Origin: Rhizobiaceae bacterium
GTDB taxonomy: Bacteria > Pseudomonadota > Alphaproteobacteria > Rhizobiales > Rhizobiaceae
Assembly: GCA_017640615.1 (NCBI GenBank)
Contig: JAEPQK010000002.1
Span: 310,001-374,000 of the forward strand
Length of the DNA: 64,000 nucleotides
Direction: 5' to 3'
Shown here: positions 1-64,000 of the stretch, piece by piece
Layout of the letters: the number at the start of each line of letters is the position of its first letter
Position numbering within the stretch: position 1 is the stretch's first letter
Notes under the pieces: generated by a model
Told to the model about the DNA's origin: nothing
Databases searched by the model: none
The model's input: the letters and a program-made list of their open reading frames with translations, nothing else
Made by a program: the position numbers and the translations under genes

Positions 1-290
1 GAGGCATGAGCGGCACACCAGGCCGTGACCGCTTTGCCGTTTTTCAAAGCCAGAAAACAATCCGCCTCGGTCTGTTCGAAATAGGTGCTCACCTTGACAC
101 GGCTGCCTGTCGCCGGATCATCGACCTCCAGGCCGTCAGGTGCCTGCGGCATCTCCGATTGCCCGGATGCGGGACACGAGATTGCGGCCGTCGGCACGAT
201 TTCGCTGATATTCTGAAACGCCCAGCGGCAATGAGGCGCTGTACGCCAGTTCGCGAGCGTGACGTCGCTGCGTGAAAACTTGTCTGCCAA
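1..290 (-). CDS. Serine hydrolase, beta-lactamase class C family (5' part only)
   Basis: Only the first ~96 codons are in the window; the gene runs off the left edge. The frame opens with TTG at 290, and GGAGG lies 6 bases upstream, so a rare start is the best choice. The translation begins LADKFSRSDVTLANWRTAPH and continues with WAFQNISEIVPTA, the usual N-terminal region of class C beta-lactamase-like serine hydrolases (6-aminohexanoate-dimer hydrolase/esterase group). The catalytic SxxK motif would lie beyond the edge, so activity cannot be judged. It follows the integrase on the same strand, 85 bases downstream. Family assignment is from remembered pattern. Confidence 0.6.
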   Translation of the reverse strand, partial: MADKFSRSDVTLANWRTAPHCRWAFQNISEIVPTAAISCPASGQSEMPQAPDGLEVDDPATGSRVKVSTYFEQTEADCFLALKNGKAVTAWCAAHA

Positions 291-375
291 GGCGGTCCTC
301 CGTTGCCGGAGTTGGATAGCCCGGGCGCTCTGCCGCCGCAATTGGGATCGTGGAGGAAACCGCCTAAGTGGGGAG

Positions 376-1275
376 CTAGGCCCGGTGCTCCAGCACCGCG
401 ACGCATTTGTCGAGGTCGGTGGTGGCGAGGTGCGCGTAGCGCATCGTCATTTGCAGGGTCTGATGGCCGAGCCACATCTGGACGCGGCGAATGTCGATGC
501 CGCCCTGCACAAGACGCGATGCACATGTGTGCCGCAAGGCATGCGGTACCAGGTCTTTATCGTTGCAGAACCCGGTTTCGGCCTTCGCTTCGTTCCAGAT
601 GGCGCGGAATTTGTGCTGCGCGATATGACGGAAAGGGCCGCGCTGATGCTCTTTTTGCGCGCAGATGACACCGCAAGCCCGCTCGGTAAGCGGTACGGTG
701 CGGCTGCGCCCGGATTTGGTGATCCAGAAGGTCACCCGGTGATTGCTGATGTCCGACCATTTGAGGCCGATCGCTTCGCCGAGCCTGCACCCGGTATCCA
801 CGAGGAAGATGCTCAGACCGAGCGCGTCGCGCGAAATGTCGCCTATTGCGGCGAACAGTCGGTCCTCTTCCCCGCGCGTAAGAATGCGCAGGCGACCGGC
901 CCGCTCCTTCTGGCGGCGAAATTCTGGAAGGCTGTGCAGATCGCCCATTTTGAACGCCTTGCGGAGCAGCTTCTGCAACGCCGCCATCTTGCGGTTGATC
1001 GTTGCATTGCTGTTGCCACGTTCGCGGAGCTTTCCGATCACTTCGTCCAGTGTTTCCTGGCTGAATGTCGAAAATTTTCTGCCAAGCAGGATTTCGTTTA
1101 TTTCGCCGATAAAGGACGTCACATTGTATTTGTGCGCCCCATTTTCCCAAAGAATGTCGCCATATTTGTCGAATAGCGACCCTAGCGAAATCTCTTTGAC
1201 AAGAGTGATATGAGCTTGATTGGTCCAGCCGGAATAGCTGTACTCGAACGAACTAACCTTGTTGGTGCTCATCAT
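376..1275 (-). CDS. Tyrosine recombinase / phage-type integrase
   Basis: 299-aa site-specific recombinase that would break and rejoin DNA at att sites. The full catalytic set is visible: Arg164 in TGCRLGEA, Lys187 in TKSGRS, His245 and Arg248 in HALRH, His271 in WLGH and nucleophile Tyr280 in MRYAH. The N-terminal ~110 residues form the SAM-like core-binding domain (NSNATINRKMAALQKLLRKA). It starts ATGATG. No excisionase, replication or cargo genes are recognisable beside it, so it looks like an isolated integrase or the edge of an island. The N-terminal coding part and the upstream DNA are AT-richer than the neighbours, suggesting transfer. Confidence 0.9.
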   Translation of the reverse strand: MMSTNKVSSFEYSYSGWTNQAHITLVKEISLGSLFDKYGDILWENGAHKYNVTSFIGEINEILLGRKFSTFSQETLDEVIGKLRERGNSNATINRKMAALQKLLRKAFKMGDLHSLPEFRRQKERAGRLRILTRGEEDRLFAAIGDISRDALGLSIFLVDTGCRLGEAIGLKWSDISNHRVTFWITKSGRSRTVPLTERACGVICAQKEHQRGPFRHIAQHKFRAIWNEAKAETGFCNDKDLVPHALRHTCASRLVQGGIDIRRVQMWLGHQTLQMTMRYAHLATTDLDKCVAVLEHRA

Positions 1276-1511
1276 GCGGCCGTCCCCAGTGCCGTATAGA
1301 CAGCGGATATATTTATTTTACTTATTAACATTGTTTAAATTCCGCTTTTTCAGCGTGATTTTTGCTGTCTGGCATGGTGCATGCTCCGAGCCCCTGGAAG
1401 CACTGCTGGCCGTATTTTTCTTGTCCCGTCGTCCTCTTTTTGGTTTCCCCAGCAGTTACGAACGTGATTGTTCGGTTCCTAGGCGAGAGCTTCGGCTCCA
1501 GCCTGATGAAT
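1276..1511. other. Intergenic, AT-rich, no gene seen
   Basis: About 240 bases lie between the integrase start and the porin terminator. The segment near 1305-1350 is clearly AT-rich against the surrounding high-GC DNA and probably holds the integrase promoter. I see no coding frame with a ribosome binding site and no clear attachment-site repeat. Confidence 0.4.
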
Positions 1512-1537
1512 GAAGCCGGCGGTTGCCCGCCGGCTTC
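1512..1537 (-). terminator. Hairpin downstream of first porin
   Basis: A perfect 11-bp inverted repeat (GAAGCCGGCGG / CCGCCGGCTTC) with a 4-base loop lies 33 bases past the porin stop. It resembles the terminator of the second porin in stem sequence but lacks a strong T-run on the minus strand. Confidence 0.7.
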
Positions 1538-1570
1538 GTAGTTATGTGGTAAGTTCCCGTTGTCGGTCGC

Positions 1571-2671
1571 TTACGGAATGTCGCGCTGGAAGCGAAGAAC
1601 ACCGTACCAGGAGCCAGTGCCTGCCGTAGCGTAGCCAACCTCCGGTCGAATCAGCAGATTCTCAACCGGCGTGAACGCGATGCTCGCGCCAAAATCCCAG
1701 CTACCGGTGTCGAACCACTGCGCTCGAGCGTTGAACGCGACCTTTTCAGTTGCTTGGGCACTCACGTGACCGAGGACCGACCAGTTGGTCTGTCTTCCGG
1801 AAACCTGATACTGACCGGCGCCGCTCGTGTAGAACACGTGAACGCCGCCACTAAAGCCGGTGTTAGGTGCACTGAAACGCAGAACGCCCTTCGCGCCCCA
1901 AGTGCCGGTACTGTCATCGTAACCGGCTATTGCACCGAACGAACCCCAACCTTGGGCGAAGTTGAAACCACCTTCGATGTCCGGAACCCAATTGGCGTTG
2001 CCGTCGGAAACGAGCGCGATGATTGCCGAAAATCCGTTGCTCCCATTGAAGGTGTAGCTGATTTCATTGGCGTGGCCGAAACCATACGAACCATCGAAGG
2101 TTAGACCGTTTGCGCCGTAACCCAAGAACCGCGCATAGGGTCTATGCGATTTACCCGCTCGGAAAGCACCGTTTGCCGTCTGTAGTTCGATGTAGGCATG
2201 CGCCAAAGTGAACCACGTGCTCGGTCCCAACGAAATATTGACACCGGCATTATCCAGAACAGTCAGCGATTGGTAGTTAAACTCGATCTGAGCAAATCCG
2301 CGCAAAACGCCAAGCTCTGTTTCAGACCGTACATCAAATGACGGAGCGAACCTTGCCTGCGTAAGTGTGTAGTTCGGAACAGTGCCTGTGGCGGCGGCAC
2401 CGGTTGCTGCGCGCGTACGGAAGGTGTCGCCGTTAAGCCAAGTGCTTGCGGCCATGCCAAAATAGGCCATATCGAACCGATAATACCCGCCGATTTTCAT
2501 GCAGGTTTCGGTGCCCGGGATGTAGAAGAATCCGGTGCCGTACACGTCGCAGATGCGGACGTATTCCATCGGCTCCGGTTCGGCCATGACGATCGCGTCA
2601 GCAGCCTTGGCGCTGGTGGCCGAAGCCGCCATCACCGCTGCGGAGCCGATCAGAAGGCTCTTGAGTTTCAT
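1571..2671 (-). CDS. Outer-membrane porin (Porin_2 family), copy A
   Basis: 366-aa general diffusion porin of the alphaproteobacterial outer membrane. The ATG at 2671 is preceded by GGAGG; an in-frame upstream start is less likely. A signal peptide (MKLKSLLIGSAAVMAASA...AKA) is followed by ADAIVMAEPEPMEYVRICD and TETCMKIGGYYRF, the N-terminal signature of rhizobial porins, then alternating beta-strand sequence ending in aromatic residues (WYGVLRFQRDIP). Its first ~175 coding bases are identical to those of the second porin (13805), while the mature parts diverge in loops. Expression is probably monocistronic, with its own hairpin terminator. Confidence 0.92.
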   Translation of the reverse strand: MKLKSLLIGSAAVMAASATSAKAADAIVMAEPEPMEYVRICDVYGTGFFYIPGTETCMKIGGYYRFDMAYFGMAASTWLNGDTFRTRAATGAAATGTVPNYTLTQARFAPSFDVRSETELGVLRGFAQIEFNYQSLTVLDNAGVNISLGPSTWFTLAHAYIELQTANGAFRAGKSHRPYARFLGYGANGLTFDGSYGFGHANEISYTFNGSNGFSAIIALVSDGNANWVPDIEGGFNFAQGWGSFGAIAGYDDSTGTWGAKGVLRFSAPNTGFSGGVHVFYTSGAGQYQVSGRQTNWSVLGHVSAQATEKVAFNARAQWFDTGSWDFGASIAFTPVENLLIRPEVGYATAGTGSWYGVLRFQRDIP

Positions 2672-2690
2672 TTTCTGACCTCCAGTCAAA
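2496..2690 (-). repeat. 195-bp inverted repeat, left arm (porin A 5' end)
   Basis: Read on the minus strand, 2690 to 2496 is identical base for base to 13786-13980 on the plus strand. It covers the ribosome binding site, signal peptide and N-terminal signature of the porin. Similarity drops after a first mismatch in the codon following CATGAA. Confidence 0.93.
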
Positions 2691-2878
2691 TACAACCGGA
2701 GGTGAATTTTTTCTCTTCCGCAATCAGTGATTGAGTTTGCTCAAAAAGGCTTGCAATTCAGATTGTTATGAAGAGAACGCAGCCGCGAGTGGCGTCGCTT
2801 CGATGGGCGCCTGTCTTGTCCGTATGCCAAGCCGCCTTGCGCAAGCGCAAGCGTGAGGGCGATTACTTCGTCCCGTCC

Positions 2879-4384
2879 TTAGCGCAGGTCGGCCGGGAGC
2901 AGATTTTCCGGGATGTTCTGGTAACAGACCGGGCGCAGCCAGCGGCGGATCGCGAGCGTGCCGACCGATGTATGCCCGAAATTGGTTGAGGCCGGGTAAG
3001 GCCCGCCATGCACCATTGCGTCGCACACCTCCACACCGGTCGGAAATCCGTTGGCAAGAATCCGTCCGGCCTTGCGCTGCAGCACCGGCAGCAGCGCGCG
3101 CGCAGCATCAGCATCCGCGTCGTCCAGATGCAGCGTACATGTGAGCTGACCCTTCAAGCTCTGTGCTACCGCCTGCATTTCCGCCGCGTTGGCCACTGTC
3201 AGGATCATGCCGAGCGGGCCGAACACCTCTTCGGCGAGGTCTTCATTCGCCAGCCAGGTCTTGGCGTCGGTGCGGTAGAGGTAGGGTGTGGCGTTGCGCT
3301 GCTCGCAGACCGAGGTGAGCAGGCCCTGCACGCCTGCAGCCTGAGACACATGGTCGGCGCCTTTGCGGTAAGCTGATGCGATGCCCTCCGTCAGCATGGT
3401 CTGTACGCCGACTTCCGCGAGTGCAGCGGTTGCAGCATCGGCGAACCGGTCTGCATCCGGGCCTTGCATCACGACCGCAATGCCCGGATTGGTACAAAAC
3501 TGGCCCGCGCCCATGGTCAGTGAGCCGGCCCAGGCTTTCGCTATGTCGGCGCCCCGGCTGGCGAGAGCCGCGGGCATCAGGAACATGGGGTTCACGCTGC
3601 CAAGTTCGCCGAAAAACGGAATGGGTTCAGGCCGCGCAGCGCACATGTCAAACAGCGCCTTGCCGCCGCGTAGGCTCCCCGTGAACCCCACCGCCTGGAT
3701 CAACGGGTGCTGAACGAGCGCAGCGCCGACGGCATGGTTGCCGCCATGCACCATCGAAAATACGCCTGGATGCAGGTCAAGCGCACGCCGCGCGGCATCA
3801 ATCGCCTTTGCAACAATCTGCGACGTGCCGGGATGCGCTTCATGACCTTTCACGACCACCGGACAACCGGCCGCGAGAGCCGAGGCGGTGTCGCCGCCGG
3901 CTGTCGAGAATGCGAGCGGAAAGTTCGAAGCCCCGAAAACGGCGACCGGACCGACCGGAAGCTGCATCATGCGCAGGTCGGGGCGCGGAAGTGGCGCGCG
4001 GTCGGGCAAAGCCTCATCGTGGCGTTTGTCCAGATAGGCGCCATCTTCGATATGGTCGGCAAAGAGCCTTAGCTGTCCGGTCGTGCGGCCGCGCTCGCCT
4101 TCGAGCCGTGCAGCGGGCAGACCCGTTTCGCGCGTGCCGATCTCGGTGATTTCAGCGCCGCGCGCTTCGATTTCCTCGGCGATCTTGCGCAGAAAAGCTG
4201 CGCGCTCGCTGCGCGACAACGCAGAAAACGATGGAAAAGCGGCTTCGGCAGCCTCCACCGCGCGGTTCACAAGTTCCGGCGTGCCGGCATGGAAGCTTTC
4301 GGGTGCTCCGCTCACGGGCGCGTTGGAAAAGAGTTCTCCTTCGGCGACCCATTCGCCGCTAATGAGGTGCTGGCCAGTTGGCAT
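2879..4384 (-). CDS. NADP-type aldehyde dehydrogenase, probable 2,5-dioxopentanoate (alpha-ketoglutarate semialdehyde) dehydrogenase
   Basis: 501-aa ALDH that would oxidise 2-oxoglutarate semialdehyde to 2-oxoglutarate. ALDH residues are present: Asn154 in GASNFP, Lys179 in VVVKGHEAHPG, Glu260 in FFGELGSVNP and nucleophile Cys297 in GQFCTNPG. The motifs ASNFPLAFS, KGHEAHPGTS and GELGSVNPMF are typical of the KGSADH subgroup. It is the last gene of a minus-strand operon, 10 bases after the FAH-family gene, whose product could supply its substrate. Substrate assignment rests on subgroup motifs plus context; other aldehydes are possible. Confidence 0.85.
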   Translation of the reverse strand: MPTGQHLISGEWVAEGELFSNAPVSGAPESFHAGTPELVNRAVEAAEAAFPSFSALSRSERAAFLRKIAEEIEARGAEITEIGTRETGLPAARLEGERGRTTGQLRLFADHIEDGAYLDKRHDEALPDRAPLPRPDLRMMQLPVGPVAVFGASNFPLAFSTAGGDTASALAAGCPVVVKGHEAHPGTSQIVAKAIDAARRALDLHPGVFSMVHGGNHAVGAALVQHPLIQAVGFTGSLRGGKALFDMCAARPEPIPFFGELGSVNPMFLMPAALASRGADIAKAWAGSLTMGAGQFCTNPGIAVVMQGPDADRFADAATAALAEVGVQTMLTEGIASAYRKGADHVSQAAGVQGLLTSVCEQRNATPYLYRTDAKTWLANEDLAEEVFGPLGMILTVANAAEMQAVAQSLKGQLTCTLHLDDADADAARALLPVLQRKAGRILANGFPTGVEVCDAMVHGGPYPASTNFGHTSVGTLAIRRWLRPVCYQNIPENLLPADLR

Positions 4385-4394
4385 GATATTCTTC

Positions 4395-5516
4395 CTAGAT
4401 GAGGTTGCGGCCGGCGAGATTGCGCATCAGCGCGCTGGCGCCAAACGTCCATTCGGGGCATTCGGTCGACAGGCGCACGACATTGGCAAGCCGGCCCATG
4501 GTCGGGCAGGAGATCGTTACAACATCGCCCAGCTTGTGCGTAAAGCCCTGTCCCGGCGCATCGCGATCTTTCGTGGGGGCAAACAACGTTCCGAGGAAGA
4601 GCATCAACCCGTCGGGATATTGGTGGTGGCGGCCGATCGTCTGCCGCACAAGGTCTTCAGGGTCGCGGCTGATTGCCGACATCGAGCTGTTGCCGTGCAG
4701 CACAAAGCCGTCTTCGCCCTCCACCTTGAGAGCGATTTCGGCCTTGCGGACATCTTCTATCCCAAAGCTGTCGTCGAAGAGACGGATCATCGGCCCAATG
4801 GCGCAGGACGCGTTGTTGTCCTTGGCTTTGGAGAGCAGCAGCGCGGAGCGCCCCTCGACATCGCGCAAATTCACGTCATTGCCGAGCGTTGCGCCGACGA
4901 TCCGACCTCTAGAGGAAACTGCGAGCACGACCTCGGGTTCGGGATTGTTCCATTGCGAAGACGGGTGAAGGCCGATTTCTGCGCCATGACCAACCGAGGA
5001 AAGCACCTGCGCCTTTGAAAATACCTCGGCGTCGGGGCCGATGCCGACTTCGAGATACTGGCTCCACAATCCCTCGGCGATCAGCGCCTTCTTGACCTCC
5101 ATCGCCTGAGGGGAGCCCGGAACGATGGAGGAAAGCTCGGCCCCGATGCGCTCGCCGATGCGGTCTCGAATAGCCGCCGCGCGCGATGGGTCGCCGGCGG
5201 CCTGTTCTTCGATCACTCGCTCCACCATGGAGCCGGCGAAGGTAACGCCGCAGGCCTTGACCGCCTGTAGATCGCAGGGCGCCAGCCAGCGCAGCCGGTT
5301 TTCGAGGATGTCAGCGCGGCCGAGATCGCTGCCCTCTGCCTGGCGCACATAGCCGGCCGGGTCGTCCATTTCCAATATGTCGCGCACGGTGGGCGCGGCC
5401 CGCGCCGTAATGTCGTGGAGGTTGCCGTCGCGGAGCGTGACGATTGCAGGACCGGTGCCGTCAATTTCGACGCGCCCGAGCCAAAGTCCCGCGGGATCGA
5501 GTTCCGGATCGTTCAT
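4395..5516 (-). CDS. Fumarylacetoacetate hydrolase family protein, probable 2-keto-3-deoxy-aldonate dehydratase (XylX/KdaD-like)
   Basis: 373 aa with the FAH fold in its C-terminal half. Metal-ligand motif NNPEPEVVL is followed by GNDVNLRDVEG and SKAKDNNAS. The length and the leading ~100-residue domain fit the Caulobacter XylX / archaeal KdaD group, which dehydrates 2-keto-3-deoxy-pentonates to 2-oxoglutarate semialdehyde, better than the shorter 2,4-diketo-acid hydrolases. Its neighbour, an ALDH of the KGSADH group, would use that product. The ATG at 5516 is 4 bases after the mutarotase stop; an in-frame GTG at 5531 would overlap it. Specific substrate is inference. Confidence 0.8.
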   Translation of the reverse strand: MNDPELDPAGLWLGRVEIDGTGPAIVTLRDGNLHDITARAAPTVRDILEMDDPAGYVRQAEGSDLGRADILENRLRWLAPCDLQAVKACGVTFAGSMVERVIEEQAAGDPSRAAAIRDRIGERIGAELSSIVPGSPQAMEVKKALIAEGLWSQYLEVGIGPDAEVFSKAQVLSSVGHGAEIGLHPSSQWNNPEPEVVLAVSSRGRIVGATLGNDVNLRDVEGRSALLLSKAKDNNASCAIGPMIRLFDDSFGIEDVRKAEIALKVEGEDGFVLHGNSSMSAISRDPEDLVRQTIGRHHQYPDGLMLFLGTLFAPTKDRDAPGQGFTHKLGDVVTISCPTMGRLANVVRLSTECPEWTFGASALMRNLAGRNLI

Positions 5517-5520
5517 GACG

Positions 5521-5946
5521 CTAAAGCACACCCATTTTCAGAATGATGTTGGCATAGATGCGTGTGTCGCCGGTCTGCACGATGGCGAATGCCTGCGAGG
5601 CGCGCTCGTAAAAGGCGAACCGTTCCAATGCCTTGGCCTGAACCGGCCGGTCGGCATTGGTATCGATGATGGACTGGAACTCGCGAACTGCCTCGGGCAC
5701 CGTGTCCGGCTCGCCGACGACCTGCATGGTGAGCGCGGGGTCGTCGACGAAGCTGTCGAGCGGCATCACGGAGAGGACCGCGCGCAGCAAATCGCTCACA
5801 GTGGAGCCGTCGGCGCGAATACAGGCCGGGCCGATGGATGATCCCGGAAAATGCGCGTCGGCAATGACGATCTCGTCGCCATGGCCCATCGAACGCAGGG
5901 CGTGTAGCAGGTCTGGCGACAGTAGCGGGTCGATGTTTCGTAGCAT
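5521..5946 (-). CDS. fucU: RbsD/FucU family sugar mutarotase (FucU-like)
   Basis: 141-aa mutarotase that interconverts the anomers of a free sugar, supplying the form a dehydrogenase uses. The N-terminal signature SMGHGDEIVIADAHFP carries the catalytic His22 and Asp24, and the C-terminal FAIVQTGDTRIYANIILKMGV matches the FucU subgroup. Length is normal. It lies one base after the aldo/keto reductase stop and just before the FAH-family gene, so it is translationally linked to both. FucU acts on L-fucose and other sugars with the same ring geometry, a main clue to the substrate class of the locus. Confidence 0.85.
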   Translation of the reverse strand: MLRNIDPLLSPDLLHALRSMGHGDEIVIADAHFPGSSIGPACIRADGSTVSDLLRAVLSVMPLDSFVDDPALTMQVVGEPDTVPEAVREFQSIIDTNADRPVQAKALERFAFYERASQAFAIVQTGDTRIYANIILKMGVL

Positions 5947-5947
5947 G

Positions 5948-6988
5948 TCAGCTGTCCGAGGGTGTTGGCGCGTCAGGCCGGATCAGCCCTTCATTGCGCA
6001 GGTCCGACCATAGGCCGGCGGGAATTGGGCGCTCCATCAGCGTAACGTTTGAAGCGACCTCGGCCGGGCTGGTTGCGCCGGGAATGACTGTTTTGACGGC
6101 CGAGTGGCCGAGCACGAATTGCAGGGCCGCGGCTATCAGCGGTGTGTCGTGCGCTGCGCACACGGCTTCGATACGCCGTACGCGCGCAAGGATATCTTCG
6201 GGCGCATCGGCATAGTTATATTTGGCTCCTGGCACAGCGCCCGTGGCGAGAATGCCTGAATTGTAGGGGCCGCCCAGCACGATGCCCACATCGCGCTTCA
6301 TGCAAAGCGGCAGAAACGTCTCCAGCGCTTCCTGTTCCAGCAGCGTATAGCGCCCGGCGAGCAGAAAGCCGTCGAAATCGGCCATCGAAAGCAGCTTTTC
6401 GCAGACCTGCCATTCATTGACACCGGCGCCGATGGCAGCGATTTCGCCGGAGGCGCGAAGCTCCGTCAGCGCCTTGTAGCCGCCGCCGTCGAAAAGTTCG
6501 CGCACCTTGGCGTCGCTCGCTTCCTGCGAGCCCTGGCTGAACACACAGACGTCGTGCACGAATAGTATGTCGGCGCTCACGCCACCCAGCCGCTCGCGGC
6601 TGGTCTCGTAGGAGCGCATCACACCGTCATAGGTGTAATCGAAAACGATGCGCTTCTGCGGCACATCGACAAACGCTTCCGGTGTCACCTCATGCGGCTC
6701 GCAATCGAGCAGCAGCCGGCCAATCTTGGTGGAAAGCAAAATATTGTCGCGGCCAAAGCGGGCGATTGCTGCGCCGAACCGTTCCTCCGAGCGGCCGAGA
6801 CCATATTGCGGAGCGGTATCGAAGTAGCGCAGCCCCGCATCGAATGCGGCAGACAACGCGGCCTGCGCGTCGTCCTCTTCGATCTTGCGGTAGAGATTGC
6901 CGAGTGCCGCGCCGCCGAAGCCCATGCGGGTGAGGTTGAGCGGTCGCGCCGTGCGTGCGTTTAGCGGCGAGGTATCAGTGACTTTCAT
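5948..6988 (-). CDS. Aldo/keto reductase, D-threo-aldose 1-dehydrogenase (L-fucose dehydrogenase) type
   Basis: 346-aa AKR with the complete tetrad: Asp57 and Tyr62 in YFDTAPQYG, Lys88 in STKIG and His145 in LFVHD. The N-terminal MGFGGAALGNLY and the insert around residues 95-125 (FVDVPQKRIVFDYTYDG) resemble D-threo-aldose 1-dehydrogenases, which oxidise L-fucose, D-arabinose, L-galactose or L-xylose to lactones. It would catalyse the first oxidation after the mutarotase. Its ATG overlaps the stop of the upstream regulator by four bases (ATGA). A pyridoxal 4-dehydrogenase is the nearest alternative by family resemblance, but context favours a sugar. Confidence 0.85.
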   Translation of the reverse strand: MKVTDTSPLNARTARPLNLTRMGFGGAALGNLYRKIEEDDAQAALSAAFDAGLRYFDTAPQYGLGRSEERFGAAIARFGRDNILLSTKIGRLLLDCEPHEVTPEAFVDVPQKRIVFDYTYDGVMRSYETSRERLGGVSADILFVHDVCVFSQGSQEASDAKVRELFDGGGYKALTELRASGEIAAIGAGVNEWQVCEKLLSMADFDGFLLAGRYTLLEQEALETFLPLCMKRDVGIVLGGPYNSGILATGAVPGAKYNYADAPEDILARVRRIEAVCAAHDTPLIAAALQFVLGHSAVKTVIPGATSPAEVASNVTLMERPIPAGLWSDLRNEGLIRPDAPTPSDS

Positions 6989-7746
6989 AATGCCATCTTG
7001 TCGTTTTGCATGGTCGGGCGAAGCTGCCCGAAAAGCTCTGGCCGCTCCGTTTCGAGAGGCGCAATGCGGTGGATCAGCTGGCCGAGATGGAAGCGCATCG
7101 CCAGCGTGGCCTGCGCCGGGTCTTTCTTCTCAATCGCATCGACGATCGCCGCATGTTCCTTGACGGTTTCCGCGACCCGGCCCGGCGTAGGCAGCAGCAG
7201 GTAGCGCGCCCGCGAAATCTGCATCGACAGCGAGTTCATCACCTGGGCAAGCCGCGGAAAGCCGGTGGCCTCGAGAAGCAGCTCATGAAACTCCTCGTCG
7301 ACCTGATGAAAGCCGGCGAGATCTCCGTCTTCCACCAAAAGAGACTGCAGCCGAAGACTGCGTGTCAGCCGCGCTAGCTGGTCGTCGGTGCGCACCTGCG
7401 CGACACGCTCGACGGCTGCGACTTCCAGCGCTTCGCGAATGAACGAGCCTTCGCGGATTTCAGGCAGCGACAGAAAGGAAACGCGCGAGCCCGACTGCGG
7501 AACCACATCGACCAGCCCCTGCGAGGAGAGGCGCGCTATCGCCTCCGTAACCGGCGAGCGCGACACGCCGAGCTGCTCGCAAATATCCCCTTTGCGGATG
7601 ATCGAGCCGGGTTTGATCTTGAGGAACAGAATGGCTTCGAGAAGAGATTGATAGACCTTGGCGCCAAGCGAGCCGGACAATCCGTCTATCGGGCGAAGGA
7701 CCGTCGCGTCGAAATCGCCTGGATGGCTTATATCCACATCTATCAT
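6985..7746 (-). CDS. GntR/FCD family transcriptional regulator
   Basis: 253 aa with an N-terminal winged helix (about residues 35-95; KGDICEQLGVSRSPVTEAIARLSSQGLV) and a C-terminal all-helical FCD ligand domain containing FIREALEVAAVERV, HQVDEEFHELLLEATG and H(A)AIVDAI-type metal-ligand positions. FCD regulators commonly bind sugar acids or intermediates and repress catabolic operons. It heads the minus-strand operon and is divergent from the dehydratase/ABC operon, with an inverted repeat in the shared 67-base spacer. Autoregulation and control of both operons is the natural inference. Confidence 0.9.
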   Translation of the reverse strand: MIDVDISHPGDFDATVLRPIDGLSGSLGAKVYQSLLEAILFLKIKPGSIIRKGDICEQLGVSRSPVTEAIARLSSQGLVDVVPQSGSRVSFLSLPEIREGSFIREALEVAAVERVAQVRTDDQLARLTRSLRLQSLLVEDGDLAGFHQVDEEFHELLLEATGFPRLAQVMNSLSMQISRARYLLLPTPGRVAETVKEHAAIVDAIEKKDPAQATLAMRFHLGQLIHRIAPLETERPELFGQLRPTMQNDKMAL

Positions 7747-7757
7747 ACTAACATTCT

Positions 7758-7782
7758 AGTTGACCTTGCATGCTAGTCAACT
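7758..7782. promoter_or_regulatory. Candidate operator of the GntR regulator
   Basis: A 7-bp inverted repeat (AGTTGAC / GTCAACT) with an 11-base spacer sits in the middle of the divergent promoter region between the GntR gene and the dehydratase gene. The arms extend imperfectly outward through CTAG-like sequence. Its place between the two operons is what an operator for the adjacent regulator would have; binding is not shown. Confidence 0.5.
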
Positions 7783-7813
7783 CTAGACTTGCCTCCACAT
7801 CGGGAGGAAATCG

Positions 7814-9352
7814 GTGGATACGGCCAACCTGTTGGCACCCAGTGGGGCGCTCCAGCTCCAGCCAGGCGACAATGTGGTAATCGCGTTGCGGGACTTCGCC
7901 GCCGGCGAGACGCTGCCCGGTATTGAGCGCCCATTGGTTTCGCCAGTCGCGCGTGGTCACAAGATCGCTTTGACGGCGATTCCCAGCGGCCAGAACGCGG
8001 TTCGCTTCGGCCAGATCATTGGCCAGGCGACACGCGACATTGCGCCCGGCGATCATGTGCACACGCACAATCTGGGCATGGGCGAACACACGCAGGACTA
8101 CGCCATTTCGAGCGCAGCGATCGAGCTGCCGCCGGTGGCAAGTGAACGCACCTTCGAAGGTTATCACCGGGCCGATGGACGGGTCGGAACGCGCAACTAT
8201 CTGGGTATCGTCACCACGGTGAATTGTTCGGGCTCGGTCGCACGCTTTATCGCCGAGGCGGCGGAGAAGTCCGGCCTGCTTGACGACTTCCCGAATATCG
8301 ACGGCATCGTACCGATCGTGCACGGCACGGGCTGCGGCATGTCAGCCAGGGACGATGGCTACGACACGCTGTTCCGCACGCTTGCGGGCTACGTCCAGCA
8401 TCCGAATTTCGGCGGCGTTCTACTGGTTGGGCTCGGCTGCGAGGTGATGCAGGTCGCCAATCTGGTCGGAGAAAGGCAAATCCGCGCAGACGGCGCTTTG
8501 CGCTACATGACGATCCAGCAGACCGGCGGCACCCGCGCGACCATCGAGAAAGGTCTTGAGGAACTGCGCGGCATAGCCGAACTCGCCAATCTGGCGAAGC
8601 GCGCACCGGCGCCGGTCTCCGAATTGACGCTCGGCCTGCAATGCGGCGGGTCCGACGGCTATTCGGGCATCACCGCCAACCCCGCGCTCGGCTACGCCTC
8701 CGATCTTCTGGTGCGCCATGGCGGCACGTCCATACTGTCCGAAACGCCTGAAATCTATGGCGCAGAGCACTTGCTTACGCGCCGCGCCGCGACACAGGAA
8801 GTGGGCGAAAAGCTGCTTGGGCGCATTCGCTGGTGGCAGGACTACACAGCCCGCAATGGCGGCGAAATGAACAACAATCCAAGCCCCGGCAACAAGCGCG
8901 GCGGCCTGACGACGATCCTTGAAAAATCGCTTGGCGCGGTCGCGAAGGGTGGCACCGCACCCTTGGCAGACGTCTATCTGTTTGGCGAACCGGTGGAGAC
9001 GAAAGGCTTCGTCTTCATGGATAGCCCCGGCTTCGATCCATGTTCGATCACGGGGCAAATCGCGTCCGGTGCGAATGTGGTGGTCTTCACCACCGGGCGT
9101 GGATCGGTGTCGGGCTATAAGCCCACGCCCGGCATCAAACTCGCAACCAATTCTGAAATGTATCAGCGCATGTCGGACGACATGGACCTGAACTGCGGGG
9201 ACATCGTCACTGACGGCGTGAGCATAGACGCCAAGGGCCGCGAAATCTTCGAGCTCATCATTCGCGTGGCTTCCGGCGAAAAGAGCCGCAGCGAACAGCT
9301 TGGCTTCGGCGGCGCGGAGTTCGTTCCGTGGCAGATCGGCGCGGTGATGTGA
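7814..9352 (+). CDS. UxaA-family (altronate/galactarate dehydratase) sugar-acid dehydratase
   Basis: 512 aa, a full-length single-chain UxaA/GarD-type enzyme: N-terminal SAF domain (about residues 10-100, ending [15 protein letters not shown]), linker, then the large catalytic domain ([60 protein letters not shown]). The family is Fe(II)-dependent and turns aldonates or aldarates into 2-keto-3-deoxy acids. GTG start at 7814 with GGGAGG eight bases upstream. In this context it likely dehydrates the aldonate made by the aldo/keto reductase, a role usually filled by IlvD/EDD or enolase enzymes. It overlaps the ABC ATPase gene (TGATG). Confidence 0.87.
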
Positions 9353-10890
9353 TGACGGCGGCTGCGAAACAACTCGTTGACCTGCGCGGGATCGAAAAGC
9401 GGTTTCCGGGCGTGCATGCGCTGAAAAATGTGCGCTTCGACCTGATGAGTGGCGAAGTGCATGCCTTGATGGGCGAAAACGGCGCCGGCAAATCGACCCT
9501 GATGAAGGTCCTTTCCGGCATCTATCAGCCGGACGCGGGTGAAATCTTCATCGACGGCAAACAGATCCAGATACATGGGCCGCGCGCCGCGCAGGACCTA
9601 GGCATCGGCATCATCCATCAGGAGCTCAGCCTGATGAATGACCTTACTGTCGCACAGAACATCTTTATTGGCCGCGAGCCGCGGCGCGCCTTCGGTCGCT
9701 TGGACGAAAAAGCGCTGAACAGGCAGGCCAAGGAAATCTTCGCGTCCATGAACCTGTCGCTCAGCCCGACGGCACGGGTCGGCGATCTGACAATCGCCAA
9801 GCAGCAGATGGTTGAAATCGCCAAGGCGCTCTCCTGCCGCTCGCACATTCTGATCATGGATGAGCCGACGGCGGCCTTGAACGACGCGGAGATCGCGGAG
9901 CTTTTCGTCATCATCCGCCGGCTGAGATCGGAAGGCGCCGGCGTCATCTATATCAGCCACAAAATGCATGAGCTGAAGCAGATCGCCGACCGGGTGACGG
10001 TGATGCGCGATGGCGAATATGTCGACACGGTCGATGCCGCCGCAGTGCCGGTGAGCAAGGTCATTTCGATGATGGTCGGCCGCGAGGTGCGCGACAAGGC
10101 ACCGACCATCCCCGACCTTTCGGCAGCCAATGTGGCGCTCGAGGTGAAGGGGCTGTCGCGCGGCCGCGAAGTTCGCGATGTGAGCTTCTCGGTCAAACAA
10201 GGCGAAATACTGGGCTTTGCCGGCCTAATGGGGGCCGGCCGCACCGAAGTGGCGCGCTTGATATTTGGCGCCGATCCGCGCGATGCCGGCGAAATCCGCG
10301 TCATGGGCCGCGAGGTATCGATCTCCAAGCCGGCTGACGCGGTTCGTGCCGGCATCGGCTATCTGTCCGAGGATCGCAAGCGCTTCGGCCTCGCCACCGG
10401 CATGACAGTGCGCGACAACATCGCGCTCGCCAGCATGTTTCGCTTCACCGGCAGCGGCGGCCGCCTCGACGATGGCGGTATGAAGAAGACCGCGCAGGAA
10501 TTTATCCGCCGGCTCGGCATCCGCACGCCGGGCGACGGTCAGGAGGTGCGGCTTCTGTCGGGCGGCAACCAGCAGAAGGTTGTCGTGGCGAAATGGCTGC
10601 TGCGCGACTGCAACATCCTGATCTTCGACGAGCCGACCCGCGGCATCGATGTCGGAGCCAAGTCGGAAATCTACGCACTGCTCGAAGCGCTCGCGGCCGA
10701 GGGCAAGGCGATCATCGTCATCTCGTCGGAGCTGCCGGAAATCCTGCAACTCAGCCACCGCATCGCCGTCATGTGCGAAGGCCGGCTGACCGGGTTTCTG
10801 CCCGGCGGCGCAAAAACCACCCAGGAAGAAATCATGGCGCTTGCCACCCAGCGCGAGCCAGCGATGCAGCCAGTCGGAGAGGATCAATGA
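9352..10890 (+). CDS. Sugar ABC transporter ATP-binding protein (CUT2, RbsA/XylG type)
   Basis: 512-aa cytoplasmic ATPase with two fused nucleotide-binding domains. The first has Walker [10 protein letters not shown], Walker B ILIMDEPT and the switch His in YISHKM. The second is degenerate, as usual for RbsA/MglA ([11 protein letters not shown] for Walker A, LSGGNQQK signature, [14 protein letters not shown]). The ATG at 9352 shares a base with the dehydratase stop; the longer frame from a GTG at 9328 is less likely. It powers the permease encoded next, whose start overlaps its stop (ATGA). Confidence 0.95.
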
Positions 10891-11897
10891 ACGACGCGAT
10901 TGCACAGCCAGCAAAGCCGAAGGGCTTTTTGCGGCTCATCGACACCGGAGCGCATCAGAAGCTGCTCGCCGTCGCAAGTCTGATCGCGCTTCTGATCGGC
11001 TTTTCGATCGGCTCACCGAATTTCATGCAGACCTCGAACATGATCGCCATTCTGCAGGCGGCGTCGGTAAACGGTGTGCTGGCGGTGGCGGCGACGCTGG
11101 TCATCATCACCGGCGGCATCGATCTTTCCGTAGGTACCCTCATGACTTTCACGGCCGTGATTGCCGGCGTGACGCTCACCTCGATCGGCGTGCCGCTGCC
11201 GCTGGGCATCATTGCTGCAATCGGCGCAGGCGCGTTGAGCGGGCTGATTTCGGGCACGCTTGTCGCAAAGGCGAAGATACCGCCATTCATCGCCACGCTT
11301 GGCATGATGCTGATATTGAAAGGCCTGTCGCTGGTGATTTCGGGCACGCGCCCGATCTATTTCAGCGATGTCGTGGGTTTCGACCAGATATCGCGCGGCT
11401 CGATTATCGGTGATCTGATTCCCGCACTGCCGATCCCGAATGGCGTGCTGATCCTTTTCATTGTCGCGGTCGTGGTTGCTTACATCCTGAACAAGACGGT
11501 GCTGGGCCGCTACTGCTTCGCGCTTGGGTCCAATGAGGAGGCGGTTCGCCTGTCCGGCGTCAACACCGACCGCTGGAAGATGGCGATCTACGCACTCGCC
11601 GGCGCCATCTGCGGCATCGCCGGCATTCTCATCGCCTCGCGCCTCAACTCCGCGCAGCCGGCGCTCGGGCTCGGTTACGAGCTGGAGGCAATCGCAGCTG
11701 TCGTGATTGGCGGTACATCACTGTCGGGCGGTCGCGGCACGATCAACGGCACCATCATCGGGGCGCTCATCATGGCCGTTCTGACCAACGGCCTGCGTGT
11801 GATGTCGATCGCGCAGGAATGGCAGACCGTCGTTACGGGCGCGATCATCATTCTGGCTGTCTATGCCGATCAGTTGAGGCGCCAGAAGGCAAAATAA
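10887..11897 (+). CDS. Sugar ABC transporter permease (CUT2, RbsC type)
   Basis: 336-aa inner-membrane permease of the BPD_transp_2 family with about 8-10 hydrophobic segments. Motifs include [13 protein letters not shown] and, near the C-terminus, [21 protein letters not shown], the coupling signature of ribose/xylose/arabinose-type importers. The ATG at 10887 overlaps the ATPase stop. An earlier in-frame start inside the ATPase gene was rejected because its translation is an out-of-frame shadow. It forms the channel with the ATPase and the periplasmic protein that follows. Confidence 0.95.
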
Positions 11898-11960
11898 CGA
11901 GAACCGCGGGAAACGCGTCGCAACACCCCACGAAAAATCTGAGTTAGTCAGGAGGAAAAC

Positions 11961-12908
11961 ATGATTACTCGTCGTTCTACACTGCTTGCGCTGCCGGCTC
12001 TGGCCATGATGGCCATGGGGTCGCCGGCCTTGGCACAGGACAAGCCCTATATCGCGCTCGTCTCCAAAGGCTTTCAGCACCAGTTTTGGCAGGCGGTGAA
12101 AACCGGCGCCGAGCAGGCCGCCGAGGAATTCGGCGTGCGCATCACCTTCGAAGGCCCGGACAATGAGACCATGGTCGATCGCCAGATCGACATGCTGGCG
12201 GCAGCGCTCGCCAACAAGCCGGCTGCAATCGGCTTCGCGGCGCTCGACAGCCAGGCGGCAATCCCGCTGCTCAGGCAGGCGTCAGATGCCGGCGTGCCGG
12301 TCATCGCATTCGACTCCGGCGTCGACAGCGACATTCCCGCCACCACGGCAACCACCGACAACCTCGCCGCAGCAGCACTTGCCGCCGACAAGATGGCCGA
12401 AATGCTGGGCGGCAAAGGCAAGGTCGCCGTTGTTGCGCACGACCAGACAAGCCGCACTGGCATCGACCGCCGCGACGGCTTCCTGAACCGCATGGCCGAA
12501 GCGCACCCCGACATCGAGGTGGTGACGGTTCAGTACGGCCAGGGCGACCATCTGCAGTCGACCGAGGTGACGAAGGCGATCCTCACCGCCAATCCTGACC
12601 TTGGCGGCATTTTCGGCACCAATGAGGGTTCGGCAATCGGCGTCGTCAACGGCGTGCGCGAGACCGGCGCCGAGAACATCGTCGTCATCGGTTATGATTC
12701 CGGTACGGCGCAGAAGCAGGCAATCAATGATGGCCTAATGGCCGGCGCGATCACGCAGAACCCGATCGGCATCGGCTATGAGACGGTGAAGGCGGCTGTC
12801 GCCGCGATCAACGGCGAAGAGCTGCCGAACATCATCGACACCGGCTTCTACTGGTACGACAAGGCAACGATGGACGATCCCCAGATCGCCGCGGTCCTTT
12901 ACGACTAA
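11961..12908 (+). CDS. Sugar ABC transporter substrate-binding protein (ribose/CUT2 type)
   Basis: 315-aa periplasmic binding protein. The signal peptide (MITRRSTLLALPALAMMAMG, cleavage after ALA) is followed by a Peripla_BP_4 fold: KPYIALVSKGFQHQFWQAV, DRQIDMLAAALANKPAAI, VIAFDSGVD and IFGTNEGSAIGV. It captures the sugar for the transporter. Strong GGAGG lies 6 bases before the ATG. It is last in the operon, whereas in many CUT2 operons this gene is first, and its own strong ribosome site may allow higher synthesis. The ligand cannot be read from sequence; the locus suggests an L-fucose/D-arabinose-like sugar. Confidence 0.92.
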   Translation: MITRRSTLLALPALAMMAMGSPALAQDKPYIALVSKGFQHQFWQAVKTGAEQAAEEFGVRITFEGPDNETMVDRQIDMLAAALANKPAAIGFAALDSQAAIPLLRQASDAGVPVIAFDSGVDSDIPATTATTDNLAAAALAADKMAEMLGGKGKVAVVAHDQTSRTGIDRRDGFLNRMAEAHPDIEVVTVQYGQGDHLQSTEVTKAILTANPDLGGIFGTNEGSAIGVVNGVRETGAENIVVIGYDSGTAQKQAINDGLMAGAITQNPIGIGYETVKAAVAAINGEELPNIIDTGFYWYDKATMDDPQIAAVLYD

Positions 12909-12954
12909 GACACGAACAAAGCGAGCGGGTCAGAGGCCAGCCCCGCTCCGTTTC

Positions 12955-12979
12955 GCCCGCCGGATTTTGTCTGGCGGGC
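12955..12979 (+). terminator. Hairpin after sugar ABC operon
   Basis: Inverted repeat GCCCGCCGGA / TCTGGCGGGC with one G-T pair and loop TTTTG, 47 bases past the binding-protein stop. A T-tract is weak, so termination may be partial. Confidence 0.55.
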
Positions 12980-13245
12980 GATCTGCATTTGTTACGCGCC
13001 GCGTGAGCGCTTCGGCCTGTGGTCTAACCGCAACCAGCCGACAGGATTGTCATGCCCGACCGGGCGCCGACCGCTCAGGCCGCCCCATCGGAGCCGTGAG
13101 TACAGCGAACTGGCGTGAGACCAAAAAGATGGCGGAGAGTGGGAGAGACATTTCAACTCGGCGTAACAGGCCGCGACCGCGGCCCGGGCTTTCGCCCGCC
13201 CCCGCGGAGGCGTTGAGCGAAGCGAAACTGCCGTGAGCGAAATGA
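12980..13245. other. Intergenic between sugar operon and tRNA-Ser; imperfect repeat of tRNA 3' flank
   Basis: No gene seen. The segment 13103-13142 resembles 13221-13258: both have AGCGA(A)ACTG(G/C)CGTGAG followed by GATGGCGGAGAG, the latter being the last bases of the tRNA-Ser gene plus its CCA and flank. GC-rich hairpin-forming sequence occurs around 13174-13210. Confidence 0.45.
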
Positions 13246-13336
13246 TGGCGGAGAGGATGGGATTCGAACCCACGAGACCCTTTTGGGGTCTACTCCCTTA
13301 GCAGGGGAGCGCCTTCGACCACTCGGCCACCTCTCC
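13246..13336 (-). tRNA. tRNA-Ser (anticodon GCT)
   Basis: The minus strand gives a class II tRNA. The 5' acceptor GGAGAGG pairs with 3' CCTCTCC, with a G discriminator and an encoded CCA. The D-loop region is GGCCGAGTGGTCGAAGGC, the anticodon stem-loop CTCCCCTGCTAAGGGAG carries GCT, the long variable arm (TAGACCCCAAAAGGGTCT) is typical of serine tRNA, and the T-loop GGGTTCGAATCCC is canonical. It reads AGC/AGT serine codons. It stands alone between the sugar operon and the second porin. Confidence 0.97.
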
Positions 13337-13785
13337 GTTGCGTCGCTGGATAAAGAAAAGACCGGCGACAATCAATAAGCACCGGCGCATCATGCTACTT
13401 CTATATATCTAATGCGGTCTCGTGCCTTGATGTGTCTGTTTACGTTACGGAAATCGCGGTTCCTCGGACGGGTAGCGCGCTCCCGAATCGAGTCGGGCGG
13501 CGCAAACACAGCAAAATGAGTGAATTTGCCGCCGCGCAATCCCCACTCGGGCCTGTTTGGTGAATGAATCGTTAGTGCGGGGGTGCAAAACGTGTCTTTT
13601 GTGCAACAACAGGGTTCCATCGCGTGCCGGCAAACCAAAAGCTGGGTTCTTCCTTGTTGCGCGGGCAGGCCTCATCGGTAATGTCATGATCGAAGAAGGG
13701 GCGCGCTAGCGTGTCTTTTTCATCATTGGGGATGGGGCAGGGAACGCTGTCCTTCGGCTTAAGGACCCATACCCATATTTAAACC
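13337..13785. other. Long leader/intergenic region upstream of second porin
   Basis: About 450 bases without a convincing gene. Short minus-strand frames here lack ribosome sites and protein-like composition. The stretch probably carries the promoter and a long 5' untranslated region of the second porin, which is common for major porins and often a target of small RNAs; no specific element could be assigned. Confidence 0.4.
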
Positions 13786-13980
13786 TTTGACTGGAGGTCA
13801 GAAAATGAAACTCAAGAGCCTTCTGATCGGCTCCGCAGCGGTGATGGCGGCTTCGGCCACCAGCGCCAAGGCTGCTGACGCGATCGTCATGGCCGAACCG
13901 GAGCCGATGGAATACGTCCGCATCTGCGACGTGTACGGCACCGGATTCTTCTACATCCCGGGCACCGAAACCTGCATGAA
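13786..13980 (+). repeat. 195-bp inverted repeat, right arm (porin B 5' end)
   Basis: Identical to the reverse complement of 2496-2690. It runs from TTTGACTGGAGGTC, 19 bases before the ATG, to the CATGAA codons of the GGYYRF region. Confidence 0.93.
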
Positions 13981-14854
13981 GATCGGCGGGTACTACCGGT
14001 TCCAGCTTAACTTCTCGTCGACCGCACTGACCTGGTTCGCTCGCTTTGCGCCGTCCTTCGACGTCCGCAACGAGACCGAGTGGGGCACTCTGCGTGGCTT
14101 CGCTGAAGTTGAGTTCGACTATGGCTGGTACACGGCCGGCTCGACCACGAGCTTCGGCACGACCCGCGCTGCTGCTGGTTACGCTCAGAACGTCAACCTG
14201 AACCATGCTTTCATCGAGATCATCACGGCCTCGGGTACGCTCCGCATGGGTAAAGGCGACTCCCCGTATGCACGCTTCCTGGGCTACGGTTCGGGTAACG
14301 TGTTTGGCGGCGTCTACGGCTTCGCTAACTCGGCTGAGATCAGCTACACCTTCAACGGCTCGAATGGCTTCTCCGCCATCATCGCGCTGCTGCAGGACGG
14401 CGACACCGACTACGTGCCGGACATCGAGGGTGGTATCAACTTCGCCCAGGGTTGGGGCTCGGTTGGTGCAATCGTCGGTTACGACGAGAGCGCTGGTCAG
14501 TGGGGCGCCAAGGGTGTGCTCCGCTTCAACGCACCGAACGGCTCGTTCTCCGGCGGTCTGCACGTGATCTACTCCAGCGGTGCAGCAGCTCATCGTTACT
14601 CGGTGGGTGACCCGGGTGGTGCAGCTGGTAACGTTGCTCCGTGGTCGATCCTCGCTCACGTGAAGGGTCAGTTCACGGCGACTGTTGCTGGTACTCTGTC
14701 GGCTCAGTGGTTCTCCAACACCGGTGGTTTCGACCTCGTCGGTGGTCTGGACATCCGTCCGATCGATGGCCTCCGGATCCGTCCGGAAGTTCGCTACATG
14801 ACCACCAGCGGTGGCTGGGCGGGCGCTCTGCGCTTCGACCGCGCGATCCCATAA
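13805..14854 (+). CDS. Outer-membrane porin (Porin_2 family), copy B
   Basis: 349-aa outer-membrane porin. ATG at 13805 after GGAGG. Signal peptide and N-terminal signature are the same as in copy A; mature strands include ARFAPSFDVRNETEWGTLRGFAE, AEISYTFNGSNGFSAIIAL and PDIEGGINFAQGWGSVGAIVGYD, ending in GALRFDRAIP. Codon use is strongly biased to C-ending and GCT/GGT codons, as in highly expressed genes, and a strong terminator follows. This is probably the major porin; copy A may be an alternative used under other conditions. Confidence 0.94.
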   Translation: MKLKSLLIGSAAVMAASATSAKAADAIVMAEPEPMEYVRICDVYGTGFFYIPGTETCMKIGGYYRFQLNFSSTALTWFARFAPSFDVRNETEWGTLRGFAEVEFDYGWYTAGSTTSFGTTRAAAGYAQNVNLNHAFIEIITASGTLRMGKGDSPYARFLGYGSGNVFGGVYGFANSAEISYTFNGSNGFSAIIALLQDGDTDYVPDIEGGINFAQGWGSVGAIVGYDESAGQWGAKGVLRFNAPNGSFSGGLHVIYSSGAAAHRYSVGDPGGAAGNVAPWSILAHVKGQFTATVAGTLSAQWFSNTGGFDLVGGLDIRPIDGLRIRPEVRYMTTSGGWAGALRFDRAIP

Positions 14855-14884
14855 GGATCAGTTTCCAGCAATCGCTGGAACAGA

Positions 14885-14914
14885 AAACCCGGCGGGCAAC
14901 CGCCGGGTTTTTTC
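14885..14914 (+). terminator. Rho-independent terminator of second porin
   Basis: Perfect 11-bp stem AAACCCGGCGG / CCGCCGGGTTT, loop GCAA, followed by a T-run, starting 31 bases after the stop. Confidence 0.93.
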
Positions 14915-14994
14915 ATTGTCGACGCCGTTCGAACGCGCGCTCGCGCGGCAAGGCTCAACCAATTGAATTTATTGCATAGTCGTGCGTTGCTTGA

Positions 14995-15900
14995 TCAGGC
15001 CGCGCGCTTTGCGCTCGCCGTGGGCTCACCGGTTTTTCTTCTCAGAAATGCGATGATCTTGCCGGGCAACCCGGCCGTTTCCAGCAAGGGTGCGTGGCCT
15101 TGGCCGGCAACCGTAATTGTCTCGAGATCAGGATGACGTTTTTCCATCTGTTCCAGTGTCTCGGGTGACAGCAGCAACGAATTCTCGCCGCGAACTGCCA
15201 GCACCGGCAAGCCCGACAATCCCATAAATTGCGGCCAGAACTCCGGCAGCGCCTTACTGAGGTTGACGCTTTTCAGCGTGTTCAGAAGCGCGGGATCGAA
15301 ATCCGGCACAGGCCTTCCGTTCTCGTCGCGATAGATTGCCCGAACCGCGCGCTGCCAGTCGGCGTCGCTGAGTTTTGTGAAAACGCCCTTCTGGGCGGAC
15401 TTCTGTATGGCAACGGCTTCTTCGAAGGTCGCCGGTTTCGGTGCGCGTTCCAGATAAGACCTGATCTGAGCAAGGCCGCTGCCTTCCACCACCGGTCCGA
15501 TATCGTTGAGGACGACGGCTTTCAGAAGCCCGGGCCGCATGGCTGCCAGCACGAAGGTGATTAGCCCGCCGCGCGAGGTCCCGATGAACGCGGCGTGTTC
15601 AATGCCAAGCGCGGTCAGACCGGCCACGACATCGCCCGCTTCCACGATAGGATCGTAGTTGCGCCAGTTTGGATCATAGGCTGAACGCCCGCGCCCGCGA
15701 TAGTCGAACGAGATGACGTGCCGAGGCGATCGTCCGCTCGATAGCTGCACCGCGAGATCGTGAAAGTCGGCTGCGTTACGCGTCAGCCCGGCAAGGCAGA
15801 CAACGGGCAACGCATCGCTGTCCTGCGCGCCATAGAGGCGGGCATACAGTCTCAACCCGTCGCTCGCCGTGTAGAAGAAGTCTTCGAATTCGTTGTCCAT
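14995..15900 (-). CDS. Alpha/beta hydrolase
   Basis: 301-aa alpha/beta-hydrolase-fold protein. The nucleophile elbow is GTSRGG (Ser in AAFIGTSRGGLITFV). The oxyanion-hole strand motif is VVCLAGLTRNAADF, and the C-terminal catalytic His is in GQGHAPLLE. An N-terminal YTASDGLRLYARLYG is typical of soluble esterase/epoxide-hydrolase relatives. Its ATG overlaps the stop of the upstream lytic transglycosylase by one base, so the two are co-transcribed. The substrate is unknown. Confidence 0.85.
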   Translation of the reverse strand: MDNEFEDFFYTASDGLRLYARLYGAQDSDALPVVCLAGLTRNAADFHDLAVQLSSGRSPRHVISFDYRGRGRSAYDPNWRNYDPIVEAGDVVAGLTALGIEHAAFIGTSRGGLITFVLAAMRPGLLKAVVLNDIGPVVEGSGLAQIRSYLERAPKPATFEEAVAIQKSAQKGVFTKLSDADWQRAVRAIYRDENGRPVPDFDPALLNTLKSVNLSKALPEFWPQFMGLSGLPVLAVRGENSLLLSPETLEQMEKRHPDLETITVAGQGHAPLLETAGLPGKIIAFLRRKTGEPTASAKRAA

Positions 15901-17957
15901 TACCTGATGAGGTCATCCGAAATTGTAAGGCGGCCCGAAAGCCGCATCTTATATACTTGAAAGCTCTCCATGACACGCTGAACATAGTTGCGTGTCTCGG
16001 TGAAAGGAATGCGTTCGATCCAGTCGACGACGGTGTCGATATCCGTGCCGCGCGGGTCGCCGTAGCGTTTCATCCAGTCCTGGGCGCGGGCGGGGCCGGC
16101 ATTGTAGCCGGCAAGCGTGAGAACATAGGAGCCGTCGAAACGGCTGAGCTGATCGCCCAGAAACGCAGCGCCCAGCGTGGCATTGTAGCCGGGATCGGAG
16201 GTGAGGCGCCCAGCGGAATAGCGGAGGCCGGCACGCCGCGCCATGGAACGCGCCGTGCGCGGAAGCAGCTGCAACAGCCCGCGCGCACCTGCTGGCGAGA
16301 CGGCGGAAACGTTGAACTCGCTCTCCTGTCTTGCAACCGCATAGGCAAGCGCTTCGCCGGCGGCTGAAATGTCGGCCGAAGGCGGGATCACTCCAACCGG
16401 ATGCGCCAAAGCGCCGACATTGATGCCGCGTGCGGCAGCGATCTTCCCGACGCGCAGCGCAAGATTGTGGTCGCTGCGTTTTTCGGCCATGGCGGAGAGG
16501 AGCGCGAGCTCGCCGGGGCTGTCGAGCTCTTCCGCGAGACTGCGGTAAAGCACGTCGGCGCGGTCGGGATAGCCTGCGGCTTCGATGCGTTCGATGGCCC
16601 GAACGGCCCCGCGTTCTGCGAACCGGCTGCGTTCCTCTGCACTCGGCTCAGGGTAAGCGGCCGCTGCTAGCTCGCTTCCAATGCGAGCGGCGGCAAGCTG
16701 GCCATAAAACGTCGTTGAATAAAGCGCGGCCTTCTCAAAAAGCGCTTGAGCATCGCCGACCGCACCGGCCTCGGCTGCGCGCCCCAGCCAGTAATAGCCG
16801 CGCGAGAGCGAGATCGGGCCTTCGGCAAGATCCACGATTGCCTGAAAATGCGACGATGCGTTCTGCGGGTCATCAAGATGCCGCAGTGCATACCAGCCGG
16901 CATGAAATGCAGCGTCGGTGGCGGCGACCGGGCTTCCGCCGACATGCGCGGCGGCAACCTTGTAAGCCAAATCCGGTTTGCCGATGTCGATGAGTTCGCG
17001 TGAGAGCACGCGACGCTCGGTCCACCAGGCATCGGGATCGACATAGGAGGATGCATCAGCAGGTGCCTCCAGTATCGCCTCCGCCGCAGCCTCGTATTGC
17101 CGCGTCCAGCGCAGCCTGCGCGCCTGAGCAAACACATAGCCGGCGCCGCGCTGTGCTTTCGGCACCTTTTGCAGAAGCGCCTTTGCGCGGCCCTCGCGCC
17201 GGATGACCGCACCCCATGCCTCTGCGAGTTCGGAGGCTTCGGCACGTTTAGCGACGCGCTGTGCCGAACTTACCCGGTCGTAATGCAGCATCTGCTCCAT
17301 GTGGGCGCGATGGTCTGCCTGCGTAAGCAGCTCACTAAACTCGCGCAAAAAATCAGCTTCGTCTTTGGCCTCAAGCCGCTCTTGCCGCCAATAGGCGCTC
17401 ACGACTGCCGCGGCTTCGGCCTTCTTGCCGGTCGCGAGCAGCGCGCGCGCCAGAACAAAGACGCCCTGCTGTGTCCTCGGCTCTTTGCCTTGCAGTGCAT
17501 CGATGACGAAGTCTGCCGGCGCTTCTTCGTTATAAAGGGCGCGCTCCAGATAAATCTGCAGCGTTATCATGCCGGGCCAGCCTTCGAGTTCGTCAATCGC
17601 GTGAAGCAGCTCCGCGCTGGATTTGGCGCCGCCACCGAGGGCGATCGCCCAACTCATGGTCTGGTGGTCGAGCGAACCTTCTGGGAGTGAGTCGTGCGAC
17701 CTCAATGCAGCGGTCAGGTCGCCGCGCTTCAGGCCGGAAAGCCCGGCTTTCAAAAGTTCGAAGTCACCGGCAGTGGCATCGCGCTCTATTTCGCGAAGAA
17801 CAGCGGGATTGGTCTCCCGCAGCGCATCCTCGCGGAACACCGGCACAGGAATATCGGCGTCAGGCAGAATGCTGAGCGCACTGGCGCTGGTCAGCGGCAG
17901 ACAGAGCGCCAGTGCGGCAAGCGCAATCCGTTTGCAGATTGGATGGTTCGAATGCAT
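15900..17957 (-). CDS. slt: Soluble lytic murein transglycosylase (Slt70-like)
   Basis: 685-aa periplasmic enzyme cleaving the MurNAc-GlcNAc bond of peptidoglycan with 1,6-anhydro product formation. An N-terminal signal peptide ([17 protein letters not shown]) leads to a long helical superhelix of TPR-like repeats (residues ~40-500). The C-terminal SLT domain has catalytic Glu545 in ARQESEFN, then [27 protein letters not shown] and [16 protein letters not shown]. It is the first gene of a two-gene minus-strand unit with the hydrolase and is divergent from dapA. Confidence 0.92.
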
Positions 17958-18168
17958 CTTTGGAGTTTATCTTCCGTGCTGCAAAAACCGAAGCCCGCAA
18001 CTGCCGGCAGGCGAAATTCGACGGGCAATATACTATGTGCGGCCTTACCCCGCTGGCATATTGCTTCATGCGTTCAAATGCTTGCCCGCAAAGGGTGTCA
18101 GGACTATGGTGCGCCGCCGCGCGACCACGGGTTTTGTTTCGCGCAGAAAAGGAAGAGGTTTCGACAAA

Positions 18169-19059
18169 ATGGCTATCACGCTGAGAGGTTCGCTCACCGC
18201 ATTGGTGACCCCGTTCGCAAGCGACGGCAGCCTCAACGAAAAAGCCTTTTCCGATTTCGTGGAATGGCAGATCGCGGAAGGCACCAAAGGCCTTGTGCCG
18301 GTGGGCACGACGGGCGAGTCGCCGACGCTTTCGCATGCCGAACACAAGCGCGTTATCGAGCTATGCGTCGAGGCAGCGGCTGGACGCGTGCCGGTCGTTG
18401 CCGGCGCGGGCTCCAACAACACGACCGAGGCGATCGACCTTGCGCGCCATGCAAAGGAAGCTGGCGCTGATGCTGCTCTTGTGGTGACGCCCTATTACAA
18501 CAAGCCCACACAGCGGGGCCTCTACGCGCATTTCGCAGCCGTGGCGAAGGCGGCCGATATCCCGATCGTCATCTATAATATCCCCCCGCGTTCGGTGATC
18601 GACATGAGCCCGGAAACAATGGGCCGGCTGGCGCAGGATTTCGGCAATATCGTGGGCGTGAAGGACTCTACCGGTAAGGTGGAGCGCGTTTCGGAACAGC
18701 GCCTGACATGCGGAAAGGATTTCATCCAGCTTTCGGGCGAAGATGCATCTGCGCTCGGTTTCAATGCGCATGGCGGCGTGGGCTGCATTTCTGTATCTGC
18801 CAACATCGCGCCACGTCTTTGCGCCGAGTTTCAGGAAGCAACCCTGAATGGCGATAAGGAACGCGCGCTTGAATTGCAGGACCGGTTGATGCCGTTGCAC
18901 AAGGCGATCTTCACCGAGCCAGGTCTGTGTGGCGCGAAATACGGCCTTTCGAAGCTTGGTCGCTGCACCAATCTCGTGCGCTCGCCGCTGGTCACTATCG
19001 AAAAGTCGACCGAGGCATTGATCGACGCCGCCATGCAGCATGCCGGCATCGCGAACTGA
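18169..19059 (+). CDS. dapA: 4-hydroxy-tetrahydrodipicolinate synthase
   Basis: 296-aa TIM-barrel enzyme condensing pyruvate with aspartate semialdehyde, the first committed step of lysine/DAP synthesis. Motifs: [14 protein letters not shown] (pyruvate carboxylate contacts), [10 protein letters not shown], the Tyr in IYNIPPRSV, and the Schiff-base Lys in IVGVKDSTG. The chosen ATG at 18169 ([16 protein letters not shown]) is preceded by GGAAGAGG; the open frame extends upstream but there it overlaps slt in antisense. It is followed closely by smpB, the usual rhizobial order. Confidence 0.96.
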
Positions 19060-19084
19060 CGCGCCGTAGCAGTAGCGAACAGCC

Positions 19085-19558
19085 ATGTCGAAAGACGCGA
19101 AGTCCAAAACACGCCCGGTGGCGGAAAACCGCAAGGCGCGCTTTTCCTACGAGGTGGTCGACACCTACGAGGCAGGCTTGGTGTTGACCGGCACTGAAGT
19201 GAAGTCGCTTCGCGAAGGGCAGGCCAACATCCAGGAAAGCTATGCCTCGGCAGAGGATGGCGAGATTTGGCTGATCAACTCCTATCTGCCCGAATATCTG
19301 CAGGGCAATCGCTTCAACCACGAGCCGCGGCGCCGCCGTAAGCTGTTGTTGAACAAGAAGGAAATGGCCAAGCTCGCGCAGTCGGTGGATCGCGAGGGCA
19401 TGACCATGGTACCGCTCAAGATTTACTTCAACGATCGCGGTCGCGCCAAACTGTTGCTCGGTCTCGCCAAAGGCAAGAAGTTGCACGACAAGCGCGAGAC
19501 GGAAAAGAAGCGCGACTGGGCGCGCGAAAAAAGCCGGCTGCTCAAAGAGCGCGGGTAG
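19085..19558 (+). CDS. smpB: SsrA-binding protein SmpB
   Basis: 157-aa RNA-binding protein that delivers tmRNA to stalled ribosomes for trans-translation. Family motifs are clear: [40 protein letters not shown], the [16 protein letters not shown] segment and a basic C-terminal tail ([21 protein letters not shown]). Length is typical. It sits 25 bases after dapA on the same strand, likely in one transcript. It converges on the UDG gene, leaving only six bases between stops. Confidence 0.97.
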
Positions 19559-19564
19559 GGCGGT

Positions 19565-20242
19565 TCAGCCCGAGCGCTGCTCGTCTAGAAACGCCCTGAT
19601 CTGCGCAAACACCGCGCGGAACATTTCCTCCGTCAGCCGGCCGGTGTTCGTGTTGTAGCGCGAGCAGTGATAGCTGCCGAAGAGTGTCACGCTGCCGATC
19701 CGATGCCTTGAGCCATGTCCGAACTTGTTGGCCGCGACGCGCTCGCCGAGTGTCCGCACCACCGATTGGTGCGCGATCGTACCCAACGCCAATATGGCCT
19801 CCAGATTGGGAAACCGCTCGATTGTGGGCGTGAGAAATTGCCTGCAGGTCGTGATCTCGCCACCGGTCGGCTTGTTTTCAGGCGGCACGCAGCGCACCGC
19901 ATTGGTGATCGCGGTGCCAACGAGCTGTACGCCGTCATCCGGCCGAGCTTTATAAGTTCCCTGCGCGAAGCCGAATTCGCCAAGCGTCTGGTAAAGCAGA
20001 TCGCCGGCGTAGTCGCCGGTAAAGGGGCGGCCGGTCTTGTTGGCCCCGCGCAGGCCTGGTGCGAGGCCTACGATGAGTAATCGAACAGCCTCTTCACCGC
20101 TCGGCGGCAGGAATGTCGGCACCGGCGCGTTGAACCAGTCCGGCTCCTTGCAGCGCCAGCCCGCAATGAAATCATGCAGGCGCGGACAGAGCGCGCAGTC
20201 GCGCGGCGGCTCGGTCGCAGCCTGAGGCACGGCCGGCATCAA
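19565..20242 (-). CDS. Uracil-DNA glycosylase, family 5-like (UDGb)
   Basis: 225 aa. It would excise uracil (family 5 also hypoxanthine and other damaged bases) from DNA. Motif A is GLAPGLRGANKTGRPFTGD, in which the activating acid of other UDG families is replaced, as in UDGb; motif B is HCSRYNTNTGRLT. Cysteines CALCP near the N-terminus, with others downstream (NAVRC, TTCRQF), fit a 4Fe-4S cluster. The start codon overlaps the stop of the NYN-domain gene by four bases, so the two are translated together. Confidence 0.88.
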   Translation of the reverse strand: MMPAVPQAATEPPRDCALCPRLHDFIAGWRCKEPDWFNAPVPTFLPPSGEEAVRLLIVGLAPGLRGANKTGRPFTGDYAGDLLYQTLGEFGFAQGTYKARPDDGVQLVGTAITNAVRCVPPENKPTGGEITTCRQFLTPTIERFPNLEAILALGTIAHQSVVRTLGERVAANKFGHGSRHRIGSVTLFGSYHCSRYNTNTGRLTEEMFRAVFAQIRAFLDEQRSG

Positions 20243-20823
20243 TATTCGTCGTCTTCAATATCCTCGTCCGGCTCGTTGCGGCGCGGCGGACGTTCGGAAG
20301 GATCGCGGCCGATTTCGTCCTTCAGCGACATGAGGTCGATGAACTGGTCCGCCTGCCGGCGCAGATCGTCCGAGATCATTGGCGGCTGCGAGCTCATCGT
20401 GGAGATAACGCTCACTTTGCGGCCGCGTCGCTGCAGCGCCTCCACCAGCGTGCGGAAGTCGCCATCGCCGGAAAAGATCACATAGTGGTCAACGACATCG
20501 GAAAGCTCGAACGCATCGATCGCGAGCTCGATATCCATATTGCCTTTGATTTTGCGCCGTCCGGTCGAATCGGTGAATTCCTTGGCCGGCTTCGTAACCA
20601 CCCGGTAGCCATTGTAATCCAGCCAGTCGATCAGCGGCCGGATTGAGGAATATTCCTGATCTTCCACCAGCGCGGTGTAGTAATATGCGCGAAGCAGATA
20701 GCCTTTTTTGTTAAATGAATCCAAAAGCTTGCGGTAGTCGATGTCGAAGCCGAGCGACCGCGACGTGGCATAAAGGTTGGCACCGTCGATGAACAGAGCG
20801 ATTTTTTCGCGAGGGTCGAACAT
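20239..20823 (-). CDS. NYN-domain (LabA/DUF88) protein, putative RNase
   Basis: 194 aa of the NYN/PIN-like nuclease superfamily. Acidic metal-binding positions are in ALFIDGANLYA, in IELAIDAFEL and in VIFSGDGDFRTLVEAL. LabA-type proteins are believed to act on RNA, but the target is unknown. ATG at 20823 (MFDPREKIALFIDG) with AAGGA eight bases upstream; a longer frame from 20859 lacks a ribosome site. The acidic, charged tail (~ERPPRRNEPDEDIEDDEY) is low complexity. It is coupled to the UDG gene downstream and divergent from rpoZ. Confidence 0.85.
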   Translation of the reverse strand: MFDPREKIALFIDGANLYATSRSLGFDIDYRKLLDSFNKKGYLLRAYYYTALVEDQEYSSIRPLIDWLDYNGYRVVTKPAKEFTDSTGRRKIKGNMDIELAIDAFELSDVVDHYVIFSGDGDFRTLVEALQRRGRKVSVISTMSSQPPMISDDLRRQADQFIDLMSLKDEIGRDPSERPPRRNEPDEDIEDDEY

Positions 20824-21077
20824 GGGCAATGTCCTTCTGATGAAAACAATCTGAGGCAATCAAAGGAACGCGAGGCCGAAATCAGGAACGCGTAAAGCTA
20901 TCAAATAGCGTTTCAGCCGGGCGTTTTGAAGGGTGGCGGGGTTCACGTTACGGTGGTTTTGGCGGCCATTCGCCGCAATTGTGCCCCGTACTTGCGCGAT
21001 TGCTTGAAATCCGCAGCGCTTCATTATATTGAGCCCGCAATCTCCGGAAAAATCCGAATGAACGAAAGGGGCGCCGT

Positions 21078-21470
21078 ATGGCCCGCGTTACAGTCGAAGA
21101 CTGCATCGACAAGGTTGATAACCGCTTTGAACTCGTCCTTCTGGCCGGCCACCGTGCGCGCCAGATTTCGCAGGGACAGCCCATCACCATCGAGCGCGAC
21201 AACGACAAGAACCCGGTCGTTGCACTGCGCGAAATCGCCGACGAGACGCTTTCGCCGGGCGACCTAAAGGAAGACCTCATCCACTCGCTGCAGAAGCATG
21301 TCGAGGTTGATGAGCCCGAGGCTGATCAGCCGGCAATCACCGCTGAGGCGACTGAAACCGCTGATACGCCCGACGCGCCGGAAGAAGTTACCTTCGACCG
21401 CATGAGCGAAGAAGATCTGCTCGCCGGCATCGAAGGTCTCGTGCCGCCGGAAAAAAGCGACGACTTTTAG
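21078..21470 (+). CDS. rpoZ: RNA polymerase omega subunit
   Basis: 130-aa small subunit that promotes RNA polymerase assembly and is part of the ppGpp site in proteobacteria. [30 protein letters not shown] and [14 protein letters not shown] are the conserved omega core (residues 1-70); the acidic alphaproteobacterial C-terminal extension follows. It lies just upstream of rsh, coupling the ppGpp target and its synthase in one region, as in many proteobacteria. A terminator-like hairpin follows. Confidence 0.97.
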
Positions 21471-21488
21471 GCTTGAGATCGCCGGACT

Positions 21489-21510
21489 GAGGCAACGCGC
21501 CTCTTTTCTT
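21489..21510 (+). terminator. Short hairpin with T-run after rpoZ
   Basis: GAGGC / GCCTC stem with loop AACGC followed by TTTTCTT, 19 bases after the rpoZ stop. A second inverted repeat (AACATGCG at 21535 and CGCATGTT at 21558) follows. The stem is short, so read-through into rsh is possible. Confidence 0.55.
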
Positions 21511-21640
21511 GCGCAAGCAATCAGCGCTATTTTGAACATGCGTCGTGGTATCCGCGGCGCATGTTTTCGTTTGCCCTGCATGTCGGGCCCTCCACGTCCG
21601 CAGCCACGTCGAAGCAGGAACACAGCCGGAGTAGCTGCCG

Positions 21641-23872
21641 ATGATGCGTCAATATGAGCTTGTGGAGCGCGTTCAGCGCTACAAGCCGGACGTCAATGAG
21701 GCGCTGCTCAACAAGGCTTATATTTATGCCATGCAGAAGCATGGCCGGCAGCGGCGGGCCTCCGGCGATCCCTATTTCTCGCACCCGCTCGAAGTTGCCG
21801 CGATCCTCACTGACATGCATGCCGACGAGGCGACGATAGCTGTCGCGCTTTTGCATGACACCATCGAGGATACGACCGCCACGCGCGCCGAGATCGACGA
21901 GCTGTTCGGCCCCGAGATGGGCCGGCTGGTCGAAGGCCTGACCAAGTTGAAGAAGATCGATCTCGTCTCCAAGAAGGCGGAGCAGGCGGAAAATCTGCGC
22001 AAGCTGTTGCTCGCCATTTCCGATGATGTGCGGGTGCTTCTCGTCAAGCTCGCCGACCGTCTGCACAATATGCGCACGCTCGATCATGTGCCGCCGTCGA
22101 AGCGCCAGCGTATAGCTGAAGAGACGATGGAGATATACGCGCCGCTGGCCGGCCGGATGGGCATGCAGGACATGCGCGAGGAGCTTGAGGAGCTCGCATT
22201 CCGCCACATCAACCCGGAAGCCTATGCCGCCGTCGTTGAACGGCTGGGTGAAATCACGGAAGTCAGCAAGACCGTCATTTCGGAAATCGAAAGCGCTCTC
22301 TCGCAGCTCTTCGAGCGCTACAAGATCGACGCGGTTGTAAAGAGCCGGCGCAAGAAGCCGTGGTCGGTGTTCCGCAAGATGGAAACGAAGGGGCTTTCAT
22401 TCGAACAGCTCTCCGACATATTCGGCTTCCGCGTCATCGTCGGCAGTGTGCCCGACTGCTACCGCGCGCTGGGTGCGATCCACACCACATGGTCAATGGT
22501 GCCGGGCCGTTTCAAGGATTACATCTCGACGCCCAAGCAGAACGACTATCAGTCGATCCACACCACAATCGTTGGCCCGTCGCGCCAGCGTGTGGAGCTT
22601 CAAATTCGCACCCGCGACATGAACCGGGTCGCCGAATATGGCGTCGCCGCTCACGCGCTCTACAAGGATTTGCCCGAAGGTGTGAATGGCAGCAGCCATG
22701 CTATTTCGCGTGACACCAACGCCTATGGCTGGCTGCGGCGAACCATCGAAGCGCTTTCGGTGGGCGATAACCCGGAAGATTTTCTGGAGAACACCAAGCT
22801 GGAGCTCTTCCAGGACCAGGTGTTCTGCTTCACGCCCAAGGGCATGATCATCCCGCTGCCGCGCGGCGCAACGCCGATCGATTTTGCCTATGCGGTCCAC
22901 ACCGATGTCGGCGACACCTGCGTCGGCTGCAAGGTGAACGGTCGCATCATGCCGCTGGTGACCGAACTCAAGAATGGCGACGAGGTCGAGATCATCCGCT
23001 CCAAGGCACAGGTGCCGCCCGCTGCCTGGGAAAATGTCGTTGTCACGGGAAAGGCGCGCTCTGCGATCCGCCGTGCCACCCGCAACGCGATCCGCAAGCA
23101 GTATTCGGGCCTCGGCACACGCATCCTTGAACGCGCCTTCGAGCGCGCCGGCAAACCCTTTAGCAAGGATGCTCTGAAGCCTGCACTGAACCGCCTCGCA
23201 CGCAAGGAGGTGGAAGACGTGTTGGCCTCTGTAGGGCGCGGCGAATTGTCGTCACCCGATGTGCTGAAAGCCGTGTTCCCCGACTTCAAGGATGAGCGTG
23301 TCACGCAACCGCCGAAGGAGCGGGAAGAGGGCTGGTTCAACATGCGCAATGCCGCCGGCATGCTCTTTCAGATACCGGGCCGCACGTCGCGCAAGACCAA
23401 GAAGCAGACCCAGAAGCAGGGCGATGCCGTTCCCATTCGCGGTGTCACAGGCGACCTACCGGTGCGCTTTGCGCCCGAGGGCGCTGTGCCGGGCGACCGC
23501 ATCGTCGGCATTTTGCAGCCCGGATCTGGCATCACGATATACCCGATCCAGTCGCCATCGCTCACCGCTTATGACGACCAGCCCGACCGCTGGATCGACG
23601 TGCGCTGGGACATAGACGAAGACACCAAGGAGCGCTTTCCGGCGCGGGTTTCCGTCACGGCGATCAACGAGCCCGGCTCGCTGGCCAACATTGCGCAGGT
23701 GGTCGCGGCCAACGACGCCAACATCCACATGCTCTCCATGGTGCGTACCGCACCAGACTTCACTGAGATGATCATCGATCTTGAGGTGTGGGACCTCAAG
23801 CAGCTCAACCGGCTTCTATCGCAGCTTAAGGAGCATTCCAGTGTCTCCGATGCCCGCCGCGTCAACGGCTAG
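21641..23872 (+). CDS. rsh: Bifunctional (p)ppGpp synthetase/hydrolase (RelA/SpoT homologue)
   Basis: 743-aa Rsh enzyme controlling the stringent response. Domains in order: HD hydrolase (residues ~25-190; HPLEVA, LLHDTIED), synthetase (~230-360; KSRRKKPWSVFRKM, GFRVIV, DYISTPKQNDYQSIHTTI), TGS (~385-450; VFCFTPKGMIIPLPRGATP) and C-terminal ACT (~665-740; INEPGSLANIAQVVA). The intact HD motif argues for both synthesis and degradation, as for the single rhizobial Rsh. It begins ATGATG; either codon could start. It is downstream of rpoZ and upstream of a DUF2062 gene. Confidence 0.96.
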   Translation: MMRQYELVERVQRYKPDVNEALLNKAYIYAMQKHGRQRRASGDPYFSHPLEVAAILTDMHADEATIAVALLHDTIEDTTATRAEIDELFGPEMGRLVEGLTKLKKIDLVSKKAEQAENLRKLLLAISDDVRVLLVKLADRLHNMRTLDHVPPSKRQRIAEETMEIYAPLAGRMGMQDMREELEELAFRHINPEAYAAVVERLGEITEVSKTVISEIESALSQLFERYKIDAVVKSRRKKPWSVFRKMETKGLSFEQLSDIFGFRVIVGSVPDCYRALGAIHTTWSMVPGRFKDYISTPKQNDYQSIHTTIVGPSRQRVELQIRTRDMNRVAEYGVAAHALYKDLPEGVNGSSHAISRDTNAYGWLRRTIEALSVGDNPEDFLENTKLELFQDQVFCFTPKGMIIPLPRGATPIDFAYAVHTDVGDTCVGCKVNGRIMPLVTELKNGDEVEIIRSKAQVPPAAWENVVVTGKARSAIRRATRNAIRKQYSGLGTRILERAFERAGKPFSKDALKPALNRLARKEVEDVLASVGRGELSSPDVLKAVFPDFKDERVTQPPKEREEGWFNMRNAAGMLFQIPGRTSRKTKKQTQKQGDAVPIRGVTGDLPVRFAPEGAVPGDRIVGILQPGSGITIYPIQSPSLTAYDDQPDRWIDVRWDIDEDTKERFPARVSVTAINEPGSLANIAQVVAANDANIHMLSMVRTAPDFTEMIIDLEVWDLKQLNRLLSQLKEHSSVSDARRVNG

Positions 23873-24036
23873 CCGCCAAATGCGGCTAATGTCTTGTTGT
23901 GGCTGCCACATTGCGTGGTTATGTTGATTGCTGGAGCTGCCGGGGTTTGCGATACGCTTAGTTAACAAGCCACCTTTATCCTCCATCTGAACACTGAATC
24001 GCCTTGCGATTCGATCGAACTGGACAAGTCGGCGCA

Positions 24037-24627
24037 ATGCTGTTTCGACGCAGAAAACCTGCTGATTCATGGGACCGGATCCGTACCTGGCTCTGGCCCC
24101 GCAGGTCGGTCTGGCGCTCGACCCAATATTTCGTCAAACGGGTGCTCAGGATTACCGCGACCCCGCACGCGGTCGCAGCCGGCGTGGCCGCAGGCGTGCT
24201 TGCGTCCTTCACCCCATTTCTTGGTTTTCATTTCCTCATTGCCGCCGCGGTTGCGATCGTCCTGCGCGGCAACGTCGTCGCCTCCGCGCTCGGCACCATG
24301 GTCGGCAATCCGATTACTTTTCCGTTCATTTTCGCGGGCACGCTGGGGCTGGGCCGCTTCCTGCTCTATGGCCGCCATCCCGAATCGCTGGCCCCGATCG
24401 ATATTTCTTCCACGCTGCGGCATCTCGACTTCGCTCACATCTGGCAGCCGCTGCTTTGGCCGATGACCCTGGGCGGTCTGGTGATCGGCTCGCTTGCCGG
24501 GCTCACCGTATACGTGCTGACTCGCTGGGGCGCGTATATGTTCCGTGAGGAGCGCCGCCGCCGGCTGGCTGAGCGCGCGAAACGCCGCGCCGAGGCCTCC
24601 CTGGCCGCGCAAGCCAGCACGGCGTAA
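24037..24627 (+). CDS. DUF2062 domain membrane protein
   Basis: 196-aa predicted inner-membrane protein. The DUF2062 domain spans most of the chain: ATPHAVAAGVAAGVLASFTPFLGFHF, then RGNVVASALGTMVGNP and two further hydrophobic segments, ending in a basic tail (EERRRRLAERAKRRAEAS). The molecular role is not established. ATG at 24037 is preferred over a TTG at 24004 with a weaker context. It sits between rsh and acpS, a conserved rhizobial order. Confidence 0.85.
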   Translation: MLFRRRKPADSWDRIRTWLWPRRSVWRSTQYFVKRVLRITATPHAVAAGVAAGVLASFTPFLGFHFLIAAAVAIVLRGNVVASALGTMVGNPITFPFIFAGTLGLGRFLLYGRHPESLAPIDISSTLRHLDFAHIWQPLLWPMTLGGLVIGSLAGLTVYVLTRWGAYMFREERRRRLAERAKRRAEASLAAQASTA

Positions 24628-24636
24628 GCTCCCTCC

Positions 24637-25038
24637 ATGATTGTCGGCATCGGCAGCGACCTCATCGACATCAGGCGCGTCGAGGCGACGCTTGAGCGTT
24701 TTGGCGAGCGCTTCATCAACCGCGTCTTCACGCCGGTTGAGCAGGCGCGTTCAGAGCGCCGCAGGCAGCGCGCAGCATCCTATGCCAAACGCTTCGCCGC
24801 CAAGGAGGCCTGCGCCAAGGCCCTGGGCACGGGGCTCTCGCGCGGAGTGTTCTGGCGCGATATGGGTGTCGTCAACCAGCGCGGGGGCAAACCGACCATG
24901 CAGCTCACGGGCGGCGCTGCGGAACGGTTGAACCAACTGCTGCCGGAAAATTACCGCGCGGTAATCCACATCACAATCACCGACGACCACCCGCTGGCGC
25001 AGGCTTTTGTGATCATCGAAGCGCTGCCGGCTGATTAG
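24637..25038 (+). CDS. acpS: Holo-[acyl-carrier-protein] synthase
   Basis: 133-aa phosphopantetheinyl transferase that moves 4'-phosphopantetheine from CoA to acyl carrier protein, activating fatty acid synthesis. Family motifs: [23 protein letters not shown] with the Mg-binding Asp, and [18 protein letters not shown] with the second acidic ligand. Length is typical. It starts nine bases after the DUF2062 stop and precedes lepB, rnc, era and recO in a dense operon. Confidence 0.96.
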
Positions 25039-25140
25039 ACGACTGCCGCTGTCACAAGGCCGCCGCAATGGCGTTGCCCCTGACCTTGAAACGCCCTAAG
25101 ACGGCTGCGGCCCGAAGGGCTTCCCGGAACCGAGGATGAG

Positions 25141-25890
25141 ATGAGCGTGGCAGACAAAACGCAGAAGAAATCGGGCGGACTTGGCGAGACCGTCAGTGTG
25201 ATCGTCCAGGCGCTCATTCTGGCGCTCATCATCCGCACATTTCTGTTCCAGCCATTCTCGATTCCCTCGGGCTCCATGCGTCCGACCCTGCTTGAGGGCG
25301 ACTATCTGTTCGTCACCAAATGGGCCTATGGCTATTCGCACCATTCGCTGCCGTTCTCCCCGCCTGTTTTTTCGGGCCGCATCTGGGATGCAGAGCCGGA
25401 GCGCGGCGACGTGGCCGTCTTCAAACTGCCGCAGGACCCGAGCTTCGATTACATCAAACGCGTAATCGGCCTGCCTGGCGACCGCATTCAGATGCGCGAC
25501 GGTCAACTCTTCATCAATGATGAGGCCGTGCCGCGCGAAAAGGTTGGCGAAATCAACAATCCCGACATCACCGAGGTGAACCGCCCGGTCGAAGTGTGGC
25601 GCGAAACGCTGCCCAACGGCGTCGCTTACGACACACTCGACCTCACCAAGAACGGCATTGGCGACGACACGCGCGAATTCCGCGTTCCCGAGGGCCATTA
25701 TTTCATGATGGGCGACAATCGCGACAATTCCACCGATAGCCGCTTTACCGTCGGCTTCGTCCCGCATGAAAATCTGGTCGGCCGCGCCAACATCATCTTC
25801 TTCTCCATCGCCGGCGGCCACAGCCCGCTCGAAATCTGGCAGTGGCCGTCTGAAATGCGCGTCGACCGCCTGTTCGGCTGGGTCGAATAG
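25141..25890 (+). CDS. lepB: Signal peptidase I
   Basis: 249-aa inner-membrane serine protease removing signal peptides from secreted proteins. One N-terminal transmembrane segment (residues ~18-35) leads to the catalytic Ser45 in PSGSMRPTL, then the general-base Lys106 in DYIKRVIGLPGD and the signature GDNRDNSTDSR. The periplasmic domain has the usual box B-E motifs. There is a single membrane anchor, as in rhizobial forms. It is followed 12 bases later by rnc. Confidence 0.96.
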   Translation: MSVADKTQKKSGGLGETVSVIVQALILALIIRTFLFQPFSIPSGSMRPTLLEGDYLFVTKWAYGYSHHSLPFSPPVFSGRIWDAEPERGDVAVFKLPQDPSFDYIKRVIGLPGDRIQMRDGQLFINDEAVPREKVGEINNPDITEVNRPVEVWRETLPNGVAYDTLDLTKNGIGDDTREFRVPEGHYFMMGDNRDNSTDSRFTVGFVPHENLVGRANIIFFSIAGGHSPLEIWQWPSEMRVDRLFGWVE

Positions 25891-25902
25891 CGGGACGGCG
25901 CG

Positions 25903-26613
25903 ATGCCGAAACGCGCGGTAGCCGGCACGGCGCTGGTCGAGGGCATCGCAGCTCTCACCGGGCACACATTTGCAGATACGAACTTGCTTGAACGCGCGCT
26001 GACCCATGCCAGCGCGCGCAAGGGCGTCGACTATCAGCGTCTGGAGTTTCTTGGCGACCGTGTGCTGGGCCTGATCATCTCCGAACTGCTCTTCTCCAGC
26101 TTTCCCGAAGCGCCGGAAGGCGAACTTTCCGTCCGGCTGAACGCGCTGGTGAACGCCGAAATGCTGGCGTCGATCGCCGAAGAGATCGGCCTGCCGGATT
26201 TCATAGCAACCGGAGCGGAGTTGCGTGCGCTATCAGACCGCAAGCGCGTCAATGTTCGCGCCGATGTGGTGGAGGCTTTGATCGCCGCGCTCTATCTCGA
26301 TGGCGGGTTCGAGGCCGCGCGCGCCTTCGTCCACCGGCACTGGTCCGAACATGCAGAATCCGCCGGTGCCGCGCGCCGCGACGCCAAGACCGAATTGCAG
26401 GAATGGGCGCATCAGGTTGCGGGCGAAGCGCCAACCTATTCGCTTGAGGGTCGCAGCGGACCGGATCATGATCCGCTCTTTACCGTGAGCGCTGAACTCA
26501 AAGGCTACAAGCCCGTCAGCGGCAAGGGGCGCTCCAAGCGGGAGGCCGAACAGAACGCGGCTGCTGCGATGCTTGAGCGCGAAGGCATCTGGAAGAAGGA
26601 AAAGAACGGGTGA
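25903..26613 (+). CDS. rnc: Ribonuclease III
   Basis: 236-aa double-strand-specific endoribonuclease for rRNA and mRNA processing. The RNase III signature RLEFLGDRVLGLIISELLF carries the catalytic acids, with a second acidic cluster in ADVVEALIAALYLDGG. The C-terminal dsRNA-binding domain (~residues 160-230) includes TELQEWAHQ, YSLEGRSGPDHDPLFTV and GKGRSKREAEQNAAAAML. Its stop overlaps the GTG start of era, the classic lepB-rnc-era-recO arrangement. Confidence 0.97.
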   Translation: MPKRAVAGTALVEGIAALTGHTFADTNLLERALTHASARKGVDYQRLEFLGDRVLGLIISELLFSSFPEAPEGELSVRLNALVNAEMLASIAEEIGLPDFIATGAELRALSDRKRVNVRADVVEALIAALYLDGGFEAARAFVHRHWSEHAESAGAARRDAKTELQEWAHQVAGEAPTYSLEGRSGPDHDPLFTVSAELKGYKPVSGKGRSKREAEQNAAAAMLEREGIWKKEKNG

Positions 26614-27527
26614 GCGCCGAACCGGAAAAAACCGTGACCCGCTCAGGCTTCGTTGCGCTCATCGGCGCGCCGAACGCCGGTAAATCGACGCTGGTCAATC
26701 GCCTGGTTGGCGCCAAGGTCTCTATTGTCACCCACAAGGTCCAGACCACCCGTGCCATCGTGCGCGGCATCGCCACGCACGACAAGGCGCAGATCGTTTT
26801 TGTCGATACACCCGGCATCTTCAAACCGAAACGCAGGCTGGACGAGGCTATGGTCACCACCGCCTGGGGCGGCGCCAAGGACGCCGATCTCGTACTGGTG
26901 TTGATCGACGCCGAGCGCGGCATCAAGGGCGATGCGCTGGCGCTACTCGAGAATATCGGCGAGGTACGCCAGCCCAAGGTTCTGGTGCTCAACAAGATCG
27001 ACAGGATCAAGCGCGATACGCTTCTGGCGCTTACCCAGCAGGCAAACGAGTACGCAGAGTTCGAGCGCACCTTCATGATTTCCGCGCTGGATGGTTCGGG
27101 CTGCAACGACCTGCTCGATTATCTGGCGGGCAAGCTGCCGGAAGGCCCCTGGTATTACCCTGAAGACCAGCTTTCCGACCTGCCGATGCGCCAGCTGGCC
27201 GCCGAAATCACGCGCGAAAAGCTCTTCCTGCGTCTCCACGACGAACTGCCCTATTCATCCCATGTCGAAAACGAAAAGTGGGAAGAGAGAGCTGACGGCT
27301 CGGTGCGCATCGAACAGGTGATTTACATCGAGCGCGACAGCCAGAAGAAGATCGTGATCGGCAAGAAGGGCGAGACGATCAAGGCGATCGGCGAGGCAGC
27401 GCGCAAGGAGGTTGCCGAAATCCTCGAGCAGAAAGTGCATCTCTTCCTGTTCGTGAAGGTGCGCGAGAAATGGGGCGACGACCCCGAGCGCTACCGCGAG
27501 ATGGGACTTGAATTTCCGAAAGGATAG
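26610..27527 (+). CDS. era: GTPase Era
   Basis: 305-aa Ras-like GTPase with a KH domain that binds the 3' end of 16S rRNA during 30S maturation. G1 GAPNAGKST, the switch region VQTTRAIVRGI, G3 DTPG, G4 NKID and G5 SALDGSGC are present. The C-terminal KH domain has VIGKKGETIKAIGEAARKEV. The GTG start at 26610 overlaps the rnc stop. Followed 15 bases later by recO. Confidence 0.97.
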   Translation: MSAEPEKTVTRSGFVALIGAPNAGKSTLVNRLVGAKVSIVTHKVQTTRAIVRGIATHDKAQIVFVDTPGIFKPKRRLDEAMVTTAWGGAKDADLVLVLIDAERGIKGDALALLENIGEVRQPKVLVLNKIDRIKRDTLLALTQQANEYAEFERTFMISALDGSGCNDLLDYLAGKLPEGPWYYPEDQLSDLPMRQLAAEITREKLFLRLHDELPYSSHVENEKWEERADGSVRIEQVIYIERDSQKKIVIGKKGETIKAIGEAARKEVAEILEQKVHLFLFVKVREKWGDDPERYREMGLEFPKG

Positions 27528-27541
27528 TTCAGGCTTGAACA

Positions 27542-28306
27542 ATGGAATGGCGCGACGAGGGAATCATTCTCGGCACCCGCAAGCATGGCGAAACCAGCGC
27601 CATTCTTGAGGTGATGACGCGTCAGCGCGGGCGCCATCTGGGTTTGGTCCGCGGCGGACGCTCACGCAAGCTTCAGCCGCTCTTGCAGCCGGGCAACGAG
27701 GTCGAAATTCACTGGCGCGCGCGGCTCGACGAGCATCTCGGCACATTTCAGGTCGAGGGCCGCGAGCTCAATGCGGCGCGGCTCTTCGAAAGCTCGATTG
27801 CCGTCTACGGCCTGCAGCTGCTTGCGGCTCATCTGCGGCTTCTGCCGGAACGCGACCCGCACGCACGTTTGTACGAGACGCTCAAACTTCTGATCACCCA
27901 TCTGGATGACGCATCGTCCGCCGCGGAGCTGGTCATCCGCTTCGAACTCGCTTTGCTTGACGATCTGGGCTTCGGGCTCGACCTCACGCGCTGTGCTTCC
28001 AGCGGGTCGCGGGAGGAGCTCGTCTATGTTTCGCCCAAAACCGGGCGCGCGGTGTCGCGCTCGGCTGGCGAGCCGTGGCATGACCGGTTGCTTCAACTGC
28101 CTGGCTTCCTCAGCCCGGCCGCCGGTAGGCCCAACGATGCCGTGGCGCTCGATCAGGCATTTCGGCTGACAGGTTATTTTCTGACACGCCATGTTTATGA
28201 GCCACGCGGCGTGAAGGAGCCGGAGGCCAGAACCGGGTTTCTGTCGTCGGTGCGGCGGCAGGTGCGCAAGGTGCGGCACAATTGGGAGGCGATGCGGCAT
28301 GAGTGA
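27542..28306 (+). CDS. recO: DNA repair protein RecO
   Basis: 254-aa recombination mediator that loads RecA on SSB-coated gaps with RecR. An N-terminal OB fold ([45 protein letters not shown]) is followed by the helical C-terminal domain ([27 protein letters not shown], and [13 protein letters not shown]). Length is normal. The stop overlaps the start of the thioesterase gene by eight bases. Confidence 0.95.
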
Positions 28307-28829
28307 CGGCGAGGGGCTTGAGATCTACCCCGGGTTTTTCTCGCGCCTCGGCGTGGGCACAATACCCATCGAGGATCTGCCGAAATATTCAGGACTTGAG
28401 CTTTTGCAGCGCGTCGCCGACGGCACTTATCCGGCCCCGCCTATCGGCGGTCAGCTCAATTTTTCGCTCTACGAGGTATCGGAGGGCAGGGCGGTTTTTC
28501 GGGGTGTTGCTAACAAAAAACACCTGAATCCGCTCGGCAGCGTGCATGGCGGCTGGACGGCGACGATCATGGACTCTGCCCTTGCCTGCGCGGTGCAGAC
28601 GCTGCTTGCCAAAGGCGAGGCCTACACCACGGCCGAGTTCAAAGTGAACCTGATCCGCCCGATCACGCCGAAGACCGGGCTGGTGGAGTGCACCGGCACT
28701 GTGGTTCACAAAGGCCGCACGACAGCAGTGTCCGAAGCATCGCTGAGGGATACCGATGGTAAGCTCCTCGCCTTCGGTACCGAGACCTGTTCGATCTTTC
28801 CGATGTCGGACCTGATCGCCCGAAGGTAG
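28299..28829 (+). CDS. PaaI-type hotdog-fold thioesterase
   Basis: 176-aa acyl-CoA thioesterase-like protein. The hotdog core is recognisable from [23 protein letters not shown], where the GGW/D positions correspond to the active site of the PaaI/4HBT-II group, followed by [17 protein letters not shown] and a strand [14 protein letters not shown]. The natural acyl-CoA is unknown. It overlaps recO by eight bases and is the last gene of the acpS-recO run, converging with the MFS gene. Confidence 0.85.
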
Positions 28830-28831
28830 CC

Positions 28832-30067
28832 CTACTCCGCCGCTTCCGCCACCGGCCGATCGACCGGCTTTTCCGCGATCGGCCAGTGCACCACCGCCGC
28901 GAACAGGCCAAGCAGCACGCCGAGCCACCAGACGGGATCGTAGCTGCCGATGCGGTCGTAGAGATAGCCGCCGAGCCACACGCCGAGGAACGAGCCGACC
29001 TGGTGCGACAGGAAGACGATGCCGCCCAACATGCCGAGATGCCGCGTGCCGAACATGATCGCGACAAGCGCGTTGGTCGGCGGCACGGTCGAGAGCCATA
29101 ACAGCCCCATGATCACCGAAAAGACGATCACGCTGGCCGGTGTCTGCGGCAGCAGCAGGAAAGCGGTAACCAGTGCGGAGCGTCCGAGATAAATCCAGAC
29201 AAGAAGCATCGGCTTGGAATAGCGCTGGCCGGCAATGCCCGAACTCAGCGAACCGATAATGTTGAAAAAGCCGATCAGCGCCAGCGCGATCACCGCGTAG
29301 CGTGCCTCGATGCCGATGTCGGAGATATAGGCGGGAAAGTGCGCTGTGATGAAGGCGACCTGAAAACCGCATACGAAGAAGCCGGAGACCAGCAGAAGGT
29401 AGCTGCGATGCGCCAGCGCCTCGGATAGTGCCGCCGCCACCGTCTGGTTGGCATTCGCCACCTGCTGGCTGCCGCTTTCGGAATTGCCACGCAAAGGTAT
29501 CGCAAGCACGGGGATGATGAGCATCATGGCGCTCATCGCGATCAGCGAATCGTACCAGCCGACATAGTCGATCAACCCTTGCGACAGCGGCGCGAAAAGG
29601 AACATGCCCGCCGAACCCGCTGCAGTGCCGAGGCCAAACACGAAGCTGCGGCTCTCTGCAGGCACATTGCGGGCAAATGCCGCAAGTACGATACCGAACG
29701 AGCCGGCGGCCACGCCGAGGCCGACCAGCACGCCGCCGCCGATATGCAGCATCAGTGGCGTTGATGAACCTGCCATCATGGCCAGCCCCAAGGCGTACAT
29801 GACGCCGGATAGCGCCAGCACGCGCCAGGTGCCGAACTTGTCGGCCAGAGCCCCGAACACCGGCGTGCCGAGGCCCCAGGCAAGGTTCTGAAACGCCATT
29901 GCGAGGCCGAAGGTCGTGCGGTCCCAGCCCTTTTCGGCCAGCATTGGTAACTGGAAGAAACCCATCGCCGAGCGTGGCCCGAACGTCAGCGCTGCGATCA
30001 GGCAGCCGCAGGCTATGATGAGCCAGGGTAGTCTTCCGTCAATGCGGTCGGCGGCGGGCTGTGCCAT
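28832..30067 (-). CDS. MFS transporter
   Basis: 411-aa inner-membrane carrier with about 12 hydrophobic segments. The loop 2-3 motif of the major facilitator superfamily is visible as FGALADKFGTWRVLALSG, and the second-half equivalent around GIAGQRYSKPMLL. The arrangement resembles the oxalate/formate- or monocarboxylate-type MFS subgroup, but no substrate can be assigned. It stands alone, converging with the thioesterase gene and separated from mscS by 115 bases. Confidence 0.87.
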   Translation of the reverse strand: MAQPAADRIDGRLPWLIIACGCLIAALTFGPRSAMGFFQLPMLAEKGWDRTTFGLAMAFQNLAWGLGTPVFGALADKFGTWRVLALSGVMYALGLAMMAGSSTPLMLHIGGGVLVGLGVAAGSFGIVLAAFARNVPAESRSFVFGLGTAAGSAGMFLFAPLSQGLIDYVGWYDSLIAMSAMMLIIPVLAIPLRGNSESGSQQVANANQTVAAALSEALAHRSYLLLVSGFFVCGFQVAFITAHFPAYISDIGIEARYAVIALALIGFFNIIGSLSSGIAGQRYSKPMLLVWIYLGRSALVTAFLLLPQTPASVIVFSVIMGLLWLSTVPPTNALVAIMFGTRHLGMLGGIVFLSHQVGSFLGVWLGGYLYDRIGSYDPVWWLGVLLGLFAAVVHWPIAEKPVDRPVAEAAE

Positions 30068-30182
30068 AGGTCAAGGATCCTGACTGAACTCGCCGGAATA
30101 ATAGGCGCGACGCCAATCGGAACAAATGAATTGTCGGCGCGGAACGATCAAATTAATTGACCGTTCCGCGCCCCACCCGGGA

Positions 30183-31061
30183 TCAGCTTGCCTTGCGCGC
30201 CGGCTTTTTCGGCTTGGTGTCGACTGGAATGTAGTGGATGTCCCGCTGCGGGAAGGGGATTGAAATCCCGTTCTTGTCGAAGGCCATCTTCGCTGCCTTG
30301 GTCAGGTCGAGCCGCGTCTGCCACCAGTTTGTGGTCATCGTCCAGTAGCGGCAAGTTACATTGACCGCACTGTCGCCCAGCTCCACGACAAATGCTTCGG
30401 GCGCTGGATCGGAGAGCACACGGTCGTCGCCTTTGGCGAGGTCGAGCAGCAACTTCTTCGCAAGGTCGATATCGTCGTCATAGCCGATGCCGATTGTGAG
30501 ATCGTAACGGCGCTGCGGGTTGCGCGAATAGTTGGTCACCGCCGTGTTCCAGAGTTCGCTGTTGGGCGCGAAGAGATAGACCCCGTCGAGCATCTTGATC
30601 TCTGTCGCGAACAACCCGACCTCCACGACCGTGCCGCTGATCGAACCTGTCGAGATAAATTCGCCCACGCGAAACGGCCTCAGTACCAGAAGCATGATGC
30701 CTGCCGCGATGTTTTGCAGTGTTCCCTGCAGCGCCAGACCAATCGCCAGGCCAACCGCACCAAGGGCTGCGATGATCGAAGCGGTCTGCACGCCAAACTG
30801 GGCCAGTACCGTGACGAGGAACAGCGCGAGAACGGCGTAGCGCAGCCCCTTGGACAGAAAGCGCCGCAGCGTTTCGTCGAAACCGCGAATTTCGCCGAAG
30901 AGGCGGTAGGACCATTTCTCCACCATGCGGGCCACGATGAGGCCGATAATGAGGAGGACGACTGCGCCGAGGATCGAAAAGGAATAACTGACGATCAGCG
31001 CCCCGGCTTCGTTAAGCGCGCCTTCGACTGCTTTGAAGAGCTCGTCGGTGCTGAAATCCAT
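30183..31061 (-). CDS. mscS: Small-conductance mechanosensitive channel (MscS family)
   Basis: 292-aa homoheptameric inner-membrane channel released by membrane tension in hypo-osmotic shock. Three transmembrane segments (residues ~20-45, 65-90, 95-125); TM3 pore helix GAVGLAIGLALQGTLQNIAAGIML with the Gly/Ala packing pattern, then the beta domain GEFISTGSISGTVVEVGLFATEI and the C-terminal vestibule, ending in a lysine-rich tail (KPKKPARKAS). ATG at 31061 with AAGGAG upstream; the longer frame from 31298 has no ribosome site. Confidence 0.93.
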   Translation of the reverse strand: MDFSTDELFKAVEGALNEAGALIVSYSFSILGAVVLLIIGLIVARMVEKWSYRLFGEIRGFDETLRRFLSKGLRYAVLALFLVTVLAQFGVQTASIIAALGAVGLAIGLALQGTLQNIAAGIMLLVLRPFRVGEFISTGSISGTVVEVGLFATEIKMLDGVYLFAPNSELWNTAVTNYSRNPQRRYDLTIGIGYDDDIDLAKKLLLDLAKGDDRVLSDPAPEAFVVELGDSAVNVTCRYWTMTTNWWQTRLDLTKAAKMAFDKNGISIPFPQRDIHYIPVDTKPKKPARKAS

Positions 31062-31291
31062 ATTGGCTTGCTCCTTGATAGTTGAACTTCGCTCGATCCC
31101 CTGTGAGGCTGACGCGGCCCGGCGAAAAAAGCGCCGGATCGCGACTCGCGCCACCGCCGGAACATAGCGCGCTGGTTGGAATTTGCTGCCACAATTCGGC
31201 CCAATTTCGCGCGCGATAGGCGATTTGGGCTTGCCGAACGAAGACCGCGCGCAAGCGCCCCGGGTTTCGGTCTTCGCGGGTTCCTCAAGGC

Positions 31292-32392
31292 ATGCCATTT
31301 GCCATACGCCCTGCGCGGGCAGCCGACATCGACGCGCTTGTCGCCATCGAGACTGCGGCTTTCGAAACCGACCGCATTTCGCGCCGTTCGTTCAGGACAT
31401 TGCTGGAGCGCGAATCCGCGACAACGCTGATCGCCGAGGCCGAAGGGCGAGCTGCCGGTTATGCGATGGTGCTTTTCCGTCGTGGCAGCGGCGTTGCGCG
31501 GCTCTATTCGCTGGCGCGGCTTCCGGGGCCTGAGGGCACCGGGCTTGGGCGCGAGCTTCTGGAAGCTGCCGAGAAGGCAGCCTACGAACGCGGACGCCTC
31601 CTGCTGCGCCTTGAAGTGAGCGAGCGCAACGGCCGCGCAATCGCGCTTTATGAGCGCAAGGGCTATCGCCACATCGGCGCGGAGCCGAACTACTACGAAG
31701 ACGGCGCCGGCGCCTTCAGGCTGGAGAAGATCCTGCGCGGGGAGGGCGGCTCATCGACCGACATTCCCTATTACGAACAGTCGGTCGATTTCACCTGCGG
31801 CCCCTGCTGCCTGATGATGGCGTTGGCGCATTTCCAGCCCGGCTTCAAGCCTGACGCGGTGACCGAGATCAGGCTCTGGCGCGAGGCGACCACCGTGTTC
31901 ATGATGTCGGGGCCCGGCGGCTGCGAGCCGTTCGGCCTCGCGGCTGTTGCGCATGACCACGGTCTGTCGGCGGAGATCATCGTTTCGCATCCGGGCGCGC
32001 TTTTCTTGCAATCCGTGCGCAGCGCGGAAAAACGCTGGGTGATGGAGCGGGCGCAGGAGGACTTTCGCAACCGTGTGCGCGCCGCGCGCATTCCCGTAGC
32101 CAACCGCACCTTTGCGCTGGAGGATGTCCGGTCCGCACTTGCTGCCGGCAAGCTCGTGGTGGTGCTCGTCAGCGGCTATCTGATGTTCGGAAAGAAAGTG
32201 CCGCACTGGGTGCTGGTGTTGGCCGACGAGGACGATCACTTCATCATGCACGATCCCTGGGTCGAGGACGAAAGGGGCGAGACGCGCATCGACGCGGCCG
32301 CCATCCCCGTTCCGCATGATGTATTCTATTCTATGGCGCGTTTTGGCGGCATGCGCGCGGCTGTCATATTGGGAGAGGGCAAACGACAATGA
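31292..32392 (+). CDS. GNAT N-acetyltransferase fused to a C39-like peptidase domain
   Basis: 366-aa two-domain protein. Residues ~1-150 are GNAT (GYAMVLFRRGSGVARLYSLA, acetyl-CoA loop PGPEGTGLGRELLEAAE, ALYERKGYRH). Residues ~160-366 are a C39/papain-like domain: YYEQSVDFTCGPCCLMMAL with oxyanion Gln and catalytic Cys, KVPHWVLVLADEDD with the His, and HDPW with the Asp, so the triad looks complete. There is no transporter part, unlike bacteriocin C39 peptidases. Its stop overlaps the start of the ATP-grasp gene (ATGA). Acetylation plus peptide cleavage or condensation is suggested; the substrate is unknown. Confidence 0.88.
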   Translation: MPFAIRPARAADIDALVAIETAAFETDRISRRSFRTLLERESATTLIAEAEGRAAGYAMVLFRRGSGVARLYSLARLPGPEGTGLGRELLEAAEKAAYERGRLLLRLEVSERNGRAIALYERKGYRHIGAEPNYYEDGAGAFRLEKILRGEGGSSTDIPYYEQSVDFTCGPCCLMMALAHFQPGFKPDAVTEIRLWREATTVFMMSGPGGCEPFGLAAVAHDHGLSAEIIVSHPGALFLQSVRSAEKRWVMERAQEDFRNRVRAARIPVANRTFALEDVRSALAAGKLVVVLVSGYLMFGKKVPHWVLVLADEDDHFIMHDPWVEDERGETRIDAAAIPVPHDVFYSMARFGGMRAAVILGEGKRQ

Positions 32393-33840
32393 GCTGGGTG
32401 ATCCTGACCGGCCGCGCCGGCGATCTCGACCAGGTGGCTACACCGCACAAGATCATCACCAACCGCGACTACTTGGCTCATCCTTCGCTCTTTCGCGGCC
32501 AGCCGCCGAAAGTGATCAACCTGTCGAACAGCTATGCCTACCAGTCGCGCGGCTATTACGCCTCGCTGCTGGCCTCTTCGCGCGGCCACAAGGTCATTCC
32601 CACCGTGGAGACGATGATCGATCTGTCGGAGAGGAAGCTCTACGAAAACGCACTGCCGGAGCTGGAACAGGCGCTCAACAAATGCCGCAAGGAGCTCGGC
32701 GGTGCGTTTCCGCGCACCGTCTCCGTATTTTTCGGTATGGGGCCGTCCAAGGTATGGGACCGTTTTGCCCGGCTGTTGTTCGACTGGTTCCGTGCGCCAT
32801 CGCTGGAAGTCACGATCGAGGATGGTCAGTGGGCCGCGATCCGCAAAATCGGCTTCCTGCCGATTGCGCGCATGGATTCCGAGGGCAAGACGCGGTTTCT
32901 GGAATGCATGGAGCGTTACACGGCGCGCGAATGGCGCGACTCACGCACCCGCACGCCCGCGCGCTACACCTTCGCCACACTGATCGATGCCAACGAAGAG
33001 CTTCCGCCGTCCTCTGTCGCATCGCTGCGCCACTGGTCGCGCGTGGCCGCAAAGATGGGCGTCGAGGTCGAGCCGATCACGAAGAAGGATCTCGCCCGGC
33101 TCGCGAACTATGACGCGCTTTTCATTCGCGAAACGACGGCCATTTCCAACCACACATACCGCTTTGCCCGCCGCGCCCAGCAGGAAGGCATGCCGGTGAT
33201 CGACGATCCGCTGTCGATGATCCGTTGCACGAACAAGGTCTATCTCAACGAGCTGATGGCGGCGAACAAGGTGCCTGTGCCGCCGACGGTGATGATCGCG
33301 GGCGCCAGCGATCTGGAGCTTGCCGCTGAGACGCTTGGCTTTCCGCTGGTTCTGAAAATTCCGGACAGTTCGTTCTCGCGCGGCGTCAAAAAGGCGTCGG
33401 ACTTCAGGGAGCTGAAAGAGCTCGCGACGAAGTGGCTGGAAGATTCCGACCTCCTGATCGCACAGAAATTCATGCCGACCGAGTTCGACTGGCGCATCGG
33501 CGTGCTGGGCGGCGAGCCGCTATTTTCGGTTCAGTACCTGATGGCGCGTAAGCACTGGCAGATCGTCAATCATGAACGCCGTGGCCGGCCGGACGAGGGC
33601 GGTTTCCGCACTTTCACGCTGAAGGAAACGCCCGCCGATGTGATCGACGTTGCGGTGCGCGCCGCCCGCTGCATTGGCGACGGGCTCTACGGCGTCGACC
33701 TCAAGGAGACGCCGGATGGCGTTTGCGTCATCGAGGTCAACGACAACCCCAATCTCGACCATGGCTGCGAAGACGCCGGCGAGAAGGACGAAGTCTGGAC
33801 GCGCCTGACCGACTGGTTCCTCAAACGGCTGGAGCGGTAA
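32389..33840 (+). CDS. RimK-like ATP-grasp ligase with N-terminal RLAN-type domain
   Basis: 483 aa. The N-terminal half (~1-200) is the domain found with RimK-like ligases (NRDYLAHPSLFRGQPPKVINLSNSYAYQS). The C-terminal ATP-grasp runs from ~270: YNEL-type lysine region KVYLNELMAANKVPVPPT, VLKIPDSSFSRGVKKA, IAQKFMPTEFDWRIGVLGG and Mg-binding EVNDNPNLDHG. Such enzymes form peptide-type bonds through acyl-phosphate intermediates; RimK itself adds glutamate to S6. Translational coupling to the GNAT-C39 gene suggests a joint peptide-modifying pathway. The target is unknown. Confidence 0.88.
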   Translation: MSWVILTGRAGDLDQVATPHKIITNRDYLAHPSLFRGQPPKVINLSNSYAYQSRGYYASLLASSRGHKVIPTVETMIDLSERKLYENALPELEQALNKCRKELGGAFPRTVSVFFGMGPSKVWDRFARLLFDWFRAPSLEVTIEDGQWAAIRKIGFLPIARMDSEGKTRFLECMERYTAREWRDSRTRTPARYTFATLIDANEELPPSSVASLRHWSRVAAKMGVEVEPITKKDLARLANYDALFIRETTAISNHTYRFARRAQQEGMPVIDDPLSMIRCTNKVYLNELMAANKVPVPPTVMIAGASDLELAAETLGFPLVLKIPDSSFSRGVKKASDFRELKELATKWLEDSDLLIAQKFMPTEFDWRIGVLGGEPLFSVQYLMARKHWQIVNHERRGRPDEGGFRTFTLKETPADVIDVAVRAARCIGDGLYGVDLKETPDGVCVIEVNDNPNLDHGCEDAGEKDEVWTRLTDWFLKRLER

Positions 33841-33850
33841 CGTGCCGGCG

Positions 33851-34453
33851 CTATGCTCGACCAATTTCGTTGAACCGCGCCACGAATGCCTTCTGAACCG
33901 ACTTCGCAGGGCGCGCGGCTAGGTCGAAGCCGTCGGTCGAAATGCCGCGCGGCCGACTGAAATACTTCGATGCCTCTCGGTCTGAAAAGCCGGCCAGCTC
34001 GGTCGCCTCGAAATAGGCCGCGATCTGATCTGCCCGCTTGATCGCTTTCTTCAGTGTTTGCGGCAGTTCGGCAGGCAGGCCGAAATGCAGGTGGATCGCG
34101 TGCTGCAGCCGCGCTTCGACCGCCTTGTAGCCACCGCCGACAACGGCCTTGAAAGGCGAGATCATGTCGCCGATCACATATTCGGGGGCGTCATGCAGCA
34201 GCGCGGCAAGCTGGTCGCGCGGGGAAGCCTTTGCGGCGGTTCTTGTGAAGATCGCCTCTACCAAAAGCGAGTGCTGGGCAACGGAAAAAGCGTGGTCGCC
34301 GACCGTCTGGCCGTTCCAGCGCGCCACGCGGGCAAGCCCGTGCGCGATGTCGGCGATTTCGATGTCGAGCGGTGAAGGGTCGAGCAGGTCGAGGCGGCGG
34401 CCCGAAAGCATGCGCTGCCACGCGCGGGAAGGTGCGCCGGGTTTGTCGGCCAC
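33851..34453 (-). CDS. HD-domain phosphohydrolase (YfbR-like)
   Basis: 200 aa with a compact HD domain: VGDHAFSVAQHSLLVEAI, LLHDAPEYVIGDMISPFK and IKRADQIAAYFEATEL give the H...HD...D metal ligands. This pattern resembles 5'-nucleotidases of the YfbR group, which dephosphorylate deoxynucleoside monophosphates; the specific substrate is not shown. The ATG sits on the stop of ygfZ (one shared base), so both are in one transcript. Confidence 0.87.
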   Translation of the reverse strand: MADKPGAPSRAWQRMLSGRRLDLLDPSPLDIEIADIAHGLARVARWNGQTVGDHAFSVAQHSLLVEAIFTRTAAKASPRDQLAALLHDAPEYVIGDMISPFKAVVGGGYKAVEARLQHAIHLHFGLPAELPQTLKKAIKRADQIAAYFEATELAGFSDREASKYFSRPRGISTDGFDLAARPAKSVQKAFVARFNEIGRA

Positions 34454-35331
34454 TACTCGGCCTCCGCGTCGCGTTCGGGGAAGGTCAATTTCGCCCAGCC
34501 GGGAATGGCGAGCGAGACCTCGACGTCACCCACAAGCAGCTTGGTGCCGGCGTCGAGCGCGGCCTTCACCCTGTCGATGCGCGCAATGGCGAGACCACGT
34601 GTTCCAGCCACCGTACCGAGTGTGCCGATTACGCGCCTGTCAGCGGTGATGTCCGTACCCGACGGCGGCAGGGCTGTGTCGGCCCGAGCCAGTAGAACGC
34701 GCCGCCGTGCGGTGCCGCGATGCTGCATGCGCGACACCACTTCCTGACCGACGAAGCAGCCTTTCTTCAGTCCCACGCCACCATTCTGATCGAAGAGCAC
34801 ATCATGCGGAAACGCATCGCTCAGCGCATAATCTGCGCCGCTCTCCGCCACACCATGTTCGGCGCGCAATGCGGCATAGACATCTGCCGCCGCATCGGCC
34901 GCAGGCGCCGCGCCATATGCGCGCCAAACCTCGGCGTCGGCAAAGCGGCGGTCGCGCAGCCAGCCTGAATCGGATTGTGAAGTGCTTGAATCATCGCGCG
35001 AGGAATGTGAATCAACCTGCCATTGGACGGCGACAGGCTGTTGTTCTTGAACGTCAATTTCGACCTTCGCCCGCAGCTTGTAGAGCATGAGCCGGCGTTG
35101 GAAATCACTGGCGACATCGGTTCGGCACTCGAGTTGGAACCCGTCTTCGCCGTGCCGTGAAATAAGAAAATCGAACAGTATCTTGCCCTGCGGCGTCAGC
35201 AGAGCGCCGGGCCAAGCCTCGCCCTCGGCGATGGCTTCGAGGTCGGTGGTGACGATGTTCTGCAGGAACGCACGGGCGTCTGGCCCGTTTGCGGTGATCA
35301 GTGCGCGGTCAGTCAGGTGAACGAGTGGCAT
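34453..35331 (-). CDS. ygfZ: Folate-binding protein YgfZ (GcvT-related)
   Basis: 292-aa tetrahydrofolate-binding protein needed for repair or assembly of some Fe-S enzymes. The diagnostic YgfZ motif KGCFVGQEVVSRMQHRG is present at about residue 195, with the GcvT-like N-terminal start (LTDRALITANGPDARAFLQNIVT). A low-complexity Ser/Asp stretch near residues 105-125 (SHSSRDDSSTSQSDSGWL) is an unusual insertion and could be a local expansion. It is upstream of and coupled to the HD phosphohydrolase gene. Confidence 0.93.
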   Translation of the reverse strand: MPLVHLTDRALITANGPDARAFLQNIVTTDLEAIAEGEAWPGALLTPQGKILFDFLISRHGEDGFQLECRTDVASDFQRRLMLYKLRAKVEIDVQEQQPVAVQWQVDSHSSRDDSSTSQSDSGWLRDRRFADAEVWRAYGAAPAADAAADVYAALRAEHGVAESGADYALSDAFPHDVLFDQNGGVGLKKGCFVGQEVVSRMQHRGTARRRVLLARADTALPPSGTDITADRRVIGTLGTVAGTRGLAIARIDRVKAALDAGTKLLVGDVEVSLAIPGWAKLTFPERDAEAE

Positions 35332-35401
35332 GGCGGGTCAACATGTTGATACGCACCCTACCTATGCCGCTCGGATCGCACCCACAAGGCTGGTCGATTG
35401 C

Positions 35402-35833
35402 TCAGGTGCGGCCTTCCTGACTCCGCGAATTGCGCAGCCGCGCGACAAGCTCGCGCAGCCGCTCCGCGCCCTTGGCGCTCAGGCCGCCATTTTCGTAGTC
35501 GCGCAAGACGGTCGCTTCCAGCTCTTCCGCCAGCCGGTCGAGTGGTGCCGGCCGGCGCGGATCGTCAGGATCGTAGTGATCGAAAAGATTGATCCAGCGG
35601 TCGCTTTCGCGCCCGAAATGCATCAGCCGGTCGAGATAGGCTTCCGGGTCGTCGCGGCTGGAAACGAAGCCGAGCGCTGCGGCGGCCAGCGATAGCGGCA
35701 TCATGACGAAGTCGCGCAGGCCGTCAGCGAATAGCTTTATCTGGAGAAGCAGCACGCGCCGCATCAGCCGCAGGCGGCTGTGCCGGTGCGGCACCTGCAG
35801 TTCTTGCTCGTGCTTTGCTTCGCTTGCGGCCAT
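35402..35833 (-). CDS. Conserved hypothetical membrane-associated protein
   Basis: 143 aa, function unknown. One hydrophobic segment (about residues 35-56, FVMMPLSLAAAALGFVSS) between a basic N-terminal part (RHSRLRLMRRVLLLQIK) and an acidic, helical C-terminal part (YDPDDPRRPAPLDRLAEELEATV). The sequence has normal protein composition and codon use, and a comparable protein occurs in related rhizobia as I recall. It precedes ygfZ on the same strand by about 70 bases. No enzymatic motif seen. Confidence 0.7.
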   Translation of the reverse strand: MAASEAKHEQELQVPHRHSRLRLMRRVLLLQIKLFADGLRDFVMMPLSLAAAALGFVSSRDDPEAYLDRLMHFGRESDRWINLFDHYDPDDPRRPAPLDRLAEELEATVLRDYENGGLSAKGAERLRELVARLRNSRSQEGRT

Positions 35834-35895
35834 GCTTCCCCCCGAATGGCTTTACTCGGCTGATATGGGTGCGCGCAGCGCCGATGCCAACAGGA

Positions 35896-36627
35896 TCAGT
35901 GTCCGGCGAGGAAAAACGCCCAGCGCCCTTCGGGCGTAATGCCGACCCGATAAAAGATGTAGGAGCCGAACGACTTCATGTCTTCATAATCGCCCGCGGT
36001 CACCAGCTTGAAGAGCTCGACACGCTGCGGGCCGTTCAGGCCATCGAGTGGCAAGGCGAAGAAATAGGGCCACAGATAGATCTCTTCCGGCTCGCCGGGA
36101 TCGAGATGCACATAGCCAGCTTCAAGCACCTCCATGAGAATGGCGAGAATCTCGTGGCCCTCGCCATCGCCCGAAATATCTTTCAGGAAATCGATCGGGT
36201 CGAAATTTCCGCCGCCGCTCGACACCTGCGTCCGGCTCTGGTCCAAACCAAGCAGCGGGCGCAGCGCCTCGATGTCACCGGCCCGGCAGGCCTCGACGAT
36301 AAGTTCGCGCATGCGGCGCACAGGCTCGGGCAGAAGTTCGAGATCGTAGTGGACGACGGGGAGCTCGGCCGCCGGCATTGGCACGGCTTCTGTATCTTCG
36401 TCGCCAGTATCATCGTCGTTCGTGCTTGCCTGGCCCGGTTCGGCAATCGGCGGGGGCAGGGGCACGGTGATGATCTCCGGCGGCGGCTCGATGTCCTCTT
36501 CGGGAATTTCGCTTAGCGCGAAGGAGGGGCCTGTTGCCGATAGCAGCAGGCAAGCGGCCACACCGGCTGCAATCAACCGGCCGAAATCGTCTCGTTCCGA
36601 TGCAAAAAAGCGCCGCATGTGCCTCAT
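35896..36627 (-). CDS. Hypothetical exported protein with Pro/acidic linker
   Basis: 243 aa from the ATG at 36627 (alternatives: ATG 36618 or a TTG at 36648). A basic N-terminus (MRHMRRFFASERDD) is followed by a hydrophobic stretch (LIAAGVAACLLLSATGPSFA) ending in an A-x-A-like site, so it is probably exported. Residues ~45-90 are rich in Pro, Glu and Asp; the globular part follows (PEPVRRMRELIVEACRAGDIEAL; YGSYIFYRVGITPEGRWAFFLAGH type end). Function unknown; similar proteins occur in other Hyphomicrobiales as far as I recall. Confidence 0.7.
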   Translation of the reverse strand: MRHMRRFFASERDDFGRLIAAGVAACLLLSATGPSFALSEIPEEDIEPPPEIITVPLPPPIAEPGQASTNDDDTGDEDTEAVPMPAAELPVVHYDLELLPEPVRRMRELIVEACRAGDIEALRPLLGLDQSRTQVSSGGGNFDPIDFLKDISGDGEGHEILAILMEVLEAGYVHLDPGEPEEIYLWPYFFALPLDGLNGPQRVELFKLVTAGDYEDMKSFGSYIFYRVGITPEGRWAFFLAGH

Positions 36628-36729
36628 TCTGGCTATAGGTGCGGCCAATTTGCTGGCCGAACAGCGGCACTATAGAGGAAGCGCGGCGGAATTTGGATGC
36701 AATGCGGCAACGCCCGGCGGCAACTTTGT

Positions 36730-36987
36730 TCAGTGCCGCGTTTGCTCCGGCTCGAATGCGCCTTGCACGACCCGCTGGCGCATCGATTCAATCAGCGTCA
36801 GCGCTGCGTCTTCGCCGCCTTCGGCAACCATGGCGCCAAGGGCGGCCGCGAGCGCAGCCTCCGCCATGATTTCGGGCTCAATGCCCCAGGCCTCGGCCTC
36901 CGCCCAGGCAGTCTTCTGACTTTCGGCGGCCGTCAGCCGCATATGTTCGCGAAGCATTGCGTCGATGTCGCCGCCGCTGCGTATCAT
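36730..36987 (-). CDS. Small conserved hypothetical protein
   Basis: 85 aa, strongly helical and acidic (MIRSGGDIDAMLREHMRL; EAEAWGIEPEIMAEAALAAAL), with no signal peptide and no cysteine. GAGAAG lies upstream of the ATG at 36987. Composition and codon use are like the neighbours, so I take it as real, but no function can be assigned. It lies between the exported hypothetical and the TIGR02301 gene, all on the minus strand. Confidence 0.6.
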   Translation of the reverse strand: MIRSGGDIDAMLREHMRLTAAESQKTAWAEAEAWGIEPEIMAEAALAAALGAMVAEGGEDAALTLIESMRQRVVQGAFEPEQTRH

Positions 36988-37115
36988 CGCTTCTCACCCT
37001 GTGCTGCGCGCCGCCTCGTCGAGGCGCACCGCATCCCGTTATTCAAGTCCCAGCTGAACGATAGCACAGCAAATGTGGCGGGATGCAGGGCGGTGATCCG
37101 GCGGTTAACGGTCGG

Positions 37116-37496
37116 TTAATTGCCGAAGCGCGAAACGAGGTCGCGCGTCAGTGTCTCGCCTTCCAGCATATAGCGCTCGATCGCCTCTACTGCTGAGGCC
37201 GTACAGGTGGTGTAGACACTGCCGAAGGAGCGGTAGCCATGATTGAAGCTCGCCACCAGCCGCGCCCGGTTTTCCGGCTCCGGTTCTTCGGCGACAAGCA
37301 GCGCTTCCATATGTTCACGCCAGGTGTTGCCGGTCTCGCCGCACAGATTGCGCAGGTAATGCAGCGAGCCGAACAGCTCCGCGAGCCTGAGCAACTGCTT
37401 GTCATATTGCGCTTCTATGGCGCTCGCGCGCCCGATTCCGCTCGCGAACGCGGCGGCAATAACCAAAGCGGCAAAAGCTGATTTCCTCAACGTCAT
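37116..37496 (-). CDS. TIGR02301 family exported protein
   Basis: 126 aa. A signal peptide (MTLRKSAFAALVIAAAFASG, cleavage near ASA) leads to a short mature domain with two conserved cysteines: LAELFGSLHYLRNLCGE and VYTTCTASA, plus NTWREHMEALL and ASFNHGYRSFGSVY, which match the alphaproteobacterial family TIGR02301 of unknown function. The ATG at 37496 is chosen because the signal peptide begins there; the longer open frame upstream overlaps the Nudix gene out of frame. Confidence 0.82.
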   Translation of the reverse strand: MTLRKSAFAALVIAAAFASGIGRASAIEAQYDKQLLRLAELFGSLHYLRNLCGETGNTWREHMEALLVAEEPEPENRARLVASFNHGYRSFGSVYTTCTASAVEAIERYMLEGETLTRDLVSRFGN

Positions 37497-37561
37497 GGCG
37501 GTGTTTTCGCGTGGAATTGCGACCGCCGCAAGGCCAGGCTGCCTGCGCGCCATGGCTATGC

Positions 37562-37972
37562 TTAATCGCCGCTGCCGAGCAGTTCGCGCATGACCGTAAT
37601 CACGCTGGTTGTGACCGGCAGAACTTCGGCTTGGTCGAGCGTCACCCAGCGCGCCTCGGCCGCGTCGTCGCCGGCGGCCAGCGTTCCGGCCACTTCGGTC
37701 ACCAGAAAGACGGTCAGCGCAAAATCCGCTGCGCCGGGCTCGGTGGCCGGCAGCTGAACCTCGCGAAACGGCCGCCAGGTGAGCGCTTCGAGCCCGGTTT
37801 CTTCTCTCAATTCGCGCCGCATTGCATCTTCCGGCGTCTCGCCGGGCTCCAAGCGTCCGCCGGGGAAGGCGTAGCTGCCCTTGGCCGGTGGCCGCCCGCG
37901 CAGAACGAGCAGCATATGCTTGCCATCGAGACATGCAGCGGATGCGGCGTTGAGAGGCACGTTCTTGTTCAA
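37562..37972 (-). CDS. Nudix hydrolase
   Basis: 136 aa from a probable TTG at 37972 (LNKNVPLNAASAACLDGKHM). The Nudix box is exact: GGRLEPGETPEDAMRRELREETG, carrying the REEXEE metal ligands, so it hydrolyses a nucleoside diphosphate linked to another group. LLVLRGRPPAKGSYAFPGG places it with ADP-ribose pyrophosphatase/MutT-like enzymes; substrate not known. The start is uncertain: the open frame reaches back to 38149 but there the sequence does not look Nudix-like. Confidence 0.85.
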   Translation of the reverse strand: MNKNVPLNAASAACLDGKHMLLVLRGRPPAKGSYAFPGGRLEPGETPEDAMRRELREETGLEALTWRPFREVQLPATEPGAADFALTVFLVTEVAGTLAAGDDAAEARWVTLDQAEVLPVTTSVITVMRELLGSGD

Positions 37973-38066
37973 ACTCTGCTTCCTGGCTGGCCAGATGCCT
38001 GTCCGGGGTTGCAACGCCGGTGCGCAGAGGCCAGTTTTCCAGCACCGGAGCGAGGGGTAGGGGTCG

Positions 38067-38639
38067 ATGACGGGTTTCGCAAGATCGGTGGGGGTGGTTT
38101 GTGCGCTCGTGGCATCTGCCTTCGCGCTATCGACCTGCGCAACGCTCAATGAAGACGAGTGCCTGTCGGCGGACTGGTATCAGCTCGGCCAGAGCGATGG
38201 CGGCGCTGGCCAGCCTTCCAACTATCTGGAGCTTCACCGCGAGGCCTGCGCCAAGCACGGCATCCCGGTCAATGATGCGCTCTGGTATCAGGGCTGGCAG
38301 CTCGGCATTCGCAGCTTCTGCACGCCACAAAACGGTCTCCTCGTCGGGCGTGACGGCAAGGACTACAAGAATTCCTGTCCGGCTGATCTCGCACCGGAAT
38401 TCCTGAACGCCTATCAGGTCGGCAAGCGGGTGCACGACGCGCGCAAGGAACTGAACGAAGCGCGGTCCAAGCTGCAAGAGGCGCTCGATGATCTTGCGGG
38501 CGCCAAGGACGATGAAAAGCAGCGCCTCACGATCGAGGCCGAGACGCTGCGCACGCAGGTGTTCGGCGCCGAGATCAGGGTTCAGAGCGCGGAAGCCAAT
38601 TACGACCGCTATCTGGCCGATCTGTCGCGCGGCTTCTGA
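38067..38639 (+). CDS. DUF2799 domain putative lipoprotein
   Basis: 190 aa. The N-terminus (residues 5-24, ARSVGVVCALVASAFALSTC) ends in a lipobox-like LSTC, with the modified Cys at 24, so membrane lipoprotein export is likely. DUF2799 features follow: DECLSADWYQLGQSDGGAG, REACAKHGI, WYQGWQLGIRSFCTPQNG. Residues ~135-185 are a coiled coil (HDARKELNEARSKLQEALDD and on). Function unknown. It is divergent from the Nudix gene and 11 bases before the SRAP gene. Confidence 0.82.
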   Translation: MTGFARSVGVVCALVASAFALSTCATLNEDECLSADWYQLGQSDGGAGQPSNYLELHREACAKHGIPVNDALWYQGWQLGIRSFCTPQNGLLVGRDGKDYKNSCPADLAPEFLNAYQVGKRVHDARKELNEARSKLQEALDDLAGAKDDEKQRLTIEAETLRTQVFGAEIRVQSAEANYDRYLADLSRGF

Positions 38640-38650
38640 GGTCGGCCCGA

Positions 38651-39406
38651 ATGTGCGGCCGTTACGCGCTGATCGGCACGCCGGAGGAGGTGAAGGCCTT
38701 CTTCAACCTGCTCGACATCGCCAGATTTCCGCCGCGCTACAACATCGCGCCGACACAACCCGTGCTTGCCGTCATGGCAGGCCCGCCGCGCGAACCGGGC
38801 TCCAACCTGCCTGACCGCACATCGATGCTGGTACGCTGGGGTTTTATCCCCGACTGGGCGAAAAACCCGAAAGAGCTGCCGCTTCTGATCAACGCGCGCT
38901 CGGAAACAGCGGCCGAGAAAAACACGTTCCGCGCAGCGATGCGGCACCGCCGCACGCTCATCCCCGCATCGGGCTTCTATGAATGGAAGCGCAGCGGCGG
39001 CAAGCCGGTCCAGGCCTATTGGGTCAAGCCCCGTGAGGGCGGGCTCGTTGCGTTTGGCGGGTTGATGGAGACTTACAGCGAGCCGGGTGGCTCGGAGATG
39101 GACACCGGTGCCATCCTTACAACGTCGGCCAATGAGGCGATCAGCCATATCCACCACCGCATGCCGGTTGTCATTCACCCGCAGGATTTCCCGCGCTGGC
39201 TCGATTGCGTGAACAACGAGCCGCGCGACGTGGCCGATCTGCTGCAGCCCGTGCAGCCCGATTTCTTCGAAGCAATCCCGGTGTCCGACAAGGTCAACAA
39301 ATTCTCCAATACCGGACCTGAGATACAGGATCGCGTCGAGCCGAAGACGGAGCCAGCTAAGCCAGCCGAAAAGGGCCGCGATGCGGACCAGCTCGATCTG
39401 TTCTGA
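38651..39406 (+). CDS. SOS response-associated peptidase (SRAP; YedK/HMCES-like)
   Basis: 251-aa protein that shields abasic sites in single-stranded DNA by a covalent link through the N-terminal cysteine. MCGRYAL gives the required Cys2 after Met removal. Other family residues are visible: INARSETAAEKNTFR, IPASGFYEW (Glu) and IHHRMPVVI (His). Length is typical. It follows the DUF2799 gene on the same strand and precedes the LysE-type exporter. Confidence 0.94.
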   Translation: MCGRYALIGTPEEVKAFFNLLDIARFPPRYNIAPTQPVLAVMAGPPREPGSNLPDRTSMLVRWGFIPDWAKNPKELPLLINARSETAAEKNTFRAAMRHRRTLIPASGFYEWKRSGGKPVQAYWVKPREGGLVAFGGLMETYSEPGGSEMDTGAILTTSANEAISHIHHRMPVVIHPQDFPRWLDCVNNEPRDVADLLQPVQPDFFEAIPVSDKVNKFSNTGPEIQDRVEPKTEPAKPAEKGRDADQLDLF

Positions 39407-39483
39407 GCCAGCCCCGGGGAGCGTCAGTGCGGCCTTGCCGACTGGCCTATTGCACGCTTGAGCCAGACGGCTATAGCCCGTCC

Positions 39484-40092
39484 ATGGCCTTCCTTCCCTT
39501 CCTGTCCGGCTTCCTTCTGGGCGGTTCACTTATCATTTCGATCGGCGCCCAGAACGCGTTCCTGCTGCGGCAAGGGCTGCTGGAACAGCATGTCTTCGTG
39601 CTGTGCCTCATCTGTGCGGTGTCGGATGCACTGCTCATCACCGCGGGCGTCGCCGGTGTCGGCACGCTGGTTGCGCAGTCGCCACTGCTTTCGCAGATCG
39701 CGACAATCGGCGGCATCGTTTTCCTGCTGGGATACGCGCTCTTTTCGTTTCGCCGGGCGTTGAAGCCGGACGTGCTGAAGGCCGCGAAGTCGGGTGCGCC
39801 GAGCCTGCGCGCCGCCATCGCGGCGTGCCTCGCCTTCACCTACCTCAACCCCAATGTCTATCTCGAAACCGTGCTGCTGGTCGGTTCGGTATCGGCGGGT
39901 TATGCGGGCAGCGACCGGGTTGCGTTCGGCGCCGGTGCGGTCACCGTATCGTTCGTTTGGTTTTTCGGCCTGGGCTATGGCGCGCAGCTGTTGCAGCCGG
40001 TGTTTGCAAGGCCGCTGGCCTGGCGCGTCCTGGACTGCGCGACGGGCGTCGTAATGACCTCGATCGCCATCGGCCTGTTGCGCAGCCTATAG
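39484..40092 (+). CDS. LysE/ArgO family amino-acid exporter
   Basis: 202-aa inner-membrane exporter with about six hydrophobic segments. The family signature GGSLIISIGAQNAFLLRQGL lies near the N-terminus, with the second-half motif FTYLNPNVYLETVLLVGS. ArgO/LysE proteins remove excess arginine or lysine. ATG at 39484 (MAFLPFLSGFLLGG) is the best start; the frame extends upstream without support. Its final codons overlap the left copy of a 27-bp repeat flanking vapBC. Confidence 0.9.
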   Translation: MAFLPFLSGFLLGGSLIISIGAQNAFLLRQGLLEQHVFVLCLICAVSDALLITAGVAGVGTLVAQSPLLSQIATIGGIVFLLGYALFSFRRALKPDVLKAAKSGAPSLRAAIAACLAFTYLNPNVYLETVLLVGSVSAGYAGSDRVAFGAGAVTVSFVWFFGLGYGAQLLQPVFARPLAWRVLDCATGVVMTSIAIGLLRSL

Positions 40093-40111
40093 CGCCGAGC
40101 GCTTGCTCTGC
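40085..40111. repeat. 27-bp direct repeat, left copy, flanking vapBC
   Basis: GCCTATAGCGCCGAGCGCTT and the next seven bases match 40814-40840 at 24 of 27 positions; the three differences are all transitions. The copy spans the LysE-gene stop codon. Confidence 0.85.
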
Positions 40112-40117
40112 TAGATT

Positions 40118-40148
40118 GGATACACCATCTGGTATATAAGGATACACC
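40118..40148. promoter_or_regulatory. Directly repeated GGATACACC elements before vapB (candidate operator)
   Basis: GGATACACC occurs at 40118-40126 and again at 40140-40148, 22 bases apart (about two helical turns), with TATATAA between. This AT-rich stretch before the vapB start likely holds the promoter, and the repeats could be the site where the VapBC complex autoregulates. Confidence 0.5.
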
Positions 40149-40170
40149 GTATGGATAGACGGAGCTTGCC

Positions 40171-40416
40171 ATGGCGTTCCATATCAAGAATCGCGATACC
40201 GACGCGCTGGCGCGCCGGCTGGCCGCGCTCAGAAAGACCGGGCTGACCGAAGCCGTTCACAGCGCTCTGGAACACGAGCTTGAGCGCGAAGAAGGCAAGC
40301 CGTCACTTGTTGAGCAGGGGCTTCGGTTCACGCGGGAGTTGCGGGCGCGCGGCAATCCGGCGACGGGAAAACCTGCTGACAAGGCCTTCCGCGACAGCCT
40401 CTACGAGCGCGATTGA
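40171..40416 (+). CDS. vapB: VapB-type antitoxin
   Basis: 81-aa antitoxin of the Psk/VapB-like family. N-terminal MAFHIKNRDTDALARRLAAL with TGLTEAVHSALEHELERE forms the DNA-binding/dimer helix region; the C-terminal tail (PATGKPADKAFRDSLYERD) would bind and block the toxin. GGAG lies 11 bases before the ATG. Its stop shares a base with the toxin ATG (TGATG), the usual coupling in TA pairs. Confidence 0.9.
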   Translation: MAFHIKNRDTDALARRLAALRKTGLTEAVHSALEHELEREEGKPSLVEQGLRFTRELRARGNPATGKPADKAFRDSLYERD

Positions 40417-40811
40417 TGTTCATCGACGCTTCCGCCTTGACCGCGCTGATGACGGATGAGGCCGACGCGCGCGAACTCCTCTCGCGCCTGCAGGGCGCAA
40501 AGACGCGGCTGACTTCACCGCTGGCCGTTTGGGAGGCGGCGATCGCGGTTGCACGCATTCTCGATCTGCCAGTCGCGCATGCCGCGCGGGCAGTTGAGGA
40601 CTATCTGGATCTGATCGGGATCGATCTTGTCGCGGTGCCGCCGCAGGCCGCGGCGGTCGCTCTCGACGCTTTTGATCGTTACGGCAAGGGCAGGCACCCT
40701 GCGAAGCTCAATTTCGGCGATTGCTTCGCCTATGCCTGCGCGCGCATCCACGGGCAGCCGCTCATGTTCAAGGGGGCGGATTTCCCCCTCACGGACATCG
40801 AGGCTGCCTGA
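40416..40811 (+). CDS. vapC: VapC-type PIN-domain toxin
   Basis: 131-aa PIN-domain endoribonuclease. Acidic active-site positions: Asp in MFIDASAL, Glu in VWEAAIAVAR and Asp in NFGDCFAYACA, with the last Asp in FKGADFPLTDI. VapC toxins cut tRNA or rRNA to arrest translation; this one's target is unknown. It closely resembles the rhizobial NtrR/VapC-like layout (AKLNFGDCFAYA, ADFPLTD). Start at ATG 40416, one base after an in-frame TTG context. All catalytic acids are present, so it is probably active. Confidence 0.92.
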   Translation: MFIDASALTALMTDEADARELLSRLQGAKTRLTSPLAVWEAAIAVARILDLPVAHAARAVEDYLDLIGIDLVAVPPQAAAVALDAFDRYGKGRHPAKLNFGDCFAYACARIHGQPLMFKGADFPLTDIEAA

Positions 40812-40813
40812 TC

Positions 40814-40840
40814 GCCTATAGCGCTGAGCGTTTGCCCTGC
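40814..40840. repeat. 27-bp direct repeat, right copy, flanking vapBC
   Basis: Matches 40085-40111 at 24 of 27 positions. Read on the minus strand it encodes the last codons (GKRSAL, stop) of the small gene at 40816-40953; the left copy would encode SKRSAL and a stop in the same frame. Confidence 0.85.
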
Positions 40841-40953
40841 GGCCGGAACATCAGCGCAGCGATGATAGCCGCGGGGCCGATCGAACCGTAGTGGCGGGAG
40901 AGGTTTGCCGCACGGGCTCGGGCGCGTTGCTGTTCGTGGCGGGAAAGGCTCAT
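40816..40953 (-). CDS. Small basic hypothetical protein
   Basis: 45 aa (MSLSRHEQQRARARAANLSR, then HYGSIGPAAIIAALMFRPQG and KRSAL). It has a basic N-terminal helix and a short hydrophobic stretch (AAIIAALMF), so it may sit at the membrane. AGGA lies upstream of the ATG at 40953; an in-frame ATG at 40977 (MPRPRKKKMSLS) is an alternative. The match of its last codons in the left repeat copy supports its being a real frame. Function unknown. Confidence 0.5.
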   Translation of the reverse strand: MSLSRHEQQRARARAANLSRHYGSIGPAAIIAALMFRPQGKRSAL

Positions 40954-40977
40954 TTTCTTTTTCCTGGGTCGGGGCAT

Positions 40978-41336
40978 CAGAATTGCCACTCCGTAGGGTC
41001 CCGATTGAGACGAAATCGTGACGATTTCGCTCAGCACGAAAACTATTTTGACGGCTTGGGGTTATGAAAAGGTGACCGCATGGAAAGCGGTGCAACTTTG
41101 CAACATTTATCAGCGCCAAAGGCCGCGAAAAACTTCCGCCTTGACGCAATGCCGGGCTGACGCGATAAGGCAGCCCATGAAAACGTCGTTCGTCATTATC
41201 GGCATTTGCATTATCGGCTAGCGCATCGCTGGTCCGGACGTTTTCGCCTTCTTTCCGACAGACACGAAAACCGCCCTGGCCAGCCGGCCGGCATGGTTCC
41301 GAATTTCGGGCATGCCCAGAAGAGGGAAAGACATTC
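40978..41336. other. Intergenic upstream of cysS with a 19-bp palindrome
   Basis: About 360 bases without a supported gene. The only clear structure is the palindrome at 41011-41029. The cysS promoter should lie here; TTGACG at 41048 could be a -35 element but I see no well-spaced -10. Confidence 0.4.
41011..41029. promoter_or_regulatory. Perfect 19-bp palindrome
   Basis: CGAAATCGT / ACGATTTCG, nine-base arms around one central base, located between the small hypothetical gene and cysS. The two arms are too close for an RNA hairpin terminator, so a symmetric protein-binding site is more likely. No candidate regulator is adjacent. Confidence 0.45.
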
Positions 41337-42860
41337 GTGGCTCACGGTTCGCCTGAACTCACGCTCTACAACACGCTCACCCGCGCGAAAGAGGCCTTTG
41401 CCCCCATCGATGCGAACAATGTGCGCATATATGTCTGCGGACCGACGGTCTACGACTATGCCCATATCGGTAATGCACGCCCGGCCATTGTCTTCGACGT
41501 GCTCTACCGGCTGCTGCGCCATCTCCATGGCGCTGATCGCGTCACCTATGTCCGCAACATCACGGACGTGGACGACAAGATCAACGCGCGCGCCCTGCGC
41601 GATTTCGGCGGTGACATCGATGCTGGCCGGCTTTCGCTGAACGAAGCGATCCGCAAAGTTACCGAGCCGACCTACGACCAGTACCAGAAGGACGTGGCCG
41701 CACTCGGCTGCCTTGAGCCGACCTTTCAGCCCCGCGCCACCGAATTCGTTCTGCCGCGCGCCGACGGCAAGGACGACATGGTCGGCATGATTCAGTCTCT
41801 GATCGAGCGCGGCCATGCCTATGAGGCAAAAGGCGAATCCGGGCGCGAGATCCTGTTCGACACCACCTCAATGGCCGATTACGGTCAGTTGTCGAAGCGC
41901 AATCTGGACGAGCAGCAGGCCGGGGCGCGAGTTGCTGTCGAGGCGCACAAGAAGCATCCGGCCGATTTCGTCCTGTGGAAGGAATCGTCCGCCGACGAAC
42001 CCGGCTGGGACGCGACCTTCCGCGTCGATGACGCAGACGTAGCCATCCGCGGCCGGCCGGGCTGGCACATCGAATGCTCAGCCATGTCCGCCGCCTATCT
42101 CGGCGAAGTGTTCGACATTCACGGCGGCGGGCTCGACTTGATTTTCCCGCACCACGAAAACGAGATTGCCCAGTCGCGCTGCGCCCATGGCAGCGCGGTG
42201 ATGGCGAATTACTGGATGCACAACGGCTTCCTGCAGGTCGAAGGTCGCAAGATGTCGAAGTCGGAAGGCAATTTCGTCACCATCCACGATTTGCTGCACA
42301 CGGAAAAATTCGGCGGGCGTAGATGGCCTGGCGAAGTGCTGCGGCTGGCGATGCTGATGACGCATTACCGCGAACCGATTGATTTCAGTGTGAAGCGACT
42401 GGAGGAGGCGGCGAACACACTAAACCGCTGGCGTCGCTGGATCGAGCACAGTGGTGACGGTTCGACCTTGGTCACCGAGGACGCCTTGGAGGCGCTTTCA
42501 GACGACCTTAACACGCCTCGCCTCCTCAATTTCATGGCTGAATATTCAAGCGATGCGGCCGGGGTTTGGGTCAACACGGAATATCACAACCACAAACTGG
42601 TCAATTATGATGAGCGTCGCCGGGTTGGTGCTGCAGCTTTGCGCGGCGCTTTGGAGCTGCTCGGCTTTGCGCACAAGGCGGAAGCAGACGAGAAGCCGAT
42701 ACTATCGGCTATTAGTCAGCGCCTCGCCCTCATTCGCGAAAAGAACTGGGCCGAGGCCGACAAAATCCGCGATGAGCTTCTGGCTCAGGGCATACAGCTT
42801 AAGGATGGCAAGGACCCCGAAACCGGCGAACGTGTCACCACCTGGGAGGTGAAGCGGTGA
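41337..42860 (+). CDS. cysS: Cysteinyl-tRNA synthetase
   Basis: 507-aa class I aminoacyl-tRNA synthetase charging tRNA-Cys. The HIGH-type motif is [11 protein letters not shown], with the zinc-site Cys in YVCGPTVYD and further ligands in WHIECSAMS and HHENEIAQS; the KMSKS motif is exact ([10 protein letters not shown]). The GTG start at 41337 follows AGAGGG. C-terminal helical anticodon-binding domain is complete (ending [12 protein letters not shown]). It is followed by a palindromic repeat element. Confidence 0.97.
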
Positions 42861-42894
42861 GGCTGCTCGGCGCGGACATGCATGCGGGACAGTA

Positions 42895-43042
42895 CCCCCC
42901 TCTGTCCTGCCGGACATCTCTCCCACAAGGAGGGAGATTGGCAGCTCCGGCGCAGGCTCCCAAACTTGCGCGATTGGCGAAGGCCGACGCGACGGCTGAT
43001 CTCCCCACCCGTGGGGGAGATGTCCGGCAGGACAGAGGGGGG
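42895..43042. repeat. Large palindromic intergenic repeat (RIME-like)
   Basis: Two perfect 26-bp arms at 42895-42920 and 43017-43042 (core CTGTCCTGCCGGACATCTC and its complement) enclose ~96 bases that contain further small inverted pieces (CTCCCACAAGGAGGG; CTCCCCACCCGTGGGGGAG). Such GC-rich palindromic mosaic elements are scattered between genes in rhizobia. It lies between cysS and the DUF559 gene and would form a long hairpin in RNA. Confidence 0.85.
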
Positions 43043-43086
43043 CGCCATAAAGCGCTACCGGTCCCGCTACTCGGGGAGCGTGCCTG

Positions 43087-43500
43087 ATGCCCCACACATC
43101 ACCTCCCGCAGGAAACCGCACGCGTGCAAAGTCGATGCGACGCAAGATGACCGATGCGGAACTGAAACTATGGAACGAGCTCCGCGCCCATCGGCTGATG
43201 GGACTTGGGTTCCGGCGTCAGTTCCCGATAGGACGCTACATCGCCGACTTTGCATGCCCTGAGAGGAAGATCATCGTCGAAGTCGATGGTTCGCTACACG
43301 CGGAAGAGAAGCAATCGGCAGTTGATGCAGTCAGGTCGGCTGAGCTGGAAAAAGACGGCTGGACTGTTCTGCGCTTCTGGAACGACGAAATACTGCGGGA
43401 CATTGACGATGTCTGTCACCACATAGTGATAGCGGCCGGGCTGACGGCCGAGGACGTAGCGCGCCGGGCTCCCGCCGGCGCCTTGGAGAAACGTGCATGA
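43087..43500 (+). CDS. DUF559 domain protein (Vsr/endonuclease-like)
   Basis: 137 aa of the DUF559 family, related to very-short-patch-repair-type endonucleases. Typical layout: KSMRRKMTDAELKLWNELR, GLGFRRQFPIGRYIADFACP and IIVEVDGSLH, where the Asp and Glu-x-Asp form the nuclease-like core, followed by LEKDGWTVLRFWNDEIL. Function in vivo is not established. Its stop overlaps the start of the hydroxylase-like gene (ATGA). It directly follows the palindromic element. Confidence 0.88.
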   Translation: MPHTSPPAGNRTRAKSMRRKMTDAELKLWNELRAHRLMGLGFRRQFPIGRYIADFACPERKIIVEVDGSLHAEEKQSAVDAVRSAELEKDGWTVLRFWNDEILRDIDDVCHHIVIAAGLTAEDVARRAPAGALEKRA

Positions 43501-44309
43501 ACAGCAGCAATGCAATTGGAATGGTGGTGAAGGTGCTCTTGCTGGCGCTGGTCGCCTGGCTCCTGCCGGTGGTCGCGCTGGTCTACATCCTGTTTGGCAT
43601 TGTCGATGTGGCCCGCCACAAGAACATCGATGGCGCGCTGCTGAAAAGCTATTTCCTCGGCAATGGCGTGCTCACCTGGCTGCTCACGCCTTTCAACCTG
43701 ATCACCGACCTGATCAGCGGGCGCAATCCCGTGATCTGGCGCCCGGAGGATTTTTCGGGCGAGCACCGCGAGGAGATCGAGGACCTTCTCAAGGCCTTTG
43801 ACGACAACAAGGAGACGATCGTCTCCGAGATCGGCAAGCAGATGGAAGGCAAGAAGCGCGGCATGGTCTTCTTCAAATGGTACGACCGGCCGGGTGACCA
43901 GAGCATCGCGGATTTCAACCGCGAGTGGAAATACATCAAGACCATCGGCGTCTCGGTGTTCAATGCCAAGGAGGCGACGCGGCTGCACTACGGCCCGGTG
44001 CGGGTCACCGTGCGGCTGCTCTACAACCTCAATCCGCGCAAGAGCGACGACATCTTCCTCGAGGTCGACGGCAAGAAATACTTCTGGCACGAGGACCCGC
44101 TGATCATCTTCGACGACACGGTGAACCACCGCTCCATCAATGGCGAGGACTGGCCGCGCTTCGTGGCTTTTGTCGACGTGCTACGCCCCTCGCGCTTTAC
44201 TGCGCTGCAAAACGCAATGGTGGCCATCGTGGCCGCCTGCCAGAAATTCAATGGCGTCTTCTACACCAACTGGACGCAGATGAAGATGAAGGGCCAGGCC
44301 AAGGGCTGA
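43497..44309 (+). CDS. Aspartyl/asparaginyl beta-hydroxylase family protein, membrane anchored
   Basis: 270 aa. An N-terminal transmembrane segment (residues ~8-35, MVVKVLLLALVAWLLPVVAL) and a linker precede a 2-oxoglutarate/Fe(II) hydroxylase-like domain. Fe ligands are visible as His164 in RLHYGPVRV and His211 in IIFDDTVNHRSIN, with the 2OG-binding Arg221 in WPRFVAFVDVLRP. The His-His spacing (47) is close to that in human AspH (46), so the site looks intact. It would hydroxylate Asp/Asn or a small molecule at the membrane; the substrate is unknown. Coupled to the DUF559 gene. Confidence 0.83.
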   Translation: MNSSNAIGMVVKVLLLALVAWLLPVVALVYILFGIVDVARHKNIDGALLKSYFLGNGVLTWLLTPFNLITDLISGRNPVIWRPEDFSGEHREEIEDLLKAFDDNKETIVSEIGKQMEGKKRGMVFFKWYDRPGDQSIADFNREWKYIKTIGVSVFNAKEATRLHYGPVRVTVRLLYNLNPRKSDDIFLEVDGKKYFWHEDPLIIFDDTVNHRSINGEDWPRFVAFVDVLRPSRFTALQNAMVAIVAACQKFNGVFYTNWTQMKMKGQAKG

Positions 44310-44324
44310 GGGGAGGGCACGACG

Positions 44325-44708
44325 ATGATCGACCACGCAGGTATCAGCGTTTCGGATTGGGGAAAGTCGAAGGCGTTTTACGATGCAGCCTTTGCCGCGA
44401 TTGGCGCGAAGTTGCTCATGACCGTGCCGAAAGAATTCACCGATGACGCCAATGTCGGCGGGTACGGCCGCTCAAAGCCCGATTTCTGGCTCCATGAAGG
44501 CGGCGAGCCGGGCCCCGGCCGGCATTATGCATTCCGTGTTGCCAGCCGCGGCGAGGTCGACGCGTTCTATGAAGCTGCGATGTCAGCCGGAGGCCGTGAT
44601 AACGGCAAGCCCGGACCGCGGCCGCATTATCACGAACACTACTACGGTGCCTTCGTGCTCGACCCCGACGGCAACAATGTCGAAGCCGTTTGCCACGAGG
44701 CGGAGTGA
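44325..44708 (+). CDS. VOC family (glyoxalase/bleomycin resistance fold) protein
   Basis: 127-aa single VOC domain made of two beta-alpha-beta-beta-beta halves. MIDHAGISVSDWGKSKAFYDAAF starts the first with a His metal-ligand position; HYAFRVASRGEVDAFYEAAM begins the second and YGAFVLDPDGNNVEAVCHE gives the closing Glu ligand. Members include glyoxalases and dioxygenases; the reaction here is unknown. It lies 15 bases after the hydroxylase-like gene and seven before the first GFA gene. Confidence 0.88.
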   Translation: MIDHAGISVSDWGKSKAFYDAAFAAIGAKLLMTVPKEFTDDANVGGYGRSKPDFWLHEGGEPGPGRHYAFRVASRGEVDAFYEAAMSAGGRDNGKPGPRPHYHEHYYGAFVLDPDGNNVEAVCHEAE

Positions 44709-44715
44709 CGGAACC

Positions 44716-45200
44716 ATGAGCCTCGACAACAAACCAGTTTACACTGGCGGGTGCCAATGCGGCGCGGTGCGCTTTCGTGTCGAGGGCCGGCTTCGCAACG
44801 CGTCGGTCTGCCACTGCCGCATGTGTCAAAAGGCCTTCGGCAGTTTTTATGCGCCGCTGGCCACCGCTCCGAAGGATGGTCTTACGTGGACGCGCGGCGA
44901 GCCGAAGCGCTACCGCTCTTCCAACCATGTTCTGCGCGGCTTCTGCGCCGAATGCGGCACGCCGCTCACATTCGAGGCGCCGGACGGCGTGGCGCTTGCA
45001 ATCGGCGCCTTCGACCATCCCGAAGAGGTGATGCCCACAAAACAGTGGGGCGTGGAAGGCAAACTGCCTTATGCCGACGATATCCCGTCGCTGCCCCACC
45101 GGGAAACGATGGACGATGTCGGAGATGCGTCCTACCTGAGGACGCTGGTGAACTTCCAGCACCCCGATCACGATACGGAAAGCTGGCCGGAGGATCGGTC

Positions 45201-45204
<4 letters not shown>
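44716..45204 (+). CDS. GFA family zinc-binding protein, copy 1
   Basis: 162 aa of the glutathione-dependent formaldehyde-activating (GFA) family. Zinc cysteines: GGCQCGAVRF, CHCRMCQKAFG and GFCAECGTPLTF, the full CxC / CxCxxC / CxxC set. Family members bind zinc and some react with glutathione-formaldehyde adducts, but most are uncharacterised. ATG at 44716. The stop overlaps the GTG start of a second GFA gene, a tandem pair that probably arose by duplication. Confidence 0.9.
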
Positions 45205-46657
<1,453 letters not shown>

Positions 46658-46659
46658 AT

Positions 46660-48276
46660 ATGACCAAAAAACGCATCTACCTCTTCGACACCACGCTCAG
46701 AGACGGCCAGCAGACGCCGGGCGTCGACTTTTCGGTCGAGGACAAGATCGTCATTGCGCAAATGCTGGACGAGTTCGGCCTCGACTATGTCGAAGGCGGC
46801 TATCCCGGTGCGAACCCCACCGACACGCAGTTCTTTGAGGAAAAGCGTACGAAGAGATCGTCATTCGTCGCCTTCGGCATGACCAAGCGCGCCGGCGTTT
46901 CGGTGTCGAATGATCCGGGCGTTGCCGCGCTGCTGCAATCCAAGTCCGACGCAATCTGCTACGTCGCCAAGGCGTGGGACTATCATGTGCGCGTCGCGCT
47001 CGGCTGCACCAACGACGAAAATTTGGAATCGATCAGCCAGTCGGTCGAGGCCGCAAACGACGCCGGCAAGGAGACAATGGTCGATTGCGAGCATTTCTTC
47101 GACGGCTACAAGGCAAATCCCGACTATGCGCTGGCCTGCGCCAAGGCAGCTTATGATGCGGGCGCGCGGTGGGTGGTGTTGTGCGACACCAATGGCGGCA
47201 CGCAGCCATCCGAGCTGCGCGAGATCGTGGCCGCGGTCATAGCAGCCGGCATCCCGGGCGACAGGCTGGGCATCCACGCACATGACGATACGGGTCAGGC
47301 AGTCGCCAACAGTCTCGCGGCGGTGGAGGCCGGCGTGCGTCAGGTGCAGGGCACGCTGAACGGCATTGGCGAGCGCTGCGGCAACGCCAATCTCGTTTCG
47401 ATCATCCCGACGCTGATGCTGAAGCCCGCCTATGCCGACCGTTTCGAGACCGGCATTTCCGCGGATGCGCTGGCCGACATCACGCGGCTCTCGCGCGCCT
47501 TCGATGAACTGCTCAACCGCGCGCCCGAAACGCAGGCGCCCTATGTCGGCTCCTCCGCCTTTGCCACGAAGGCTGGCATTCATGCCTCGGCATTGCTGAA
47601 AGAGCCTGAAACCTATGAGCACGTGCCGCCTGAAACGGTGGGCAATCTGCGCCGTGTCATGGTGTCCGATCAGGGCGGCAAGTCGAACTTCATTGCCGAA
47701 CTGAAGCGTCGCGGCATTGAGGTTGCCAAGGACGATCCGCGCCTCGACACGCTGGTTTCGCTGGTCAAGGACCGCGAGGCGCAGGGTTATGCTTATGAAG
47801 GCGCGGACGCAAGCTTCGATCTTTTGGCGCGCCGCACGCTGGGCAAGGTGCCGAAATTCTTCGAGGTAGAGTCCTTTCGGGTAATGGTTGAACGCCGGCA
47901 CAATGCGCTCGGCGAGCTCGTCACGGTCACCGAGGCGGTCGTCAAGGTCACGGTTGACGGCGACAGCCGCATGTCGGTCGCAGAATCAAGCCATGGCCCG
48001 GTCAATGCTCTCGACATCGCGCTGCGCAAGGATCTCGGCCGCTATCAGGACGAGATCGCCGACATGGAATTGGTCGACTTCAAGGTCCGTATCCTCAATG
48101 GCGGCACCGAAGCGATCACCCGCGTGCTGATTGAATCGCACGACGCGACTGGCGCCAGATGGTGGACGGTGGGCGTGTCTGACAACATCATCGACGCCTC
48201 GTTCCAGGCGCTGATGGACGCCATCAACTTCAAGCTGGTGAAGAACCGCGACGCGAAGGTGATTGCAGCGGAGTAG
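46660..48276 (+). CDS. cimA: (R)-citramalate synthase
   Basis: 538-aa enzyme of the LeuA/CimA family condensing pyruvate and acetyl-CoA to citramalate, which gives 2-oxobutyrate for isoleucine without threonine. The TIM barrel has DTTLRDGQQTPGVDFS, HAHDDTGQAVANSLAAV and NGIGERCGNANL; the C-terminal regulatory domain (~residues 395-520) includes GEASFDLLARR-like GADASFDLLARRTLG. The CimA subgroup fits better than LeuA from the VDFSVEDKIVIAQMLDE start and overall length. ATG at 46660, two bases after pip; the upstream extension is in another frame of pip. Confidence 0.92.
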   Translation: MTKKRIYLFDTTLRDGQQTPGVDFSVEDKIVIAQMLDEFGLDYVEGGYPGANPTDTQFFEEKRTKRSSFVAFGMTKRAGVSVSNDPGVAALLQSKSDAICYVAKAWDYHVRVALGCTNDENLESISQSVEAANDAGKETMVDCEHFFDGYKANPDYALACAKAAYDAGARWVVLCDTNGGTQPSELREIVAAVIAAGIPGDRLGIHAHDDTGQAVANSLAAVEAGVRQVQGTLNGIGERCGNANLVSIIPTLMLKPAYADRFETGISADALADITRLSRAFDELLNRAPETQAPYVGSSAFATKAGIHASALLKEPETYEHVPPETVGNLRRVMVSDQGGKSNFIAELKRRGIEVAKDDPRLDTLVSLVKDREAQGYAYEGADASFDLLARRTLGKVPKFFEVESFRVMVERRHNALGELVTVTEAVVKVTVDGDSRMSVAESSHGPVNALDIALRKDLGRYQDEIADMELVDFKVRILNGGTEAITRVLIESHDATGARWWTVGVSDNIIDASFQALMDAINFKLVKNRDAKVIAAE

Positions 48277-48409
48277 CTGGCCACGCTCCTCCGCTGCAAG
48301 ACCAGGGGCCAAGCACCCGACCCTCAACAAAAATCGATGGTTGGATCACAATTATGCGCTGGTTTGGCCGAGCCGCGTGGACTACCCCCCATGGCACATG
48401 GAGACCGTT

Positions 48410-49360
48410 ATGCAGGCCAGACATTCCCAGTCGGCGCCAGGAGAAGGGGCGACTGCCAGCCCGGTCGAAGCCGGGAAGGGCGACAGCGCGCGCGGCCTCT
48501 TCTTCGCGCTCTCGGCCTATGGCCTTTGGGGGTTCCTGCCGCTTTACATGAAGGCGGTGGCGCATATTCCAGCGCATGAAGTTCTGGCCCACCGCATCCT
48601 GTGGTCGGTTCCTGTCGCTGGCATCCTGCTACTTATCCTGCGCCGCACGGCTGATATCACCGCCGCGCTCAAATCACCGCGCACATTGGCGATGGCGGTG
48701 CTGACGGCAGCCATCATCTCCACGAACTGGGGCACCTATGTGTGGGCGATTGCCGCCGACCGCACGGTGGAAACGGCCCTCGGCTATTACATCAACCCGC
48801 TGGTGACTGTGGCGCTCGGCGCGCTGCTTCTAGGCGAGAAGCTCACCCGGCTGCAACTCGTCGCGGTAGCACTCGCCGTCGTGGCGGTTGCGATCCTCAC
48901 TGTTGCGACCGGCGGCTTGCCCTGGGTCTCGCTCTTCCTTGCCTTCACCTTCGCGGCCTATGGCTATCTGCGCAAAACCCTGCCGATCGGCCCCAGCCAG
49001 GGCTTCTTCCTCGAAGTGGTGATCTTGCTGCCCTTCGCTCTTGGCTGGGCGATCTGGCTGGCTGCCAGCGGGCAAGGCCATTTCAGCCCGGCGAACCCTG
49101 CTGATTTCTGGTTACTGATGTTCGCAGGGCCCGCCACGGCGGTGCCGCTCATCCTCTATGCTTTCGGCGCCAAGCTGCTGCGCATCACCACCATCGGCAT
49201 CACGCAATACACCGCGCCGACCATGATTGCCGCGATCGGCGTCTTCGTATTCGGCGAACCATTCGGCACCGAGCGCATCGTCGCATTCGCGCTCATCTGG
49301 ACGGCGCTCGCGCTCTACACATGGTCGATGTTCCGCAGCCAGAAAACCACGGAAAACTAG
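48410..49360 (+). CDS. rarD: EamA-family transporter RarD
   Basis: 316-aa inner-membrane protein with ten hydrophobic segments, drug/metabolite transporter superfamily. RarD features: GLFFALSAYGLWGFLPLYMKAV, HRILWSVPVAG, NWGTYVWAI and ETALGYYINPLVTVALGALLLGEKL, and the second half ITQYTAPTMIAAIGVFVFGEPF. Substrate unknown despite the historical link with chloramphenicol sensitivity. ATG at 48410 is preferred because GGAG lies seven bases upstream; ATG 48398 is an alternative. Confidence 0.91.
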   Translation: MQARHSQSAPGEGATASPVEAGKGDSARGLFFALSAYGLWGFLPLYMKAVAHIPAHEVLAHRILWSVPVAGILLLILRRTADITAALKSPRTLAMAVLTAAIISTNWGTYVWAIAADRTVETALGYYINPLVTVALGALLLGEKLTRLQLVAVALAVVAVAILTVATGGLPWVSLFLAFTFAAYGYLRKTLPIGPSQGFFLEVVILLPFALGWAIWLAASGQGHFSPANPADFWLLMFAGPATAVPLILYAFGAKLLRITTIGITQYTAPTMIAAIGVFVFGEPFGTERIVAFALIWTALALYTWSMFRSQKTTEN

Positions 49361-49362
49361 CG

Positions 49363-50046
49363 ATGTACGAATTGGTGATTGCCAACAAGAACTACTCTTC
49401 CTGGTCGCTCAGGCCTTGGGTGCTGATGCGGGCAAAAGGCATCGCCTTCACCGAAAAACTGATCCCTTTTCCGGGCGGCGACAGCTACGCGACGTTCCGC
49501 CCGCACACGCCGTCCGGTCGTGTTCCCTGCCTGGTCGATAGCGGTAACCCGATCTGGGATTCGCTGGCGATCGCGGAATTTCTCGCCGAGCGGCATGAAG
49601 GCGTCTGGCCTGCGAACGCCGAGGCGCGAGCTTGGGCGCGTTGCGCGGCGGCCGAGATGCACTCCTCGTTCGAGACGCTGCGCGCCGTCTGCCCGATGAA
49701 TTGCGGCTTGCGTGTCAGTCTCACGAAGCGGCCGCCGATGCTGGAGCGCGACATCGCCCGCATTGGTGAACTCTGGAATGAAGGCATCTCCCGCTTTGGC
49801 GGACCATATCTTGCGGGCGATAGCTTCACCGCCGTCGACGCCTTTTTCGCACCGGTCGTTTTCCGCGCCAACAGCTTCGGCCTGACCTTCGGCGGCGAGG
49901 CCGACAGCTATGTCGAGCGCATGCTCGCCGAGCCAGCGATGCAGGAATGGTACGAAGCAGCACTGCTCGAACCTTATCGCGAGCCGGGCCATGAGGAAGA
50001 AGCAGCGCCGTTCGGCGAAATCACCGCCGATTACCGCAAAGGCTAA
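49363..50046 (+). CDS. Glutathione S-transferase family protein
   Basis: 227 aa. The N-terminal thioredoxin-fold domain begins YELVIANKNYSSWSLRPWVLM, with the Ser of NYSSWS in the usual position of the glutathione-activating residue, and has the cis-Pro segment SGRVPCLVD and DSLAIAEFLAE. An all-helical C-terminal domain follows (DSFTAVDAFFAPVVFRANSF). The subgroup resembles uncharacterised bacterial YfcF/GST-like proteins. The gene begins two bases after the rarD stop. Confidence 0.9.
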   Translation: MYELVIANKNYSSWSLRPWVLMRAKGIAFTEKLIPFPGGDSYATFRPHTPSGRVPCLVDSGNPIWDSLAIAEFLAERHEGVWPANAEARAWARCAAAEMHSSFETLRAVCPMNCGLRVSLTKRPPMLERDIARIGELWNEGISRFGGPYLAGDSFTAVDAFFAPVVFRANSFGLTFGGEADSYVERMLAEPAMQEWYEAALLEPYREPGHEEEAAPFGEITADYRKG

Positions 50047-50648
50047 AGCTTTTCGATTATCGCTTCGTCGGCGCCGTTCGTTTCGCCGGTCGCCGCTTCC
50101 AGAATCGCAGGAACGATCCGGTCGGCCTCGTCAACGACGAGCGGCTTGATCAGATGCGTGCTGTGCAAGAAACCTTCAGCCTCCATATGGTCGATCAGCG
50201 CCAGCATGGGATTCCAGAATCCAGCTATGTTAGCGAAAACAATGGGCTTTTTATGCCGGCCTAGCTGCGCCCAGGTCATGATTTCCACGATCTCTTCCAC
50301 CGTGCCAATGCCACCCGGCATTGCCACGAATGCGTCCGATTTCTCGTACATCATATGCTTGCGGGTGTGCATATCTTCGACAACGACCAGGTCGTTTATC
50401 GCCTGCTGAGAGGCCTCCGATGCTTCCTTGCGGATCAGGAAGCGCGGAATGATGCCTGTCACGCTGCCCCCGGCCTGGGCGGTGCCCTCGGCGACCGCGC
50501 CCATAATGCCGTGCGTGCCACCGCCGTAGACGAGAGTCAGCCCGGCCTCGGCGAGCGATCTGCCAAGCGTGCGGGCAGAGTTTTGGTAGATGTCGGAACG
50601 GCCCGGAGAAGAGCCGCAATAAACGCAGACGGATCGGATGTTGCTCAT
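50043..50648 (-). CDS. LOG family protein (putative nucleoside-monophosphate phosphoribohydrolase)
   Basis: 201 aa of the TIGR00730/LOG family. The diagnostic PGGIGTVEEIVEIMTW (PGGxGTxxE) and the preceding MHTRKHMM are present, with LVYGGGTHGIMGAVAEGT near the N-terminus. Members hydrolyse AMP or cytokinin ribotides to the free base and ribose 5-phosphate. ATG at 50648 (MSNIRSVCVYCGSSPG) chosen because the family begins there. Convergent with the GST gene, overlapping by four bases at the stops. Confidence 0.91.
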   Translation of the reverse strand: MSNIRSVCVYCGSSPGRSDIYQNSARTLGRSLAEAGLTLVYGGGTHGIMGAVAEGTAQAGGSVTGIIPRFLIRKEASEASQQAINDLVVVEDMHTRKHMMYEKSDAFVAMPGGIGTVEEIVEIMTWAQLGRHKKPIVFANIAGFWNPMLALIDHMEAEGFLHSTHLIKPLVVDEADRIVPAILEAATGETNGADEAIIEKL

Positions 50649-50762
50649 ATGATTTTTAGGCCCAAGCGTCACCTGATGGTCAAGATGCGCACCCGGCGTT
50701 TTTCTTGTTAGCCCCCTGAAAACACGCTACACCTGCGGCAAATATCGTGAAGGAAGTCTGAG

Positions 50763-52676
50763 ATGATCGCCAACTGGGTCAAGGTTCTGTGGATACTGAT
50801 CGGCGGCACGGCCGCCGCAGCAGGCGCGGCCTACGTCGGCGGGGTATTCGACAAGCCCGAGCCAGGTAGCGCGCCTGTGGAGGCAGCGGTCCAGCAGAAG
50901 CCGGCGGGCCAGACCGGCACCGGCAAGGAAGCAACTGGCGAAGCCGCAACCACCGAGGCTGATGCTTCGGCTGGCGAGACCGGCGAGAAGGAAGAGCAGG
51001 TCGCATCGCTTCCGCCATCGGATACCGCAACCGAGACCGAGGCAGCGCCGGCTGGCGGCGAACCCGCGGCGGCAGCTCCTGCCGACGGTGCGGAGCCGGC
51101 GGTTCCGGTGTTTGATCTGGTACGCGTCGAGCCTGATGGCTCAGTGGTGATCGCCGGCAATGCGGCGCCCGGTTCGGTCGTTGAGTTGATCGCCGGTGCT
51201 TCGGTCATCGGCACGGCGACTGCCGGCGACACTGGTGACTTCGCAGTCGTCCTCGATGACCCGCTTAAGCCGGGCGACTATACGGTCGTGTTGCGCGCGA
51301 CCAGCGGCGACAATCTCGTCGCGAGTTCGACGCAGACGGCGGTGATCGCCGTTCCGGAATCGGAGAACGGTCAGGTTCTGGCGCTGGTCGAAGAGCCCGG
51401 TCAGCCGAGCCGTCTCATCACGGTGCCGAGCGTGCCGAAGCCTGCGGAGCCTGCAGCGGAAGCGACAGAGACAGCCGCCGCCGAGGCGGTCGCGGAAGAA
51501 AAACCTCAGGAAAACGCCGCGGCAGAAAACGTGGCTGCGGCTGAGCAGCCGGCAGAGCCGGAGACCACGCTCGCAGGCGACACGCAGGTTGCAGAGGCGG
51601 CGGACGCCGATGCAGCCAAGCCGGAAGAAAACACTGAAGTTGCGGCGGCGACCGACAATGCCACTGCAACTGAAACCGACGCGGGCACGACCGCCGCAGC
51701 TACTGACAGCGGCTCTGCAACGGCAACGGCTGCTGCCGAAACCGACAGCGATACTTCCGCTGCGCCGGTCGAAAATCAGGCCGTAGCGGCACTCGATACG
51801 CAGGAAGAGCCAGCCGAGCCGGCCAAGCCTGTCGTCACAGCACCGGCGCGTATTGCGGTCGAGGCGGTCGAGATCGAGGGCCGTGACGTCTTTGTTGCCG
51901 GCCGCTCCGAGGCTGGCTCCACCGTTCGTGTCTACGCCAATGACATTCTGCTCGGGCAGGCCGTTGCCTCCGAGGCTGGCCGCTTCCTGATCGAGGCTGA
52001 GCGCGACTTGCCGGTCGGCGACTACATCGTGCGCGCCGACATGTTAAAGACCGGTACCGCCGATGTCGTGGCGCGTGCCGCCGTGCCTTTCGAGCGCGAG
52101 CCGGGCGAAAACGTTGCCGCCGTTGCGCCGCCGCAGCCGGCTTCCGCGCCCGCCGCTCAGGAAGAAACCGCTCAGGCATCGGCTGAAGGCGCTGACGACA
52201 CCATGGCGAAACCCGCTACCGAGGCGGCGGCTGCTGAATCGGCCAGCGGCGATACCGCGAAGCCTGAGGAAAAGCAGGTTGCCGCACTCGAAGGCGATGC
52301 CGCCACTTCAAGCGACACCGCAGCAGACGGCAGCACCATGCAGGCAGCCGTGTCGACCGATACGGGCACGGACGCCTCCGCAAACAACGCTGCCGAGGCC
52401 ACGGCGCCGAAGCTCGAAAGTGTTGGTGGCGCCGTCATCATCAGGCGCGGCGACACGCTATGGCGTCTGTCGCGCCGCGTTTATGGCCGTGGCGTGCGCT
52501 ACACCACGATCTATCTTGCCAACCAGAACCAGATCGCCGACCCCGACAAGATCTGGCCGGGTCAGGTGTTTTCCGTACCGTCCGAAACGGATGAGGGCGA
52601 AGAGGCCGATATGTCCGCCGTCGCCGAGCAAATGGCCGATCCGGACGAAGGCTCAGGCGAGGTCGTAACCCGCTAA
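50763..52676 (+). CDS. LysM-domain envelope protein with two Ig-like repeats and Ala/Glu-rich linkers
   Basis: 637 aa. An N-terminal membrane anchor or signal (VKVLWILIGGTAAAAGAAYVGG) precedes long Ala/Glu/Thr-rich stretches. Two related Ig-like units lie at ~115-190 (VRVEPDGSVVIAGNAAPGSVVE) and ~360-435 (AVEIEGRDVFVAGRSEAGSTVR). The C-terminal LysM (~560-612; VIIRRGDTLWRLSRRVYGRG, IWPGQVFSVP) should bind peptidoglycan. This architecture suggests a periplasmic spacer protein anchored in the membrane at one end and bound to the wall at the other. Function unknown; LysM proteins with Ig-like units are common in rhizobia. Confidence 0.87.
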   Translation: MIANWVKVLWILIGGTAAAAGAAYVGGVFDKPEPGSAPVEAAVQQKPAGQTGTGKEATGEAATTEADASAGETGEKEEQVASLPPSDTATETEAAPAGGEPAAAAPADGAEPAVPVFDLVRVEPDGSVVIAGNAAPGSVVELIAGASVIGTATAGDTGDFAVVLDDPLKPGDYTVVLRATSGDNLVASSTQTAVIAVPESENGQVLALVEEPGQPSRLITVPSVPKPAEPAAEATETAAAEAVAEEKPQENAAAENVAAAEQPAEPETTLAGDTQVAEAADADAAKPEENTEVAAATDNATATETDAGTTAAATDSGSATATAAAETDSDTSAAPVENQAVAALDTQEEPAEPAKPVVTAPARIAVEAVEIEGRDVFVAGRSEAGSTVRVYANDILLGQAVASEAGRFLIEAERDLPVGDYIVRADMLKTGTADVVARAAVPFEREPGENVAAVAPPQPASAPAAQEETAQASAEGADDTMAKPATEAAAAESASGDTAKPEEKQVAALEGDAATSSDTAADGSTMQAAVSTDTGTDASANNAAEATAPKLESVGGAVIIRRGDTLWRLSRRVYGRGVRYTTIYLANQNQIADPDKIWPGQVFSVPSETDEGEEADMSAVAEQMADPDEGSGEVVTR

Positions 52677-52716
52677 CATAGCGAGACATCCCGAAAGCGG
52701 GTTGCCTCAGCACGAA

Positions 52717-52736
52717 TCATCGTCTATCGTCGATGA
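52717..52736. promoter_or_regulatory. Candidate ArsR operator
   Basis: TCATCG / CGATGA inverted repeat with eight-base spacer ends four bases before the ArsR-family start codon, in the place expected for an autoregulatory operator. Arms are short, so confidence is modest. Confidence 0.4.
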
Positions 52737-52739
52737 ACG

Positions 52740-53063
52740 ATGAAAGAATCCGAAACCACTGGCGTTGAATTTCTTGCTGCGCGGCTCAATGCGCTGGCGC
52801 ACCCGGCCAGGCTGTGCATCCTCACCAATCTAGCGCGGCAAGGCTGCTGCGCTTGCTGCAAGGATGTGGTGAGCCAGCTCGATCTGGCGCAATCCACCGT
52901 CTCGCAGCACCTCAAGATTTTGGTCGAGGCAGGGCTGGTGAATCTCACCCGGCAGGGCACGCGGTCGCTGTACGAGGTCGATCGCCCCGCGCTCGAGGCG
53001 CTTTCCGGCTCGGTGACCAATCTCTTGGCAAAATGCTGTGACGGCCCTTGCACGGCCGACTAA
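52740..53063 (+). CDS. ArsR-family transcriptional repressor, cysteine-rich
   Basis: 107-aa winged-helix repressor. LAARLNALAHPARLCILTNL and the recognition helix DLAQSTVSQHLKILVEAGLV are standard. Eight cysteines stand out: Cys26, the run CCACC at 36-40 at the alpha-3 position where ArsR-type metal sites lie, and CC at 99-100 plus Cys104 at the C-terminus. A metal or reactive thiol ligand is likely. The stop overlaps or abuts the start of an Atm1-type exporter, its probable target. Confidence 0.88.
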   Translation: MKESETTGVEFLAARLNALAHPARLCILTNLARQGCCACCKDVVSQLDLAQSTVSQHLKILVEAGLVNLTRQGTRSLYEVDRPALEALSGSVTNLLAKCCDGPCTAD

Positions 53064-53085
53064 ACCGACAATCCAGGTAAATCCA

Positions 53086-54975
53086 TTGGCGAAGAAAACG
53101 GTATCGGCCGAAAGCGGCTCAACTCTCCAGACCGTCGGCAATCTGTGGCCCTATATGTGGCCGGCAGACCGGCCAGATCTGAAGTTGCGTGTTGCCTGGG
53201 CCGCCACCTTCCTGGTCATCGCCAAGCTCGTGCTGCTTCTGGTGCCCTACACGTTTAAGTGGGCCACCGACGCCCTCGACAATCAGCTGACAGCGCCGGA
53301 ATGGGTGCCGCCGCTGCTCGTCGCACCGGTAATGCTGGTGCTGGCCTACAACGTCGTGCGCATCGTCCAGCTTGGCTTCAACCAGTTGCGGGACGCGCTT
53401 TTTGCGCGCGTCGGCCAGCATGCCGTGCGCCAGCTTTCGCACCGCACCTTCGTGCACATGCACAGGCTGTCATTGCGTTTCCATCTCGAGCGCCGCACCG
53501 GCGGCCTGTCGCGCATCATCGAACGCGGCGTGAAGGGCATCGAGACAATCGTGCGTTTCACGATCCTGAACACCGCGCCCACCATTCTGGAATTTGCGCT
53601 TGCCGCATTCATCTTCGCGGTCGCCTATGGCTGGGCTTATGTCGCGATCATTGCGGTCACCATCTGGCTCTACACATGGTTCACGGTGCGCGCGAGCGAC
53701 TGGCGCATTGTCATCCGCCGCCAGATGAATGACAGCGACACCGATGCCAACACCAAGGCCGTGGATTCGCTGCTCAACTACGAAACCGTCAAATATTTCA
53801 ACAATGAAGACATGGAGGCGCAACGCTTCGACCGTTCCATGGCGCGCTACGAAGAAGCCGCCACGAGAACCTGGACGTCGCTCGGCTGGCTGAATTTCGG
53901 CCAGGGCGTCATTCTGGGAACGGGCATGGCGGCCGCGATGGGCCTCTCGGCATGGGAAGTGACGCAAGGCACGCAGACGATCGGTGACTTCGTCTTCATC
54001 AACGCCATGCTGATTCAGCTTTCCATTCCGCTCAATTTCATCGGCTTCATCTATCGCGAAATCCGCCAGGGGCTTACCGACATCGAGCAGATGTTCGACC
54101 TTCTGGACGTTCCACAGGAGGTGGAAGACGAGCCGGACGCCGCGCCGCTTGCCGTCAGCGATGGCGCAATCCGTTTTGACGATGTGCATTTCGCCTATGA
54201 CGCGAACCGCGCGATCCTCAAGGGCGTCAGCTTCGAAGTGCCGGCTGGCAAGACCGTGGCCATCGTCGGCCCCTCGGGTGCGGGTAAATCCACCATCTCC
54301 CGGCTTCTCTTCCGCTTCTACGACATTCAGTCGGGCTCGGTGACGATCGACGGGCAGGATATCCGCGAGGTTACCCAGAAGAGCCTGCGGGCCTCGATTG
54401 GCATGGTGCCGCAGGACACCGTGCTTTTCAACGACACCATCGCCTACAACATCCGCTATGGCCGCGTGGACGCCAGCGAGGAAGAGGTGAGGGAGGCCGC
54501 CAAGCTTGCCCAGATCGCGGATTTCATCGAGGCGCTGCCCGAAGGCTACAAATCGATGGTCGGCGAGCGCGGGCTCAAATTGTCAGGCGGCGAAAAGCAA
54601 CGCGTGGCGATTGCCCGCACAATCCTCAAGGCGCCGCCGATCCTCATTCTCGACGAGGCGACCTCCGCGCTCGATACGCAGACCGAGCAGGAAATTCAGG
54701 CGGCGCTCGATCTCGTCAGCCGAGACCGCACCACGCTTGTCATCGCGCACCGGCTCTCGACTGTCATCGGGGCAGATGAAATCATCGTCCTGAAAGACGG
54801 CCGCATCGCCGAGCGTGGCACCCATCAGGCGTTGCTCAAGCAGGACGGGCTTTACAAGCAGATGTGGGATCGTCAGCGCGAAGCGACCGAGGCCGAGGAG
54901 CGGCTGCGCGTGGCCCGCGAAAGCGACGAAATGGGCGTCATTGTGCGACGGCGCACGACGGAGCTTCCGAGCTAG
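53086..54975 (+). CDS. Atm1-type ABC half-transporter (heavy metal / glutathione conjugate exporter)
   Basis: 629 aa from TTG 53086, or 645 from GTG 53038 which would overlap the ArsR gene. One transmembrane domain with six helices (residues ~35-330 of the longer form; HMHRLSLRFHLERRTGGLSRIIERG is the Atm1/ABCB7 signature) and one NBD: Walker A GPSGAGKST, signature LSGGEKQR, Walker B ILILDEAT. Atm1-type exporters move glutathione derivatives, including metal-thiol complexes. Coupling to a cysteine-rich ArsR gene points to metal or thiol stress export. Confidence 0.93.
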   Translation: MAKKTVSAESGSTLQTVGNLWPYMWPADRPDLKLRVAWAATFLVIAKLVLLLVPYTFKWATDALDNQLTAPEWVPPLLVAPVMLVLAYNVVRIVQLGFNQLRDALFARVGQHAVRQLSHRTFVHMHRLSLRFHLERRTGGLSRIIERGVKGIETIVRFTILNTAPTILEFALAAFIFAVAYGWAYVAIIAVTIWLYTWFTVRASDWRIVIRRQMNDSDTDANTKAVDSLLNYETVKYFNNEDMEAQRFDRSMARYEEAATRTWTSLGWLNFGQGVILGTGMAAAMGLSAWEVTQGTQTIGDFVFINAMLIQLSIPLNFIGFIYREIRQGLTDIEQMFDLLDVPQEVEDEPDAAPLAVSDGAIRFDDVHFAYDANRAILKGVSFEVPAGKTVAIVGPSGAGKSTISRLLFRFYDIQSGSVTIDGQDIREVTQKSLRASIGMVPQDTVLFNDTIAYNIRYGRVDASEEEVREAAKLAQIADFIEALPEGYKSMVGERGLKLSGGEKQRVAIARTILKAPPILILDEATSALDTQTEQEIQAALDLVSRDRTTLVIAHRLSTVIGADEIIVLKDGRIAERGTHQALLKQDGLYKQMWDRQREATEAEERLRVARESDEMGVIVRRRTTELPS

Positions 54976-55452
54976 CTATTCCTCGAGGCTGTCGTCGGCC
55001 TTTTCGTCCACCAGATCGCGTTCTTGCCGCTTGCGTGCCAGAAACTGCTCGCCATGGCGAGTTATGGCCTCTTCGTCGAGAACCTCCTGCGCCTTGGCGA
55101 AGATTTCGTTCTCTTCTTCTTCCATGTGATGTTCGTAATCGTGCTTTAGCGTCTTGAAGCGGGCAAGCCAGCCGGTACTGGAAAAGTCGGTCTCGTTGAG
55201 ATCCTCCATAATGTCATCCAGTTCCTTGTGCTCGGCCACGGAGTGACGGGCATCGTCCTGGCCGTCGGTGGTGGCCATCAGCTTGGAATAGAAGGTCTCT
55301 TCCTCCGCGGCAGCGTGCGATTTTACATCGTAGTAGAACTCGTTCCACAGGGTCCGGCGTTTCTCGCTGTCGCCTTCAGTTTCGGCGATAGCGTTGAGCA
55401 GATCGCGATGTCGGGCGTGGTCTTCGCGGATCGCGTCGTAGATCGATGCCAT
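54976..55452 (-). CDS. Hemerythrin HHE-domain protein
   Basis: 158 aa four-helix-bundle protein with a di-iron site. Ligands: His in IREDHARHRDL, HAAAEEETFY (HxxxE), AEHKELDDIM and HDYEHHMEEEENEIF. Bacterial members bind oxygen or react with NO/peroxide; the role here is not shown. Its stop abuts that of the Atm1-type gene with no intervening base, and a very acidic C-terminal tail (EKADDSLEE) is present. Confidence 0.9.
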   Translation of the reverse strand: MASIYDAIREDHARHRDLLNAIAETEGDSEKRRTLWNEFYYDVKSHAAAEEETFYSKLMATTDGQDDARHSVAEHKELDDIMEDLNETDFSSTGWLARFKTLKHDYEHHMEEEENEIFAKAQEVLDEEAITRHGEQFLARKRQERDLVDEKADDSLEE

Positions 55453-55589
55453 GGTTGGTGAGCCTCCGTTGTTGTGCCAGCGGGTTAACGTACGGGGGAC
55501 GATTTGGTTTCACGCGCACAGCGTTTGCCCGCCGCATGACACTTGTGTATGGCTCTGCGATGTTCGCTAAATGAGCTTGTGGTATTCCG

Positions 55590-56288
55590 ATGTCTGTCAT
55601 CGATTCAGCCAGAAATGCGCTGGTTCCGGTCCGCCGCGAAGGCTATCCCTTCATCGCCGCTTTCGGTGGCGCAGCCATTGTGCTGGGCCTCCTTTGGAGC
55701 CCGCTTTTCTGGATCGGCCTGGCCCTGACCGGCTGGTGCGCATATTTCTTCCGCGACCCCGAACGCGTGACGCCCGTTGACGACCGTTTCGTCATCAGCC
55801 CGGCCGACGGTGTCGTTTCAGCCATTGGCCCGGTCGTGCCGCCGCGCGAGCTCGGCCTTGGAACGACCGAGATGACCCGTATTTCGGTTTTCATGAATGT
55901 CTTTTCCTGCCATGTGAATCGCGCCCCCGTGCGTGGCCGCATTGCGCGCATCGAGCACCGGCCGGGCAAATTCCTGAATGCCGAGCTCGACAAGGCGAGC
56001 TCCGAAAACGAGCGCAATGGTCTGGTGATCGAGGGCCCCAACGGCACGATCGGCGTGGTGCAGATCGCCGGCCTCGTCGCGCGCCGCATTATCTGCTGGG
56101 CCGATGCCGGAACGAATATCGGCGTTGGCGAGCGCTTTGGCCTGATCCGCTTTGGTTCCAGGCTCGATGTCTATCTGCCTGAGGGCGCGGTGCCGCGCGT
56201 TGCAATAGGGCAGACGGCGATAGCGGGCGAAACCATAGTCGCTGAATTCGGCGGCGAGGATGCCAGCCCGCTGGTGCGGATATCGTGA
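55590..56288 (+). CDS. psd: Phosphatidylserine decarboxylase proenzyme
   Basis: 232-aa short-type PSD that makes phosphatidylethanolamine. The self-cleavage Gly-Ser lies in [13 protein letters not shown], where the Ser becomes the pyruvoyl group. [11 protein letters not shown] and [18 protein letters not shown] are family motifs. One or two hydrophobic segments near the N-terminus anchor it to the inner membrane. The chain ends 10 bases before pssA, the usual partner, which supplies its substrate. Confidence 0.95.
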
Positions 56289-56298
56289 GGTTGAGCTG

Positions 56299-57096
56299 AT
56301 GTCCGGCGAGGGCGACAGCCCGCAAAAGCCAGCATACGGTGGCCCGCGCATCCGCGAGATCCCGATGCGGCTGGTCATCCCCAATCTGATCACGGTGCTG
56401 GCGATCTGCGCCGGGCTTACCGGGATCAGGCTGGCTTTCGAGGGTCGGTTCGCGCTCGCCGTGGCGATGGTGCTGTTCGCGGCGGCACTTGATGCGCTCG
56501 ACGGCCGCACCGCGCGCATGCTCAAGGCGTCCTCCAAATTTGGTGCGCAGATGGATTCGCTCGCCGACGTAATCAATTTCGGTGTCGCGCCCGCCCTGGT
56601 GCTCTACCCTTATCTCCTGCACGAGCTGAATTCGATTGGCTGGATCGCAGCGCTCATCTTTGCGATTGCCTGTGCGCTGCGTCTGGCGCGGTTTAACGTC
56701 ATGACGGAGGATCCGGACACACCCGCCTGGCAGATGGCTTATTTTGTCGGCATACCCGCGCCCGCAGGTGCGGTGCTCGTGCTCTTGCCGGTTTATGTCG
56801 GGCTTTTGGGCGCGCCGCTTGACGGCATCCTTGCGCCCCTTGCCGCCGCGCATTGCATCCTGATCGGGCTCTTGATGGTTAGCCGCATCAGGGTTTGGTC
56901 CGGCAAGGCGCCGGGCCAGCGCATCCGGCGCGATCTGGTGCCGCTTTTCCTGCTGTGCGCGGTGCTCTTGGTGATGCTCTTCGTAGCCTACACCTGGTAC
57001 ACGCTCACCGTCGCTGCGGTCGCATACCTTATTTTCCTGCCCTTCAGCGCGCGGGCCTACCGCAAGCGTGAACTTGCCGAGGCGAAGGCGGAATAG
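56299..57096 (+). CDS. pssA: CDP-diacylglycerol-serine O-phosphatidyltransferase
   Basis: 265-aa membrane enzyme making phosphatidylserine from CDP-diacylglycerol and serine. The CDP-alcohol phosphotransferase motif DG-x2-AR-x8-G-x3-D-x3-D is exact in DGRTARMLKASSKFGAQMDS (with the last Asp following). About eight hydrophobic segments. ATG at 56299 (MSGEGDSPQKPAYGG); the frame runs upstream into psd but the family starts near here. It completes the psd-pssA phosphatidylethanolamine branch and converges on an acyltransferase gene. Confidence 0.95.
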   Translation: MSGEGDSPQKPAYGGPRIREIPMRLVIPNLITVLAICAGLTGIRLAFEGRFALAVAMVLFAAALDALDGRTARMLKASSKFGAQMDSLADVINFGVAPALVLYPYLLHELNSIGWIAALIFAIACALRLARFNVMTEDPDTPAWQMAYFVGIPAPAGAVLVLLPVYVGLLGAPLDGILAPLAAAHCILIGLLMVSRIRVWSGKAPGQRIRRDLVPLFLLCAVLLVMLFVAYTWYTLTVAAVAYLIFLPFSARAYRKRELAEAKAE

Positions 57097-57099
57097 GGA

Positions 57100-57780
57100 T
57101 CAGCCTTCGTCGGCCTGCTTTACCCGGCCATAAAGCGCTGCCGCGGCGCTCGCTTTTTCGCCACCCAGCTCTTGCACCAGATCGGGGATCGTACGCGCTT
57201 CAAGCGCGACAACCTTCAGGCCCTTGAGCGGTCGGCGTGAAGGGTTGCTCGCGGGTGCAAACATCGTTCGCCGCGAGCCATGTACCGAGACAGGCACAAT
57301 TTCGGCGCCGGATCTCTGGGCAATACGCGCTACGGCGCGGTAGAGCCGGTATGGCTTGGTGTCGGGCTCGATCCCGTCGGGAAAGTAGACCGCCAGCCTG
57401 CCATTGCCCTTCAGATGCCGGACGAGCCGCCGGCTGACGAAAAAATGCTCGGGATTGAAGGCAATCGTCCGCGCTGCTTCGCGCCACGGTTCCAGCCACG
57501 CCGAACGCGCGGACTGTTCGTCAAGAATGTGCAGGGTGTCGTTGGGTAGTAACGATAGCATCAAAGCCGGGTCGAGATGGGACTGGTGCAGCACCGCATA
57601 AAGCACCGGGGGTTTGCTGCGCAGATGTTCGCCGCCATTCACCGTGAGCCGGTGCCAGACCGCGATCGGCGCGAGCAGAAACGCCTGATGGAAGCTGCAG
57701 CGTCGCAATGCGCAAAGTGCGAGCGCCACTGCAAGCCAGACCAGCGCGATTGCACCGACGACCATGAAAATGATGGCCAT
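57100..57780 (-). CDS. PlsC-like lysophospholipid acyltransferase family protein
   Basis: 226 aa with an N-terminal transmembrane segment (AIIFMVVGAIALVWLAVALAL) and an acyltransferase domain. The catalytic H-x4-D motif is HQSHLD, followed by the substrate-binding region RLAVYFPDGIEPDTKPY in place of the usual FPEGTRS, so it is a diverged member. It may acylate lysophosphatidate or another glycerophospholipid, fitting the neighbouring psd-pssA. Substrate not shown. Confidence 0.82.
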   Translation of the reverse strand: MAIIFMVVGAIALVWLAVALALCALRRCSFHQAFLLAPIAVWHRLTVNGGEHLRSKPPVLYAVLHQSHLDPALMLSLLPNDTLHILDEQSARSAWLEPWREAARTIAFNPEHFFVSRRLVRHLKGNGRLAVYFPDGIEPDTKPYRLYRAVARIAQRSGAEIVPVSVHGSRRTMFAPASNPSRRPLKGLKVVALEARTIPDLVQELGGEKASAAAALYGRVKQADEG

Positions 57781-57901
57781 GAACTGCGCCCCCTCGTTCG
57801 ATTCGTTGAGCTCTTCGGCTTCTTACACGCAGTCTATCACCGCTGGCGGGGCAAGGCTCCCCGCTTCCGGCCAAAAGGAAAATAGATCGTAGAACCCGGG
57901 C

Positions 57902-58336
57902 CTACCAGCTGCGCGTCGTTGCGCTGTAGCCGCCCGAACCGGGTGGTGGGCCGAGCTGCTGCAGCGGCGCAGGTACCGGGAAGGGATTGTAGCCCGTACC
58001 GCCTCCGTCCGATGGCCCGGTGCGGTAGGTGCGCACGGAAAACTTGCCGAAATTGCACTCCGTCACATTACCCTCGGCACCGAATTTGTTGACGTCGCTG
58101 GAATAGAAACGGCTTTGCGTGCAGTCACCGCCGCCGGCCTGCTGGCCGGGGTTCAGCTGCACGCCGGGCAAGTCCTTGAATTTGAGCTGTCCGGTACCTT
58201 GTCCCTCGGGCGCATATGTCGGCTGCCCGGCCGAATTGCTGCCGAGATCGAGCTGGTCCCACGCCGTGGCCGGCGCGATACCGGCACACAACAGCACCGC
58301 TGCTGCTGCTGCCGCAATTTTCAGTTGTCTCGACAT
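57902..58336 (-). CDS. Hypothetical exported protein
   Basis: 144 aa. A signal peptide (MSRQLKIAAAAAAVLLCAGI, ending ATA) is followed by a low-complexity mature region rich in Gly, Pro, Gln and Asn (GQPTYAPEGQGTGQLKF; PFPVPAPLQQLGPPPGSGGY). Two cysteines (DCTQSRF, TECNFGKF) may form a disulfide. No domain recognised. ATG at 58336; an upstream in-frame start at 58387 lacks support. It lies between the acyltransferase and the polysaccharide-type genes, all on the minus strand. Confidence 0.7.
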   Translation of the reverse strand: MSRQLKIAAAAAAVLLCAGIAPATAWDQLDLGSNSAGQPTYAPEGQGTGQLKFKDLPGVQLNPGQQAGGGDCTQSRFYSSDVNKFGAEGNVTECNFGKFSVRTYRTGPSDGGGTGYNPFPVPAPLQQLGPPPGSGGYSATTRSW

Positions 58337-58405
58337 AGGTGGAACCCCCGGGCGCGCAATTTGCGTCGAAGATAGTGCTGCCCGCAAAACCCGGCAAGAT
58401 TGTGC

Positions 58406-59137
58406 TCAATCAGTTTCTGCCTGGCTACCATTACCAAAAGTGCGGATGATCAGGTCCACCAGCACGAGCACAAAAAGCGTCATGCCGGCCAGTTCGAAGC
58501 TGTCCTCGATCGCCGCGCCGGCGCGGTAGGCAAGGCTGTCCGCCCCAAGACGGACCTGAATGGCACCGTCGATCATTTCCATTACCAGCGCGCCGAAAAC
58601 GAACAGCCCGCCGGCAAAAATCATCATCACCGCAACGCGACGCTCCAGCCGCAGCAGGAAAGGCACCATGACCACTGCGAAGAGTATGGTCGCGGGTATT
58701 CCGAGCACGACCCAGGAAAAATGCAGATAGTCGGAATGCTCGCCCCAGCCCTCCAGTACCGTGATGAAGGATTCGTGGATCGAGGCCGTCTCGTCGACCG
58801 ACATCAGCAGCATGACGGTGGCGATCAGCAGCCAGTAGGGCCGCTGCCTGCGTTCGGCATCGCCTCGTGAACACACCCAGGCCAGAAACGCCGCCGCGAG
58901 CATCAGCGTCGAGCTGTACCATGTCGCGATATTGAGCTCGCCATCGAGCGAGATGTGGCGCAGATCCTTGAGCGCCGTGCCGGTGCCGAACAGTTCGACG
59001 AAAACCTCGCGCGCAACGCCAAGCGCGATGATGACGACGGTCACCACAATCGGCACATGCCTGAATGAAGCGAGCGCGGAAACCGGAAGGATCGCGGCTC
59101 GCGCATCTTCCCGCACAGTGACGCTCATGAAGTTCAT
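58406..59137 (-). CDS. Multi-pass membrane protein of polysaccharide-type cluster
   Basis: 243 aa with about six to seven hydrophobic segments (VPIVVTVVIIALGVAREV; YSSTLMLAAAFLAWVC; LLIATVMLLMSVDETASIHE; VLGIPATILFAVVMVPFLL and others). No recognised domain. Conserved-looking acidic residues in SVDETASIHESF lie at a membrane boundary. The ATG at 59137 overlaps the flippase stop (ATGA), so it is co-translated with it; a partner role in glycan or lipid-linked sugar handling is inference only. Confidence 0.75.
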   Translation of the reverse strand: MNFMSVTVREDARAAILPVSALASFRHVPIVVTVVIIALGVAREVFVELFGTGTALKDLRHISLDGELNIATWYSSTLMLAAAFLAWVCSRGDAERRQRPYWLLIATVMLLMSVDETASIHESFITVLEGWGEHSDYLHFSWVVLGIPATILFAVVMVPFLLRLERRVAVMMIFAGGLFVFGALVMEMIDGAIQVRLGADSLAYRAGAAIEDSFELAGMTLFVLVLVDLIIRTFGNGSQAETD

Positions 59138-60522
59138 CCTTTTTCGGCTTCGCCCGCACCGGGCAATGTTGCAATGAATGACGATGTGCCCATGAGCCGC
59201 CGGGTCAGCAACTCCAGCGATACAGCGTAGGCAAGCATCGACGTCGCGGTGGCGATCGCGGCTCCATAGATGCCGAACCATGGGATAAGCCCGAAGTTGA
59301 GCACCAGATTGATGATTGTGGATAGGGCCTTGGCGCGGAATTCGGATCGTTCATGGCCGAGCATCTTCAGCGCGTCTTCGGCCCCGCCTGTCGCCGCACG
59401 CGCCAGCAGCCCGGCCGCGAGGATAAGAAGCACGGGATAGGCAGCGGTGAAGTCGGGTCCGAAGAGCCACAGCAGCGGCCAGCCAAGAGCAACGACGCCG
59501 AGCGTCACCCCAAGCGTGGGCCAGAATATCCAGCGCGTGGAGCGGTGGATCAGCGACGTCAGCGCCTGCCGGTTTCCGGTTGCGCCAAGGCCGGCCATGC
59601 GCTGCGCGACTGCGCTGGTCACCGAAAATTGCACCGCCGTCACTTGAGAGGAAAGCCGGGTCGCAGCGAAATAGAGCGCAACCGTGTGCGGGTCGACGAA
59701 GAGGCCGAGGACGATGATGTCGGAAAAGGTCAGCACCAGCTGAAACGCGTTCGTCATCATCATCGGGAAGGCAGTGGTCAGCCAATGCCGGGTATGGCGC
59801 CCCGGCGCTTCATGTCCCAGCGCGCTGCGCAAGCGTCGCAGATAAATGATGAGCTGGGCAAGCGTCGCGGCAAGGCCGGCCGCGAACACGACCCCCATCG
59901 CGGTGGCTGCGGTGGGCGGAAACGCAGCTGTCAGGGCAGCGAGCAAAAACAGGATAATCAGCGTCTGACGCACGACATAGGGCGGCACATGCGCCAGTCC
60001 CGTCCATGAGAACGCCAGCGCGTGGCCCTCCAGCAGGTCTTGCAGCGCAAAGACGGGCAGGCAGGCCAGCGCCAGAAGTGCGGGTATGAAATAGGCTTGG
60101 GGGATATGATCGGCGGCGAGATAGAGCACGACCGCGCCGGCCGCCGCGATGGCAGAAGACAGCGTGCCGACAATCGCAATGCTGGTCTTCACGAACGATC
60201 TGGCCGTGCCGCCGCGTCCCGTATCGCGATATTCGGCGATGAAGCGCACGGCCGCCTCGCTCAACCCGAGGCTCGCCAGAAATCCGCCTATCGTGACCCA
60301 TACCCAGACATAGGAGTAGATGCCGTATTCGCTGGCCCCCAACGCTCGTGCCAGCACCACATGCGCTGCAAAGCCGAGCCCCGCCGCTGCGATCCTGATC
60401 GCCAATGCAATTATTGCTGACCGGTTGATGTCCGCGCCGCCAAGCCCATCCGCCGCCAGCTTCCTCAGGCGCGCGAACGGGCCGTCATCCCCGTTTGAAG
60501 CGGTATGCGAGCCCGATGCCAT
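59134..60522 (-). CDS. Oligosaccharide flippase (MATE/MOP, Wzx-type)
   Basis: 462 aa with about 12-14 hydrophobic segments of the polysaccharide transporter family. The first segments ALAIRIAAAGLGFAAHVVLA and RALGASEYGIYSYVW are typical of Wzx/RfbX proteins, which flip undecaprenyl-linked repeat units across the inner membrane. Glycosyltransferases are absent nearby, so the glycan is unknown; it may serve a small exopolysaccharide or a related lipid-linked product. Flanked by an acetyltransferase and a membrane protein in one minus-strand unit. Confidence 0.87.
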   Translation of the reverse strand: MASGSHTASNGDDGPFARLRKLAADGLGGADINRSAIIALAIRIAAAGLGFAAHVVLARALGASEYGIYSYVWVWVTIGGFLASLGLSEAAVRFIAEYRDTGRGGTARSFVKTSIAIVGTLSSAIAAAGAVVLYLAADHIPQAYFIPALLALACLPVFALQDLLEGHALAFSWTGLAHVPPYVVRQTLIILFLLAALTAAFPPTAATAMGVVFAAGLAATLAQLIIYLRRLRSALGHEAPGRHTRHWLTTAFPMMMTNAFQLVLTFSDIIVLGLFVDPHTVALYFAATRLSSQVTAVQFSVTSAVAQRMAGLGATGNRQALTSLIHRSTRWIFWPTLGVTLGVVALGWPLLWLFGPDFTAAYPVLLILAAGLLARAATGGAEDALKMLGHERSEFRAKALSTIINLVLNFGLIPWFGIYGAAIATATSMLAYAVSLELLTRRLMGTSSFIATLPGAGEAEKG

Positions 60523-60526
60523 GGGC

Positions 60527-61678
60527 TCAGTCTTTTCTCGAGATGAGCTGTTCGACCTTGCCGGCGGTGTCGCGCAGCGTGCGCAATCCTTTACGCATCG
60601 CTATCATTCGCTCAGCCGCCCGCCTGTTGGCGGGCGTCGATGCGGCGGCGAATATGCTTTCTACACGCTCCCGCTCAAGCCAGATTTCCTCGAGCGGATG
60701 ACCGGCATCCGCACAGGAATCGAGCCTCTCATACCAGCGCTCGTCGAGCATGCGCCGCAGCATGTTTGTGTAAAGCGCCACGCCGGGACCGTATGAAGAG
60801 TAGCTTTCGTCATAGGATGATTTGATGAAGTAGAGGCGCTCCTGCGCAACCAGATTGATTTGCCCTGCCAGCAGTCGACCGTCGAGGCGCAGCGTTCCGA
60901 GCGCAATGTGGGGGGCGTTCCGGCATGCGCCAAACGCGTCTTGTGCGAAGGAATTAAGGTCGGCTTGCGAGGCGAGCGCGGTGCCCTCGCGCCCCTTCCA
61001 GCCATCTCTTTCCTGCGCGAGAATTTCGCCGAGCGTATCGGCAAAAGTCTCGGAATCAGGCTCGACGATCTCAAATTCAAGCTCGCCCTCGGCGGCGAGC
61101 TTTCTGGCGCGGCTACGAATATTGCGCGCCTTCTTGCGTGACCATCGCTGCGCATAGGTTTCGAAATCCTCGCTGCTTGCGGCCACGGCGCGCTCAAATG
61201 CGCTTTCGCGCTGGCAGAGCGCGCGTTCCTCATCGCAGGCCTGTGTCAGGGCCGCGCCGCACGCGCTGTCAGCATAAAATTCCTTCAGCTGAACCAGTGA
61301 GGGCAGATCTTGATGGTCGTCGACGAAGGCAAGAAAAGCGTGCCAGATGTCTGCAGCCGCGCCGGAAATCAACGGCACCGTTTGGCCAATCAGCGCATCG
61401 TAGCTCATCACGGTCGCGCCACCTGGATAGCCTTCCAGCGCGCCTTTCACGGTGATCGGGAACAGGCCGTCTAGCCGCCGGGTGGCGCGATCCCGCACGA
61501 GGATCAGGCGCAGCGCTTCCTTCGGCCGGACATGCCGATAGAGCGCGACAAGATAGTCGATCTCGTAGTAGGGGTTCGGTTCAACTGCTCGGCTGGCAAG
61601 TTCAATCCATTCGTCGCGGATCGACCGCGCGTCCTCGATTGAAACTATTTCCACAGTCGGCAGTGTCGGCGTAAGCAT
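60527..61678 (-). CDS. GNAT-like acetyltransferase of the BioF2/CelD (Acetyltransf_6) family
   Basis: 383 aa. The C-terminal half is a FemAB/BioF2-like acyltransferase domain (RKKARNIRSRARKLAAEG; RLDGRLLAGQINLVAQERLYFIKSSYDESYSSYGPGVAL), typical of proteins found with cellulose or exopolysaccharide genes. The N-terminal half resembles a second degenerate GNAT fold (EWIELASRAVEPNPYYEIDY). It probably acylates a polysaccharide precursor. The stop lies five bases before the flippase start, so these two are coupled, together with the membrane protein gene downstream. Confidence 0.84.
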   Translation of the reverse strand: MLTPTLPTVEIVSIEDARSIRDEWIELASRAVEPNPYYEIDYLVALYRHVRPKEALRLILVRDRATRRLDGLFPITVKGALEGYPGGATVMSYDALIGQTVPLISGAAADIWHAFLAFVDDHQDLPSLVQLKEFYADSACGAALTQACDEERALCQRESAFERAVAASSEDFETYAQRWSRKKARNIRSRARKLAAEGELEFEIVEPDSETFADTLGEILAQERDGWKGREGTALASQADLNSFAQDAFGACRNAPHIALGTLRLDGRLLAGQINLVAQERLYFIKSSYDESYSSYGPGVALYTNMLRRMLDERWYERLDSCADAGHPLEEIWLERERVESIFAAASTPANRRAAERMIAMRKGLRTLRDTAGKVEQLISRKD

Positions 61679-61789
61679 CGCTATCAGTCAGTTCGCGTGT
61701 CGAGCGGCTCGCTCTAACAAGCGAGTGCCGCTGTGATCCGATCTTCGGGTCACAGCCACGCTGACTAGCAAATCAATGAAACTGAACCG

Positions 61790-62539
61790 TTAATCCGGCT
61801 TACGGTATTCGGTGAACCGCCCGCGTTCGACATCGTAGATCAGCCCGGTCTCTTTCAGCTCCGGGCTTGCGAGAAACAGCACCTTATCCGCAACCTCGGA
61901 AGGGTGGGGCAGCGTCATCGGGTCTTCGCCCGGCATGGCCTGCGCCCGCATAGCGGTGCGCGCCACGCCCGGGTTTACGATGTTGACGCGCAGCGGCATG
62001 TTTTTGGTCTCGTCCGCCCAAGAGCGGCCGAGTGCCTCCACCGCGGCTTTTGAGGCCGCATAGGGGGCCCAGAATGCGCGCGCGGAATGCGGCGAGCCCG
62101 ATGAAATGAGGATTGCACGCCCCGCATCGGAGGCACGCAGCAGCGGATCGACTGAACGGATCAGCCGCCAGGTCGAGGTGACGTTGATGTTCATCACCTT
62201 CTCGAACACCTTGGCTTCGACATGCCCGATGGGCGAAATCACGCCAAGTATCGCGGCATTGGCGACCAGAACGTCGAGCTTGCCCCAACGCTCGTGGATG
62301 GAGCCGCCGAGCCGGTCGAGTCCGGCCATGTCGGTAATGTCGAGCGGCACGAGCGTCGCGCTGCCGCTACCCTTCGCCTTTATCTCGTCGTCCAGTTCTT
62401 CAAGCCCGCCCACGGTGCGCGCGACCGCGATCACATGTGCGCCCGCCGCGGCCAGTCCCTTGGCAATGAAGTAGCCAATGCCGCGCGAGGCGCCGGTGAC
62501 GAGGGCAATGCGGCCGGTAAGGTCGGGTTGATTGGTCAA
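61790..62539 (-). CDS. SDR-family NAD(P)-dependent oxidoreductase
   Basis: 249 aa, classical short-chain dehydrogenase. The cofactor motif is TGASRGIGYFIAKGLA, NNAG-like is NAAILG, and the catalytic Ser/Tyr/Lys are in ILISSGSPHSARAFWAPYAASKAA (Ser, then Tyr-x3-Lys). The TTG start at 62539 is supported by AGGAG eight bases upstream; the longer frame to 62599 has none. Reaction not known. Divergent from the guanidine-type exporter, leaving an ~200-base shared region that contains the riboswitch. Confidence 0.88.
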   Translation of the reverse strand: MTNQPDLTGRIALVTGASRGIGYFIAKGLAAAGAHVIAVARTVGGLEELDDEIKAKGSGSATLVPLDITDMAGLDRLGGSIHERWGKLDVLVANAAILGVISPIGHVEAKVFEKVMNINVTSTWRLIRSVDPLLRASDAGRAILISSGSPHSARAFWAPYAASKAAVEALGRSWADETKNMPLRVNIVNPGVARTAMRAQAMPGEDPMTLPHPSEVADKVLFLASPELKETGLIYDVERGRFTEYRKPD

Positions 62540-62671
62540 GTGTCGGGCTCCTGAGCGGATACGGCGCACGCGGCGGGTGCAATAAAATATGTGCGCCACC
62601 TAGCCCAATTTTCAGCATGGTGGAACCCGCCACACATTGAGTGGGCGCACGCCAATCGCCATATTGGCTGG

Positions 62672-62717
62672 GCGGGACGGCCCGCGACTTCCGAACATCG
62701 ATGGGGACGGCCTCATC
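62672..62717 (+). promoter_or_regulatory. Guanidine-II (mini-ykkC) riboswitch candidate
   Basis: Two hairpins with ACGG tetraloops in tandem: GCGGG-ACGG-CCCGC at 62672-62685 and GATGGGG-ACGG-CCTCATC (one G-U pair) at 62700-62717, joined by 14 bases. This is the guanidine-II consensus of two ACGR-looped stems, which binds guanidinium and frees the ribosome site; GGAGG follows at 62729-62733 and the ATG at 62739. Such riboswitches commonly control SMR exporters of the Gdx/SugE type, which is what the next gene encodes. Confidence 0.85.
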
Positions 62718-62738
62718 ACTGTCAATCTGGAGGCAGAA

Positions 62739-63056
62739 ATGGCTTGGTTCGCTCTTTTCGCGGCAGGTCTCTTCGAGGTCGGTTGGGCCATCGGACTGAA
62801 ATATTCGGAAGGCTTCACCCGGCTGTGGCCGAGTGTGTGGACCGTCGCCTCGATGTCGATCAGCATGGTCCTGCTGGGTATCGCGTTGCGCAGCCTGCCG
62901 CTGGGAACCGCATATGCGATATGGACCGGCATCGGTACGGTCGGCACCGTCATCCTCGGCATTATGCTTTTCGCAGAACCCGCCGAGATGATGCGTATTG
63001 TGTGCATTTTGCTGATTGTGGCGGGGATCGTCGGGCTGAAACTCGTGACGCCCTGA
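62739..63056 (+). CDS. sugE: SMR-family guanidinium exporter (Gdx/SugE type)
   Basis: 105-aa four-helix small multidrug resistance protein working as a dimer in the inner membrane. Glu13 in GLFEVGWAIGLKYSEGF is the proton/substrate site, and the GLFEVGWA form is the Gdx/SugE type. LGTAYAIWTGIGTVGT is the helix 3 signature. Guanidinium/proton antiport is inferred from the subgroup and from the upstream guanidine-II riboswitch. GGAGG precedes the ATG at 62739; the longer open frame upstream is non-coding leader. Confidence 0.93.
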   Translation: MAWFALFAAGLFEVGWAIGLKYSEGFTRLWPSVWTVASMSISMVLLGIALRSLPLGTAYAIWTGIGTVGTVILGIMLFAEPAEMMRIVCILLIVAGIVGLKLVTP

Positions 63057-63064
63057 TCTGAATG

Positions 63065-64000
63065 CTACTGCCCGCCTGCGGCCAGCCATGAGAGCGTGCG
63101 CACATTGTCCGCGCCTTCATGGTCGAGCAGCCGTGTGGGATATTCGCTGGAGAAGCAGGCGTCGCAGAATTGCGGCGCCTCGTTGTCGCGCGCGGGCATG
63201 CCGAGCGCCCGGTAAAGCCCGTCGAGCGATAGGAAGCCGAGTGAATCGACGCGAATGAACTCCGCCATTTCCTCAACCGACATGCGCGAAGCGAGCAGCT
63301 TGGCCTTTTCCGGCGTATCGACGCCGTAGAAGCAAGAGGCGCGCGTAGGCGGCGAGGCAATGCGCATATGCACTTCCTTCGCACCTGCATCACGCACCAT
63401 TTGCACGATCTTCTGGCTGGTTGTGCCCCGCACGATGCTGTCGTCCACCAGCACGACGCGCTTGCCTTCGATCGAGCGCCGGTTGGCGTTGTGTTTCAGC
63501 TTCACGCCCATATGACGGATCGCATCGCCCGGCTGAATGAAGGTGCGGCCGACATAGTGGTTGCGGATGATTCCGAGCTCGAAGGGCAGGCCTGATTGCT
63601 GGCTATAGCCAATCGCCGCCGGCGTCCCGGAATCGGGAACCGGCACCACGACATCGGCGTCCACCGGTTTGTCGCGCGCCAGCTCTGCGCCGATCTCCTT
63701 GCGCACGGCATAGACGTTGCGCCCCTCGACCTGCGAATCCGGCCGGGCAAAATAGACATATTCGAAGATGCAGAAGCGCTGCGGCGACTTCTCGAATGGG
63801 AACAGGCTTTCGATCCCGGTTTTCGTCACAACGATCATTTCGCCGGGCTCAACATCGCGCACGAAGCGCGCGCCGATAATATCGAGCGCGCAGGTTTCCG
63901 ATGCGATGATCCAGGCGCCGTCGAGGTCGCCTAGCACCAGCGGGCGGATGCCGAGCGGGTCACGACAGCCGATCATCTTTTTCGACGACAGCGCCACCAG
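63065..64000 (-). CDS. purF: Amidophosphoribosyltransferase (3' part)
   Basis: The last ~311 codons; the start lies beyond the right edge. PurF makes 5-phosphoribosylamine from PRPP and glutamine, the first step of purine synthesis. Visible are the end of the Ntn glutaminase domain (GCRDPLGIRPLVLG; ASETCALDIIGA), DSGTPAAIGYSQQSGLPFE, and the PRPP loop VVLVDDSIVRGTT, followed by MRIASPP and CDACFSSEYPT. Nothing in the visible part is broken. It converges on the SMR gene. Confidence 0.96.
   Translation of the reverse strand: MVALSSKKMIGCRDPLGIRPLVLGDLDGAWIIASETCALDIIGARFVRDVEPGEMIVVTKTGIESLFPFEKSPQRFCIFEYVYFARPDSQVEGRNVYAVRKEIGAELARDKPVDADVVVPVPDSGTPAAIGYSQQSGLPFELGIIRNHYVGRTFIQPGDAIRHMGVKLKHNANRRSIEGKRVVLVDDSIVRGTTSQKIVQMVRDAGAKEVHMRIASPPTRASCFYGVDTPEKAKLLASRMSVEEMAEFIRVDSLGFLSLDGLYRALGMPARDNEAPQFCDACFSSEYPTRLLDHEGADNVRTLSWLAAGGQ

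Follow-up and report, generated by a model that had tools for sequence, protein, structure and literature searches.

The window analysed here, i.e. the whole stretch of 64,000 nucleotides taken from contig JAEPQK010000002.1 of the Rhizobiaceae assembly GCA_017640615.1, carries two overlapping genes on its forward strand. The initial annotation had described a GNAT-C39 fusion whose gene overlaps that of an RLAN/ATP-grasp ligase, and this observation is confirmed. The features are:

31292-32392, + strand: ORF1, a GNAT - DUF3335 (C39-like) fusion of 366 aa, from domain profile matches
31298..31732, + strand: GNAT domain, RimI/Ard1-like, about residues 3-147, from profile, fold search and alignment
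31613-31615, + strand: ORF1 E108, which aligns with RimI Glu103
31649-31651, + strand: ORF1 Y120, which aligns with RimI Tyr115
31763..32371, + strand: DUF3335/PF11814 papain-like domain, residues 158-360, with Q163, C169, H305 and D321, from profile and alignment
32389-32392, + strand: ATGA start-stop overlap of ORF1 and ORF2, from the sequence
32389-33840, + strand: ORF2, an RLAN + RimK-type ATP-grasp ligase of 483 aa, from domain profile matches
32464..32901, + strand: RLAN domain, ORF2 residues 26-171, from the PF14401 profile
33232..33762, + strand: RimK-type ATP-grasp domain, the PF08443 match, ORF2 residues 282-458, from the profile

Profile searches gave 50.5 bits for PF00583 in the GNAT domain and 131.5 bits for PF14401 in the RLAN part of ORF2; they placed the second domain of ORF1 in DUF3335 (PF11814, 247.6 bits against a cut-off of 25) and ORF2 among the RLAN-type ATP-grasp proteins (PF08443, 33.8 bits against a cut-off of 21). 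The whole 3.9 Mb assembly holds one DUF3335 and one RLAN copy. The details of the earlier description also hold: the acetyl-CoA loop of the GNAT is present (GxGxG, as PEGTGLG), all four of the Gln/Cys/His/Asp residues are found in the C39 domain, the genes scanned from 28299 to 35833 include no ABC transporter, the start-stop overlap with the ligase gene exists, and the ligase has its N-terminal RLAN domain and the ATP-grasp metal motif with conserved residues. The residue before the GxGxG loop of ORF1 is E, at a position where R or Q is usual in GNATs. The ATGA overlap suggests that translation of the two genes may be coupled; the Shine-Dalgarno pattern is no more frequent than expected by chance. 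Among the best 80 of 575 relatives, the named one with the closest ligase is Mesorhizobium sp. Z1-4 (94% identity), so that the window probably belongs to this section of the Phyllobacteriaceae.

An MscS channel gene is the divergent neighbour of the pair and is followed by an MFS transporter gene; on the other side, 11 bp past the ligase stop, lies an HD/YfbR-like gene in convergent orientation. An osmotic role, considered for the sake of the MscS neighbour, was rejected, as MscS relatives occur in only 2 of the 79 other loci and do not adjoin the pair there. A bacteriocin-leader peptidase of the C39 type (PF03412 plus ABC transporter) was likewise dismissed: ORF1 and the scanned neighbours gave no PF03412 match at E<=0.01 and no ABC domain.

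Catalytic residues were compared in alignments of 77 GNATs, 41 C39 domains and 76 ligases, taken from loci of 37 family codes; one locus with C39 and without ligase (L221) is included in the 41 and stands outside the 76. In the ligases K323, D437, E449 and N451, which we take to be ATP/metal-type residues of an ATP-grasp enzyme, are identical in 76/76. The C39 domains share Q163, C169 and H305 in 41/41, while the position of D321 holds Asp in 38 of them and Glu in the other 3. In the GNATs E108 is identical in 77/77 and Y120 is Tyr in 72/77 and Phe in 5/77; ORF1 has the RimI-type catalytic Glu and Tyr, and the corresponding RimI residues Glu103 and Tyr115 serve as proton acceptor and donor in the mechanism proposed in a passage of PMC3347575. 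All three domains thus retain their catalytic residues, and judged by sequence the enzymes of the pair appear intact.

The predicted structures (mean pLDDT 89 for ORF1 and 82 for the ligase) gave fold-search lists filled by GNAT and ATP-grasp rows, respectively. Residues about 193-483 of the ORF2 model match LysX, ArgX and RimK with Z of about 27-29, LysX and ArgX being the closest solved folds (about 28-29) and RimK following with about 27-28. For the GNAT of ORF1, the best 14 rows are N-alpha-acetyltransferases (Ard1, RimI, NatA, NatC; Z 20.3-22.5). However, small-molecule GNATs come close behind in fold (PaiA with Z 20.2, phosphinothricin acetyltransferases with about 19), and the best PDB sequence match is the small-molecule enzyme OrfE (7ypu, 35.2 bits), compared to 31.8 and 31.2 bits for RimI, so that this GNAT may act on protein N-termini or on small molecules. 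Sequence profile searches of the PDB gave nothing significant for the RLAN domain (best E 1.3) or the C39 domain (best E 0.055).

The similarity of the ligase fold to RimK (Z about 27) raises the question of ordinary glutamylation of ribosomal protein S6, in which the GNAT would be an incidental neighbour. The initial annotation had named modification of S6 exactly like RimK as an outcome that would overturn its proposal, and this looks unlikely. ORF2 scores 25.6 bits with the RimK equivalog model PRK10446, far below the cut-off of 331, and bears the RLAN extension. RpsF of the same genome ends ...REQQSEGSAS and has no C-terminal Glu as acceptor, whereas E. coli S6 is stated in PMC3347575 to end in EE before its extension. 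The genome, with an assembly 93% complete, gave 0 matches to the RimB retropepsin (PF05618), and the PF08443 profile search found no canonical RimK in it; the other PF08443 matches are one marginal hit at 21.1 bits and one 313-aa ORF, probably a glutathione synthetase to judge from its sequence. Together with the linkage to a GNAT in 74/76 loci, this makes S6 glutamylation very improbable. The RimK/RimA/RimB system of Pseudomonas is similar in concept, as a RimK-type ATP-grasp ligase lies near a peptidase gene; it differs from the present pair, which has the RLAN extension, a GNAT partner and a cysteine instead of an aspartic peptidase, in a genome where no PF05618 match was found and RpsF has no Glu tail.

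The claim that the two genes are tightly coupled is borne out by the overlap and by the wider comparison. The 76 ligase loci consist of 30 same-order loci (of 150 genomes) and 46 of 84 RLAN matches in 397 Pseudomonadota genomes, these 46 being chosen to take in all 19 genomes without DUF3335; the architecture counts and trees do not include loci L242, L243 and L249, whose DUF3335 copies stand apart from any ligase, and the relatives counted are not independent of one another. Of the 76 loci, 74 have a GNAT together with the ligase, the distance being at most 300 bp in 72 of them, and a GNAT is present in all 80 named relatives of the ligase, which are the best 80 of 575 and all close kin. The most frequent arrangements are GNAT-C39 followed by the ligase (20 loci), GNAT followed by the ligase (18), divergent GNAT-C39 (14) and divergent GNAT (12). 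The ligase precedes GNAT-C39 in 3 loci and a plain GNAT in 1, and 1 has both a GNAT and a GNAT-C39; the GNAT is fused to the ligase in 3, with a convergent GNAT-C39 in addition in 2 more. The one-polypeptide form GNAT-RLAN-ATP-grasp thus occurs in L058, L060, L061, L239 and L248, with Pfam confirmation for L239 only. Exceptions are two ligases without GNAT among the 76 (L217 and L224) and the P. aeruginosa ligase L255 with no GNAT within its 17 kb; L221, as one further locus, has C39 alone.

A profile search of 397 Pseudomonadota genomes detected RLAN in 81, i.e. about a fifth of the sampled genomes carry this ligase family, and DUF3335 in 63. RLAN was present in 62 of the 63 genomes with DUF3335 and in 19 of the 334 without (Fisher p about 3e-54, uncorrected for relatedness), and for 60 of the 66 DUF3335 matches there is an RLAN match no further than 5 kb away. 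Relative to the ligase, 29 of these 60 are 5' on the same strand, 21 are 5' on the opposite strand, 7 are 3' on the same strand and 3 are 3' on the opposite strand. The pairing of DUF3335 and RLAN is far from chance. Nevertheless, the constant couple consists of GNAT and ligase, and C39 is optional.

C39 had been treated as an integral part of the system, and this did not hold, as it is missing from 36 of the 76 ligase loci and from several close kin. The resulting split of 40:36 is not a frequency, because the loci were chosen to include all genomes without DUF3335, and two genomes among the 36 (G154 and G303) carry GNAT-C39 elsewhere. C39 is fused in 15 of the 30 same-order loci, the window included; the genomes of the other 15 gave no PF11814 match (29 genomes searched). 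Among the 80 named close relatives it occurs in 68, and the 12 relatives without it include four Chelativorans, with ligases 82-83% identical, and two Nitratireductor. Genome-wide searches with PF11814 in 9 of these 12, Chelativorans among them, found none, and three C39-bearing control genomes gave one match each. The Chelativorans locus L063 has a GNAT frame that stops shortly ahead of the ligase start.

When the C39 label is mapped onto the ligase tree of the close kin, five changes are needed, all of them forced by starred branches. Such label changes do not distinguish gain from loss; the changes were probably mainly losses, given that the GNAT tree places the GNATs of Chelativorans and Nitratireductor, which have no C39, close to the C39-fused ones of the same family. 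In the wider set the ligase tree requires 16 changes of the same label and the GNAT tree 5, the latter being built from few columns and with weak forks. From this difference, the GNATs with and without a fused C39 appear to be two lineages of partners that were swapped on one ligase background, with plain absences of C39 inside the fused lineage in L037, L044 and L214. With two GNAT lineages on one ligase family, the same reaction is not assured, and the two may catalyse differing reactions.

The initial annotation had further proposed to look for a conserved third gene or precursor near orthologues. No widely recurring candidate exists: apart from the pair, clusters of ORFs of at least 80 aa reach at most 5 of the 37 family codes, and no cluster of small ORFs (25-100 aa, within 1.2 kb, loci above 9 kb skipped) is found in more than 4 loci. 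A general precursor peptide or third gene was therefore rejected; one gammaproteobacterial order, however, has recurring partners. By sequence reading, the clusters at 5 of 37 family codes encode ABC ATPases, a LysR-type regulator and an SDR. Apart from those of the ligase and the GNAT, the larger clusters consist of ORFs that run antisense to these two genes.

The gammaproteobacterial order in question, that of genome G480, was represented by 20 wide regions from 19 of 78 positive genomes, besides G480 itself. Ligase, GCS2 and N-formylglutamate amidohydrolase genes are consecutive in 15 of these 20 loci, and 13 of the 20 have a separate C39_2-type gene on the 5' side of the ligase, no more than about 300 bp away. 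A ligase with a GNAT instead was found in 2 of the 20, and a ligase with none of these genes in 3; in 18 no GNAT adjoins the ligase. We infer that the order is Legionellales, because the ligase, GCS2 and amidohydrolase genes recur in one annotated record of Legionella adelaidensis, where they are labelled RimK family protein, glutamate-cysteine ligase family protein and N-formylglutamate amidohydrolase. The GCS2 and amidohydrolase of G480 were not found by tblastn in the other 78 loci or in the window. Links of the ligase with genes of the GCS2/N-formylglutamate amidohydrolase type have reportedly been described by Iyer et al. in 2009. Since a second amino-acid ligase (GCS2) and a member of the N-formyl-Glu amidohydrolase family join the ligase here, an N-acyl amino acid theme seems to recur in this Legionellales-type variant.

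The separate C39_2-type gene also bears on whether C39 might be a transferase rather than a hydrolase, moving a ligase-made acyl or peptidyl group onto an amine in the manner of BtrH in butirosin synthesis. Such a role would suit its position 5' of the ligase in the 13 loci and the invariant Q/C/H of the 41 DUF3335 domains, and BtrH_N is called closely related to C39 and C70 in a passage of PMC10318531. The BtrH_N match of the G480 protein, however, is sub-threshold (15.8 bits against a cut-off of 29.7), and genomes without any DUF3335 keep the pair, so that transfer is not essential to it. On balance we regard this role as improbable.

Our preferred reading, to which we give a probability of about 0.4, is that the two enzymes form a unit making an N-acetyl-capped product with a peptide bond. 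The ligase of ORF2 would activate a carboxylate as acyl phosphate and join it to an amine, similar to LysX, ArgX and RimK, and the GNAT of ORF1 would add an acetyl group to the same small peptide or amino acid at its free alpha-amine, either ahead of the ligation or following it. Both would presumably act on one molecule, probably a small peptide, whereas the DUF3335 domain could be an optional addition, with thiol hydrolase or acyl-transfer activity, by which the product is trimmed, recycled or transferred. The reading rests on several lines of evidence: it is the simplest chemistry using both an amide ligase and an N-alpha-like acetyltransferase; GNAT and ligase show a lasting linkage and occasionally are one polypeptide; the GNAT has an N-alpha-type fold with the RimI Glu and Tyr and the ligase a LysX/ArgX/RimK-like fold; and there is no widely recurrent precursor or third gene, together with the N-acyl theme of the Legionellales-type variant. 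It is weakened by the ligases without GNAT (L217, L224, L255 and 18 of 20 loci in the order of G480) and by the two GNAT lineages that serve one ligase family. Moreover, GNATs of the RimI/Ard1 type have protein N-termini as their substrates, so that a protein target is favoured just as much.

The pair might instead modify a protein: the ligase would add amino acids to a carboxylate at the C-terminus or in a side chain, the GNAT would cap an amine of that protein or of the tag, and C39 would remove the tag, a writer-capper-eraser scheme by analogy to RimK/RimB. This alternative remains serious, because RimI, Ard1, RimK, LysX and ArgX all act on proteins; LysX/ArgX (with LysW) and RimK (with RpsF), enzymes that act on protein C-termini, are among the nearest folds of the ligase, the best fold rows of the GNAT are protein N-alpha-acetyltransferases, and RLAN could be a target-binding module. 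However, no target gene travels with the pair, S6 has no Glu tail here, and the presumed eraser C39 is just the part that varies, which is not expected of an eraser. Furthermore, RimK-type extension leaves a new carboxyl and not an amine on which the GNAT could act. We therefore consider protein modification a doubtful, if serious, alternative to the N-acetylated peptide.

Carried beyond the window, the N-acetylated peptide reading would describe a pathway widespread in Pseudomonadota, in which an RLAN ligase makes an N-acylated peptide and is assisted by exchangeable accessory modules, namely a GNAT (separate or fused), a GNAT-C39, or C39 with GCS2 and N-formylglutamate amidohydrolase as in the Legionellales-type variant. 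The cysteine-protease domain would be its dispensable editor or transferer. We put this generalization forward tentatively, as a possibility.

Comparable chemistry exists in known systems. N-acetylglutaminylglutamine is made by a GNAT-ATP-grasp enzyme, and its synthetase (TIGR03103) resembles the direct fusions in five loci here; nevertheless, with this model ORF1 reaches 17.7, where the cut-off is 569, and ORF2 does not appear among the matches at E<=0.01. NAAG synthetases such as Rimkla join N-acetylaspartate and glutamate to N-acetylaspartylglutamate; NAT8L and RIMKLA likewise combine an acetyltransferase and a RimK-like ligase for an acetyl dipeptide (PMC8836185), although those enzymes are mammalian. 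For another ATP-grasp clade, capping by a GNAT after peptide ligation was proposed (passage in PMC4431377), by analogy the same idea as put forward here. Despite the close fold, ORF2 is separated from LysX by its score with the LysX_arch equivalog (86.1 against a cut-off of 275.6 bits).

The system had been called an undescribed one. Peptide-ligase roles for such neighbourhoods were reportedly predicted by Iyer et al. in 2009, and we know of no biochemistry for DUF3335 proteins. The term was too strong, since the DUF3335-GNAT fusion is already in print, with reference to Iyer et al. (2009), in a passage of PMC10318531 that describes DUF3335 (PF11814) proteins as often fused to GNATs, the same two domains as in ORF1. 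Within the open-licence papers searched, nothing linked RimK to N-formylglutamate, a GNAT, C39 or a transposon, and neither a study of the GNAT/ligase pair nor a product of it came to light. The domain families are thus already known, and the addition is the modularity, i.e. the core of GNAT and ligase, the C39 add-on that is optional to the ligase partnership, and the partners in the variant order. The distinction of core pair and add-on can guide the first deletion, the GNAT-only relatives being natural controls, and a product, if found, would represent a metabolite or protein cap that is both new and common among bacteria. Finally, ORF1 shares the GNAT fold and the catalytic Glu/Tyr with the RimI/Ard1 N-alpha-acetyltransferases but stays below the RimI equivalog cut-off (63.9 against 86.4 bits), while a separate GNAT of the same genome is just above it with 87.5 bits.

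RpsF (ribosomal protein S6) of the window's own genome ends in ...REQQSEGSAS, and the C-terminal glutamates for RimK, the S6 glutamate ligase that is an unlikely rival reading for the RLAN ligase of the window, are absent from it.

RLAN ligases without a detected GNAT partner were encountered at two loci in other records:

L299:5208-9957, three RLAN ligases in tandem (genome G630)
L255:7902-9491, RLAN ligase (P. aeruginosa plasmid record)

For the tandem ligases, no GNAT, GCS2 or N-formylglutamate amidohydrolase matches were obtained, and the same genome carries a fourth RLAN ligase copy on a separate contig (L300). Within the 17 kb of the plasmid record, GNAT was not found; the ligase lies close to genes for a gamma-glutamyltransferase, an asparaginase and a glutamate/aspartate transporter.

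The papain-like DUF3335 domain was also observed away from the ligase:

L249:1758-15404, region with two additional DUF3335 proteins, without ligase (G306)
L221:8920-9621, stand-alone DUF3335 protein, 233 aa (G156)

In both additional L249 proteins the GNAT part is weak or unrecognised, and the genes between them read like an oligopeptide transporter. The region is bounded by two channel-like ORFs of 143 aa (1758-2189 and 14973-15404), which are identical in residues 1-110. Among the 397 genomes sampled, G156 alone has DUF3335 and lacks RLAN.

Divergent from the GNAT-DUF3335 gene lies a channel gene:

window 30183-31298, minus strand, MscS channel ORF

Its start as called is probably over-long. 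AGGAG-type motifs are no more frequent in the window than expected by chance; an ATG at 31061, preceded by AGGAG, is the better fit and would leave approximately 230 bp between the divergent genes.
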